A DNA stretch of 64,000 bases from Utricularia gibba (Eukaryota; Streptophyta; Magnoliopsida; Lamiales; Lentibulariaceae): assembly GCA_002189035.1 (NCBI GenBank), contig NEEC01000011.1, forward strand, positions 1,550,001 to 1,614,000, read 5' to 3'. The translations under genes and the position numbers were made by a program. This document shows, in pieces, positions 1-64,000 of this stretch. The notes beneath the pieces are model-generated. The model had not been told where the DNA came from. It saw only the letters and a program-made list of their open reading frames with translations, and ran no database searches. The number at the start of each line of letters is the position of its first letter. Position 1 is the first letter of the stretch.

Positions 1-58
1 AATGAGTTATTTATGAATCTGAGTTCAACTCACTTGATCCATTGCTCCAGCTGCCAAC

Positions 59-119
59 CTCGTAAGACATTTCTTCCACATCCAGTCTCAAGTCCTGGTC
101 GGGATCCTCCACCCGCCCC
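59..119 (-). CDS. Internal exon of a probable RING-H2 E3 ubiquitin ligase (partial gene)
   Basis: The minus strand carries a 61-nt open segment preceded by a TGTCAG acceptor and followed by GTTGGC as donor. It encodes a peptide containing DPDQDLRLDVEEMSYE, an acidic block that I recall just N-terminal of the RING-H2 domain in a group of plant E3 ligases, where it continues as a MSYEELLALGE-like run. The RING finger would lie left of base 1. A phase-compatible upstream exon may end at 209 (ACAAG before GTTTTGG), adding a peptide that ends in NPSPFTR; I do not recognise that peptide. These enzymes transfer ubiquitin from an E2 to substrate proteins. The assignment rests on one short motif. Confidence 0.45.
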
Positions 120-1200
120 CTGACATTTACAAATCAAGCAACCATTGATCAGAAAGTATATACTAACTACGTGCCTTCTTAGGATTTCGAGATTTTGAGA
201 ACCAAAACCTTGTGAAAGGACTAGGATTTTGTGTCTCCGCAACCCCGAACCACAAATCATCCATATTCCATAGATGGTCATAACATAATCCCCTTCCGGT
301 TAGTAGAGTTTGCGGGGCGTCATCATCTGCCAAACTTGATGTTAAATGATGCATTGCTTTTACAGATCTCAGGTACCAGAGAGTTAGAAGATTATATTAC
401 GTGTCAAACCTCACTTACCTCCTCTTCAGAGTGAGAATCAATCCCAAAAGATGATGATCGAGAGCCAGTCCCATTTCCTCTAGCCAGCTGCAGCGGGACC
501 AGTTGACTAAAAAATAGTGGTTTTTGCAGATGAAACAGGGAAAATGCAGTTCCAATTACCTTCACCCGATCGATTCTTGGAGCTGGGTTTCTGCTTATAG
601 TTGAAAAATCTGAAGAAATTCGGATTCCTGGTGAGGCACAGCTCGAGTGAGGTATATCAATCGCAGCAGTTCTTTCTCCCTTCCTCGTCGTCTTCCTCCT
701 TCGTCCCCCATTTACCTTCTCTTTAGTTCCCCACTCCGCGGCCGACCGGATAATCGCCGGCGCCGACGGGGGATGGAGGAGATGCTCTTGCAACTCATTC
801 CTTCTTTCAGCTTGAGGAACCACAATCTCTTGTTCTCACTGCGGCTATGAAACTTTGATCCCTCGTGTTTTGAGGAGATCCACAAGTGACCCATCCTGCA
901 ATTTATTTCATGGGATGTTCTTCTTCGGGGTCTGTTATGCTCATCATCATCAGCAGTAGCAGCAGCAGCAGCTCGAGGCATGGCTGACACCAGTCCCAAA
1001 CACGAGGAGAAAGAAGGAAAATGGGAGATATGAGTCAAGCAGGAGAGACAAAGGAAAGGTAAGAAATCTTCCAAAAAGCGACAACTATCCATTTTCTTCA
1101 AGTTGCTTCATTTTACTGCCTGAACCTCTGCTCTCTCCACCATGTGGCCCTTGTTGATGCCTCTAAGCTACATTCTTTCAGCACCAATTATTTTCCCTGC
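120..1200 (-). other. Probable 5' region (leader, introns) of the left-edge ubiquitin ligase gene
   Basis: This stretch is richer in GC than the DNA to its right and has minus-strand open frames at 404-823 and 712-1101, but none gives a protein I recognise. Low-complexity CAG/AGC runs (about 940-975) and CTT/TCC-rich DNA (about 670-715) fit a leader or first exon. The next base pairs to the right fall into AT-rich intergenic DNA. I cannot place the start codon. Confidence 0.25.
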
Positions 1201-4200
1201 ATAATTTGATTCTGTCTTCAATGCACCCGAGACCGGTGTTTCTGAAGCGGGTTCGGTTCCGGATCGGACATCTAACAAGAAATAAAATAAAACATGCGTA
1301 TGCTCACATTGGCATTTTGACAACCAAAAATGTTGAGGATATTTCATATGTAGGGCTTGATATATCACTAGAATTTGTTAAAATAATTTTATTTAAAATT
1401 AAAAATTTAACTTCATCATTAACCTCAAAAACTATCAAATTTATTTATTTTAATGATGAAATAAAAGTTATTTTAAAAAAAATTATATTATACATTTTAT
1501 ATGTTTATAAAACCATATTAAATTATTTCAATGCTATTCAATAATTTAATTTAACACTCTCATTCATCCATCATCAAATTAAGATCCTTTCTTATTTTTA
1601 ATTTACTATTCTAAAGAACTGTAGTTACCTTTTTTATTTATCGTTATTGGACTTCCCTCAATCCTATCATCGAGAACCTTAGGTATTTACAATTCCAACG
1701 ATCAGTGCTTCAGTTGTTCCGCTATGATATGCAAGTCAAACTGATTATGTGGTTGTGATTTATTAAAGTTTTTTATTTTTTAAATTAAAAAAAATCAGAT
1801 AAGCTGTTTGTTTTCATTAAGCACTGTCGAACATTTTTTATAAATTAAAAAAATGCAACGATCGCATACATTGCTTATTTTCACTGTACAATTTACTAAA
1901 ATGTACAACCCTGAATAAATATTATTCTGTTTATGATAAATATTTATATTGTTTAAGGATGGGCTATACATTTTAATAAACTGCACAGCGAAAATAAGTT
2001 GAGGTTGCGAGAATTGCTTTTTCGAAATATAATTTTTTTAAAAAAAAATTTTTTTATGTAAGTAACAATACTTTTGACTATTTTTTTACAAATATTATGC
2101 AATAATGAATATAGATATAAATATCGTATAATTTCTATAATATATTTTAAAAGTAAATCTAATTTTAATGTTTTTATTAATATACACATATTTTTAAAAT
2201 TTTAATTTTTGTCTATCAATAAAATATGGTCATTTATCAAACGAGATGATTTAAAAAAAATTAATTTTACGATGGTTATTTTTTTTCAAAATAATTCAAA
2301 AAACAATCATATCATATACTCCATTCGCTCTTAAGAAAATAAGTAAATTGAAAATCTTCCCTTTTCTTTTCTTTTTTTTTAGTTAAAATTGTGGCAGCTA
2401 CTTTGTATGTACAACAGATAAAAAAAAACTTGAAATATGTTTTGATAGAAGGTGTCAACTCTTTTGAGGCAATTTATTTAATGAGTTTTTGTTTTAAATA
2501 AAATCCAAATATCTAACTCGTTTAATTCATGATTCAACTAATTACATCTTTTATCCTAAGTCATTGAATTTGGCTCGTGACCAGGGCTACCCACGTTCCG
2601 CAAAGTGTAGTGTGTGTGGTATGTCAAAAATTTGACTCTCTGGTTAAAGATAGATGCCATAAGACGTCCCCTCCTAAACCCTCAATAATTAAAAAGGCTA
2701 CTAGATAATTCTCCTACCCGAATATTGTATGATTCCCCTCTCCGCATCAAACGGGTGTAGCCATATTTTTTAATACTACGAAAAACTGCCTTTTTTTTGG
2801 GGTGTAGACGGCCGGCCCCCTCTATGCCAAAATCGCCAAGCCTTCTATCCCGTAGGTAGATCGTTGAAAACACACTTTGAAGGCCGCGAATTTGATCTCC
2901 AGAAGCCCAAAACAGTAAAACGAATACTCATTCGCGATGCATATCCGCACCGCAATACGACATCTCCCACAACCTTCAACGACAGAACAAAAACAAAGCA
3001 AATTTTAGGAAATCTATGTTGCTATGGGCATAGTTACGAGATTATTTTGAAAAATAATCATCTTGAGATCATGAAGTTTAAAAAATCTTCTTCTTAAAAG
3101 ATTTGTTTTGAAATAATCATATTTTATTAATAAATATAAATTAAATTATATCATATTGAACAACACAATGTTTTAATATTATTTTACTTAGATAAATAAT
3201 ATGTTTTTTTTATCATTTTTAATTAAAAAAATAATCCCGCACATGCGGTTTGTTTTCACCAACCGATGCCCAAAAATAAATTAAAAATAAAAAGGCAACG
3301 CTCACGGCAACAACTTATTTTCAACGTGTTGTTTGTTAAAGCAAACTACGTGTGTGAGATTTTTTTTCAAAAAAAATAAGAAAAATAAAAATATTTAATA
3401 AATAACAATTTCCTTAATTTTCTTGAGAGTATATTTTCTAGACAAGGCTTCTTATCAGGTTATTGGCTTTTTGGGGGGTGACAGGGGTGTAGGGAGCTTA
3501 GCGTACACTGGCGATGCAGGGGAGTCTTCCTTTGTCCATATTGGGCCAATGAAGGCCTTCGTTAAAGCCTGTTGAAGGGGTTTTCAAAAGTAGGCCCACT
3601 TTTAGTTCCATAATTTACGGGGATCAGGGGACACCCCTTCTAGAAGACCGTGCTTTTTATCTTTAAATATAAAAATAAAAAAATTCACTGATTACACCCT
3701 ATATAAGTAAAGAAACGTTGTAGTTATAATTATGTGGAATCAATTCTATTATGATAGAATTGTTTTTGTTTTTCAAAATTATATCAATTTTACAAGAATT
3801 GAATTTTAAGAATCAATTCAATTTTATGAGAATCATGATATAATAACTTTTTTATGAGATTTAATTTTTTTAAAATAATTTTTTTAAAATAATTTTAATA
3901 TTAAAATTGCATTTATATTTATTTTGTTTTATAAATAATTATAATTAATACTATTATAAATTCTGTAATTATTTTAGTTTTTAAGATATAATTTAATATA
4001 AATATATTTAAATTAAATTAATATAATAAAATATAATTTAAAAGTATATAATTTATAAAACATAATTTATAAATTTATAAAATATAATTATTAATAAATA
4101 TGATTAAATATATTATTTAATTATTAAAATTAATTCTCATTTTTTTATACTTTAAATATGAGTTTATTTTATAATGCTTGTTTTAAAAAGCAATTTTAAA

Positions 4201-4379
4201 CATATACTAATTCTTATTTTATTAGAATTTTTAATTATACTAAAATCAATATTAAATTGATTTTTAAAACGTGTTTATTGGTATAAAGTGTTGTTCGACC
4301 ACCTGTTATTATTTTACATGTATAAATCTAACTACTGCATCTACATATAGAAACCTATGATTGGATCCGAATAGGAAAC
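1200..4379. other. AT-rich intergenic DNA
   Basis: Mostly A/T runs with no convincing coding frame. Two short GC-richer islands stand out, at about 2580-3010 and 3440-3660. The second contains CAGGGGACACCCCTTC, which recurs near 54537-54552 in unrelated context, so it is probably a repeat fragment. The block 3710-4290 is extremely AT-rich. Confidence 0.5.
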
Positions 4380-5420
4380 CTATGCAAATAAAAACTGTTT
4401 CACGATCTCTACGCTAGGCTCTACTACCTCCTTTTCCCAAACCTCGCCGGTCCCCTTGCCCTCAAGTTTCGCCTTCATTGCCGCCGTGCCCTCGACCCTT
4501 TTCACATCCCAACCGGCGGCGTCGCGGAGGAGCAGAATCTTAGCCCGTTGACGCGCCGCTAGTCGACAACTGTTATCCTTAATTGCTTTGACAGCCTCTT
4601 CGTATTCACTTCTCTTGACCTGGTTGTCGAGGCGCCAGTTCCCCTGAAACTTATCGAAGTAACTTCGGAATTCCGGCACTCCAATCGCCATGTTTAAGCC
4701 TCGCTCGCTCCGGCGGCGATCTTTATCCGCCATGTACTCGCCGAGTTCCTCAAACATCCCCGAGTCCAGCATGTCGTCGACGCGTTTCTCCAAGTATTCG
4801 TTTAGTGCTTCAGGGGAAACGTCGATGTAGATGAAGCAGCAATCGAATTGGAGCTCCCGGGAGAACATTGAAGCCGATTTGAAAACGTCTATTCCGGGGT
4901 TGTAATCCCGAGCTAATAAGGCGTAGACAAACGAGTTGGAACCTCCGGCGATAATCGGCATGCTCCGTTGAGATAGAATCTTCGAAATTTTCTCTGCTGC
5001 GGCGGTGCGGAAATCGGAAGGAGTGAATTCCGGGTGATCCTCCGAGGAATCAAACTCGCCGATGAGGTGATGGGGGACGTTGTTCCTTTCGGGAACCGGG
5101 ATTTTGTTGGTCGTGATATCGAGGCCTCTGTAAGCCTGAATTTTATCTGAATTGATAATCTCCGAAGGCGAGAAGAATCTCGACGCTAGTTCCACGGAGA
5201 GTTTCGATTTTCCACAGCCAGTCGGTCCCATTACCACCACCACCTTCTTCTTTTCCCCGGCCGCGGTGACAGCCGAAACGGCGAGACGTTTCCCCCACCG
5301 GCAGGATGATCTTTTCGGCGCCCTGAAGAGGAGATCCCCTCGAGCTTCCTTACACAAGCGATGATGAACACCCCCACCACCTCCCCGGGGGAAGTACGCT
5401 GAGGCAAGCCCCTCCATCAA
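4380..5420 (-). CDS. IPT1-like: Adenylate isopentenyltransferase, IPT1-like (cytokinin biosynthesis)
   Basis: Intronless 346-aa protein, a usual length for plant adenylate IPTs. These enzymes transfer the isopentenyl group of DMAPP to N6 of ATP/ADP, the first step of isoprenoid cytokinin synthesis, mostly in plastids. Visible features: a basic, Ser/Gly/Ala-rich N-terminus (about 1-55) that could be a transit peptide; P-loop GPTGCGKS (65-72); NSDKIQAYRGLDITTNK (90-106); VPHHLIGE (115-122); PIIAGGSNSFVYALLA (155-170); CCFIYIDVS (194-202); RVDDMLDSGMFEEL (213-226); AIGVPEF (245-251). The SNSFVYALLA, EYLEKRVD and C-terminal EPSVEIVKQFL segments resemble Arabidopsis IPT1 more than IPT3 or IPT5. 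The start is the first Met; a second Met follows at once. The frame looks intact. Confidence 0.93.
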   Translation of the reverse strand: MMEGLASAYFPRGGGGGVHHRLCKEARGDLLFRAPKRSSCRWGKRLAVSAVTAAGEKKKVVVVMGPTGCGKSKLSVELASRFFSPSEIINSDKIQAYRGLDITTNKIPVPERNNVPHHLIGEFDSSEDHPEFTPSDFRTAAAEKISKILSQRSMPIIAGGSNSFVYALLARDYNPGIDVFKSASMFSRELQFDCCFIYIDVSPEALNEYLEKRVDDMLDSGMFEELGEYMADKDRRRSERGLNMAIGVPEFRSYFDKFQGNWRLDNQVKRSEYEEAVKAIKDNSCRLAARQRAKILLLRDAAGWDVKRVEGTAAMKAKLEGKGTGEVWEKEVVEPSVEIVKQFLFA

Positions 5421-5521
5421 TCAGGATGACACGACACTTTCGGGCAGTCGAAAATGCTCTATCGTCCTAGAGCTCGACAAGAGTTAGCTGATTTTGAATT
5501 GGAGTAGAGTGTGGATTCCTC

Positions 5522-5534
5522 TAAATATATATAT
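5522..5534 (-). promoter_or_regulatory. Possible TATA box of the IPT gene
   Basis: On the minus strand a TATATATATTTA run lies about 100 bp upstream of the IPT start codon, a reasonable distance for a plant core promoter. The surroundings are AT-rich, so chance occurrence is possible. Confidence 0.35.
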
Positions 5535-5539
5535 GGATC

Positions 5540-6345
5540 TTCGGTTGCAAGTGGAGTGGACTTTTGCAGAATTCATCACCCTATACGTAGATAAGCATTG
5601 AATAACATTGAAATTGAACATGCTTTTCATCCATGCTGTTAAAAAGCTGCACTCCCTTCGGGGGAAACACACCAAAGCAAAAGCGCCTCCATAAGTTCAA
5701 GAATCATGCCAGTTACAGACAGCAATAGTAATTTCTACATAAAAAGAAGGAAATGAAATCATCCTCTCAACACAAAGCAGACGTAAGGGGTTTTGAAGTT
5801 TTGAACTCTGGTCTTTGAGGATCTGAAACAGCATCAGAATGTGCATTTTTTAATAAGAAGTGTAACCTGAAATTGGCTTGAAAAATGGAGAAATTTGACT
5901 TTACAAACCTGGGGTATTTATTAATACACTAAAAGGGGTTTACATCTCCCTCATACTTTCAGGGTTTAGTCATCCCATGGATTTTAATGTACTTAGTTTT
6001 TTAAATCAAGTCAAAGAATAAATAAATGTTTTGAAGTGTGAAGTCATCACATTAGCTTTCCTTTTCTTTAAATGATGCACATTGCATTGCATGGATTCAA
6101 TAGGTTCTCAATTTAGCTCTTTGTCCCCAATGCATTTCGTCGCGTACCATTAAACCTATTTCTACAGTTCATGAGAATGAGAAAGCATGCTGCACGTAGT
6201 GTAATTATTCGGGGCTTTTGTGCAGATGATCTGATACTGAACCCCAACAATAACTACTTTAAGCGACATAATGTTGGATTTGAATGCATGGGTATTGCTT
6301 CTAAAACAGTAGATCGAATTGAGGCCATGTGCAACCAGTAGTAAA
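5540..6345. other. Intergenic DNA upstream of the IPT gene
   Basis: No recognisable coding frame. It is moderately AT-rich with some unique-looking sequence (5560-6330). It may hold upstream regulatory sequence of the IPT gene, but I see no motif that decides this. Confidence 0.4.
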
Positions 6346-6778
6346 ACATAAACTGTGTTTTAAAATTTTTTTAGATGTTCATGATAATTATGTTTTTACC
6401 AAAAATAATTTTATACAAAATACTTTTTAATTTTATTTCTATTTTTTATAAAAAAAATTTTGGATGTAATTAAAAATGAGTAAGAAGTAGAAATAATAAA
6501 ACACCTACTTCTAGTTCTCATTTCTAAATTTGCAATCAGATTCTCGAAAATATTTTTCACCCTCACACTTCTGATCTCATTATGCACTTTATTATTAATT
6601 ACTATTTTTATTGCTAAAACATAATTTTTCTAGAACACTATTATACTTAAAAAATATTTTTCGATCTATTTCTGCAATTTTCCTAAAATGCATTATTTCT
6701 ATAAAAAATCTACTTCTAATTTTTATTTTTTCAAAAGTAAAAACAACATTCAAAAATTTTGGATAATAATACTATAGT
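6346..6778. mobile_element. MITE-like repeat, family C, copy 1
   Basis: Starts with AAACTGTGTTTT and ends with a stretch containing TTTTTCAAAAGTAAAAACAAC. The same opening, middle (TTTGCAAT, CGATCTATTTCT) and end (TTTTTCAAAAGTAAAAATAA) occur in the same order and orientation at 40848-41155. Parts of the two ends are complementary to each other. No coding capacity is seen. This fits a small non-autonomous DNA transposon; exact ends and target duplication are not resolved. Confidence 0.45.
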
Positions 6779-8094
6779 GTAGACTAAAAGGGGGTCATTT
6801 TTTTTTCTTTGAATTATTCATAAAAAATATTATTATTAATTTTGACTTCATTAAGGGGGGCCATGACCTCCTTTGGTACCCTATGTTCCGCCCTTGTCTA
6901 ACTCTCAATGCATGAGAAGCTGATTACTAGATAAATTGCATGCATTCAGCTTTACCTTTGAGGCAATTGCATGTTATAGAATGCCACACACTCCAATATG
7001 ATATCAAAATTCATGTGTTAGATGAGTCTTCTTAATTTTTAATTCTTTTTTATCTATTCTAAACACAATTATAAAAACCAATCATTATTAAAACATATAC
7101 TTATAATACCTATTCACCTAAATATAATATAATTTAAATACACTATTAATTAAAGAAATATTTAAATAAACTCAACATGTGTGTGGGCATCCTTTTAAAA
7201 ATCGTGGGGACAAGACGAGTACTGTTTTATAGGCATGTGTTACTCACACAAAACATGTCCCGCGTACACGAAATTTAGACAGAAGATTTGTGCGTCGCAC
7301 CGGATTGCCGTTGACTAGGGATCCATAGTCCACCCAGTGGCTGACGCCGGCGTCATATTCATCCTGAATTTATTAATGGCGGCAACGAAACACAGTCTAT
7401 GCTACTCAAGGGTTTTACTTTAACCTTAAAATACACTTCATCGGGAAGACTTCTGCCACATTATTATTATTATTATTACAACAAGTCGCCGCCTTTGTCA
7501 TGATCGAATGAGCCCATGTAACACCTGTTGCGGAATCCAGGAGCTTAGACTTGAACCATTCAACTTTGAAGTGTATGTAATCGATCGAAATGAGTCGAAG
7601 CTATTACAACAATTAATTCTATATCAAATTTGAAAATTGAAATAATCAAGTATACAAGAAATTACAGATCATTATTAATCAGTTGGATGTAATATCTTTT
7701 GATGTGATATTTATTTATTATGTATATGAGTTTAACGTATAATCGTCCGATCCATTAGATACTTAGTTTCAACAAAAGCATGTGGAATAATGTAATTTTT
7801 AGAATCGATTTGTACAGTATAAATTAACCAGTGGTAACGCTATAATAGCCATATTCAGATCTCATGTTTATTTTATTTTGAACGAAGTCTGTTACTACAC
7901 CATCCTTTCAAAATAATTTGAAAAAACTCTAGCTACTACATTTTCACATGGCATAAGCTCTCACCTGTCATAAATTAAATTCTTTACGGTTTGAAGTTAT
8001 TACTCTCTCTTCGCCATACATAAAAAATAATCTTTCTCAACAGTCATCTTTTCCAATTAATACTTTTTGCATCTCGATTGTATCTCATGAAGAG
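6779..8094. other. Intergenic DNA with an ATT microsatellite and one copy of dispersed repeat A
   Basis: No gene recognised. A TTA/ATT trinucleotide run lies at about 7461-7477. About 7640-7778 is a diverged copy of the dispersed repeat also found near 11.7, 15.4, 16.9, 25.3 and 31.6 kb; its shared tail reads roughly TCCGATCCATTAGATAC then TTAGTTTCAACA. Confidence 0.5.
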
Positions 8095-8415
8095 ATGTAT
8101 GAAGGATGTCGTGAAGCATGGATAGATTCGTGTCCGAACTTGTGCTTGCAGGATCTACTCATAACATTATTGAGTGTGTCCTCTTTTCTCGTAGGTAATT
8201 ATTTGTGTGACAATGGTTATACCAATTCTGACGGGTTTCTAAGAAATTATAACAAGCTTGACAAAGGAGCAGGAGCTGCAATATTTGATTTATCGAATGT
8301 CTATGCATCACCAGGTCTTTCAGGATTAAACCCTTGGGTAGTAAACACAGAGGAGAAAGTGGGGGAATTTGGGTTAATGGGAGTTATAAGAAACCTGGAG
8401 GCAAGGTTAGGGTAA
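8095..8415 (+). pseudogene. PIF/Harbinger transposase (HARBI1-type) remnant
   Basis: A 106-aa open frame holds one recognisable block at about 8194-8257, GNYLCDNGYTNSDGFLRNY. It resembles the YYLVDAGYTNxxGFLAPYRG motif of plant HARBI1-like nucleases, which surrounds the second catalytic aspartate of the DDE transposase. The typical RYHL continuation is absent, and neither the N-terminal catalytic region nor a Myb-like partner ORF is nearby. This is a decayed fragment in a noncoding setting. The rest of the frame is unrecognised and may have arisen by chance. Confidence 0.5.
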
Positions 8416-8752
8416 ATTTTAATTAACTAAGGGTAAACACACGCGGTAAATTAAATTAATTTTGACATCTAGGCCATGCAAACTTTACTGCATCACCTCA
8501 TCTCAAGGCACCATCTTCATTTGACTGACTTTGGCTGGTAGGTTTGAATATTTGACGTAGGGAAGACCCGAGCCCGTCTTCCAATTAATTAAGAATTTAA
8601 TTTATATTAAAAAATGGGCTGACTTTTGCTACTCGAACACGTCGCCCCCAGGTCAGAAAAGTCAAACCAGATAGAACTATTTTCAGCTTTCTTGGCAACA
8701 ACATTCCACGTGTAAGAAAATCCTAGAATCTCACTCCTCTAAAGTATGTGCA

Positions 8753-9157
8753 AGGGCCTCTCGAAATAGAAGAAATTGTAAAATGAATTAAGAAAATTCA
8801 GTAATTATTATTATTTTTAATTTTTAAGGAATATAATTTTTAATTCCTTTATAATAAAATTAGAAATTTAGATTCTGTAAGTAATTTTAAAAAAATATTA
8901 AATCTCTGCTTTAGAGACTAATTAGAGAGAATTATATTATTCACTTTTTATCTATTCTAATATATTTATATTATGATATTAAATTATATAATAATATGAT
9001 ATATTAAATTTTATAGTATACTATTAAATTTTGTAATATAATTTTATGTTATCATATAAAAAAGTTTTACAATATCAAAATGATTTTATTCACATAATAT
9101 TAAAACTAATTTTATTTTACAAAATCTAAAGCAAAGCTTTAAATTATAGAACAGCCA
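8753..9157. mobile_element. Degenerate Tourist-like MITE, family B copy
   Basis: Internal sequence AATTATATTATTCACTTTTT followed by TATCTATTCTAATA, and the later TAATATAATTTTATGTTATC, match 43310-43440 in order. It begins near GGGCCTCTCG and ends near ATAGAACAGCC, weak matches to the GGCCTGTTTTGT-type ends of the better copy at 43148. No coding capacity is seen. Confidence 0.4.
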
Positions 9158-9159
9158 TT

Positions 9160-12100
9160 GTATCGAAGAAAAACCAAAAAATTTCGATTTAATATTCGAC
9201 TCCAATTTCCTATGGCAATTCGGGCCTCTGAAATGGGCTTTCTGTGGTCGAAGAAACATGTAATGGTCCATGAACATTGAACCGCAACATAAGTAGAAAT
9301 TATGGCATATTTATTAGTGGAAATGCAGTTTATTTTGTGCAAGATCATCATTCTTATTAAATATTCAGAGTATGAAGGTGATTGTGTAATGATTATAAAG
9401 GAATCATGTAAATGCTAAAAATACCTGAAAATGTGTACAGAATAAGAATAAAAAACGGATTCTAAAAAAACATTTTACATTATATTCTTGATTATTAATG
9501 ATTAAAGTTTACACACGACAACGCCATAAAAATATAAAGCGGGTGCAATAGACTTGAATGAGAAACTTAATTTTTAATTATTATAGAGGATTCTTCGTAT
9601 TTTTATAAAAAATCATGTCATAATTTTATGATATTGTCTATTTCTTACAGTCAATATTCACGATTTTATATTATTTTATTTGAAAAAAAACACACACAAA
9701 ATTTATATAGTCACTCTAATTAATTTCGTCATATTCCTTATCTGTAATTGATTTGGAATTGAGCTAAATTGATTCTACCACCCTTCCTTATCCAGGGACT
9801 TACAATTTTTAAGAACTTTAGATTTTACATGAAACTGCTCTATCTTATTTTACATTAATTTTCTCTACTCGCATTGGAATTGTATGCAAAATAAATGACG
9901 TAAACTTTACAATTAATGAAACAAATTTGATATATTTTAAATTGTACGTGAAATTCTCACCTTTTTCCCCAAACGTAAATTTAATTTTCTTGTACCACTT
10001 TAATGTTGTCTGCACATTTGATGATTTGAATAACCTCGACATATGCTATTGATGATGCATCATTTTTTTCCAGTTGGCAGAGGGTTACAAAAACTATAGT
10101 TTAATTTTACTGCATGTTATCAGGCACGTGAACGTGACGAATACAATTAAGATGTTCACATTTTCCGATGCAGACAGTGGCGTGGTGCGGACACACTTTC
10201 AGGATCGGAGCACTGAATGCTCCACGGCGGCAGTAAACTTTTCCGGCCGTTCAAACATCTCGCAGGGATCGTCATTTGCCACGTACAGTTACACTTGGCA
10301 TCAATCAATATTGAGATATAAAGCTTCAGAAAGTAGATCAGGAATTTATCCTGGAATCTCATCGATCCACACACAGGATGATAGACGATTCCAGTGAAAT
10401 GAGCAATACAAGTACCAAACGTTGTTGAAGGAAGGCATGTGATGTCCACGAGAAGATGAATATTTTACTTTGGATATTCAGCGTGCCCACGCCGAATTTA
10501 AATGTCTGAAACAATTTTATATTCATGACCAAAGAAAAAAATAAGTTATCTGGAAACTGTGACGTGAGTCAGTGTTTTGATTCATTGAAGCATCAAGAAG
10601 GGGGAAACAGTTTTAACCGAGTTACCAGAGTAGGACACTTGCTTTTACCACTTGGCAGATGACATAAATTTGATGCTTGAATGGTTTGAATATGTGGGTG
10701 AAGTACTAAACTCATCTGAGAAATTTATATACTTTGATCGCATGCAGAAAGTTAGTCTTCCATTCTTCTAAGCTTCGGGTTCGGGGCTAGTTTGATGAAC
10801 AAAGTTGGAGATCGTCGCTCTTTCGCCCTGCCTGAACTTTGTACTTAGTCCCTGTATGTAAAGTGCTACACAAGAAAAGTAAAAAAAAAAAAAAAAAATC
10901 AAGGAGAAGAATACATTAAGTAGAATAATCACATAGATATCAAATGAGATATTCTTTTGAGTACCAGCTTCATTCCTTAATATGAACTTGAAAATTCAAT
11001 AGGTTTAGTCTATAGTAATTTTAGAAAGAATTATTTATTAGAAAAGTGTAGCTAGAGATGAAGAGAAAGTAAAATTATGAGCAGTTTAGTTAAAATAATA
11101 CAAAGGGGTATGGGTAGATAGGTATCAAATTGTCATTTATAAGCATTCGTTTTAAATGTGATTTGTGCATGTTTAAAAGTGTCAAGATCTTGGGTTTTTA
11201 CCAAAGTTTGACTTTTGGACATATGGTGTGCGGACAAGGTAGCAAGAAAACATCCCATTAGTCACCTAGGAGTCCTTGAAATCAGATTTCAGCATAAGCA
11301 GCATAAACAAAAGGCACAGAAATGATATGAAAAGCAATTGAAAGCAGATGGGAAAGAAAATGATTTCTACATAAGAAAAGGGGAGTCGTGTCTTGAAGAA
11401 AGGAGGGGGGATACAATTTTAGTTAAGAAAACCAGAGTCGTGAATGAAAGTTGTGTTGGATCCAGTCCCAACAAAGCTTTTCCCATCACTGGTTTTGCAG
11501 TTTTATGGACGGACAGTGATTTCTGTGTACTTGACACGCACTGGTGGATCACCGTTTCGCACTCTCGTTTCTCGTTGCATCTCTACCTTCGATTTCTGAA
11601 TTCCTTCTTCTTCAACCATCAAGGATCAACACCTTGTCTGGATAAAATTAAAGTGAAATATTCAAAATATATGAAAAATTATTGATTATTAGTAATTGTT
11701 TATATCTAATTTTTACTATTATAATTCATGTTTATTATATATTTAGACTTCATGTATGCTTGTCCATTTCATATATGTTCACTCGACCAATCAAATTCTT
11801 AATTGTGACAAAAATTATATAATTTAAAGCTGAACTTGTTCTTTTAATCTATCATTCTTCTTGTGGGTGCCAATCACAAGCGAACCAAGTTACACAACAA
11901 TTGCCATTGAAAACTCAATTTTCTCTGCATGTCTTTTCTTGCTTTTGCATATGTTCTGTGTAAGATAACATACATATCTTGTTGATTTGCATATCTTCTA
12001 TGTGTATAGTTTTCATCACAAACCAACAGTTTATGTTTCTTGAATGCATCTACTTACGAAATAATTTTCAGGCTCCATGTGAATCAACCCCGACTTCCAA

Positions 12101-13690
12101 CTATTTACAAAATGAAGTTCCAATCAACCCTAAATTTGGATTTTGCGTATCATTTCCAAAACGGCTTAAAAATTAAATGATATTAAATAAAGAAAGGGAC
12201 ATGACATATTGATGCATCATGTTTCACAGTTGGCAAAAGGATTAATCAATGAAATGATGCCTGAATTCATTATTAGCAGACAAGTGTGGCCTGACAACTG
12301 CAATTAAGGTATCATATCCCTCGACCCAAATGCTTCATTATTTGCATTTTTTTTTTCTTGTTCGTAGTCGTTTGATATATGCTATGTTATAAATTATAAA
12401 AAAAATCATGAACCATTGGTGTGAGCAGTTCATGGTTCGAACGATTCATGTGCTCTTCACATTGTGATTGAATTGCTCGTTTTTTGAACGGTGTAATCGT
12501 GATCTAAGTATAATTTAATCATAATTGAATTGTGATTTATTTTTATATATTTTAAGACGGTTAAAATTTAGAACTTGCAATCCAAAATATTCAACTATGG
12601 TTTATTTTTTTGGTGATACAACATGAAAAAACCTTAATTACGTGGAAACCGATATAAGCACATGCAACATTTAAGGGTGTATTTAGTTAGGGAAGCTACA
12701 TATGCTAGTAAATGTTTTAATAAAGATATATAAATGGTATAGTAATATATGGATAAAATGAGATATATTTGATTGACTTATTGTGATAGAAAATATCTTT
12801 TCTTTGCAAAAAAAGATAATTATGTACCATTATTTTTGAATGTAAATAAAAAAATAGAGGGTAAACATATCAAATGAGAATTTAGAAATGTGAATTCACC
12901 TATATTGATATTTTGTAATATCAGATTTCTATCCCAATTGACAAATATGAGATTTTGATGTATACATTAACATATTATTTTAATACTACTTATCAAATAT
13001 AATTTATAATTTTAAAACTGATTCTATTTAAAATATGTTTTGTATTTTGATATGTGATTTAGATCATTGACAATAGAATCAATTTAAGATTATAAAACTA
13101 TTTTATAATACATTTACCAAATTATGCTATAAAATTCCATAAAATAAATCATATATTATAAAGTTATATATTAAATTATTATATAATTTAACGTTATGAT
13201 ATAAATATACTTTGAAAACAGATAAAAATGAAATAGTGTAATTTTTTAATTAATATATTGTTTAATCACTAAAATAGAAATTTATGAGGTTAATCACAAA
13301 CATAAGCATTCTAGAAAATTGTATTTACAAAATAAACCCATAATCTGAATCATAACCTCAAATTATACCTCACTCTTTATGTATACATTTCAATTTGAAA
13401 ACACTGCAGAAGGATGAGTATGTCTTTAAGTCTTTGAGTAGTTGGAAGGGAACCAAGTTGATTAAGCAATCTTCTAGTTTATGAGTAATTTATGAGCAAT
13501 GTTAAACCACACCAAGTCAGATGACACATGACAAACCCATAACGTCATCCCCATCTTCATTTCGCCTCGGAGTAGTTTTAAATATTTGTATATGAATCAA
13601 CCTGTCTTTTAATATAATTTGTTCCACATAAAAAAGGACCCCTGCCTCCCAATCCTTATTTTAAAATGATGCCACATATGCATTTAATTG
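9160..13690. other. Intergenic DNA between the Harbinger remnant and the first LBD gene
   Basis: No supported gene. It contains an A-run (about 10879-10897); an unrecognised 115-aa plus-strand frame at 11338-11685; a copy of dispersed repeat A (about 11660-11815); and an AT-rich block (about 12668-13330) whose minus strand resembles family B elements, so it is probably an old MITE or nested MITEs. A GGTTCGAACGATTCATG-type palindromic patch lies near 12434. Confidence 0.45.
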
Positions 13691-13696
13691 GTGCAT

Positions 13697-13709
13697 TATA
13701 ATATATATG
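13697..13709 (+). promoter_or_regulatory. TATA box of the LBD gene at 13.76 kb
   Basis: TATAATATATATG lies about 55-65 bp before the start codon and is followed by a GC-richer, pyrimidine-rich leader, as expected for a core promoter. Confidence 0.5.
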
Positions 13710-13761
13710 AAACCCCGGCCCTTCATGCCTTTGTTGGGTTGCTCTGCCTTCTCTCTAGAAG

Positions 13762-14608
13762 ATGAGCTGCCATGGCTGCAAGGTGCTTCGCAAGGCTTGC
13801 TCTGAGAACTGCCTTCTCAAGGACTCTCTTCAATGGATTGAATCCCCGCAATCGCAGGCCAACGCCACCGTCTTTCTTGCTAAGTTCTACGGCCGCACCG
13901 GACTCATGAACCTTCTCGCCTGTGCCGCCGCCGATTCCCGCTCCCGTACGCTTCACTGGGCCTTCTTTCTGCACTTTGCAGTTGTACTTGAATATTCCCC
14001 TCCGCCTTTTATATAACTTTTTGCATTTTTCAAATCAGTTCAATCTGTGATTCAAACCCTAATTTCTACGTTCTAATAGAAGGGAATGGCGCTAGATTCA
14101 TTCTCTTTGAAATAAGTCATAGTGAATTAAACTTTTTTTATTTGAGTGAGCAGAAGTATGTCGTTCATTGCTATCTGAAGCCTGTGGAAGGGTAATCAAC
14201 CCGATCGGCGGATCGGTGGGGCTGTATGCCTCCGGCGAGTGGAAGCGCTGCGAGGATGCAGTACAGGCGGTTCTCGATGGTGGCCCGTTGCTAAAGAAGG
14301 TTTCGGAGAACGGCAACGCCGAGTGGCAGTTTCCGGTGTTACCTGACCAGGGATGCGATATCCGCCACGTACCTAAGGACTCCTCCTCGATGAACCGCAG
14401 CAAACAGCGACGGCGTGTGAAAAATGACTCCCCAAGAAGCAATGCTCGTTTACCATCATCAAATTACCCTGGACCGGGATATTTCACCATCGCCGGAACC
14501 CAATACACCGGTGAAGAATGCTTGCTCTCTAGCTGGACGTCAACGTCGGCAGTGGCTGCCCGGGATGGTGATTCCAATGGAGCTCATCTGAGCTTAGGGA
14601 AGCCATAA
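13762..14608 (+). CDS. LBD41-like: LOB-domain transcription factor, class II (LBD40/41-like), two exons
   Basis: Exon 1 is 13762-13945, the intron 13946-14153 (GTACGC...GAGCAG), exon 2 14154-14608; phases join to give 212 aa. The LOB domain opens [17 protein letters not shown], the CX2CX6CX3C zinc-finger-like motif. The GAS-like block follows ([19 protein letters not shown]), then after the splice [20 protein letters not shown]. The leucine-zipper-like repeat of class I is incomplete, which marks class II. The downstream CDIRHVPKD is close to the YDIRHISKD of LBD40/41, and a basic [11 protein letters not shown] follows as a possible nuclear signal. LBD proteins are plant-specific nuclear DNA-binding regulators; class IIA members respond to hypoxia or metabolic state in several plants. 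Two shorter paralogues lie at 49 and 56 kb. Confidence 0.9.
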
Positions 14609-16649
14609 TCATGGAACTACTTGTTCATTTTCCACTGTAGCTTCGCAAGTGGGACTGTTTTCCGTTTGTCTGTAACTTCACCGTTCAGTGAAATTCGTGT
14701 GGTTCAATAAACACTCCTGAAAAGGGTTGTCGGTTAATCATTTGGGAGAACATCCCAGTCCATAGTACCGGGGAGTACTCTTCATACACATGATATTTAG
14801 ACAACAGAGAGAATGTTGTTAGAAAAATCTCTGTGCGCGATTAGGGTATTCCAACTTCCAAGAATCTTGCAAATCCTTCCACACATTCAGTGCTTGTTTT
14901 TTTCACTCTTTCGTTAAATACAAATTAACCAATTTTTTATTCGGTACTCTAAATATATGTTATTCGTTTCTACATATTTAATGTAATTCGTACATCCTAT
15001 AATGCACAATAAGATTTGTAGAATAGCAGTACAACACTTGTCATTTTATTTCAACTTACGGTTCGCATCAAAATATAAGAAACTTATTCTTATATTTATA
15101 TAGGACACAAGTTAAATGAGTAGGTTACTCAATTTTCGGATCTATTTCTACTTGTATAAATTTCATATAAAAAAATAGCTTTTGAGAACACCCAAAATTT
15201 TATTTTCCATATAGTTACTTAACTTGTGTATTATATAGTAGAATAAATAATACTACATTAGGATTTATATATAAGAAATTGAAGATAATTAATAATCTGT
15301 TTGACATAATCTTTTTTATATATGATTTATACTTCTTGTGTACTTGGATTTTGTGTATAAAAAATTAAAAATAACTTGTAATCAGTTAGATCTAATTTTT
15401 TGTAAATGTGATTTACATTTATTTTGTACTTAGTTTTCACATTTGGTACTCCCGACACATTAAATCTTTAATTTCAACACTATAATAATTTTGAATGTTC
15501 GTTCTTAACCTGAAAATTGAGAATTATTCTTTTTTATATAATATACAATCATACTCAATTTAATTCTGCACAACATATTCTCACATCTAAAGACAAAAAA
15601 AAAGATGAGAATGGTTTTCAAGTCATCATTTTCATACTCTGCAAAATGAAACTTTTGTTATAACTTTCAAACTCTCATTTAATTTCCCTTCTCTACCTCA
15701 TTTATACTGAGATTATTGCAGTAGCCAACAGTATTTGGGTTTTGATGGTTTAGCCCTCCGACAGTCGTTTTGGCAGTTGGCACCAGAGACAAAACACAAC
15801 ATGGGAAATTTACGCATGTAGATTTAGACAGTTACATGCAACCCCATGTTCATTTCCGGAATTCCGCATCATTTGAGATCGGCTACTCGGGAAGCCCCAA
15901 GTACCACAGAGCAAGGGAAGGTTCTGGACATCAAGCGTACCGCGGCGGTACGTTCTCCATAGACAGTCATCTGGTTTCACTGAGGAGCTTCAGACATTTT
16001 CAGTAGAAGGAGCGCTGAAAATTTTCAACCATTCAGCAGCTACTTTTATGGACAGATGTGGACACCTCTTTGGAGAAGTCCTTCTCCACAGTCTGCAGAA
16101 GACAAAATTGTAGCTGAGGGATTTAAGACGCAATTGGGATCGCGACCAGACGAGCTAAATTAGGTCACGCTCAATTGTGTGGATCTAAGCAACATACCAG
16201 TTACTTATCCCACATTCAATTCTGGGTTTGTAACAATGATCCACGTGATTCCGTGTACTCGAGTTCGTCCAAGCACAGGTAAGGACGGAAGCACGGGAAA
16301 CCAAAGTGATTCAGATTAGAAATCTTGACATAAATCACTTGAAGAGTTGGGTTGGTCGACAGTTCTTAGATCGAATGCCATTCTTCTCTCGTGTTGCAAC
16401 TGTGTGTGAACCATCAATGGGCACAGTAAAAACACCCCACAAAATTGTTTTTATTCAATTACACACAGTTAGAAAAAGAAGAATAAATGATTAGAGCAAA
16501 TAATCTTACATAAAAATGAAATAGTCAAGTGTTGTAAATCAATAAGGAAGAATAGGAAAAAATCAAAACATTATACATGTATAATGTTATCTTGAACTAT
16601 TCTCAATAATCTACGATTTAAAAGTCTCTTCAAGAACTGTTATCCCAAT

Positions 16650-16870
16650 TTAAAAAATCAATCGAATATATACATAAATTCTAAATCCCAATGATCTAGA
16701 GACAAAACTAAGCAAAATATAGGCTTAGTCCTCACACACACCAGAGGTTTTTGGACTGGGTTTACACCCCGCCCCTACGCATAGCCTAGAACTCTATGTA
16801 TGTGCAAGGCCGACATCAAAGTTAATGGATTGACATCCTAGATAAACTAATTGAAAACTATTTCAACAAA
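16650..16870. repeat. Dispersed direct repeat D, copy 1
   Basis: Shares AATCAATCGAATATATACAT, the later GTTTACACCCC-like and GCATAGCC segments, and CATCAAAGTTAATGG in the same order and strand with 18118-18380. The order, the CCCC tract and the ACACAC tract suggest a fragment of a larger retroelement, possibly an LTR. No coding capacity is seen. Confidence 0.5.
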
Positions 16871-18117
16871 CAATGTGGAATACTTATCTCTTATTCAATA
16901 TCAAGTATATAAGATATTATAGATTATTAGTAATTAATTTAAATTAATCTTTTCTAATATAATTTACATTTTTTATATAGTTAAACTTCCATGTGATCAT
17001 ACTACTCATCAAATCCTTGCATACAAGATAAAGTTTATGAAGATAAATGAGTGGTCGGTGGTGTGGAGGGAGTGTGGCCGGCATGGAGGTTTAGAATCTG
17101 TGGGCGGTCCCAAGAATGCTGCAGTGGGAGCGATGGAGGCCGGAAGGACTAGGACATTAAAGAACGCCACGTGGTGCATGTCAGATGCTAAATATTATAT
17201 TCTAATTGAGTATTGCTTGATAACAGCAAAATTAAATACCAAAACAAAGCAAAGGAGCTGGGATTGGTTCGCCAATCGCCCATCCCTGCAACAAGAGCAT
17301 GTGCCCTACACACTCTGAAATTAAACAACCAATGGTAAGTACATTTCCCCAGCCAAAATAATGAGTTTATCATAACATCAACAATATTTATTTATTTAAA
17401 ATCCACCCCACCCAAATTCCCATTGGGTTTTGCATTTAATTCACTGTGGATAAATCCATAAATACGAAAATAAAATAAATCAGTACAAGGAGATACGTTT
17501 CATGTAAGAAGTGTATCGCGTGCCTGCCCGAAATCCATGACATCAATACCTCACGAATTAAACGAAGCATGTTTGTTACCAATTTGCCTCTCCCAAGGAT
17601 ATAACGAAGCCGACATTGTCCAGATGTCACTAATGGTATGGGAATCGGAGGAGCCATCCCTGATTACGGGGATCTGGTTTGCTTCTTGAATTCGGCCGCG
17701 GTTGGCATCGGAGCATCGTGAGCTCGTTGGAGCGAAGTTCTAGAAAGGGGTTGTCCTTTGAACTTAGATACTATATAGTTGGAAGGTGATTGCCATGTTC
17801 TCATCTACTTTCTTTGATTTACCACAATAGAGTAACGTGAGCAAGAGTATTGGGTTAAGATCACTCCAAGTATCTTATGTTGTTTTGTTAGTGAAATCAA
17901 GTAATAGTCTATGAGAATGTTTGGTAGTATAGTATAGAAGACATATAACCAAGTTTACACTTAAATCATTATTTGATTAACCAATATGTTATTGTGAGTT
18001 GTAAATAAAATACGAAGAAGAAGAAAAGATCAAAAACTTCAAGTATGTAAAATTTTGTCTTAAAAAATTTCTCAATTTCTTAAGATTTAAGAGGTTTTTT
18101 AAGAATTATTTTTTTGG

Positions 18118-18380
18118 TTTCAAAAATCAATCGAATATATACATAAATACTAAACTCTAGTGAGCTTGAAATAAAACGAAGCAAAATGTGGACTTGAACT
18201 ATACACACGCGAAATGCTTTTAAGGTGAGTTTGTACCCCCTGCACATAGCCTTTTTGGGTTTTGAAGCTCTATGAAAGCCCAAATTAGAGCTTATGTGCA
18301 TAAGATCCAATTCAATCTCAAGTACATCAAAGTTAATGGGTTGGCTTCCCATATAAATTAGTTGAAAATAATTACAACTA
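18118..18380. repeat. Dispersed direct repeat D, copy 2
   Basis: Second copy of the repeat at 16650-16870, about 1.5 kb away in the same orientation. The copies are clearly diverged, with substitutions and small gaps. The two could be remnants of one insertion with directly repeated ends, but no PBS or polypurine tract was recognised between them. Confidence 0.5.
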
Positions 18381-20052
18381 GCAATGAGAGCGAGCAGTCC
18401 CCTTCTCCAATATTTTTATTCCAACATATGTGTATATCAATGTTATATAACTATATTATTCATATATTTATTTTGTTAAATATGTTAGTACTATACCCAA
18501 ATAGAAATGGGAAGTTGGTGAGATTAATTATATTTAAACTATTCATATATTTAAATTCTATTTACCGATATCAAACATTATATATATGCTAAAACAATCT
18601 CTAGGTGATATAGTTTTGAGTAAGATGTTGTTTATATACCTTTGGCGGTTGTTTGCCACTTCTATTTGAACTATTTGTAAGTTATTTGTTGCTAATTAAA
18701 AAATAATGAAGCAGGCCAGTATCAACTTGGGCCGAACGAATGTAGTATTCGGCCTTGGATGTATATCGCGTTGGGCCTAAAAATAATATGGGTCGGGTTA
18801 CCCTGACGTGGCTGCGGGCCACGCCGAAGCCTTATCAACTAGATACAAAACTGCCCCTTCGTTTCGGATAAGGCGAAGTGGGAAGGGAACAAGAGATAGT
18901 ACTGGCAGAAATTTACACCATGATTGTTTATAATGGAAATAAATATAGACAATGATTTTATATTTTAAAATACGAATAATTTCTCGTAAGTAAATTTTAC
19001 ATAGTGTTATGTTTGACTAGTGGACTCCAGTTATAAGGGATACTTTCTCGATTCGTTTTCGTGGCCTAATCCCTATACCAAAAGCCTCCACTTTAAAGAA
19101 CTAAAGTTGATTGATTCCTCAACCAGAACATCAATACGAGAAAACCAAAAAAGTGATTGACTTGTTGTCCCCCGGGGAAACTTGTGGCCACCAGTGTCCG
19201 AATGCACAAAAGCAGTGAACTATTCCACGTCTGATCCATAAAGAAGTATATTTAAGGTCAATCATGGGAGAAATGGTGTATATTGTGGTCATTCTTTTTG
19301 GTGAACCTTCTTCAAATTCATCCATTTGTGGGACTGCAAGAATGGTGAAGCTTTATAGAGAACCCATCTTGAAGGGTGTGAACCGTAGGGAAACAATATG
19401 GGTAGGGGTGTTGTTTAGATAGAACAAATTAACTTCGTCTTTCACAATATTATTTGATTTGCACATCCAATTTTTACAATTTTATATTTTTATTTTTCAA
19501 AGAAAATACATCATATAAGATTAAAGTGAATTTTCTATTAAAACATGTCTCTTCATCCCTACGTAACTAATGTGGAATACCATCACAATACTTTATTCCT
19601 ATCCTAACGTTGAATCCATTGGATAGTGGGATCTTACACCATACAACCTAGTCAAGTCCCAGATTTTATGGGGGATTGTTTATAAAATTACCCATCCTCC
19701 ATTTTTCTTATACATATTCAGTACAAAAAATTACATATAAAATAGATAATTTTTTCATACAGTTATCACAATTTATTTTTCAAAATCATCCGATTTTATG
19801 GCCAATGAGACTCAATCCGAGTCACACGGTAGATGCACTGTGTGTTACTGGTGAAGAAACACTTGAGATTAACTCCAAATTTGAGGGTGTTAATCAAGTT
19901 GCCAACTTGAATTTTGAGCCCTAATTGTTATTGTCTCTGAAAGGATTGGAGAGAAACTCTTCACATGTACACATACATGGGACAACTGAAAGTACCCCAA
20001 GCCGTGCAATGGAATCTGTCAGTCGGGCTGACATTTTCTTCTTGCGAAGAGG

Positions 20053-21253
20053 CTACACTACTTCTCGGGCCGCCGCAAACAGTGAACTCTTTACGAACCT
20101 CCCTTTTATCCTCGGCCGATTCTGCGCGTTCAGCTTTCGAACTTCGTATCTGTTGTAAGGAAAAGAACTGTAACTTCATCTTGAAAGGTTCTGTAACTTC
20201 TTTCCAAGGTTACCTTATCGTTTTGCTGAACAGCCTCGTTTGCCGCTTTTCTCTGTATCGTGAAACCCTCGCTTCTCTGCTGCCATCCGCCGGAGAAGCA
20301 AGTTCTCCGACGTTATCCATGCTGTTTCTCTCGTTTGCTCCCTGTGAACTTTGATGTTTCACATTATTCGGATTAAAGCAAGTGAACAACGCGAATGTAC
20401 TTTGTTTTTATGACCCGAAGAAGCAATTCGACTTAACTGGCACAGAATTCGTACACGTGAAACTAAAATTTGCATTATCTAACTTGTTGTTTCTACTGCT
20501 TAGTATTTGCTGTATCTTAAGTTGAATTATAGTTTCATTACAGGAGCAATAATGAGCCTGGATATCTGAAATATCAAAGGATGATGAGTTCAGAATGCAT
20601 ACCAAGAAGTCGGAGACGGTGCTAGGCTCCGGTCGTTCTCCGGTGATCCACGGCGACTTCTTGCCGTTCCAGGCTAAGATCACACCGGCGTGATCAAGTT
20701 TCAAGAAGGATTTGTAACCCGAAATTCTCTCTTCTTCAACCTTCATTTTTTCGCATGTTTTGAGTTCATCTCCATTCTTCACATCAAGAAAACCAAATCC
20801 TTCTGAACCCTCGAGCAACCTTTGCAAATCAGCTGCGAACTCAGAAGCATCCACTTCACATCGGAGTAGCTCTTCAAAGTTCATATCTTTGCCGAACATC
20901 GCAAGGATAGGATCGAATTCAGGAACCCTGTAAAGAATCTGCTCTTCGTTCTCCTCCTTCGCGAGCTCAAATTCCGGCACTAGATCGACAGTTTTCCCAT
21001 TCCCCCGATTCTTCGCTTGACGCGGGGTTCGAGTTTTTCGCTTGAAACCATGCTGCCATGAAGGCACCGGGGGGTCCACTCCGGCGGTCTTCAGGCGAAT
21101 TCGGTTGTGCCGGCGGGCCACCGGGTTCGCAGAATGAACAGAAGAATCACAGATTTTGCACAAGAAGGCAGCATCTGCTTCGCAATACCAAGAAGCTTTA
21201 TACTCCATGCAGTTATCACAAGCCCGTGAAACAGCATTCTCCATTCTTAACAA
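20053..21253 (-). CDS. BBX16-like: CONSTANS-like B-box/CCT transcription factor, BBX16/COL16-like, three exons
   Basis: Exon 1 21253-20603, intron (GTATGC...CACAG), exon 2 20341-20214, intron 20213-20150 (GTAACC...AACAG), exon 3 20149-20053, giving 291 aa. One B-box lies at about residues 12-54 (CDNC, WYCEADAAFLC, CDSSVHSANPVARRH). WQHGFKRKTRTPR follows, then an acidic middle and the VILAWNGKKSPWITGERPE segment that matches COL16-type proteins. The CCT domain (about 239-280) is split by the second intron: REARVSRYREKRQTRLFSK on exon 2, then YEVRKLNAQNRPRIKGRFVK on exon 3. One B-box plus CCT places it with BBX14-17, nuclear regulators tied to light and chlorophyll traits. Lys-to-Thr in SKTIRYEV is a small departure. 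An alternative start is Met4 at 21244. The exon 2 acceptor is the least certain boundary. Confidence 0.88.
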
Positions 21254-23345
21254 GATCGCTGCAGACGCGTGGAAACTGTAGTTTCAATTTGGATGAAAAG
21301 GAAGGAATATAGAAGCTCAGAACATTATTATTGTCCGGTACTCGAACTTTGCTTATTTACAACTCGGTCCCTGAACTTGTATTTAATAATTTTTAAGTTT
21401 TTTTTTTACCGCTGATGCTTTCAATTTCTTTTCCATATTAATATAAAATTAATCAATATGTAGGATGTTACAAATTGATTTTTATAGTAAATAATGTATT
21501 CATTCATAATTACTAATAATTATACCTTATAAATTTAAAATTATGTATTATTATTAATTTATATATTAGTAATATAATATAATTTATAAAATATATTTGT
21601 ATTAATATCATATTTTTAAAAAATGGTGTAACTGTAATTAATATTGATAAAAGATAGGTAGATATATATTTAAAATTATTATTCCACGTCACAGGAGAGG
21701 ATAATGCATATAAAGGAATGCGACTTCCCTCCAAAACACATGTTCGTTGCGTCCGGTACTGACAGCGACGTTTGGCTTCACTGATTCTCGGAGAGACACG
21801 GCGCGCGTTTGTTTGTTTGTTTTCATTCTTGAGCTCCCGTGTCCTTTCCTCGGGACACGATAGGGCGGTTAATGCCACCGTGCCGCTTTTTCATTGGCTG
21901 GAATCCACAACTCTATCCGGATGAGCATCGCTTCGCTTCCTCCTCCTTTGTGGCCCCCACCCCCCACTGGAATGGCGAGAGGACCGGCGTTTGGGATGAA
22001 GAATTATTATTCCCAATAATATTATTTTTAATTTTTAATAATATTTATTCGATTTTTAGAAAAAGATAACCATTTTTTCTTACTAAAGACATTTATCATG
22101 TTAAATTCTGTAATGGATCCTGAAGACGCACAAGCGAATGGGGTGAGCGTGTGAACTGGGCCCCAGCCACGGGAACTCGTACCGTGAATGGAAACCATAC
22201 ACGAATTGGGGCGAAAGTGTCACTAAGCTTTCAAATTATGCAAACCATCTCCTTGCAGAACATTCAGACCGTGTTTAGGTTTTAAGCACACTGTAATAAT
22301 ACAACACGTGTTTGATAGACATATTTTAATATTTTTCAAAAAATTCAAATAAACAATGGAGTTGAAAAGTATTTTTATATAGAAAATTAATAATTAAAAT
22401 TATGATATCCTAATATAAATAAAAAAAATATACTTTTATATTATACACTAAGGTATAAAACATATCCATGAAATAAAATACAATAAAAATATTAATAGTC
22501 GCCATAGTAGGTCATAAACTCTAAAATTGAATCTGTACATGTTTTTGAGGAGGATAAGTCTTTGAATTGAATTGATCCTGAGGTCAAAATTGAAGATTTA
22601 TGTATAAATAAAAATAAAATTTATAATTGGTTTTTATTATTAATTATTATAAAACTACGGATTCTCTTAAAAATATTATCATTTTAAATATAAATTTAAA
22701 ATATCTACATACCAAATATAATTTTAATCATATGATAATAAGTATTTCTCAAAATACATTATTAATTAAACTACAAATAAGAGAATCATATGCATCGCTC
22801 GTTTGGGCTTTGTATATCTCTCCGTCTTGGGCTCGTGGTCCGGGCAAAAGGTCCGAATCACTCCAATGGATATCCATCAGTCGGTCGGGTTCGGACTCGG
22901 GTGGAATTCAAATTATTTCACGGAGGATACGTACAAGTAAAGAACCCCTTGCGATTTGTAGAGGACCCGTGGCTCCTTGGGTAACAACTTACGGGTTGCG
23001 TCTAAAACCGCCTTCCTAAAATTCAATGATTTTCACATTGAATATTTCTAATTGAAAGTATTACAATTTTAGTATTTCTAGTAACTTTATTTGATAAAAA
23101 TTCAATTGTAAAATACCCATCTTAGATATATTTTCTTTTTTTTATTAATATTTTCCTGGAGAAGGGTGTTTCAACGAGTGTAATAAATGGAGAATTGAAT
23201 TGGAAGAAGCTTTTGAACATCGATCTGTACAAGGAAAGTGTTACCAGTCGCCTTAAAATTAGCGTATGTACAGACAGGGCATGAGAAAGAAGATGAGACA
23301 ACAACAATCAGACGTCACAAATTCTTTACCTTCGTCGGAATTTGT
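21254..23345. other. Intergenic DNA between the BBX and ERF genes
   Basis: No supported gene. 21310-21700 is AT-rich. 21700-22000 and 22780-23020 are GC-richer and may be promoter or repeat DNA; plus-strand frames there give no recognisable protein. 22270-22460 opens with CCGTGTTTAGG and is MITE-like in composition, but I could not pair its ends. Confidence 0.4.
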
Positions 23346-23972
23346 TTACGCGAGGCCGCGAGACATCGCCTCATACTCAGCCGCTGCGCAGATGCTCAGA
23401 TTATCCAGGCGGCTGAAATCTACCCAGCCAAACCCGAATCCGCGGTCTCGCTCGGCCGGGGGTTGCCCGGAGCCGGAATCGTTCGACGAATCCCACGATT
23501 CCGCTTCGAAAACCGACTCGGGTGACTTGTGATTTGGTATAGGAAGGAAACTGGAATCTGGGCTTAGCTTGTTCTTCAGTTTCTCCTCAATTTCACGCTT
23601 CTTCGCCGCGTAGGCCTCCGCCGCCTCCTCGGCGGTGGCGTAGGTTCCAAGCCAAATGCGCTTCCCCTTACGGCCGGGGTCCCTGATCTCCGCCGCGAAT
23701 TTCCCCCATTTCCTCCTCCGTACGCCGACGAAATTGCGATTCTCTTTCGGCAACCGGAAACCCACAAATTGACCGGAAACGGAACCCAATTCCCTTGGGT
23801 CTTTCACCGGCTTCAGGAGGAGAATCTCGTGGATTTTTCTCTTTGAGTTCTTCTGGGGTTCCTCGAATTCGTCGGAAGAAGAATCGGTGGCGTCGGGATC
23901 GGAATACGAAACTCTGATTCTCGAGACGCAGGCTTTCTTCCTCAGCTTCAGATCTCCCATGTAATCAAACAA
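23346..23972 (-). CDS. ERF118-like: AP2/ERF transcription factor, ERF118-like (CRF-related group VI-L)
   Basis: Intronless 208-aa protein. A basic N-terminus leads into [17 protein letters not shown] (about 19-35), the motif shared by cytokinin response factors and ERF118-type proteins. One AP2 domain follows at about 80-131: [20 protein letters not shown] then [19 protein letters not shown]. The AAEIRD run fits ERF rather than DREB proteins. The C-terminus is Ser/Asp/Gly-rich with [15 protein letters not shown], probably a regulatory tail. It should bind GCC-box-like DNA in the nucleus. The first Met (MFDYMGDLK) is used here; Met5 is an alternative. It lacks the CRF-defining TEH region as I know it, hence ERF118-like rather than CRF. 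Confidence 0.88.
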
Positions 23973-24026
23973 GCAACAAGAAATTCAAAAAAAATCAAAG
24001 CATGTTTCGAATTCCAGCTTCCGGAG

Positions 24027-24035
24027 TTTATAAAG
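24027..24035 (-). promoter_or_regulatory. TATA box of the ERF gene
   Basis: TTTATAAAC on the minus strand lies about 55 bp upstream of the ERF start codon, in a short GC-richer stretch, so it is unlikely to be just AT-rich background. It implies a short leader. Confidence 0.5.
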
Positions 24036-27000
24036 GGAATATTACTCGGCCTCCTCTTTCGAGAATATTCCTGCGGCATATCACTATTGCGTAGGCCCAA
24101 TTAAAAATTAAGGAGACGATTCACGATTAACATAATTAAAATTGAGATTATTAAAATTAGAATTTAAATAAAGGCAAAATATTGTCTTTAGTATTAGAAT
24201 TTTTTTTGCATATAATTTCGATATAAGGAAATCACGTCAAAAAATTCTAACGTTGATAAACTTAATAATTAATATAAATTATATATTTCGTCTCAATTAA
24301 TAAAATCGATATTCAACATTCTACGTATCCATTATTTGAATGATGTTTCAACATAATTAACCCCTAATTTTATATTCTAAACGTTTTTTTATTCTTCATT
24401 ATTTGAATGTTGAACATAATTAATTTTCACTATTCAATAAACTAATCATAATGATTTGAGGGTCAAAACTAATTATAACTTATCAAAATAATTTTTTTAA
24501 AAAAAACTGTCTAAAAACACAATTTAGGAGTAAATTTTTTTAACGATGACGATTTTTTTTAAAAAATTATATTTTACAATAATTTAAAACGATAAAGACT
24601 TTTATTTTTTTATCACTAGAAATCAATCCTTAATTAAAAATTTTTGATTGAGTGTATGTAAGAAAATGTGGTTACTTCGGAAGGGGGACGGGGAGTCGTG
24701 CATGTGATGCTTATCTTTAGAACGAAATGCGCAATAAATTTATGCCATTGTTAAGACAAGAACGAGAATCCGGTGAAAAATAGAATATCCTATTTTTTAA
24801 TATGAATTGGTTGGATCGATAATATTTTTTTGTTTAGAAAAAAATATGCAATTGATTAGACATTCATGAACATGATCTTGTGCCCCTTTATTGATTGTTT
24901 TTTTTTGTTTTGGAACAAGTTGGTCATGAACAACTGTACATTTCGGTTTGATAGCACGTCGTTACTTGTCTCTGTTTGTATTTAAGAATCGTACCCCATT
25001 AAAATTTTTTATTTTTTATTGAACGACAGAGACACATTTCGCTATTTTTTTATGTTTTCGTGTTATTAAAATAATCTGGACATTTTCTGCCGGTGCATCG
25101 GCCTAAAGCGTTTTGGGGGGCATATATTTCAGATTGCGGGCATCCGGCCCATAGTTTAACCCAATGGGTTGAGTTTGAGTCATAATCCGGGTCTCGTTTT
25201 CATACACCAAACAATCACATAATGAAAAAATCAAAGTAATATAATTAAATATATAATAAATTACGAATCACTAATAAATGAGAGTGAAGTTAATATTTTC
25301 GAATGAAATTCATGTTTATTATGTACTTAAACTTTAAATTTTGTGTGTTTTTAATTTCAACAGGGGCAATGAAATCCCAGCACGTGCAGCGGAGTCCCTA
25401 ATTCGGTCCAACCGAGCACAATAAGAATGCTTGCCGCCGGCGGATGTCCTCCTGGGCAGGGCATCTTCTTCCTGGAGAGGAAGGTGCAAAGCAATATATT
25501 CTTTCTTTTTTCCTTTTCTGTGTACGCGACGCACGAAATGCATAAATGGGTTGGAACAAATTCCCCAATACATTGTCTTGTTATGTTCCTTTTCATTTCT
25601 TTTGATTCCCTTAGAATTTTATGATCAATCATGTATATTTGAAATATGTTCATCTCTCTCCATCAAAATTTGTTTATCATAAAAAATTTCATTGCAAAAT
25701 AAAAAAATTTATATGCCTAATTAAAAGACTGTATTATTTCATAAAATTTCATTACAATATTTATTTCTTTTAAATTGATATATAGAAGATGATCATTTTA
25801 CAATGAAATTTTTTAGGATAATCATCTTTCAAATTTTGGTGGAGTGATTTGCCCATGTTTCAAATTGGCCCGATTAATAATTGGATACCACTAAAAATTA
25901 TGCATGATGATTTAATTAATAATGTATTTGAATGATTCGTATTTAAATAGCATAATTTATTTTAGTAAAAAGATTTTGTAAATATGTTTGAGCTTTATTT
26001 ACTTATTTAAAATATACAAAAAACTAAACCGAAAAAAAGTATGACACGAGCAATGTCAATTTGTTAAAGGATACACACGATCACGGGTTAACAAATTCAT
26101 ATGATGTACATAATTGTGTAATTAAATATGATAATAAGAGTGCGTGTCGGACATTGATTTATAATTCGATGGGAAAACCGATTAGCCAACAGGCCAACTG
26201 AACCGCTGGTAACATCCATCTCTGATCCATTTTCTGTCGTCTTAGGGCCTACGCAGCGACCTGTCGGTAGTAATAATACATTAGATACAGTCTCGTTCAA
26301 ACAAAGCGACGAAATCTCCTCAGTTGCCTGAATAACACGCCCCAGGAAGTGATTGGGTGCCGTACCAGAAAGTCATCGCCCCTCTTCTCCCACGCCATCA
26401 TCAGTTAGGAATACGTTTCATTACCAGACGTATCCACTTTGGTGACGTGCCCCGCAGAATAAACAATTCATGACGGGGAGTGGGTGGGTTTTCCCATTAT
26501 CCTTTGACTTTGATCGGGTTTGGACCCGATTCGACAACGAGAGATTAGAACCCAAGAAAAGGTGAACGGAAGACAAGGGTTGGTCCGCGGTCGGATTCTA
26601 TCCACTATTTAATATTCTTTATACACGGTTTGAAGTCCCTGCTTCCAGAAACTAGGGTCGCTTTTTCTCACCAAGAAAAAGAAAAAAGAATTCAAGTTTG
26701 CACCTTTTATTCCCCACCCGTCATGGAAACCCTGTGTGTGTGTTTGGACTAATGCGAAAGAAACCCGTCATCTTGTACTACTTACTCCCTTTGTTTCAAT
26801 TATTACAGTAGTTTAATTAAAAAGTAGAAGTTATAACACATACAACTCTTAATGTATAGTCCATATGATTTATTTGTTGACTTATGATTTAAAGGATAAG
26901 TTCAAATTAATTATTATATACTATCTCAACTTTTAATTATCTATAATTTTTACTTCACCTCTACTTATTTTAAATTTACCAATATTTTTACTTAAAACCT

Positions 27001-28932
27001 AACATATTTTATTAGTTAAGTTTATTTTACTTATCAAAATAAGTCACCAACTTTTTCAATAAATACTGTATAGACCATAACTAGTTATTTGAATTCTAAT
27101 TATCTAATAATTTATAAATATAAATTAATTAGAATTTATAAAACAAATCGTAAAAAATATACCCTTAGTTCTTCAATAATTAGAAGTTCAAAGTGTTAAT
27201 CATCCCATTGAAGATATAGATGCACTTGGACAGCACCGGCCCTCGTTCAACATTAGTGGGGTTGATACCTCAGATCATATCTTTGAAATGGATAAAGAAG
27301 AGGACTAAGCACATATTTGACATTCATGGCTACTTAGAGCTTCTTAATAACTAGAGCTTGATCAAACTGCCACATCATACAACTTGTGTGACACATTTTA
27401 AACCCTTGTTTTAAAAATATAATTAAAAATTATATTTTAAGAATCAAATACTTCTACAATTATAAAATTCCCTTTCTATATTTTAACTATACTTATAAAT
27501 TAATTAAAAACATTAATATATGCTTAATCATATTTAATTGCTTCCCATTTACATGTAGATGATGATAATGTTTTTTATGAATATTTTGATTTTAAGTTTC
27601 AAAATTCATCTTTGGAAAATTTTTTCTAATAAAATAAAATTTGAATTTTTATATCTTATTAAAGATGATAAAGAAATTTTCCATATTGCTTACTTTTTTG
27701 AAATATAATTTAATCGTATTTATTAAAAAAAACTAGTTTTATAGTATATTTATAAAAGAAGAAAATATTACGAGCAAATCCTAAAAATATTGCAAAAATT
27801 TTATTGAATTTATTACATTTTCATCTTAATAATTAAATAAAGATTAATTACAAAAATTATATTATTTGCTTTTTACGTATTTCAAAAATATGTTTGTAAT
27901 TAGTCATTTAAAATTTATAATATATAATTTATTCTGTTAAATAATGTAATATAATTTTATACTAAGTCACAAAATAGTTTAGTAATCTCATAATTTATTC
28001 TATTTATTTAATATTAAACTTAATTATATTTTATATAATTAAAAACACAAATTTAAAATGTAGAACATGCCTTAGTTTCCACCGGGGTGGGTATGTATCC
28101 CAATCCTATGTATGTATAGTCGTCGAAATGTTCGGTCAACTTTTTTATGATATTTCAAAATCAATTTGGAATTTTCAAGACGATTTATTGAATATTTAAA
28201 TTCGTAATAATTTAGGATTCCGTGGTGAAGGGACCGGAACCCGCTCACATGTGCGGTGCAATAAAACAAGGGAGGGTTTCGGTGTGGCCCACCGTAACTG
28301 ACTCCGGACTCCAACTCCAATTCCATTCCGCTTAATAGTCCGGAATTCAAATATTCTTCCACCAAATTCTTTAATAAAGAACAAAATCGAAGAAAAGCAA
28401 AAGTCGAGTGCAAGAAATCTCCCGCTTACATTTTTCTAGAAAAAGCCATGTTTTGATTTCTTGTGTGAAAATATCTCGATGCGCCCGGTCCATCCTGTCC
28501 TTGTTTAACCCTTGATTTTTATTTCCAATTAATAAAATTAGCTTTTATTTTTATTTTTTGGGGGCACATCAAATCATGGGATGGCTCGTGTTCAATTAAA
28601 TTAATGACCGTGCCGACAGCGTGCAATTTATGTATGTATAATGAATGAATTTTGTAGTAAAATATTAAAATAATTTGTGGCGAACAATATAAATTGATGT
28701 GATAAATCAGAATTATTAGAAATGATTTTAAAAATTAAAAAATGCTAACCAACCCTAACTCCCATCCAACCTGATTGAAACGCCGCAAAGGGGCGGAGAA
28801 AAGTAGGGGGGAGGCGAGACGATAGACACACGTCAAGGCTAAGGCATATGCCGTGTGGTGTGGACCCCACTTCCACCATGTCGCTTTCACCCGTCTCCCT
28901 GCCATCCCCGATTCCCGAATTGCTTTTCGCTA
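24036..28932. other. Intergenic DNA between the ERF gene and the 29-kb gene
   Basis: No supported gene. It holds a copy of dispersed repeat A (about 25240-25365), a GC-rich island (25370-25480), a GC-richer stretch with no recognised coding (26140-26620), a GT run (about 26733-26743), and a long AT-rich block (26800-28060) with MITE-like segments. Frames at 25334-25682 cross the GC island but give no protein I recognise. Confidence 0.4.
25370..25482. other. Isolated GC-rich island, unexplained
   Basis: This is a sharp switch from AT-rich DNA to GC-rich DNA. It contains a CACGTG hexamer, a GCCGCCGGCGG palindromic run and a small hairpin CTTCCT-GGAG-AGGAAG. All three forward reading phases were considered; a short frame reading MLAAGGCPPGQGIFFLERK is open, but I cannot assign it. 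Confidence 0.3.
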
Positions 28933-28941
28933 CTATAAATA
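28933..28941 (+). promoter_or_regulatory. TATA box of the 29-kb gene
   Basis: CTATAAATA sits about 90 bp before the start codon in GC-richer DNA, with a transcription start expected around 28965-28975. The 150 bp upstream are rich in GT/CA and ACGTC-type sequence. Confidence 0.6.
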
Positions 28942-29030
28942 CTCAATTCTTCAGCCCACCGGCGTTTCCCATACTTTCCGTCGACGGAATTCCCTCCGGC
29001 GATTCTCTGATCATCTTATAGGTTTCTGAA

Positions 29031-29483
29031 ATGGAGTCCTCGAGCGAGAGAAAACGTGTGAGAGATTTGGAAGAGGAGACGGTGCCGCCAGAGGCGAAAC
29101 GATTGCGAGAGAATATTCTCGAAGATTTAGATACGGAGGCGGAGGAAGTCACGGCTGCGGCGGACGAACTCGATCGCTTCGTCGAAAGCTTTGAAAGGGA
29201 GATTACGGCCGCGGAGGTTGTGGATCTGACGTCTGAGAACGGCGAATCTGCGTCAGATCTGTGTTACTTGTTGGGAGCGTCGGACGACGAGCTCGGACTG
29301 CCGCCGACGGCCGATTCTTCTCCGATTGTACTTGATAGGAGTTACGGCTTCGAGGAGGATGAGGTTGGTTTCGATGCGTCGGTTTTCGCGGGCGAGGTTT
29401 GGGATGCGGATTCGTTCGGTTTTGGGTTCGGATACGGGTTGGGGAACCTGTGGATGGTTCAGAGTTCGAATACGTGGCCTTAG
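29031..29483 (+). CDS. Small acidic plant protein of unknown function
   Basis: Single-exon 150-aa protein. The N-terminus has a basic KRVRDLEEE stretch and PEAKRLRENILEDLD (20-34). A helical acidic segment follows (DELDRFVESFEREI, 45-58), then DLCYLLGASDDELGLPP (76-92) and a Phe/Gly-rich tail (about 126-145). The LCYLL-x-ASDDELGLPP segment is one I associate with a family of uncharacterised plant proteins, possibly including tobacco EIG-E80, an elicitor- or ethylene-induced gene; that link is from memory and uncertain. No signal peptide or membrane span is seen, and KRLR could act as a nuclear signal. GC content, a TATA box at the right distance and clean codons support a real gene. Confidence 0.7.
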   Translation: MESSSERKRVRDLEEETVPPEAKRLRENILEDLDTEAEEVTAAADELDRFVESFEREITAAEVVDLTSENGESASDLCYLLGASDDELGLPPTADSSPIVLDRSYGFEEDEVGFDASVFAGEVWDADSFGFGFGYGLGNLWMVQSSNTWP

Positions 29484-31866
29484 ATGGGCTGTTCGATTAT
29501 TCGGATATGGGTATCAGGTCGGGTGATGGGTTCGTAGATCCGAGACTCTGCCGGCCCGATAGTCGTTAGAATTTGTCAAATATCGATTACCAAACGTGCA
29601 GCACAGCATGAGGGAATACTCCTAAATATAGAATCTCTTTATTTGTTCTATCTCTATTTTTTTTCATTTCGATTTAAGTCAATTACATTAGCTAATTACC
29701 AAATATGTTGTTTAACTATATTATTTCTACTTGAAAACAACTTGACCTGAGTAGTTTTCATGTGATAACCGAACAAATATATATCTATAAATAGAGTAAC
29801 CTCATTAGTCATTACTAAATAAAATTTTTATTTATAGTATATTAAATACTATTTTATCTTAATTAATATATATTAATTTTGAATTTTTTGAAAATTGATA
29901 ATTCAAATTAGTTATTAAGACAATTTTTATTTAATATTTAATTAATAATTAAACGCAAGCCTATATATTAGTTAATTGTATAGTACAAAATAATATGTTA
30001 TCGTTTTTCATTCCAGTTATCAATTTTTTTTTCTCATGGTTTATTTTTCATATTTTATAAAAACTCGCTTTGATACTCAAAAATAATTTTATTAAATTTA
30101 ACTATTATTAAATATTATAAAATATTAACTATTTTGATTTTTTTATAAAAAAATTTGTTTAATTATTATTATTATTAATTGAATAAATTTTATATAAATT
30201 TAATAACATAAAATTTGTATTAATAATTAAATATGTTGTGAACGATATTTTTAGTATGTGATAGATAACGTAAGAATGATCATATATATAAATGACGTAT
30301 AAAATGTAAATAATTTACTAGGGGTAATGGGTTGTCACTCATTTGAGATTTTTCGAAGACTTGGAGATCGATTTTGGCAAATTTATTTATCTAATAAAAC
30401 GATGATAATGGAAAAGAAAAATTAAACGAAATAAAAGATATTTTCATATTAACTGCGAAATGCCTTTCAATTCGGCATCCCATGTGGCATGGGCACATGA
30501 GGTGGTGTCATGATTTCATTTGTGTCATCTGTCGATGAACCTCCATTGTGACCAAACCAAACTACATGGGGCAGTGTGTCGGGGACATGTTATTAAATGA
30601 ATAATGCACACGTTACACGTATGTTATGAATTTAAAATTATGATGATCGTTGTAACATATAAATTGCTAGTTTTTTTTAATAAAAGGGTTTATTATAGCA
30701 ACATATAAGTTGCTGGCTTTGTAGCCTGATATCAACCACCATCATCACATTTTTTAAAGTGGTGAATTTTGTATTATTATTATTATTAAAAAAATTTGAA
30801 GCCAATTTTTATTTTATGATAAGAAAAGATAAATTAGGTACATCACGCTATTTATTTTTACTTTTAGTTTTTTCTAAAATTAATTTAAAAAATTTCTCTC
30901 ATTTATCATATCTTGTCAAAACTCTCATCATTCTTGTCATTTCATGTAACATGTATGTTTTTAGTTTTATATTTATTTATAGTTAAGTAGTTGAATTAAA
31001 TTTAAACACGACAATTAGGTTTGGTTATCACACAATTAAAGGTTTTGTTTTCAAATCTGAAAATGGGGAGTTTCTTTTGGTGTTAAACTTGTTGGAAATT
31101 TGAGAAATTTTGTCAAATTGTTTTGTTTGCTATTTGTTTGCATGGAATATCTTTTTTTATTATTATTTGGATGTTTGATAAACTGAAATTGAATATATAT
31201 TTGCATTATTTATTTTTATTGTATTTGTTGGTTGTTTGTTTGTTAAGTAACAATATTGAAGTAAAAATATGGCTGTTTCTAATGGAAAAAGGAAGAAGAT
31301 TATGCCATCCATCTAACAAAATATAAATAAGTTATGCCACTAAAATTTTCTTTTTTGAGATTCAAGCACAATTGAGATTTTCTTGCAACTTGACATAAAA
31401 GAGGTAGACAAAAGAGGATTAGTGCATTACATGGAGAACCAGATGCAAGTGTATCATCAAAGTAAAAAATGAAATCTCTCATAGATTTGAGATTCTTCAT
31501 TTTGAATCTTTGTCAAATGAAAAATTTATTAGAATTAATAATTCATATTTCAACTTGAAATTAAATAGTGAAATATATAATAAATTATAAATCAATATTA
31601 ATTGACAAGTTTAATGTTTTCTAATGTGATTCACATTTTCTTATATATTTGAATTTGACATTTACTTGTTCAACCAATTAAATTTTTAATTTCAATAAAA
31701 TCAATATCTCAATGGTAACACTCGAAACCCAACCAACAATTTAAGTCTGTATTTTTATCACATATATGGGGGAAATGAAGGCTCCTTTGTTGTTTTTCTT
31801 TTTTTTTATCATGGGTAACAACATGGATCTCTTTCTATTGTTCAGGTAAAGATGAGTAATGTTTGT
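29484..31866. other. AT-rich intergenic DNA left of the copia element
   Basis: No coding frame of interest. 29484-29590 probably holds the 3' untranslated region of the preceding gene. One copy of dispersed repeat A lies at about 31560-31700. An ATT/TTA run is at about 30773-30788. Confidence 0.45.
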
Positions 31867-32245
31867 TGAGACAAATCGATTGGATGACTATCCAAGGTGT
31901 GATGTATAAACTGAAGCGAAAGAAGGAAAGGGGGAGAAGACGAAGATTTCTCCTTTCTGAAGATTGTACCTATCATTCTGGTGTGAACTAGGCCGATTAC
32001 TTTGATCATATGGGCTGCAATGTTCTATTTTCTAATGTTCTTCTTGTTGGGCCTATATAATAGCTCAAACATTAGGTATTTAAATAACAATATTGTAGAA
32101 GTAAACTTTTATTGTTTTGTTTTCTTCATGTAGAAGCGATGATGGTTTATTCTGGCTTCAATTCTTCTTATTTTTCTCTTGTGCTTGGTGCAAATGTTAA
32201 TGTTGATTCATTGCTCATATTTACATTCTGCACACTACATCTACA
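31867..32245 (+). repeat. 5' LTR of the copia element
   Basis: Begins TGAGAC and ends CTACA right before the primer-binding site. It aligns along its length with 35717-36036 (shared ATCCAAGGTGTGATGTA, AGCTCAAACATTAGGTATTT, GCACACTA). It is about 60 bp longer than the 3' copy because of extra sequence near 32150-32210. Confidence 0.85.
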
Positions 32246-32263
32246 TGGTACCAGAGCTGTAAA
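32246..32263 (+). other. Primer-binding site of the copia element
   Basis: TGGTACCAGAGCTGTAAA directly follows the 5' LTR. It is close to the TGGTATCAGAGC site, complementary to initiator tRNA-Met, that is common in plant copia elements. Confidence 0.8.
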
Positions 32264-32423
32264 ACATGTGGGGTGCAAAGCTAACAACTCTCATTTTATC
32301 TATTATTGTTTGGAAGTGTTTGTTTATTATTAATTGGAAATTATCTGTTGAAAGATGGTGATATATCTGTTTGGAGAACCATCGTATTTGAATATAAATC
32401 TGTGAAGTTTATCACAAATACAT

Positions 32424-35400
32424 ATGACACTTAGTTCAAGGGTTATAATTCCACTACCCATATTTGATGGAACCGAATATTATCAATGGGTTCTTCATAT
32501 GACTAACTATCTGAAGACCAAGGAGCTATGGTGGCTTGTTGAAAGAGAGCTTGAATCACTATGGCTTGATAAACCTGCTACACTAGAGCAAATTGTAGCA
32601 TTTGAGAAATATGATTTAAACATGACTACTGGAGTGTGTATTTTGTTTCAAGGACTCACCAAGGACATGTTCAACAAAGTGGAGTACATGACCCTCAAAC
32701 AAATATGGGACAAGTGGAAAGAACTCTATGAGGCAGGCGACTAGTTGAGAATGGTGAATTGCAAAAGCTTGCTCGAAGACTTTGAGAGAATCAAAATGCT
32801 TCCAAATGTATCAATTCAATAATTCTATGAAGTAACATCAAAGATGGTGAGTGATATACTAGCCTTAGTTGGTGATTTGAAGGAAGTAAAAGTGGTTGAA
32901 TGAGTTATGATGAGTATACTGCAACATTTTGAGCTACAACTATGCAATATTGAAGTAGTAGAAGAAATGAAAAAGTTATTTGGAAACAAGATTGAACTTA
33001 CCTATAATGGGTAAACTTCAGTTTTCTGAAAAACGAATTGGTTTGAGAGAACTGGATGCAAATGACATACCCAGAGAGGAAGTTGCTTTGATGACTCGAG
33101 GTGCAAGACCCTACACCAAGAATTCTAAACCTAAAAGATAGGCAACAATTGAAAGCAACGGATCATTAGAAGGGCAAATAAAGTTCTTTTCTGAAGAATA
33201 GTGCCAAGCTTGTGGAAAAAAAAAAATAACATATGCATGCTATACTAAGAAAGTAAATGCATATATGAAGTGTAGTAAAGTCATGCATCTATTAGATTTC
33301 TACTGGTGGCACTCTGATAAGACGTGCAATAAGCGTAAAAGACAAGGACACACTGAGAGAGTATATGTCCAAATATAGGAAACCATAACAACACCAAAGT
33401 GGGAGAAAAGGAACATCAGTCAACCTCCTTCACATATTATGAGGAGGAAAAAGAAATATTTATATACAATGCATCCGATGCGGCTTTAATGACTACACAT
33501 GAAAAAATTGAATGGTGGTTTTTAGATGGTTGCGCTTCACAACACATGTGTAATGATGTAAAGTTTTTAACTGATCTATGGGAATAGAATACCTGGAAAT
33601 GTGGTAGGCTCTATAGGATACATGACAAAAATTTTGGGAAAAATAGCAATACAACTATCAATAAAAAATGGCCTTATACCCATCGACAATGTATGCTATG
33701 CTTCACACCTGGCACAAAATTTCTTAAGTTGGGGCGAGCTAAAACAACAAGGTTTTTTTTTTTTGAATAGCAAAACAATAGTGTTTTAGTGAAATTACCG
33801 AAAAAGGTATAATTCTTCATTACTCAAATTATTGAGAGCAATCTATTCAAGATCAACACTTATGAGTTCTATCATGGTTTTTTTCAGATCATGATTTAGT
33901 GTTATGGCACATGCGATTTGAGCACTATAGTATACCAAACCTCAAGATTCTGCAAAAAAAAAAAAGGTGAATTCAAGGAATTCTCTCATATTAAACTAAC
34001 TAACATAGTGTGTCTAGTATGCTAAAAGGGAAAACAAGCGAGATAACCTTTTAAGCTCAACGACAATAGATCAATGAAAAAGCTGGAGCTAATTCACATG
34101 GATGTTTATGGATCATTTAAAGAACTTTCGTTTGGAGGAAGTAAGTACTTTATACTCTTTGAGCCATTAATGTTGGGTTTATTTCATGAATTCGAAGTCT
34201 CAAACTTATGATATTTTTAGAAAATTCAGAGCTATAGTTGAAAAAAAAAAGTATGAAAATGATAAAAAAAAAATTGAGTTCAAATAATGTAGGAGAATAC
34301 CTCTCAAGTTTCTTAAAGGGCTTATGTGAAAAGAAATGTATTTTGCATAATCTGAGTGCTCCTTACACACCAAAACAAAACAGAGCTAGTGAACATAAAA
34401 ATAGGACGATTCTAGAAATGTTGCGATGCTTATTGATTTAAAAAAAATCTTCCATTAGGTTTTTGGGCTGAAGCACTTAGCACTGCTGTGTTTGTATTGA
34501 ATGTCTTAATTTCTAGAGCCCTGTAAAATATGATATCTTATGAATTGTCGCATGAAAAAAAACTCTCTATAGCCTTAAACAAGCGCCATGAGCATGAAAC
34601 AATAGAATTAATGGTTTCTTATCAAGGAATGGGTTCAATAGGATGAAAGGAGATCACATGTTGTACTACAAACATATCAATGGAGTATACATTTACTTGA
34701 GCATTTATGTAGATAATTTTATCATTAACTCAAAAAATGATTGTGCAGTCAATGATTTCAAAAAAATGTTGATAATTGAATTTTAAATGAAAGACATGGT
34801 ATTGATGCATCATTTTTTAGGAATGGAAATTCATCAAAAGGAAGGTATAGGAATTTTTATTTTGCAAGAAAATATTGATAAAACAAGGTATGCCAGAATT
34901 AAATGCTACCAAAACTCTCTTAGATTGCAAAGTTATGGTGAAAACCGATGAAAAGGAAACTAAGGGAGATGCTCATCTCTATCGAAGTATAGTTGGCTCA
35001 TTGATATACTTGACGCACACTAGACCAGACCTATCTTTCAATGTAAATCTCCTATCAAGATACATAAAACAATCAATGATGAGTCATTTGAAGTGTTCAA
35101 AGAAAATGCTTAGGTATGTTTAGGGAACACACAATTTAGGACTCATGTATCCTAATCATGGTGAAGGTAATAACTTATTACTTAAAGTCTATGTCGATAG
35201 TGACTTTGCGGGATCAAAAGAATTTTAAAGCACATTCAAATTTGTCATCTATTTGAATGAAGCACCTATTTCTTGGTGCACAAAGAAACAAAGTGTGATA
35301 GCTCAATCTATTGCATAGGTAGAATACATATCTATGTGTTATGCTGGAAATCAAAGTGCGTGGCTTAGACAGGTGCTGGAGGAAATTGGGCTTAAGCAAG

Positions 35401-35540
35401 AATATAGTACATAATTTTATGTTGACAACAAAGCTGTCATTGCTATAGCTAAGGAACTAATGCATTTTCGAAAAGCGAAACATATCAAAGTCAAATACTA
35501 TGTAATTAGAGACTATGTTAAGCACAAGATCATTTAACTG
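32424..35540 (+). pseudogene. gag-pol remnant of the copia element
   Basis: In order: a gag start with FDGTEYYQW and WWLVE (32424-32741); degenerate Cys/His zinc-knuckle segments (about 33205-33365); an aspartic-protease-like WWFLDGCASQHMC (about 33510-33555), where the usual DSGAS is altered; integrase core pieces (HMDVYG near 34095, YTPKQNRASEHKNRT near 34360-34405, GFWAEAL near 34460); the late reverse-transcriptase segment with its catalytic-type YVDN in place of YVDD (about 34710); and RNase H pieces (YVDSDFAGS near 35190, then a YVDNKAVIAIAKE-like run near 35420-35455). Numerous stops and frameshifts interrupt it, and the first half of reverse transcriptase is deleted. Not functional. 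Confidence 0.88.
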
Positions 35541-35708
35541 AGGTACACTAAAAGTGATAAATCAGCATCCTTATATTCTGAGAGACTGATTAAGGATGAA
35601 AAATTTGAGATTTTTAGGTACATTGGAAGACAAAAATTCAAGATTTTTAGTGTGCAATTGGGTCTGATTTAGGAAGAAAAATACGAAAGATTCACCAAGC
35701 CAATTGCT

Positions 35709-35716
35709 AGGGGAAG
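35709..35716 (+). other. Polypurine tract of the copia element
   Basis: AGGGGAAG lies immediately before the TG that opens the 3' LTR, the expected place for the plus-strand primer. Confidence 0.75.
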
Positions 35717-36036
35717 TGATGGGATGATTCGACTAGATGGATATCCAAGGTGTGATGTAGAAATTGAAGCGAAAGAAGGAAAGTGGCATTAGACGAAGGT
35801 TTTTCCTTTTTGAAGATTGCACCTATCATTTTGTTGTGAATCAGGTCGATTACTTTGGTCATATGGGCTACTATGTTGTGTTTGATTTTGCCTTGCTTGT
35901 TGGGCCTCTGTAATAGCTCAAACATTAGGTATTTATGTAAGGATGTTGTAAAAGTAAATTTGTACTTTTTTGTTTTCTTATATTGTAGCGACGAGGTTTT
36001 ATTGCTCAGATTTACATCCTGCACACTAAATCTACA
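35717..36036 (+). repeat. 3' LTR of the copia element
   Basis: Begins TGATGGG and ends TCTACA. It is homologous to 31867-32245 but with many substitutions and lacks the extra block of about 60 bp seen in the 5' LTR. The visible divergence points to an old insertion. Confidence 0.85.
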
Positions 36037-37130
36037 CTGTCATTTCTTCTTTCAAATGCATGGGATTTTCATGTTAATTTACTTTTTTGGTGAATCTCAA
36101 GGAATCATCAAGTCCCTAGCGATGATAAGTTTGTCAGAAATTGGATGCGAGACCTTTTTGTGGTGGGTGTTGGATTGTAAGTTTCTTATATGAATGGTGA
36201 GCCAAATTTTGTTTAATAGATGTTGTATCAGTTGTAATGATGTGGGGAGTTATGTAAAAGAATGAGAATCGCTTTATGATGCAGCTGTAGTGGGCCGCCC
36301 TCTATGGATCGTATAAACAGGCCCACAACCTGCTGGTCTCACTCCAAGAAACCCACCAAACATAACGGTTACCGTTATGAACCCCTGAAGCTGAAGCCGT
36401 GAAGAAAAGCAAGGGAGATTACTAAGAAAACAGAAGAATTCTTTTCTCCGACGCAGCAGAAAAATGAAAGGCTGGAATGAGCTCTCTCTCTCTAACAGAC
36501 TCATCGAGTGAGTTGGAGCGAAATTTTAGTCATTTTTATCAGTTCTGTTTTCGCTATTACCCTGGTACGGGAATGGGGCAGACTATTAATTTGCTGTGTT
36601 TAGCTTCTTGAACCTGATTGGAACTGTGATTGTTCCTGTAATTCTCAAACGTGATAGTGAGTGAAGCTGTTCAGCCTGGTGTGGAGCACCCGACGTTTTT
36701 CCCGGAAGGATTTTCCTGTTAAAATCTTGAAGTTCTATTTTTGTTGCTGTTTAGTTACACGTTGCAGGCGCAAATTCATTCATTCGCCTGAGAGTGTTCT
36801 TACGGATTTGTCTGGTATTGTTAATATCCTATCAGCAGCAACTCTGTGGGTACTGATTTTTGAACACAGAAAATGGTGATTAGTGACACTTCGATGTTCA
36901 ATGCATTCGAATGTCGGCTGCTTGGCTCCATCTCCCTGTATTTTCCTTGTGTTTTCGTAAAATGGTTTGTCAGACTTTGCTATGAATGCTGGTAATTTCC
37001 TCCGCGCTTCTCTTTTTTGTCGCCTGGGTGTACTTTTGAGCGCTTTCCAGGAATGGTTTATGGTTTTCGTCTTTTCTACCACCCCTGTCTCGAAGTAACG
37101 GAAATGGACGGTTTGATTTGGCGGGTGCAG
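36037..37130. other. DNA between the copia element and the B3-like gene; possible first exon at 36464
   Basis: Contains a TC-rich patch and a short open segment 36464-36506 (MKGWNELSLSNRLIE-like) that ends in a strong donor, GA followed by GTGAGT. I found no phase-matched acceptor that leads to a recognisable protein. It could be the start of an unannotated transcript or an upstream exon of the next gene. Confidence 0.25.
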
Positions 37131-37138
37131 TATAAAAG
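37131..37138 (+). promoter_or_regulatory. TATA box of the B3-like gene
   Basis: TATAAAAG in GC-richer DNA, followed by a pyrimidine-rich CTTCTTCTTC leader, a typical plant core promoter layout. It lies about 200 bp before the upstream ORF and 260 bp before the main start codon. Confidence 0.6.
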
Positions 37139-37331
37139 AAGACGACACAAAACATTCAGTTCACTTCGCTCCTCTTCTTCTTCTTCTTCAACTGGAAGAC
37201 GCAGAGTTCACACACGGTTTCTCTCTTGGATCGTCGGATTCCACAATTGCCCCTCAAACCTCCTCAGCAAGGTAAAACAAACTTGCGATTCTCCTCTGCT
37301 GGAATCCAAGAATTCGCTGCCGGCAATCCAA

Positions 37332-37388
37332 ATGGTAAGGGAATCCAGAGATCGTCCCCACCCACAATCAAGAACCCCCCGCCAGTAA
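37332..37388 (+). CDS. Upstream ORF (18 codons) in the leader of the B3-like gene
   Basis: The first ATG after the TATA box opens an 18-codon frame (MVRESRDRPHPQSRTPRQ) whose TAA ends 5 nt before the main ATG at 37394. The same spot reads ATG followed by GTAAGG, a good splice donor, so the ATG could instead be removed by splicing. If retained it may lower translation of the main frame. Confidence 0.35.
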   Translation: MVRESRDRPHPQSRTPRQ

Positions 37389-37393
37389 CCAAA

Positions 37394-39071
37394 ATGATAG
37401 AAGAAACTGCGCGCCCTCACCTGCCGGAATCCAAGAACACATCCCTGGAAAAGAAAAGATCCCCTGCAGACAAAGGGAAACGACCCATGGAATATCATGA
37501 TGCTTTGGAAGTTAATGAAGATGAAGCAGCTCCGCGTCCCTTTGTAGACAAAGGGAAACGTCCCATGGAATATGATGATGATAGCTTTGGCATGGAAGAA
37601 AACGGAAAACCTCCTGAGTTGAGCTTCATCGATCTCTTTTCTTTCAATTGATTTTCATTGATTCTCTTTTCTTTTGTAGCTACTGACTCCCAATTGTGCA
37701 TACAGTGACGTCGGCGTCGGACCTGATGATCTGAAGTTTCATCGGAAACTGACTGTTTACGACCAACGGGCGCTGCGGATTTCTTGCGAGGAAGCCTGCA
37801 TTCTTACCGGAGATCCGCGTCTGAGAACTCCAATGGTTCAATTCATCCCCATTGATTCATATACAACAATAGTCGGTCTCCGCGATACCTCAGCCCGTCT
37901 ATACGAAATGACGATAACCACCAGAGGAGTCACAGCAAGAAGAAGAGTGTACGATCTTGGTGGGGATTGGGGGAAATTCGTCGAGATCAATCACTTAGCA
38001 CCCAATGATGAAGTCTACTTCTACGTTGTCAGGAATTACAATTGGAGAGGGAGGCCCTACGTTGTCATACATGCAGCGAAAAACACAGATGAATCCCCTG
38101 AAGCCGTAAGTAATCATCGGAGTAGGGAAGCAGGCCTCCACAGAGATGTAGCAGATGATTTCCCGGAGGTTTTCAGTGGTGAGCAGGAAACTGAAGAGCT
38201 GGGAACGTCTGAAATGGACCTGGGTGATGGGATCATTATTCCCAGACTTCCTGATTTCAAGTGCACGCCAACAGAGTTGGCCCTGCACAGAATGGCGTTG
38301 AAGGATACGCTTAATGACCCGCAATTTTCTAGTATGATGTCCAGCGCAGCTGCGTCGAGCGAGTATACAAAGGGGGTGGCGGACGAGATCTGCGAATCGA
38401 TTGTCAAGTCAGAGAGAGCAATCGATTATTTCAAAATGTTAAGCATGTACAGAGAGAAGAATGCGGCGCAGCATGCCAGTTTGAGAACGACGACATCTCC
38501 CAGACAAAAGTTTGCATTTCAATATATTCCTGATGGTGCGACACCGACGGAAAAGGGGATCTGGTAACACTCCTGCTCTAAGTTTTCATTTACAGTATGG
38601 AAAGTTCAACGTTGTAAAAAAAACTGGTTTTTTTGATGGAAAACAGAGGTTTCATATATAAAGCCTACCTTTAAGGTTCTGATGTTGTTTTGCAGCTACT
38701 TCCGGCCACAAGATAGGCGCTTCGTACACCTTCTACAGGAACGCGACATTCCGGACTTGCCGCTTCGTTATGCAGAAGCCTATGCTCTCACTATGGATGA
38801 AGTAATTCTTCGTCGTCCAAGGACGATATACCGAAAGCAATTCACAGGGTATGATCTGAATGGGATGGCATATATTCTGGAGCTCACCAACTGGATAGAC
38901 CCAGATGGACAAATTCACTATGTGCTGAAGAATCAGTGGAAGAACTTCCTCGTTGTGCATTATCTATCGCCAGGGGATGAAATCACTTTCTACCAGCTCC
39001 ATGGCTCTCGTCCCGATGGCGAATTGTGCGTCGCTTTGAGGTTTTTCAAACGGCCAAAAGGCAAGCGATGA
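37394..39071 (+). CDS. Protein with two divergent B3-like domains, three exons
   Basis: Exons 37394-37617, 37706-38563 and 38696-39071; introns GTTGAG...TACAG and GTAACA...TGCAG keep phase 2 throughout and give 485 aa. Residues 1-74 are low-complexity with a repeated DKGKRPMEY motif. A first B3-like fold spans about 118-200 (YEMTITTRG, WGKFVEINHLAPNDEVYFYVV) and a second about 395-482 (YILELTNW, VLKNQWKNFLVVHYLSPGDE). Both keep the hydrophobic/W...F...L.PGDE..FY pattern of B3 DNA-binding domains but are far from ARF, ABI3 or RAV types. A linker of about 160 aa separates them. Probably nuclear, perhaps DNA-binding and REM-like; the function is unknown. The start is the first in-frame ATG after the uORF; upstream exons cannot be excluded. 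Confidence 0.65.
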
Positions 39072-41516
39072 CCACCATGAAGAGCTCCATTCTTCCGTAT
39101 CAACAGGAGCCTCATGCTTCAGTTGATTCACAACTTTCTCTCAATGCCCACACACTGACTAAATCTGAAAAATAGGTTTCGGAAGGAATTCAAATGCATA
39201 CTGAGTGGGTTTCATACTCGCATTCCTCTCGCCTCATCAATGGGTTCACCAAAACTAAAACTGCCGCGATGCTAATGCCGGAGATGCCAAACCTCGCAAT
39301 CGCCACGGCGGCTCAACCAAACACCGCAATCAGCATTGGAGAAGTCGATAGCCCAAATGAATTGCATTTGGGGCGCTCCTTACGGGGATTGTAATTTGTA
39401 TTATCAGAATGGGCCTGTCCACATTTATCGTCCTCAAAGCCCATTTTAGAATACCCAACAAGGAAAAAGCCCAGGCGAAAAGTTTAAAATATTCACCATT
39501 TTCATGGTTGTGTATTATTTGGAAACATGTCCATTATATGTGTATATTTCACACAATAAGATCAAAAATTAATATACAAGATGATCATTTTTTCATTTTT
39601 ATGCACATATATATGATAAAAATAATTTATTCTTAAAACGTCAAAATATTCATTCTTTATTTGCACGATATTGTATATTTAAGATTTCAAATCTTCATTA
39701 TTTTATATTTTCATCTTTCGATTAAAAAATCTAATACAATATTAATAGACTCTTACTATTTAAGAATATTCTCTTTATTATTCATAATTAATATGAGATA
39801 TCATAACTAGATACTTGATCTTACATTTTAAATAAAACCATTGTGAACAATTTGTGGTTGGAATCATTGGATCCTGTTTTAAATTGCAATTAAATAATTA
39901 TTTTTTATGTTTTTCTTATAACATATTTTTAATATGAGTAGTGGAAACATGGCAACTTTACAGTTATTATTTCTATTTTAGAGATATTACAATTTAATTC
40001 AATCTATAATATTAAGGATTCACGACATCATAATTCAATTATATTTTTATAACAAAGGTCATGATAGTAGAGATAAATATGGCCCCGTATGGAGACTGCT
40101 TGAAAAAACGGGAAAAAGACGCGTCACGTTTGAAACCTGCTGTTAAAATAATATTTCTATGACCACAAATTTGAAACGCAAAAGAAATATTAAATAATTA
40201 ATCAGCAAGTTGAAAGATGACATGGAATATTAATATTCTCAGATATTTTTGTCTTTATTTGAATATCTGCCCGCAAAACCAGCAACGCCTTCTGTATTCC
40301 CCTTGGCGGTTTTTGTTGATTTTCAACAACACAACTCATTTCCCACATGGCTACCCGACGAAAGTGTTATTAAATACTTAATAAATGTTATTAATGGGAA
40401 TAAATAATAAAAAAAGAATTATTCTGAGATATTTTTATAATTAATATTCGGGATAAGGCCCCGAATCCCATCCATTCAGGTGGCCTGCTGTGTTTACTTT
40501 TCTGGGATGGATATTTATTTTAACTGCTGAAGTCACGATCACAGATTGTGCAATTTGGATAAGGATTGGGGGTGTCACTCTATTTTTTATATCCCAAATT
40601 TATCCATTTATTTTATGAAATGTAAAATTATATTATCCAATCATATGCTTTTCTATGAAATATAGTTTTGTTTTCTTATTAGTAATGATATTTATCTTTT
40701 TAAAGATATATTTGAATATTTAATTTATATTTTTTTTAAGAGATTCGTTGAAGTGATTATCCACTAATGCTAATTTAGATTACTAAATAAATTGATTTCT
40801 CGTATTCTTAGATATTGATAGTTTATAATTTTGATTATTAATATTAAAACTGTGTTTTGAAAAAATATTTGGGTGTTGTTTTTATTAAAAATAATGTTGC
40901 ACTAAACAATGTCTACTTATGTTTTTGTTTTTTATATAAATAATTTTGAATATAGTTAAAAATAAAATAAAAGTACAAATAATAAAATATCAATTCGGCT
41001 TCTCATTTTTATTTTTGCTATCAGAGTTTGCAATTTTCGATCTATTTCTAGTTTTTTTAGAATACGCTTTTCTATTTCTAATTTTTGAAAAAAATTATAC
41101 TTATATTTTTTACTTTTTCAAAAGTAAAAATAATATTCTAAAATTTTCTTTAGTTTACTTAAAGTATTTTTTATTCATTCTAACTATATAACCCAGAGTA
41201 TAATATACGAATTAATCTTTATAATTTATACGAGTTTTCGGCCACCTCCAAATCTCATTATGATTCCATTAAGAACATAACATATTAATGTTCTTACTAT
41301 TTTTCTAAATGATCAAAAAAGATTTCATCTTATTGCATTCGACTAAATGATGATAATTACAAAATAAAATTATAATTGTCTATTTTGAAAAATTAGAATG
41401 AAATTTCTTATTTTATAATAAGAAGTGTTAGTTAATATTAATTCTATGAACATTAAATTATATAATTAATCACACCAAAAAAATATACGCTAGGAACGCA
41501 AACACAGGAAATGTTG
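39072..41516. other. Intergenic DNA between the B3-like and RAV genes
   Basis: 39072-39400 may be 3' untranslated sequence of the B3-like gene. 39480-40850 is AT-rich with a GC-richer patch near 40265-40370 and no coding. A family C MITE-like repeat occupies 40848-41155. 41160-41510 is AT-rich. Confidence 0.45.
40848..41155. mobile_element. MITE-like repeat, family C, copy 2
   Basis: Opens AAACTGTGTTTTGAAAA and ends with TTTTTCAAAAGTAAAAATAA, matching the order of segments in the copy at 6346-6778 (TTTGCAAT and CGATCTATTTCT in between). It is noncoding and shorter than copy 1 by internal deletions. Confidence 0.45.
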
Positions 41517-42519
41517 CTACAAGGCATTGATGATTCTCTGTTTCTTGGTACACTGCAACCCCAACGCCTCCATTTCGCGCATCCTTTTTCCTCGGCCGCA
41601 GGCGCCGCCGTCGCCGGCAGGCACCTCGAAGATGTTCACCCCGAAGAGGCGGACCATCTGAATGGGCTGAATCAGCTGCACGGAACCGACGACGTTTCCC
41701 GGTCTCCAGTCGATGAAGAGCTGCCTTTCCTGCCCTGTCGATCTTTGAAAACAGACGATGTCTCCGGGTCGTAAATCCTTCTCTTTTACAAACCTGCTCC
41801 AGCCTTTGGTTAAAACGTAGCTCTGGCTGCTGTTCCAATACGAGTACCTGAATCTCCACACCTTTCCTCCGGCATCTTCGAAATTCAACAGCACCCCTTT
41901 GGAAATGCTCCCGTTTTGTAGAGGGAAGTGCTTCTCAGCTTGCTGCTTCGGAATCACCAGTCTGTGGCAGTATCGTTGTTAATCCTTCTTCTTAGTTGGA
42001 AAAAGTAACAAAATATGCGTCGATACCTATTGAGTTTCCCAACGTCGCTGGGGGTGACGGCTTTCTCGAATAACTGTTCACGGTAGTGCTCCGCGGGTCT
42101 CACGCCGGGGAAGGCGGAGAGGAAGAAGGGTTTTTTGCCGGCGACGAAGCTTTTCCGGCTATGTTGAAACTCATCTTGATACGTATGTTTTCTCAACATA
42201 TCAACGATCTCGTCCTTGGAATGAGCGTTCAGAAACGCGGCCTCCATTTCGTCTTCCGACAAGGCCTTGAAATTGGTGACGGGTCACGGCCGCGGAACTT
42301 CTGCGCCGCAGTGTCGTAGGCTCTCGCCGCCGTGTCCTCCTCGTTAAAAGTACCTAACCAAATCCGGCGATGCCTCTCGTAGATTTGCGCACCCCATCTC
42401 CCGTTCGGCTGCGGGACCACCCCTTTGAACCTCGAAGACGGCAGCTTCCTCGATTCCACCTCCGCTCCAGTTTCAGTCAACAACTGAGACAAACTATCCT
42501 CCACACAACTCCCTTCCAT
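41517..42519 (-). CDS. RAV1-like: RAV-type AP2 + B3 transcription factor (RAV1/TEMPRANILLO-like), frameshifted as read
   Basis: Exon 1 42519-42027 and exon 2 41961-41517, with a 65-nt intron (GTATCG...CACAG). The AP2 domain lies at about residues 28-78 ([21 protein letters not shown], then [18 protein letters not shown]). After a linker comes the B3 domain ([16 protein letters not shown], splice, [53 protein letters not shown]), and RLFGVNIF is the RAV repression motif. RAV proteins bind CAACA and CACCTG elements; TEM proteins repress FT and flowering. As read, the frame breaks at 42281-42283: AP2 is in one frame and the linker plus B3 in another, and exon lengths total one base short of a multiple of three. 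One missing C in the CCC run explains this: assembly error or recent pseudogene. Everything else is intact. Confidence 0.87.
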
Positions 42520-43147
42520 TTCCCAAGCTCAATCCCCCAAAACAGCTGAATAAATAGCCGACTTCAGCCACTTCCACAAACAGATAAAAAAATGGTAAAA
42601 CAGGAAATGGCTGCAGGAAGGGGAGAGAGATACACACAAGCAAGAAACCAGGGAGCGACCGACAAAACAGCGAAAACAGAGCACCGGATGATCCAAACTA
42701 CGATACCATACAATACAACACACGTCTGCAATAATGTTGTCTAGGGGAAAAGGAAAATCCAAAAAACCAGTACATCAGACATGGTCCATTATTCCCTGTG
42801 GAGATGAATCCAGTTTCAGTTAATTCCAGTTTTTCATTCACCCCGTTAAAGGTAACTGCTCTAATTCTACAGATGTTTGAGAGAGATGGGATTCCTTAAA
42901 TTTATGAAATGAGGAGAGACAATGAAAGGTGGGTGGGTGGGTCGGGTCAACTATTGGATAAAAGGGAGGGGTGGACTTCTCTGCTTGGCCTCTTTTTTCT
43001 TTTTCAATTGAAAGCCAATCATTTAATTCATCTCTTTTACTTTATACTACAAAATTATCACATGCATGTGAAAAAATGCCCAATTTTTTAAATGATTCAA
43101 TGATTTTCACAATATCTCACATGTCAGTAGACTTTCTTTTTCTTTAA
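42520..43147. other. Probable RAV promoter and leader
   Basis: DNA upstream of the minus-strand RAV start. It is AG/CA-rich to about 42760, then mixed. I see no clear TATA box near the start, so the leader may be long. Confidence 0.3.
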
Positions 43148-43535
43148 AGGCCTGTTTTGTGTTATGAATTTTTTGAAATGATTCTATTCAATTTTTGAAA
43201 ATTCTAATCTTTAATTGTTCTGTATTAAAATAAGAAATTCAGTTTATGTGATTAACTTCAAAAATTATTGAATTTCTTCAATATCTATTTAAGAAGTTAT
43301 ATAAGATACTAATTAAAAAATTATATTATTTACTTTTTATCTATTCTAATAATACATATATATCATAATATTAATACTAAATTTTATCATATATATTTTA
43401 CTTTATTAACTTTTATAATATAATTTTATGTTATCCCACAATACAATTTCACAATCTAAAGATGATTATATTCAAATAACCTTAAAATTGATTGTATTTT
43501 ATATAATATGAAACACATTAATTACAAAACAGGCT
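43148..43535. mobile_element. Tourist-like MITE, family B, about 388 bp
   Basis: The left end AGGCCTGTTTTGTG is mirrored by ACAAAACAGGCTCT at the right, forming imperfect terminal inverted repeats of the GGCCTGTTT type known from Tourist (PIF/Harbinger) elements. It is noncoding and AT-rich inside. The interior matches 8930-9120. The expected TTA/TAA target duplication is not clear. The Harbinger transposase remnant at 8.1 kb belongs to the superfamily that mobilises such elements. Confidence 0.6.
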
Positions 43536-46500
43536 CTGAATGAAATAATAGAATCACTTCCACATTAAAGTAATAAATTAATAGTTTAAAACACCTTATG
43601 TTTTTTAAATTACCAGGGATGATGGTATTAGGATGATCAGAATGTTGGATATTTCCCTCTGCTGCCCTGCACTCTTTGAGTTCCCAAAAGGGAGAAGAGA
43701 AGCTCAAGGAAGAAAATCGAGTTGATGGTGATGGCCATTCAAGCAACCTCAATGAGCACCAAACTCAGCAGTTCAGAATTATCAAAAAGAAAGGAACCCC
43801 ACCCTTTATTCTCTTGTTCTGATGCGCCCCTGCTTTTCGGGTCAACCGTAACCCGAATATGGTGCTCCAATTTCCCGGATCTTCCTTCCTTATTCCTCCT
43901 ACTAACATCTGTCGCCATTTCCTCATCCGTTGCCTTTGCTTCCTTATGCTCACTTTACTTTGAATACGAAATCAATTTCAGGGAATTTGAGGACGATTTA
44001 CAAAACTATAGGTTATAATTTTGATCATCTTAAATGATCATTTTTTTGCTTTACGGTAGGAATATTCCTAATGATTGGAAATTAAATCCATTAACATAGC
44101 CAAAAAAATATATTCTAATACATTCTATTTACTAATTAATTACTATATTAAAATGTATTTAATTAAGTAAAAATTGTAATTATAACATTTTTAAACAATC
44201 AAAATCTTTATCCCAATAATATTAAAAAATGAGTAATTACTTTTCGTGTATATTATCTCTCATCTTTCCAAAATCGTTTCTGATAATTAATTTGCAAAAG
44301 TTGCTTTGAGAACCGAATTCATAATTTGGCGATTATGAAATTAGAGTTTGATGATGAGGGTTAATTTCTTTTATTAGACAATATTGTGCATTAATTTTTA
44401 TCTAATTTTAAATGAGTAGGAACCAATTATGCATAGTTTTAGGATTTAGAGTTTTGGGTTAGATATTTAGGGTTTAGGATTCATTATCATAATTTTTCCA
44501 AAAGCCAAGGGGATGTCGAGTTGTTTGACGAGCGAGAGCATCATCAAAAGTTGTGGACCACGTCTCCCTAGCGCACTATACAACTTTTATTATATCTTTT
44601 ATTTCAAACTTTATTGACGTATTCTTCCTCAAAATTGATAACGTTAGTGTGCACATTATGAGATCCATACATGGTACAACAAGTCCTTTTCATTTTGTCG
44701 CTGCGTCTTTACATCTAATTCTTATCTACGTAATACATTCGATGGGATAAGATCACAAAACCTTCTGCTCGTGTTTGACCCGGTCCAACCGGTACTGGAT
44801 CAAGTTTCAAAACCCGGTCCCTGAAATCCACGTTACTCCAGGCTCTCCAGCGTTGACTGGAAATCAAGCGGCAAATAGTTTGTCCGGGTCGGAGGTACCC
44901 ACGTGGTCTCCAGACACGCATAGTTTATGCGTTATTTATTTTTAAAAATATTTTTTTTCTGAGGAGATGGTGTTGAATCACGTTTAATTTACATAATTAA
45001 CTGTAATTTATCACGTTAATTTTGGAGTTAATTTTTGGACATAGATGGGGCGGCTGGAACTGGAAGGCTTGTTGCCGACAGCTGTCATTTGCATCCAGTT
45101 TTATACAAAACTGTCGCTTCGCATCTGCTGTTTCTCGGCACAGTTTTCTTCCAATCATCTCTGTTTACTTCATTTAAATAAATAAATGTAGCAGAGATAC
45201 AGATAATGAATGGGGTGTGTGGGTGTGTAAACAGAAGAAAAGTCGACTTCCAGAAACTGTTCGACTTTTTTTTTTGTGAGCTCCTGTCGTCGGTTGACAC
45301 GTCACGGTCGCCGGTGATGGACATGCACCACCTGATCTCCCCCGCTAAACGTCGTCGTATCTAGCTCACATCATCCGTCCCTTGATTATTGTTTCTCTCT
45401 TTAATATAACCGCCGAGAATGTGTTACATGTATGGAATCATATCTGGTGTGGAAACAGCAATGCGCAAGCCAGGAAACATAAGACTATACTTCCACATTT
45501 AGAAATGATAAAAATATATCAATGTAATGATACGTATTATAATTAAATAAAATCAAAACTCATGTTTGGTGAGATATAAATCAGATTAGGATAATTGGCC
45601 TTTTAAAATCTATCAAAAGATGATCTGACAGTATATTGTCGTCCGACATACCGATATGTGTCAAAGTTACAGTTTGAAAAGTGCCCAAATTACGGCAAAG
45701 TATACGATGATCCGTTGAAAAGTAGAATCATAGTACAAACGCAGAAAGCGATCGACAACCACAGAAGTCGGGATTCGGTCACACCTCTGGGATAAATAGC
45801 AGAAATTCAGAAGGAAAAGAGGTTTGACTCTAAGCCCTCCAATTTATACCTTTCCTCACCATCTTCGTCGAGTGAAGATTTTTCCGACGAGTTCCGACAG
45901 CTCTATGGTTTTTCCGTCTCCTGGCGGTTTCCACGTAAAAAAAGTCTTCCTCCTCTTCTATTTTCGTAAAACGCATCAAGCCAAGCACAAAACTTACACT
46001 CTGGTTCGACGCCTCTAACGAACTCTATAACTCGAAAATCGGTTCTGATCCCAACACCAATTTCCGACCTTAACAATGTTAAATGCTAGAGCAGAGACTA
46101 AGTGGTCAAACTACACCCCTAGGGCTAAGGAAACAACTTGAAGTCAATAACATATATTAATTATATCTATATCATTTACATATTCAGATTTCTATTTTCG
46201 TAAATCAAATTTATATACAATTAAATATATATAATCAATTACATTATACTTAAACATACTAATACTTTACTATCAAACGAAATTTAAGATTTTATTCGAA
46301 TACTACCAAGGGGAATACTGATTATGCAGTCAAACTTGTCATGGGGAATTCCATTATAGATGGAAAAATAGGGTTAAAATGCTAAGAACAAAAATATCAA
46401 AATTGTGGTGCATATTTTCTAAGCACAGGTATTACTTGAATTTAGAAAAAAACCCTGATAAGAGAGGTTAGATATATTTTTACCTGAGCTTTAAATAAAA

Positions 46501-46960
46501 ACCCAATTAAAAATTTAACAACAAACCGAATAATATGTATTATTCAATCCACTTATAGTAGTCTGATACACCACAACAAAACCGTACCAAAAGCAACTCC
46601 ACTATTAGAATGTAAAAGTGTGACGTCTGCTGATAAAGGGAGAAAAGAATCTTCAATGGATAGCGGAGGATGGATAAAGATCGGAGACAAGTCAGAGGAC
46701 TTTGGGGCACAAGAGAAGAGGGGTGCCTGCTGCAATGGTATTGCTTTTCATCTCAGTCTCCTTGACAAGTCTTTCTTTTTATTGAGTGGGAAACCATGAA
46801 ACTTGAAACCCACACTTTTTTTATCAAATTGTTGCGAAAAAGCCAGGGTTTCCTCCCTTTTTTTTCATTCTATTCATAACCTGATTTACCAACAAAATGT
46901 GAACGTTTGAAAATCAGCTCTACTATGCAAAACAAAAGAAAAAAAAGATGCCTGAATTGA
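43536..46960. other. Intergenic DNA between the MITE and the LBD tandem duplication
   Basis: No gene I can name. GC-richer patches at 43620-43970, 44750-44930, 45040-45350 and 45800-46030 carry open frames of 60-98 codons, but none resembles a known protein. The rest is AT-rich. Confidence 0.4.
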
Positions 46961-47695
46961 AAATGTGTGCAAATGGGAGGTGTTGTCTGGGACTGGTCTG
47001 ACTCGTTGGCCTTTGCTTCTGGTATCCAAAGGACCATTTCTATCTGTATTGGTTTTCTTATTCCTAAGTTAACGTTTTGGGCGTCACAGAGCCAAACATA
47101 CATAAAACTTGATGGAAAGAGGATTATGAATATATAGACCGTTTAATACTAATAGGCTTGAATATATAATCAGGGATCTTCCAAAAACCTAATCCGATCT
47201 AACAAATTAGATCATGCGGACACATGAGGCTCAACTCATTGTTAAGTTCATCAAATCCTCTATAATGTCATCTCATTTAAAGTAGTTATAATATATCTCA
47301 ACTATCAATGTGAGATTACGCATCTCTCTTCGAATACCAAATTTCCAACAGGTTGAAGGGGGCAATACATACCGATCATGAGTAAGAGCCTCCTGTTCCA
47401 AAAACAAATGCAAAATCAGACTTTCCAGTCGCTAGACTGGACCGGCCACACTTAGGATGGGTTCGGCCGCTGCTAGGCCGGGCGGGAGAAACGGTGTGGA
47501 CCAAGATGTGGGCTATGGCATCGTAGCTCGTGGCAGGGCCAACGCATTCGGTGGGTTGGGCCATGAACTATGGGCTTAGTATTCATCTTGTTCAATGGAT
47601 CACATGCCCCGAGACACGCAAGATGGGCTGTTGGTTAGCCAGAGGAGTCCATCTCGTAGGCCTGACGATGCAAGGTTGGCTGGCGGAACTAAGCT

Positions 47696-47730
47696 GGAAG
47701 ATAATTTATAATAAAAATTAATTATCTTCC
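47696..47730. repeat. Perfect 11-bp inverted repeat (hairpin)
   Basis: GGAAGATAATT and AATTATCTTCC flank a 13-bp AT-rich loop. Unit B keeps a slightly degraded version near 55277-55312. Its role is unknown; it may be a MITE end. Confidence 0.5.
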
Positions 47731-47924
47731 CTGCATATCTAACTATGGTTTGGTTCCCAGGGCACATGGTTCGTGCATCTTTGCGTCATGGCTGACAGCA
47801 GTTTAGTGACAATAAACACAGCTCAAAATAAATAACAATAAGATAACAATGTGCAACACGTAATCAGCCTTCACCTAAGCCAACCAGTTTTAATCTTAAC
47901 ACAGTTATCACAATGCATTACGCG

Positions 47925-48235
47925 AGATACGATATAACTGGAGCTCGGCTGGTTTGGAACAGGTACTATATGCCACAACGGTTCCGATCCCAAACCGGAA
48001 CCAAAGAATGGTTCTGAATAATTGAGGAATTGGAACCATTGAGTCGGGAACCGGTGGTTCTTGGAACGGATACTTTGGTTCCGGTTTCGAACTCAAATCG
48101 GTATTTTATTATGAAATATTTTTTCAAAAATATCATTTTTTAAAATTTTTAAATATAGCATTTAAAAAAGGCCTTCAATGGAACCGAACCCGAATTGAGA
48201 ACCGAAATAATAATTGAAAAAGGCCTTCACTAATA
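47925..48235. mobile_element. GGTTCC-rich insertion in unit A, possibly a hAT-related fragment
   Basis: Dense GGTTCC/GGAACC motifs on both strands, absent from the corresponding part of unit B. Short direct repeats AAAAAGGCCTTCA occur at 48165-48177 and 48217-48229. Such motif clusters are typical of subterminal regions of plant hAT elements, but I could not pair terminal inverted repeats. Confidence 0.35.
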
Positions 48236-48389
48236 ATCATTTTATTATTATTTTTTCAAAAATATCATTTCTATTATGTGAAAAAATGGACAAAGATTCA
48301 CTTTACTCTTTGATTTTTATAATAATGTTTTGGAATCATTGTAGTGATAGAGATGGGGCAGTGCGCTGATGCCTATTTTCGGCCTTTAG

Positions 48390-48848
48390 TTAATAGCACT
48401 ATTAGAGGCATTGATGTGAAGACATGAGCATACGTTGTTGTTCTGTGTTATTTCATTCATATTTTCAACAGAGGTTTTACAATGCATTTTATAGAGGAAA
48501 TTTTGTGACCGTTAATCCTATATCCAGAGATAGCCGTTGCCTCCTCCATTTAGCTGTGTATTAGGTTCTCCTTTTCAGCAGTAATCCCGTTGGGCTGCTG
48601 AGTGTTCTTCAGAATTGAGTCTTTGTCTTTCCAGGCCCATTTGAGAATATTCGGGTCAAGGACTATTAGGCCCAGCTCCTTTGTATTCACTCTTTTCTTC
48701 TTGGCTGCAGCTTGGCCCAGATAGCTTTCTCTTGCAGCTTCTTCACCGCATTTCGGCGATTTATCAGATTGGCTGTGTTGCTCAATGTCGCACTGCATCA
48801 TGTCTTCCTGCTTCAAATTTGCGTGAGACATATCGTCATGCACCTTCA
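48390..48848 (-). mobile_element. 459-bp insertion in unit A with 5-bp target duplication TTTAG
   Basis: TTTAG at 48385-48389 and 48849-48853 flank DNA absent from unit B, where a single TTTAG (55975-55979) joins the same flanks. On the minus strand the insert begins TGAAGGTGC and holds a 99-aa frame (48849-48550). Downstream come a TCTATAAAATGCA run and text resembling an LTR-type leader. A 5-bp duplication fits LTR-retrotransposon integrase. The frame is not recognised. It may be a solo LTR or a short non-autonomous retroelement. Confidence 0.6.
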
Positions 48849-49131
48849 TTTAGTGATGATAGGCCTAAATGCTGGGATGGAATTCATTTTCATAAGGGTC
48901 AGGAATAGAATAAAAATATTATCTGTAGTACGGAATTAGGGTGCCGCTTGGCATCGGCATAGATCAAGAGCTCTTTAGCCACGCCTTCAGAAGGATCTCA
49001 CATGAAGGATAATGAAGATGCGATTAATTATTGGGAATATTGACTGACCGGAAGACATCAAGACATGACATGATGAGGTTAAAACACGGCGGCAACTTCT
49101 AGTGCTTGGCAACACCAATTGAGGAGTTTAA

Positions 49132-49698
49132 TCAGGTCGGAGAACTGCTCGGCGGACTTCTGGATGAAGACGCGTCACCTTTCACGCGCCGCCGCTGAGT
49201 TTTGTTTCCACTGCCAGGTGAAGAAGTATATCTTCTGATTTCACTACCGACGAGGGGCAGCACCGGGAACTGCCACTCAGACTTGCCATCCTCGGTTACG
49301 CGCTTCAGCAGTGGATTGCCGTCGAGGACAGCTTGTACGGCATCCTCGCAGCGGCGGCCTTCTCCGGAGGCGTACAGCCCGACACATCCATCCACTGGGT
49401 TGATCACCCGCCCGCAGGCTTCCGATAGCAGCGAGCGACAAACTTCTGCAACGTTATATTAACATTTTTTCCTAAACAAGGAAACCATGAAAACCCTATC
49501 ATGAAAACACCTACCCGGACGATATTCTGCAGGGGCTTGGCCGAGGAGGTTGACGAGGGCAGTTCTACCGTAGAATTTCGCAAGAAATCGGGTGGCGTTC
49601 GCCTGAGCGTCTGGGGATTCTATCGACTGAAGCGCGTCCCTGAGGACGCAACTCTCAGCGCAGGCTTTGCGAAGTTCCCGGCAGCCATTGCAACTCAT
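49132..49698 (-). CDS. LBD: LOB-domain transcription factor, class II, paralogue in unit A
   Basis: Exon 1 49698-49515, intron 49514-49446 (GTAGGT...TTGCAG, 69 nt), exon 2 49445-49132; the join gives 165 aa. The zinc-finger-like motif is [17 protein letters not shown], followed by [20 protein letters not shown] and [19 protein letters not shown]. Exon 1 has the same length and splice phase as the LBD gene at 13.76 kb. The C-terminus stops soon after the basic KTQRRRVKGD, lacking about 45 residues present in the 13.76-kb protein. Relative to unit B it has Gly-to-Arg-type changes within the conserved GAS block (ANATRF for ANATLF, GRTAL for GRTGL). Expected to be a nuclear DNA-binding regulator. 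Confidence 0.85.
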
Positions 49699-49815
49699 CT
49701 CGTAGTATTGGAGAGATGGAGGACACTGACGCTTTGGTAAGGCATCAGACCAGGAATTTATAGACCAAATTGGTGACACACAGACAGTGCAGGAATAAAT
49801 GTGCCCAATCAACAT

Positions 49816-50917
49816 TTCCTATTTCTTATCATGTCTTTAATAATTTATTTTAACCAATGAGAGCCCATGAATTTTCAAAAAACAAAAATCAAATAAAACG
49901 ACCCCATTGAAGTAACTGGTTTCCCCATTTGGAGATACTATTTATATATTAAATAAACTTTTCATAGAATATATATGTGATTCATATTTCCTGTAATTTT
50001 TTTTATAATTCTTTTTCTTATCTATTCTATATATATTTACTAAAAAAATATCATTAGGTAAAATGCACTGCTCATTTACCCATGTATGGCAGGCAATTGG
50101 TTGGTGGACTATCTTTGGTATAAAATCTCAAAAACTAATAAAGAAAATATAAAATACTCATAAATTTGGTTTATAAAATTGGGGGTTATTTTGAAAACTA
50201 TCGACTGTGTGTAGTGTGTGTTATCAAATTTAGAAAACTAATCATCATTTAATTTGTATGTAATATATTGTATTATAAATATTTTAATTTGTATTTTTAT
50301 ATATATAACAATGATTTTCTGTAAAATGGTTTTGCTAATTTTTTTTATTTTTTCAAAATTATCTTTTTATGAAAAATTAATCATTAAAATTATTAATATG
50401 ACTATTAATTATAAAAAACGGGTTGATTTTTATTATTGAATAATAATAATATTTTTACGTGTTTAAAATAAGTTTTTACAAAAAAAATTCTTAATTTGTG
50501 ACAATTAATATTTTTTTGTAAAGGATAAGATGTTATGGTAATTTAATGATATAAATATTGACTATTCAAATCAATATTAAATAATATTTTCATATCATGT
50601 ATCAAAACTCAAGCTAATAGAGCTACGGCAACCATAGCTCCTAACTCCTAATCGCTAACTAATCGGTTGCTTCTAAATACAATAATTACAGTAATTTGTT
50701 TTAGTGGAAATAATCCATCTTTAATAATATCAATATTAATAACATATATTTCTCAAAACAAAAAATAATTCTGAAAAATATAAAAATATATATTCAATAA
50801 AAAAATTTTACTTAAAATCATTCTTGTATATTAGAAAAATACAAATTATAATATTCATAATAAAATATATACATAAGAATTTAAAAGATAATTAATTTTC
50901 TAAATTTGAAAATGCAC
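49816..50917. other. AT-rich DNA upstream of the unit A LBD gene
   Basis: Colinear with 56890-57955 in unit B. It is AT-rich with no coding. The first 350 bp probably include promoter sequence; the CATTTACCCATGTATGG segment near 50074 is well kept in both units. Confidence 0.4.
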
Positions 50918-51756
50918 ATAGGTATTTTTATAAAGGAAAAAAAACGTTTTTTAAATTACAATATTTTACTTATTTTCATTTTAAAGTCAAACATTTTAAT
51001 TTATGCAAAGTCAATAAGTTTATCAATAAATTCAATTTATGGCATATCAGTCAACTATTTTAAAAATTTTTAAAATTTGAGATAAATATTTTTAAAGAGA
51101 ATTAAACTTTAATATACATTTTTAAAAAATATTGTAAATTTTTAAAAAATTATTCAAGAAATACTAAAAAATTATGAAAAATTATTACATTTTTTTTCTA
51201 GTTTTATTTCTTATAATATCCTATAAAATGATATTATAAAAATAATAATTCTATACACAAAACTTCTTTTATCTCTTCGTATTTCAATTTTAATCAAAGA
51301 CCTTTATGCAAATTAAAATATCAAAATAAAAGGCTTGTTAAGATGTGTGATACATTTGGTGTAATTGAAGAAGAAACATGTGAGAATGACATAATATTTT
51401 AGAGAAATGATAATAAAGCATTATCTATGTTTACGTATTATTATTAAAATGTTTCAATTTTAAAAAAAAATTGAATGATGGAAGTATCATAGAAGAAATA
51501 TTAAAAATTAAAAAAAATAATTTAAAAAAATTTAAAATATTTTTAAAAATATATATTGAATTTTAGTTCTATTTAAAAATATATATATCAAATTATAAAA
51601 AAATTTAAAATATTTTTTGGCCAAAATGCCATGAATTGAGTTTATTTGTAAACTTGTTGATTGAATTTTGATTAAGTTAAAATATTTGACTGTAAAATAA
51701 AAATAACTGAAACATTGTAACTTAAAAAATGATTATTACCTTTTATAAAGTCCATA
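50918..51756. mobile_element. Long-terminal-inverted-repeat (foldback/MULE-type) element in unit A
   Basis: The left arm (about 50921-51048) is an imperfect reverse complement of the right arm (about 51619-51753) over roughly 130 bp. For example TTTTATAAAGG, TTAAATTACAAT, TTTTAAAGTCAAACATTTTAA and AATTCAATTTATGGCAT on the left each have a reversed partner on the right. The interior is AT-rich and noncoding. Unit B lacks the whole segment. Long inverted repeats with no ORF suggest a Mutator-type MITE or foldback element; the target duplication is unresolved. Confidence 0.65.
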
Positions 51757-52960
51757 TAGTTGATTGAGTAGTTTTAAATAAATCACAAATTGTACCCTTA
51801 TTCTGGCTAACATGGGAAAGTAAGTGTGTCAGAGGCAACGAATTGGTAAAATAACTGACTTTGGAAAAATATGGTTAAAGTAACCGATTTTTTAAATTTA
51901 AAAATAACTGAATTACAACTTTTTTTGCTAACAATGAAAATTTAAAATTTAATTTAAAAATTGAGTAATTTTTTTATACAAAATTTCATCAATCTTTTTT
52001 TAAAAAAATCAAATAACGTAATTTTTATTTACCCATTATACTTGGATACCAAATATTTTTTTAAAATTTTTTATATATGTTTATTTTAAAAAGTAAAAAC
52101 ATTTAAAAAAATATTAGATCAAATGCAATTTATTTATTATAAAAAAATTTACACAGATTGCAAATAATTAATTTCAACCAATGCAATATTTATTTTAAAA
52201 AGACATATACGATGGTAAAAAAAAAGGCATTAGAGATTGGTATAACTAGATAATTTTTCATATTTCAAAAAGAAAATATCAATGAGATTAGGTAAAAGTC
52301 GGTCACCATATATATTATCCCGTATACTTTCTTGCTTTTCTTATGCACTGTTTGAGATTTTAGGAAAATGGGGATTCTTTTGCTTCATGTACAATTGAGG
52401 ATATTTTTTGTTTTTTGTTTTTCGAAAATTTCATAAGAATGTATGTGATTTTGAAAATCTTTCATAAAATTGGAGTAGTAGAGTGTTAGGAATAAATAAA
52501 TAATAATAGTAATAATAATAAAAAAAATCAAAGTAACTAAATTCCTCGTTTAATTTGTTTACATTGAAACTTAGTTCCTATCATCCAAAATGTTGTAATC
52601 ATAATATACTTTGTAAAAACATCATCCTAATATTGTGTTTTCGTCAACAATGGTTTCATTTTTTAAAAACTAAATATACATAAGTGAAAGAATTTTGTTG
52701 AAAAAAATATTTTTCATTATTCAACTAGTGGGTGTAAATAAGAATATTTTAATTTATCTAATTTAAATACAATATTTTTCAAAACAATTATAATTTTGAA
52801 AAATTTAAAGCAGATTTCGAAATTAAATGTAAACAATAGTAATCATTAATTTTATTTCGAAAATTGATATCAAATTATTATTTATAAATCTTTGAGTTAT
52901 TTTATAAAATTTATTTGAAAACTGAGTAATGTTTTTCCAAACTGTGTTACTTTACCAATA
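51757..52960. other. AT-rich intergenic DNA of unit A
   Basis: No coding. Colinear with 57955-59030 in unit B despite many small gaps. Nothing else recognised. Confidence 0.4.
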
Positions 52961-53006
52961 CATTTATTATGACACAGATATTTTACCAAATTCCCCCCTT
53001 GTTCGT

Positions 53007-53250
53007 ACAGGTTCCATCAACACGCACAGCCTTTTGGCATGTCTGTGGGCGGGGCATTCACCGGCCAGTCTATCGTGAGGCAACCAATGGGCTGGTCACG
53101 TGGGCGAGGCGCTGCTGGGCCCAGTGGCCTCCTTCGTGTCTGATTGAAGGGAGTGGCGTGCAGGGCGCAGCCAATCCATCCGGCCACGTGGGCGCAGCCC
53201 GATCTCACAAATCGGACATCAAGTGCACAAGTGTTGAAACGAGTGACGTG
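53007..53250. promoter_or_regulatory. Conserved GC-rich island with two CCAAT + CACGTG modules, unit A
   Basis: CCAAT at 53084-53088 with CACGTG at 53097-53102, then CCAAT at 53171-53175 with CACGTG at 53185-53190. Both G-boxes extend to CACGTGGGCG, an ABRE/bZIP-type core. The island is nearly identical in unit B although the flanking AT-rich DNA has drifted. It lies about 3.3 kb upstream of the unit A LBD start. It may be a distal enhancer or the promoter of an unrecognised transcript. Confidence 0.5.
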
Positions 53251-53577
53251 TTCCATGAATGTTGAGAGGTTGAATTTGAAAAACTGAGGAGGTGTTTCGT
53301 GGTGCATCACAAATGTGTTGCGCAACTTGGTGGTTAATTAGATTACCCCGACCACTGCAACCTGGCCCGGCAAATACGGTTAGATTGTATTTGACCGGTA
53401 TATTTAAATATATTTTAAAAAGATTTTAATATATGAAATAATAATGGGGGTGTTTTACACTATTTATAGGTAATTATAAATAGTTAATTTATTAAATAGG
53501 TGTTTTTCAATTTATAAGTAAATAAATTATTAGGAGATTTCTTTGTTGTTGAGGATGGATATGTTTTGGCAATGAAT

Positions 53578-54310
53578 GGCACCATACTTGTTACCGTGAA
53601 TTAGTGAAACAAAATCATAAGGGGTGTGTTTCTTTAGTAATATTTGTGGGAATTTTCTTAATTTATAAATTCAATAATGTATTTGTTTCGCTTGTACGTG
53701 TTTCATATGTCACTCTTTTCTGAAATTTTCCACCAGGTCAAAGAAGTTGTTTTGATAATAAGAGAGAAAGCAATAGCTTGATCAGCAAACAAGGGTGACC
53801 TTTTCCTGAGTTTTCTACATCCAACATATACCCAAAGAATTAAAGAGAGATTTAATATTTTGAATCACAATAATATGAACAAAAGCAATTAGGAAAAAAA
53901 ATTAAAATTGGTGTACTAATATAATAAGAAGGAAAATTTACTATCAAAACAATCATAGATAGCAGAAAACTAGAGATTGAGTAGATGAAGATTCATATGT
54001 GAGGTGGTAAAATTCAACATTCATACATTATTTACTTCAAAACCTTTGATATCTGTAGAAGGGGGATTGGTTTGGTGATGATTGAAGGAAGGCTTGTGGA
54101 AAAGCTGCGAACCCTAGGTCAAGTGGAACATCATTTATTCGAATTTTAAAAATATTGTATGATACATAAGGGTATTTTTTTAATTATAATAATGTATTAA
54201 ATTATAATATGAAATAAATATATTTTTACTACTTTCAAAACCAATTTTAAGTGATTTAAAAAACACTCTAATTATACAATAATCACAACTAGGTTCAGGG
54301 ATTACATAAA
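53578..54310. other. Spacer between the two duplication units
   Basis: AT-rich, noncoding, not matched in either unit as far as I can see. It begins GGCACCATACTTG and ends GGGATTACATAA. Confidence 0.45.
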
Positions 54311-54477
54311 AATGTGTGCAAATGGGAGGTGTTGTCTGGTTTGACTAGTTGGCGTTTTCTTCTGGCATCCAAAGGACCATTTCTATCCACATTGGTTTTG
54401 TTATTCCTAAGTTAACGTTTTGGGTATCACAGAGCCAAACATACATAAAACTTTATGAAAGGAAGATTACGGCTTAG

Positions 54478-54627
54478 TTGAGTTTTGATTCCTATACATC
54501 GCCTCCTGAGATAGGAGCTGCTGTCCACCGCTTGTTCAGGGGACACCCCTTCAAGAAGATAGTGCTCAAGGTGACAGATTCAGCCACTCTCTGTGATCAG
54601 ATATCACTGGTGGTTGAGGCTCGGTAA
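54478..54627 (+). pseudogene. Captured fragment of a protein-coding exon, unit B only
   Basis: An open frame of 49 codons with gene-like composition runs from just after GGCTTAG to a TAA at 54625. It reads in part PPEIGAAVHRLFRGHPFKKI and then TLCDQISLVVEAR before the stop. No ATG is near its start, and the preceding TTAG could be a relic splice acceptor. It looks like the last exon of a conserved protein, but I cannot name the parent gene. Unit A lacks it. Confidence 0.4.
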
Positions 54628-56257
54628 CCACCCTCTGCTTCTTTGTTTTGGAAAAGGATTGGGATCGTCAAACCTTCCCTGTTGTTGGTTGGCTGGGGCA
54701 ATACATGAGTAAGAGCAATTTGGGTTAAATGAAAAACCCTCCTCCTGTTGCAAAAACAAATGGCAAATTAGACATTCCAGTAGCTAGACTGGACCGGCCA
54801 CACGAAAGGATGGGTTTGGCTGGTACTAGGCCGGATCAGGCCGCAGAAAATATGCGAAGAAATACATTCAAATAAGAAGAATATTGACACCAGAAATCAT
54901 TCAATCTCAAAACTCAAATTAGGGAATGCAGAAGATACCAAAGAGAACATCGAATATTTTAGATATTCGCTAATTGGGATTAAATATATATACACACGCA
55001 CATTGAACGCATCCGAAAAATCATGTACCCGATGTGCATCCGGCTCGTAATTTCCCACAAATCGCAGGGAATCCTGCAACGTTGGATGTGCTTGTGTCAA
55101 TCAAACTGGTGGGCTATGGCCGACGCATTTGGCGGGTTGGGCCATGGACTATGGGCTAAGTACCCATCTTGTTAAATAGATCTCTTGCCCCGAGACCCGC
55201 AAGATGGGCTGTTGGATAACCAGAGGAATCCATCTCGTAGGCCAGACGATGCAAGACTGGCCGGTCTAACGGAGATGGAAGATAATTCATTATAAAAATT
55301 ATTTATCTTTCCTGCATCTCCATCTATTGTTTGGTTCCTAGGGCACATGGTTCGTACAATCTTTGCGTCATGGCTGACAGCAGGGACAATAAACACAGCC
55401 CAAAATAAATAAACGTTAAATAACAATTTGTAACACTAGTCATACCTAATGTAACCAAAATTAATCGATTTTCATTATGATGTTATTATAATGATGCATC
55501 ATGTAAGATATGATATAATTATCGTCACTTTGAATCACACAAGATATGAATACGATAAAATCATTATCAATTCAATTGTACGAGATACAAACACAATATA
55601 ACCCTAACAAAGTATCATTCAATTCACCAAACTTTATATGTGAATGTAAAAAATACAAACACGTAATTTTTTTGGGTTTGGAATCAGATACAATTCACGG
55701 CGTTGTGAATTAGCTCAATTTTTAAAAATTCTAAAAACTACTTAGATATTCATTGCACATTTTTAATAAATTGAAGTATTCATTGCAATTTTGAAACTTA
55801 AATATTATACTCTTTATAATGACCAAAAACTTGAGTTGTTATTTTCACAATTTTTTCCAAAGTTCATTTCTGTGACAAAAATAGACAAACTTAGGTTCAC
55901 TATTTTTTATAATAAAGTTTTGGAATCATTATAGCGATAGAGATAGGGCAGTGTGCTGATGCCTATTTTCGGCCTTTAGGGATGATAGACCTAAATGCTG
56001 GGATGGAAATAATTTTGAAGAGGGTCAGGAAGAGAATAAAAATATATATCTGTAGTACGTAGTTTAGGGTCGCTGCTTGGCATCGGAATAGATCAAGAGC
56101 TCTATAGCCACACTTTCAGAAGGATCTCACCAGAAGGATAATGAAGATGCGATTAATTATTGGGAATATTGACTGAACGGACGACATCAAGACATGAAAT
56201 GATGAGGTTAAAACACAGCGGCAACTTGGAGGTGGTTTGCAACACCAATTGGGGAGT

Positions 56258-56809
56258 TCAATCACGTGGGAGAACTGCTCGGCGAACTGAAGAGGCGTCA
56301 TTTTTCACGCGCCGGCGCTGAAGTTTTTTTCCACTGCTGGGTGAAGAAGTGTATCTTCTGATTTCACTGCCGACGAGGGGCAGCACCGGGAACTGCCACT
56401 CAGACTTGCCATCCTCGGTTACGCGCTTCAGGAGTGGAGTGCCGTCGAGGACCGCTTGAACGGCATCCTCGCAGCGGCGGCCTTCTCCGGAGGCGTACAG
56501 CCCGAAAGATCCGTCCACTGGGTTGATCACCCGCCCGCAGGCTTCCGATAGTAGCGAGCGACAAACTTCTGCAATGAAACATTAACATTTTTTTTTCTGA
56601 ACAATGAAATCATGAAAACACTTACGCGGACGATGTTCTGCTGGGGCTTGGCCGAGGAGGTTGACGAGGCCAGTTCTTCCGTAGAATTTCGCAAGAAACA
56701 GGGTGGCGTTCGCCTGAGCTTCTGGGGAATCTATCGACTGAAGCGCGTCCCTGAGGACGCAACTCTCAGCGCAGGCTTTGCGAAGAGCCCGGCAGCCATT
56801 GCAACTCAT
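56258..56809 (-). CDS. LBD: LOB-domain transcription factor, class II, paralogue in unit B
   Basis: Exon 1 56809-56626, intron 56625-56569 (GTAAGT...TTGCAG, only 57 nt), exon 2 56568-56258; 164 aa. It opens [17 protein letters not shown], followed by [20 protein letters not shown] and [20 protein letters not shown]. It is nearly identical to the unit A copy through [10 protein letters not shown]-type sequence; the tails then part ([14 protein letters not shown] and a different last 10 residues). The donor is stronger than in unit A. It keeps the usual Leu and Gly in the GAS block, so it looks the less altered of the two. Probably a nuclear regulator. Confidence 0.86.
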
Positions 56810-57882
56810 CTCGTAGTATTGAAGAGATGGAGGACACTGAGGCTTTGGGAATTTTAACCTGCAATTTGTAAACCAAATTGGTGACAGATAGTGCAGGATT
56901 AAATGTGCCCAATCAACATTTCCTATTTCTTATCGTGTCTTTAAAAATTTATTTTAACCAATGAGAGCTCATTAATTTTTTTTTAAAAAAATCAATTAAA
57001 ACGACTCATTGAAGTAATTGGGTTCCCTATTTGGAGATACAATTTATCTATTTATTTAATAAACGTGTCATACAATATATATGTGATTCATATTGCATGT
57101 AAATTTTTTAATAATTCTTTTTCTTATCTACTTAATATATATTTACTAAAAAAATATCATTAGGTAAAATGTACTGCTCATTTACCCATGTATGGCTGGC
57201 AGTTGGTTGGTGGACTATGTTTGGATATAAAATCTCAACTCATAAATTAAATGGTCTACAAAATTGAGGTTTATTTTGAAAACTACCTATTGTGTGTAGT
57301 ATGTGACGTGTTATCAAATTTAGAAAACTACTCATCATTTGTTTTGTATGTATATGTTGTATTATAAATATTATAATTTGTGTTTTTATATATTAAATAA
57401 TGATTTCAGCAAAATGGGTTTGCTAAACTTTTTTTTATATTTTTCCAGAAATTATTTTGTTTCATGAAATCTATATTATTACTATTACAATTATTAATAA
57501 GATTATTTATCATAAAAAACGGGTTGGTTTTTTTATTCAAAAAAATAATATTTTTACTTGTTTAAAAAAAGTTTTTAGAATTTTTTTTTGTTAATTTGTT
57601 TGGATAAGTAATGTTTTTGTGTAAGCGATAATTTGTTTTACACGGTGTTTAATGATATAAATATTGATTTTTTCAAATCAATATAAAATAATATTTTCAT
57701 ATCATGTAACAAAATACAATAATTACACTTATTTGTTTTAGTTGGAAATAATCCTTCTTTAATAATCTCAATATTAATAATTTACATTTCATAATAAAAA
57801 AATAAATCAAAAAAATATAAAAATACATTCAACAACACCATTATACTAAAAATCATAATTTTACATTAGAAAAATACAAATT

Positions 57883-57905
57883 AATATATATATATATATA
57901 TATAT
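57883..57905. repeat. TA dinucleotide microsatellite
   Basis: About 11 TA units, absent from the equivalent position in unit A. Confidence 0.8.
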
Positions 57906-59079
57906 CTATACATACAAATTAAAAAGATGATTAATTTTCTAAATTTGAAAATAGCATTGAGAATTAACGAATTGGAAAAATGACAGACTTCGGAAAAATA
58001 TTATGAAAGTAACCAATTTTTCAAAATAAATTTGAAAAATAATGATTTTTTATTAACAATGAAAATTTATAATTTAATTTAAAAATGTTTTAATTTTTTA
58101 TAAAAAATTTCATCAATTTTTAAAAAATTAAATAATGTTGTATACACCTATTATACTTGGATAAAAAATATTTTTAAAAAAGCTATTTTGATTATGTAAT
58201 TTATTTTTAAAAAGTTAAATAATTCTAAAAAAATATTACATCAAATGCAATTTATTTATTTTAAAAATAAAAATACACAAAGTGCAAATAATTAATTCCA
58301 TCTAATGCGATATTTATTTAAAAAAATAAAAACATATACAATGACAATAATAAAGACAAAAGAGATCACTATAACTGAATAATTTTTCATATCCCAAAGA
58401 GACATTATCAATGAGATTAGGCAAGAGTCTGACATCATATATATTATCGTACATACCCTCTTGCTTTTTCTATGCGTCGTATGAGATTTTAGGAAAATGG
58501 AGATTCTTGTGCTTCATGAAAAGTTTGAATTTTTTTTTTTTTTGAAAATTTCATAAGGAAGAAGGTGATTTTCAAAATCTTTCATAAAAAATAGAGGATG
58601 AGAGTGTTATGAATAAATAATAGTAATAATAATAATCATTAAAGTAACAAAATTCCTCATTGAATTTGTTCAATTTGAGGCTTAGTTCCTATCATTCGAA
58701 ATGTTTTGATTATAATGTTTTACAAAAATATCATCCTAATATTACATTTTTCCCAATGATGGTTTTATTTTTTAAAAAATAAATATACCTAATTACAAGA
58801 ATTTTGTTGAAAAAATATTTTTTATTTATTCAACTAGTGTGTGTAAATAAGAATACTTTAATTTATCTAATTTTAAATAAAATATTTTTCAAAAAATTAT
58901 AATTTTGAAAAATTTAAAGTAGATTATTAAGCAAATTGATATAAAATTATTATTTATAAATCTTTGAGTTACTTTATAAAATTTACTTGAAAACTCATTA
59001 ATATTTTCCCGAACTGGGTTACTTTACCAATACATTTATTGTGACACAGTTATTTTACCAAATTCCCCCCTTGTTCGTA

Positions 59080-59315
59080 CAGGTTCCATCAACACGCACA
59101 GCCTTTTGGCATGTCTGAGGGCGGGCATTCACCGGTCAGTCTATCGTGAGGCAACCAATGGGCTGGTCACGTGGGCGAGGCGCTGCTGGGCCCAGTGGCC
59201 TCCTTCATGTCTGATTGAAGGGAGTGGAGTGCAGGGCGCAGCCAATGCATCCGGCCACGTGGGCGCAGCCCGATCTCACAAATCGGACATCAATTGTACA
59301 AGTGTTAGAACGAGT
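59080..59315. promoter_or_regulatory. Conserved GC-rich island with two CCAAT + CACGTG modules, unit B
   Basis: Near-identical partner of 53007-53250. CACGTG lies at 59168-59173 and 59256-59261, each 13-14 bp after a CCAAT. It lies about 2.4 kb upstream of the unit B LBD start; it is closer than in unit A because the foldback element is missing. An additional CACGTG at 59934-59939, in CAGCCACGTGGCCC, has no clear counterpart in unit A. Confidence 0.5.
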
Positions 59316-59389
59316 GACGTAGTTCCATGAGTTTTGAATTATTTCAGAGGTTGAATATTAAAAACTAAGGAACTGCTTCGTGGTGGATG

Positions 59390-59873
59390 TCAGTTTTTAA
59401 AAACGGATTGAATCCAGTTTAACTATAGTTTTGGGTTGAATTATTTTTAAAATGATTTCATTAATTTTGAATTATATTTATCAAAATATTAGAATATAAT
59501 TATAAAATCATAATTTGGTACATCAAAATATTAAAAATATAAAATATAAAAATATATCTCTATACAATAATATTAAAATGTTTTATCAAAATCATATTTG
59601 TAATCTCATATCTCATTCAAATAATATGTAATTTAAATAGAAATGATTATTTTCTACTATCAATACAAATACATATATAAAAATATAACTATTTAGATTT
59701 ATTTAAAATATATATGAAATATATATACATATTTTATATTTATTCTTAAACATTCTCATAAAATATAATAAAAAATTAAGAAATTAAAAATAAAGAGTAA
59801 AGTTGGATCCAACCCACCAAAACATCGGTTCGGATCTAATCTAATTATGGGTCGAACCCATTTTTAAAACACT
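59390..59873. mobile_element. hAT-like MITE, 484 bp, with 8-bp target duplication GGTGGATG
   Basis: GGTGGATG at 59382-59389 and 59874-59881 flank the insert, and unit A has a single GGTGCATC-like site at the same point. The insert starts TCAGTTTTTAAAAACGG and its right end, reversed, reads AGTGTTTTAAAAATGGG: short imperfect terminal inverted repeats. The 8-bp duplication and CAGTG-type ends match the hAT superfamily. It is noncoding and AT-rich inside. Confidence 0.75.
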
Positions 59874-60002
59874 GGTGGATGGTGAATGTGTTGACCAACT
59901 TGTCGGTTAATTAGATTACTCCCACCGGCAGCCACGTGGCCCACACATCCCGGCAAATAGTAAAAAATATTTTAATACAAGTATATACTTGAAATAATAA
60001 TT

Positions 60003-60014
60003 GGGGGGGGGGGG
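60003..60014. repeat. Run of 12 G
   Basis: A poly-G run where unit A has only five G (near 53444). Length variation by slippage or a sequencing artefact is possible. Confidence 0.7.
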
Positions 60015-60099
60015 TGTTTTCACTATTTATAATTACTTATAAATAGTGTATTTATTAAATGGGTTTTTTTTTCAATTTAATAAGTAGTAAATTCTAAGT

Positions 60100-61500
60100 G
60101 ATATAATTATGACATAAATAAGTAAAATATAGTGAAATTATGTAACTACCCATATATTCGTATATAAAACTCTGAAATTTATATTTTTTATAATTTCCTT
60201 TGCAAACTTTATTCCCTGCCATGTCTGATTTAGAAATATAAATGGCATTAATAATTCTAAAAATAATAAAATATAATTTATAAATTTAAAATATTCATGT
60301 AAATATAAGAGTATTTTAGATTATATCAGACATTATTAAATTATATTCATAACTTTTACATTAAATTAAATCAGACAATTCCTATTTTTTACTTTTATTT
60401 TAAGTTAACTTTAGTTACTACTACAATTATTTAATTAATTATAACTAGCGCAAAACAGCCTCAATATGTACATTGAATGAAATATATTTAATTGATAAAT
60501 TATAAATAAGATAAAAAATAATAATTATATTCTTATTATTTTTAAATGCAAATAAAAAAAATCAGAGAATTAATATATCAAATAAGCAATGTAAGATTTA
60601 CCTACCTCAAAATTAAAGGATACCAAATCTTAATTTTAATATTTTAAAATCTTATTTCATTTAAAAAATGTTATATTTTGACCTTTTATTAATGTTTTAT
60701 ATCAAATATTAAACATACACTTCAGGGCTTTGATTCACATACATGAAACGAGACATATGTGTCAAATTGAGATTAGGCACTCTAAACTACATGAATAAGT
60801 AAATTACTTGAATTTTCCAACATTTTATGAGCCCAACTATTAGTTTATTCAATTTCAATGGACATGTACGCATTCTAATGAAGGCTTGGTCGTACATGGA
60901 AACACTAGTTATTGATTATTATTCGTTCGATTGGGGACTGGTAAACAGAGGCCATAGTGGAGAGTGGAGGCTTCAGGCGTCCGAGTTCGCAATAGTAAAG
61001 ATGCGAATGAATGTAATGATTTATTCTACTATTGTATGATATTGCTCATTTTATATACTCAATTATTACAGTATATTGATATTTCTTTCTAAAAAAAAGT
61101 CTAATATAATAGTATGAGGATTATTTTATTTGAGAACATCTATTAAATTTTTCATAACTCATTTGAAATATTATCATTATACTTCTAACTTTACATTTTT
61201 CTCCACTCAATCATTCAATATCTTCGTTGAGTGGTCTATATCACTATTGGTATGCCTTCATACTTGACTCTGATACGAAATGTCATGATTTATATTCATC
61301 TTGTATAATATTATTCATTTTTTGTATTTAATTCTCATAGTTTTATATATTTTTTTCAGAAAAAAAATATCATATAATATTAAGAGAATCATTCTATTTA
61401 AGTACATTTTTACGCCTATTCTTAATCAATGGTATTATTGACACTAGGCATCTGACGTGCCTCTCAGAGATATGCTATCACTAGGAAGATTATTTTAAGT
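60100..61500. other. Unit B-specific inserted DNA of unknown type
   Basis: About 1.4 kb between two segments that are adjacent in unit A. It has an AT-rich left half with MITE-like text (60440-60720), a GC-richer centre (60830-61000) with an unrecognised 70-codon frame, and an internal direct repeat (about 61027-61140 and 61300-61410). Insert ends were not resolved. Confidence 0.35.
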
Positions 61501-61546
61501 CATAAAAAGATTTATTTGTTTTTGAGGATGGATATGTTTTGGTAAT

Positions 61547-64000
61547 GAATATCCATAATAACTTGATATAGGATTGGATTCACAAGAGAAGGTTCTACAG
61601 GATCCCTTATATTCAACGTCATTTATCATCACTTTTCAATTTATTTTATCATTTAATCACATATAAATATACTTCAAGAAAATTACTTAAGTTTTGAATT
61701 TCATATTTAAATCAATGTAGTGAGTATATGATATTGTTCAAAAGTTTGGATTTGAACCAACTAATGATTATTAGGTTAAAACCAATTTAATCAAAACAAA
61801 AAGGAAATGGGCTTGGAAGTGGGCTTCTACTTCCAGGTGGTTATGTAAGATTTCGGGTCAAACCCGGTTGGTATTGCTTGTTTCACATTTCCAGGTCAAT
61901 GATGGGTGTCATTCCACAAAAAATTTTAAATATTTTTAAAACATATAAAACACAAAAACGTAGTATGGATGTCGAACACATGAAATTGTTTTTCAATGAA
62001 AAGTGAAATTACATCGAATACAACTGTCATGATTTGTAAACGATTTTGTAAAGGTGTGAGAAATGTAAATGATGAAGCTTGAGTAACAAGTAAGAGGGTT
62101 ATAAACAAACAACAAAAATAAACATAAACGATGAATTTTAAATAAAGCAAATGTTCCAAGGTTTGGAATCTTGCCCAATTACGTTCATTGTGTCTCCACT
62201 CTTTTCCGATTTTCTCGTGTACTTGGTAATATGTGTAATGAATTGTCTACTATCCCTTACACTCTCTTGCAAGAAGGCACATGAATAGCCCGATGTTGCT
62301 TCTTCTTGGACAAATGTGAAGATAAGAGGTCCTACCAACATACCTTCACGGTCTAATTGCGCGCGTGAGCTTGAGTGTTGCCAATGACCCAATGAAACCA
62401 GATACGAGGTCACTATCTGTCCATTGATCCGGAGGTACGGCCACAGTCAAAACGTTTCTATCTCTTGCCAAAATGACATGAGTTGATACTCTCCACCTTA
62501 CTCCTCTCCAAAACTCACGGGTAGTGATCAGTTAATCATGAATCTTGAATAAGAAGATAGTTACAGAAATACTATAACATAGTCGCACGAAGACATACAG
62601 AACCCGTTTGGATTCAAAGAAGAGATGAAGATAAACTAATAAAACATAGATTTGGAAGTATACTAACCCAAAAATGGAAGTTTCTTGCCATAAACTTCCA
62701 TATAAACTAAAAAAATAAAGCAGATTCTAGAGAAAAGTTGAAGGAAAATCCTCTAAAGAGATAAACAAAAGTCTAAATTAAACTGGAAGTTCAATCCTTC
62801 TTGTCTGAACAGAAGTGAACTTCAATGAGAGTCTGAGTTTTCGTGTCCCCTTGGTTCTGTTGTGAATTGGAGTAACTTGCACGAAAGTTCTGCCCTAATA
62901 TTGGTATGCTAATGATTTCGCATGTCAGGGACGCCTGTGTTCTGCACATCAGGGCTCATGATTAGGCGTTTACAGTCTTTTGGAAATCAAGGAGACATCC
63001 GTTCAGGAAGATACATTTTGTTGCCATCCATCGCCTTCTATCTCTCACTTTCTGTCACATTACGCCTTTAGAAAATTTAAATAAAACTAGCAAAAATATT
63101 AGATAGAATACAAGATTTTAGATAATTATCCTAAATTAGATAAAAACCTCAATATTATATTATAGATTCCTAATTAGACAACTTTAATCACGCCTGGACA
63201 TAAAAACAAATTAAAAGAAAGTGAGAAAATGACACTGAACAATCAAGCATTTCCAAACATATTTGAATTCTTTGTCAATTTTGAGCCCAATAAGTTCTGA
63301 TCTGCTTGTTAATGGGCTACTCCTGGTGTCGTTCCTGGATTCTTTGATATGTTTGTTCTTGTACTTGTTGTAAGGATTTTCAGACCAAGTTACAAAAAGG
63401 TTGTCTCATCAATCTTTTTTTTTTTTTAATGATCATCTGATGCAAGCTTTCCCCTTGCAGGATGAGTTTGTGGTAGGGAAGAAGTGTAGGCTGAAAATGA
63501 CAAGAACAATAATAAGAGAATCAAGAAATCACACCTTTGTTAATACAATATTTTAAAGATATTTCTAACTATTCAAATAGATTAATTATATCAAAATTCA
63601 AGTAGTTCATTATAAAAATAAAGACCTCCTTTTATAGTGTAATAAAAACTGGATAAAATACAATCAATTTCGTAATTTTAGAAAACTTGATCAAATACTC
63701 CATTACCTAGTCTTACATAGGACTAGTAATTCGGTTGTAACAACCTAAAACTAAGCCAAGTCTTAGAGTAATGAATTTCCTCTTAATTTTCTTTTCCAAT
63801 AATTAAATCATTGTAATTAATTATTACATCAAGAAATTGGGCGAGGGATAATTTGGAGTTGTTCACAAGGCGACTTTCAGTAAAAAGATTTCATCCAAGG
63901 TATAAGTTTGAGAAAGCATCTCATATTCACAGACTTACAATTAAGTAACACAGACTCTGAGCTTGTTCTTTGATAGACTGTGGAATATAGAATCTGATGG
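61547..64000. other. Intergenic DNA at the right edge
   Basis: No gene I can name. A 91-codon minus-strand frame at 62138-62413 lies in GC-richer DNA but matches nothing I recognise. 62480-63060 has mixed composition and may be a decayed retroelement. A T-run is at about 63415-63428. The rest is AT-rich. Confidence 0.35.

Follow-up and report, generated by a model that had tools for sequence, protein, structure and literature searches.

REM proteins belong to the B3 superfamily, often carry several B3 domains per protein and are highly divergent (PMC2688026). Their B3 domains nearly always contain an intron at a conserved site inside the domain, with rare exceptions (PMC2688026). A long-read assembly of ~100 Mb is available for Utricularia gibba, and the genome has undergone two recent whole-genome duplications (PMC8333044). 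We analysed a 64,000-nt stretch of U. gibba DNA, the window (contig NEEC01000011.1, forward-strand positions 1,550,001 to 1,614,000), and searched the genome (100.09 Mb in 516 contigs) for relatives of one of its genes. This gene is real, intact but fast-changing, and encodes two very divergent B3 domains. Its best reading is a fast-evolving, REM-like orphan B3 regulator.

Gene model and N-terminal repeats

The gene and its parts are located in the window as follows.

37131..37137, + strand: TATAAAA, a possible core promoter TATA box by consensus only, ~260 nt before the start codon
37394-39071, + strand: B3 gene, 485 aa, three exons, TGA at 39069-39071
37394..37617, + strand: exon 1 (coding), N-terminus with two KGKRP patches; ATG-opened frame, coding-like codon usage
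37465..37502, + strand: 38-nt direct repeat, copy 1, encoding ADKGKRPMEYHD; repeat search, 92% identity to copy 2
37543..37580, + strand: 38-nt direct repeat, copy 2, encoding VDKGKRPMEYDD; repeat search, spacing 78 nt
37618..37705, + strand: intron 1, 88 nt, GT-AG, phase 2, weak donor GTTGAG; predicted from frame and splice consensus
37706..38563, + strand: exon 2 (coding), B3 domain 1 and linker; inside a 295-codon open frame, codon usage
37731..38081, + strand: B3 domain 1, residues 84-200; Pfam B3 stretch, AlphaFold2, Foldseek and VIA
38082..38563, + strand: linker with coding-like codon usage and no match in the Pfam scan
38564..38695, + strand: intron 2, 132 nt, GT-AG, phase 2; predicted from frame and splice consensus
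38696..39071, + strand: exon 3 (coding), B3 domain 2, basic C-terminus KRPKGKR and stop; frame, splice sites, codon usage
38721..39047, + strand: B3 domain 2, core of exon 3 from FVHLL to ALRFF; sub-threshold Pfam B3 match, shuffle test

Joined by reading frame and splice consensus, the three exons form an intact open frame of 485 codons. Its start at 37394 and stop at 39071 are exactly those proposed in an earlier sequence-only reading of this DNA. With codon usage trained on ten other exons of the same genome, the proposed frame comes out as the favoured one all along the gene, including the linker of ~160 residues between the B3 domains. Exon 1 depends on the weak donor GTTGAG, which is placed by splice consensus only. 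Each B3 domain lies whole within one exon and is preceded by a phase-2 intron. We also considered the linker as an unspliced intron. The in-frame codon usage (LLR +16, against negative values in every other frame) and the open frame of 295 codons argue against it, although a decayed copy of the gene, described below, seems to be missing most of the linker.

The motif DKGKRPMEY occurs at residues 26-34 and again at residues 52-60, in agreement with the repeated N-terminus noted previously. It is present twice because of the 38-nt direct repeat, whose copies are 92% identical and 78 nt apart. The start codon lies between the two copies of a further, 22-nt repeat (37291-37312 and 37416-37437). 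Together, the two repeats suggest that the 5' end of the gene is prone to small duplications. No match to the N-terminus was found elsewhere in the genome.

Two divergent B3 domains and their class

By hmmscan, the Pfam B3 profile (PF02362) matches the whole protein in two stretches with an E-value of 7.4e-7 and 29.5 bits. This score is 0.6 bits under the curated cut-off of 30.1 bits, so automatic Pfam annotation would miss the gene. Scored singly, half 1 reaches 18.1 bits and half 2 16.9 bits, the latter sub-threshold (E 0.006). A second profile was built from 34 other B3 domains, all from other genes of the same genome. Against it, half 1 scores 17.0 bits and half 2 17.5 bits, whereas among 500 shuffled versions of each half the top scores are 5.4 and 3.7 bits, respectively. 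The whole protein matches no Pfam family besides B3, and no partner domain such as AP2 is found. A phmmer search of the whole protein against the PDB returned nothing relevant, and a search with a profile of the two halves found RAV1 only at E 1.2.

Structure models were made for each half. The AlphaFold2 model of half 1 used an alignment of 17 rows, which were half 1, half 2 and 15 other domains. It has a pLDDT of 89.4 and a pTM of 0.82, and its strands and helices follow the order of the B3 barrel with its seven strands and short helices. In Foldseek, the best 26 matches are all plant B3 domains. In VIA, the model matches VAL1 with a Z score of 13.5 (rmsd 2.1 over 103 residues), and FUS3, ARF5 and NGA1 with 13.3; these four matches have rmsd values of 2.1-3.1 over 102-112 residues. 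VRN1, At1g16640 and B3-like restriction enzymes follow at lower Z scores of 6.8 to 9.5. Since the alignment contains B3 rows, the confidence of the model cannot be separated from the claim of homology. The model supports compatibility of half 1 with the B3 fold and is not independent proof. The single-sequence model of half 2 is of low confidence (pLDDT 44) and uninformative. Among the 50 Foldseek matches listed for it none is a B3 domain and none falls below E 0.001, a result that carries no weight.

The sequence-only reading had described two highly divergent B3-like domains. The Pfam match, the shuffle test and the confident model of half 1 bear this out; as for the modelled barrel, half 1 has it and the model of half 2 is uninformative. 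Both halves are divergent B3 domains, half 2 as judged by its sequence alone. The gene is an outlier within the well-known B3 superfamily and not a new kind of protein.

The same reading had suggested an internal duplication. LAPNDEVYFY starts at residue 172 in half 1 and LSPGDEITFY at residue 451 in half 2. The two halves are 24-25% identical overall, and a 25-residue core aligns with an E-value of 1e-5. Their resemblance is weak yet above chance. A tree test does not reject a topology constrained to join the halves (p-AU 0.42). The likeness stands, and a common origin is neither shown nor rejected.

To which class does the gene belong? In each half, a count that begins at the first Phe of strand 1 and ends at the Leu of strand 2 gives 13 residues. 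The arm between these strands has 14 residues in At1g16640 (PDB 1yel) and in the REM-like gene at L037, and 16 in RAV, LAV and ARF. The class-specific recognition-arm motifs of RAV, ARF and LAV are absent in the alignment. The internal intron typical of REM genes is absent from both B3 domains. In the tree, half 1 is placed on the REM side (support 98/99) and half 2 with ARF (support 85/91). Both halves form long branches (3.3 and 3.5 changes per column, respectively), and the tree reveals neither their class nor a shared origin. The hhalign comparisons of the two-half profile with class sets drawn from the same genome gave probabilities of 88.5% for ARF, 85% for the At2g31720-like group, 75% for RAV and 67% for the REM set; LAV was also among the sets, and the classes are not separated. 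The previously noted lack of fit to the common B3 classes is upheld, as the profile comparisons and the tree yield no class. The gene belongs to the B3 superfamily, is claimed by no class and is REM-like in arm length.

A duplicated block with one decayed copy

The genome searches found a sole relative of the gene, at C328:2038351-2038628 (-), and no other intact member. It is 55% identical to domain 2, is split by a frame change and has no detectable N-terminus. This copy is a pseudogene. It lies in a collinear block with 69-80% DNA identity to the window. The RAV gene, the B3 gene, a GDT1-like gene that is a relic in the window and a further gene (window 29030-29532) follow in the same order, and the RAV gene lies beside the B3 gene in the same convergent arrangement in both blocks. 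The B3 gene was present before the block duplication.

The neighbouring genes were also compared. One encodes a membrane protein, which we take to be GDT1/TMEM165-like. It is a relic at window ~36039-36271, and its C328 counterpart (L005 ~7600-9460, -) seems for the most part intact. The GDT1-like gene was kept in C328 and the B3 gene in the window, which indicates reciprocal gene loss after the duplication. Each block has one RAV/TEM-like gene with AP2 and B3 domains (window 41519-42536, -; L005:1075-2121, +). In both, an apparent GT-AG phase-2 intron interrupts the first B3 arm between KLN-R and LVIPK, although the RAV genes of Arabidopsis and moss are described as lacking introns (PMC2688026). 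At ~42280-42305 (-), just after KFRGRD, the window RAV copy has one base fewer than its duplicate. This causes a frameshift where the AP2 domain ends and reflects either inactivation or an assembly error. An acidic protein of ~150 aa (window 29022-29483, +) is kept in both blocks (L054 in C328) with 74% DNA identity and has no Pfam match.

The sequence-only reading had proposed that the domain spacing, the linker and the N-terminal repeats may define an undescribed subfamily. These features are not supported as subfamily marks. The searches turned up no other intact member in the genome, the N-terminal repeats come from one 38-nt duplication found only in this gene, and the single paralogue is decayed with no detectable N-terminus. 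A conserved yet undescribed two-B3 subfamily of Lamiales or Lentibulariaceae is doubtful. In favour of it, the shortened arm is common to both halves, both domains lack an internal intron and follow a phase-2 intron, the gene is older than the block duplication, and the known classes do not group with the halves. However, the known copies are one intact and one decayed, and the latter also seems to lack most of the linker. A literature search for the gene family in Utricularia found nothing. We hold it as a tentative idea that the gene represents lineage-restricted, undescribed two-B3 regulators with a shortened recognition arm in both domains and uninterrupted domain exons, which arose before the duplication and evolved fast enough to fall short of the Pfam cut-off.

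The decayed copy also bears on constraint. In the DNA alignment of the window with C328, only the exon 3 part was used, because the alignment 5' of ~38460 is untrustworthy as homology, with a good part of it extending into the adjacent GDT1-like gene. Between exon 3 and the decayed copy, ~27% of the domain 2 sites differ. By codon position the differences are 31, 24 and 26%, close to the 31% of flanking non-coding DNA; in the neighbouring RAV pair they are 13, 10 and 33%. This even spread speaks against strong constraint on domain 2. It leaves room for moderate constraint, because the decayed copy adds changes at all positions. Under neutral simulation with 10-20% change, 5-10 stops arise in frame and 0-3 of 1000 copies stay free of stops. 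A stop-free frame is so rare under neutrality that selection for a protein, one whose amino acids change fast, is the best explanation of the intact frame.

It is unlikely that the gene is instead under little constraint, heading to decay like its duplicate and perhaps without present function. The even codon-position differences, viewed beside the RAV pair, and the failure to find an intact relative elsewhere in the genome would fit such a course. However, neutrality at such divergence would not be expected to leave the 485-codon frame and the splice sites intact, and codon usage is coding-like throughout the gene. Changes on the decayed branch hit all positions equally, so the even spread alone is no sign of lost constraint in the window copy.

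Probable function and comparison with known B3 proteins

The gene probably encodes a nuclear DNA-binding protein of the B3 superfamily, likely a transcription factor or chromatin-binding regulator acting in a REM-type manner; we infer its nuclear location, DNA binding, regulatory role and REM-like behaviour. The two B3 barrels, one per exon and separated by the linker, would bind DNA side by side, and would contact it through shortened and altered recognition arms. The basic patches KGKRP (twice) and KRPKGKR at the C-terminus, putative nuclear signals picked by eye, may bring the protein to the nucleus. The DNA-reading stretches diverge from those of other B3 domains (TTRGVTARRR in half 1, LTNWIDPDGQI in half 2). 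Specificity is therefore not predictable, and loss of sequence-specific binding is possible. DNA binding itself may be weak or lost, since the recognition arms of other B3 domains have not been kept here and the net charge of half 1 is zero.

The gene illustrates the extent to which a B3 domain can diverge and still retain its signature. If orthologues exist, the paired B3 domains with shortened arms would be a test case for change or loss of B3 DNA specificity. Without them, it would be one more fast-evolving B3 gene.

Membership in the At2g31720-like (PF03754, DUF313) group of atypical B3 proteins, in place of a REM-like placement, is quite improbable. In its favour, the profile of both halves shows a weak similarity to the genome's one member (L006; hhalign probability 85-86%, E about 5e-6). 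However, ARF does as well (88.5%), PF03754 gives no hit in the protein at E <= 10, a genome search with that profile does not return the gene, and the protein has two domains and, relative to L006, a first arm that is shorter by ~4 residues.

The ARF, RAV/NGATHA and LAV proteins have the core pattern W..F....L..GD...F in common with this protein, and ARF1/ARF5, RAV1/TEM1/NGA1 and VAL1/FUS3/LEC2 have the same fold as half 1 in its model (VIA Z 10.8-13.5). However, identity to these domains is ~20% or less. Compared to them, the first arm is shorter, the recognition arms are altered and a second domain type such as AP2 is lacking.

Compared to REM proteins, both halves lack the internal intron and have lost the IP motif of strand 2 (LRIS, LPLR), and no REM class fits. 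What the protein shares with REM proteins, besides high divergence and more than one B3 domain, is the arm of 13-14 residues between strands 1 and 2.
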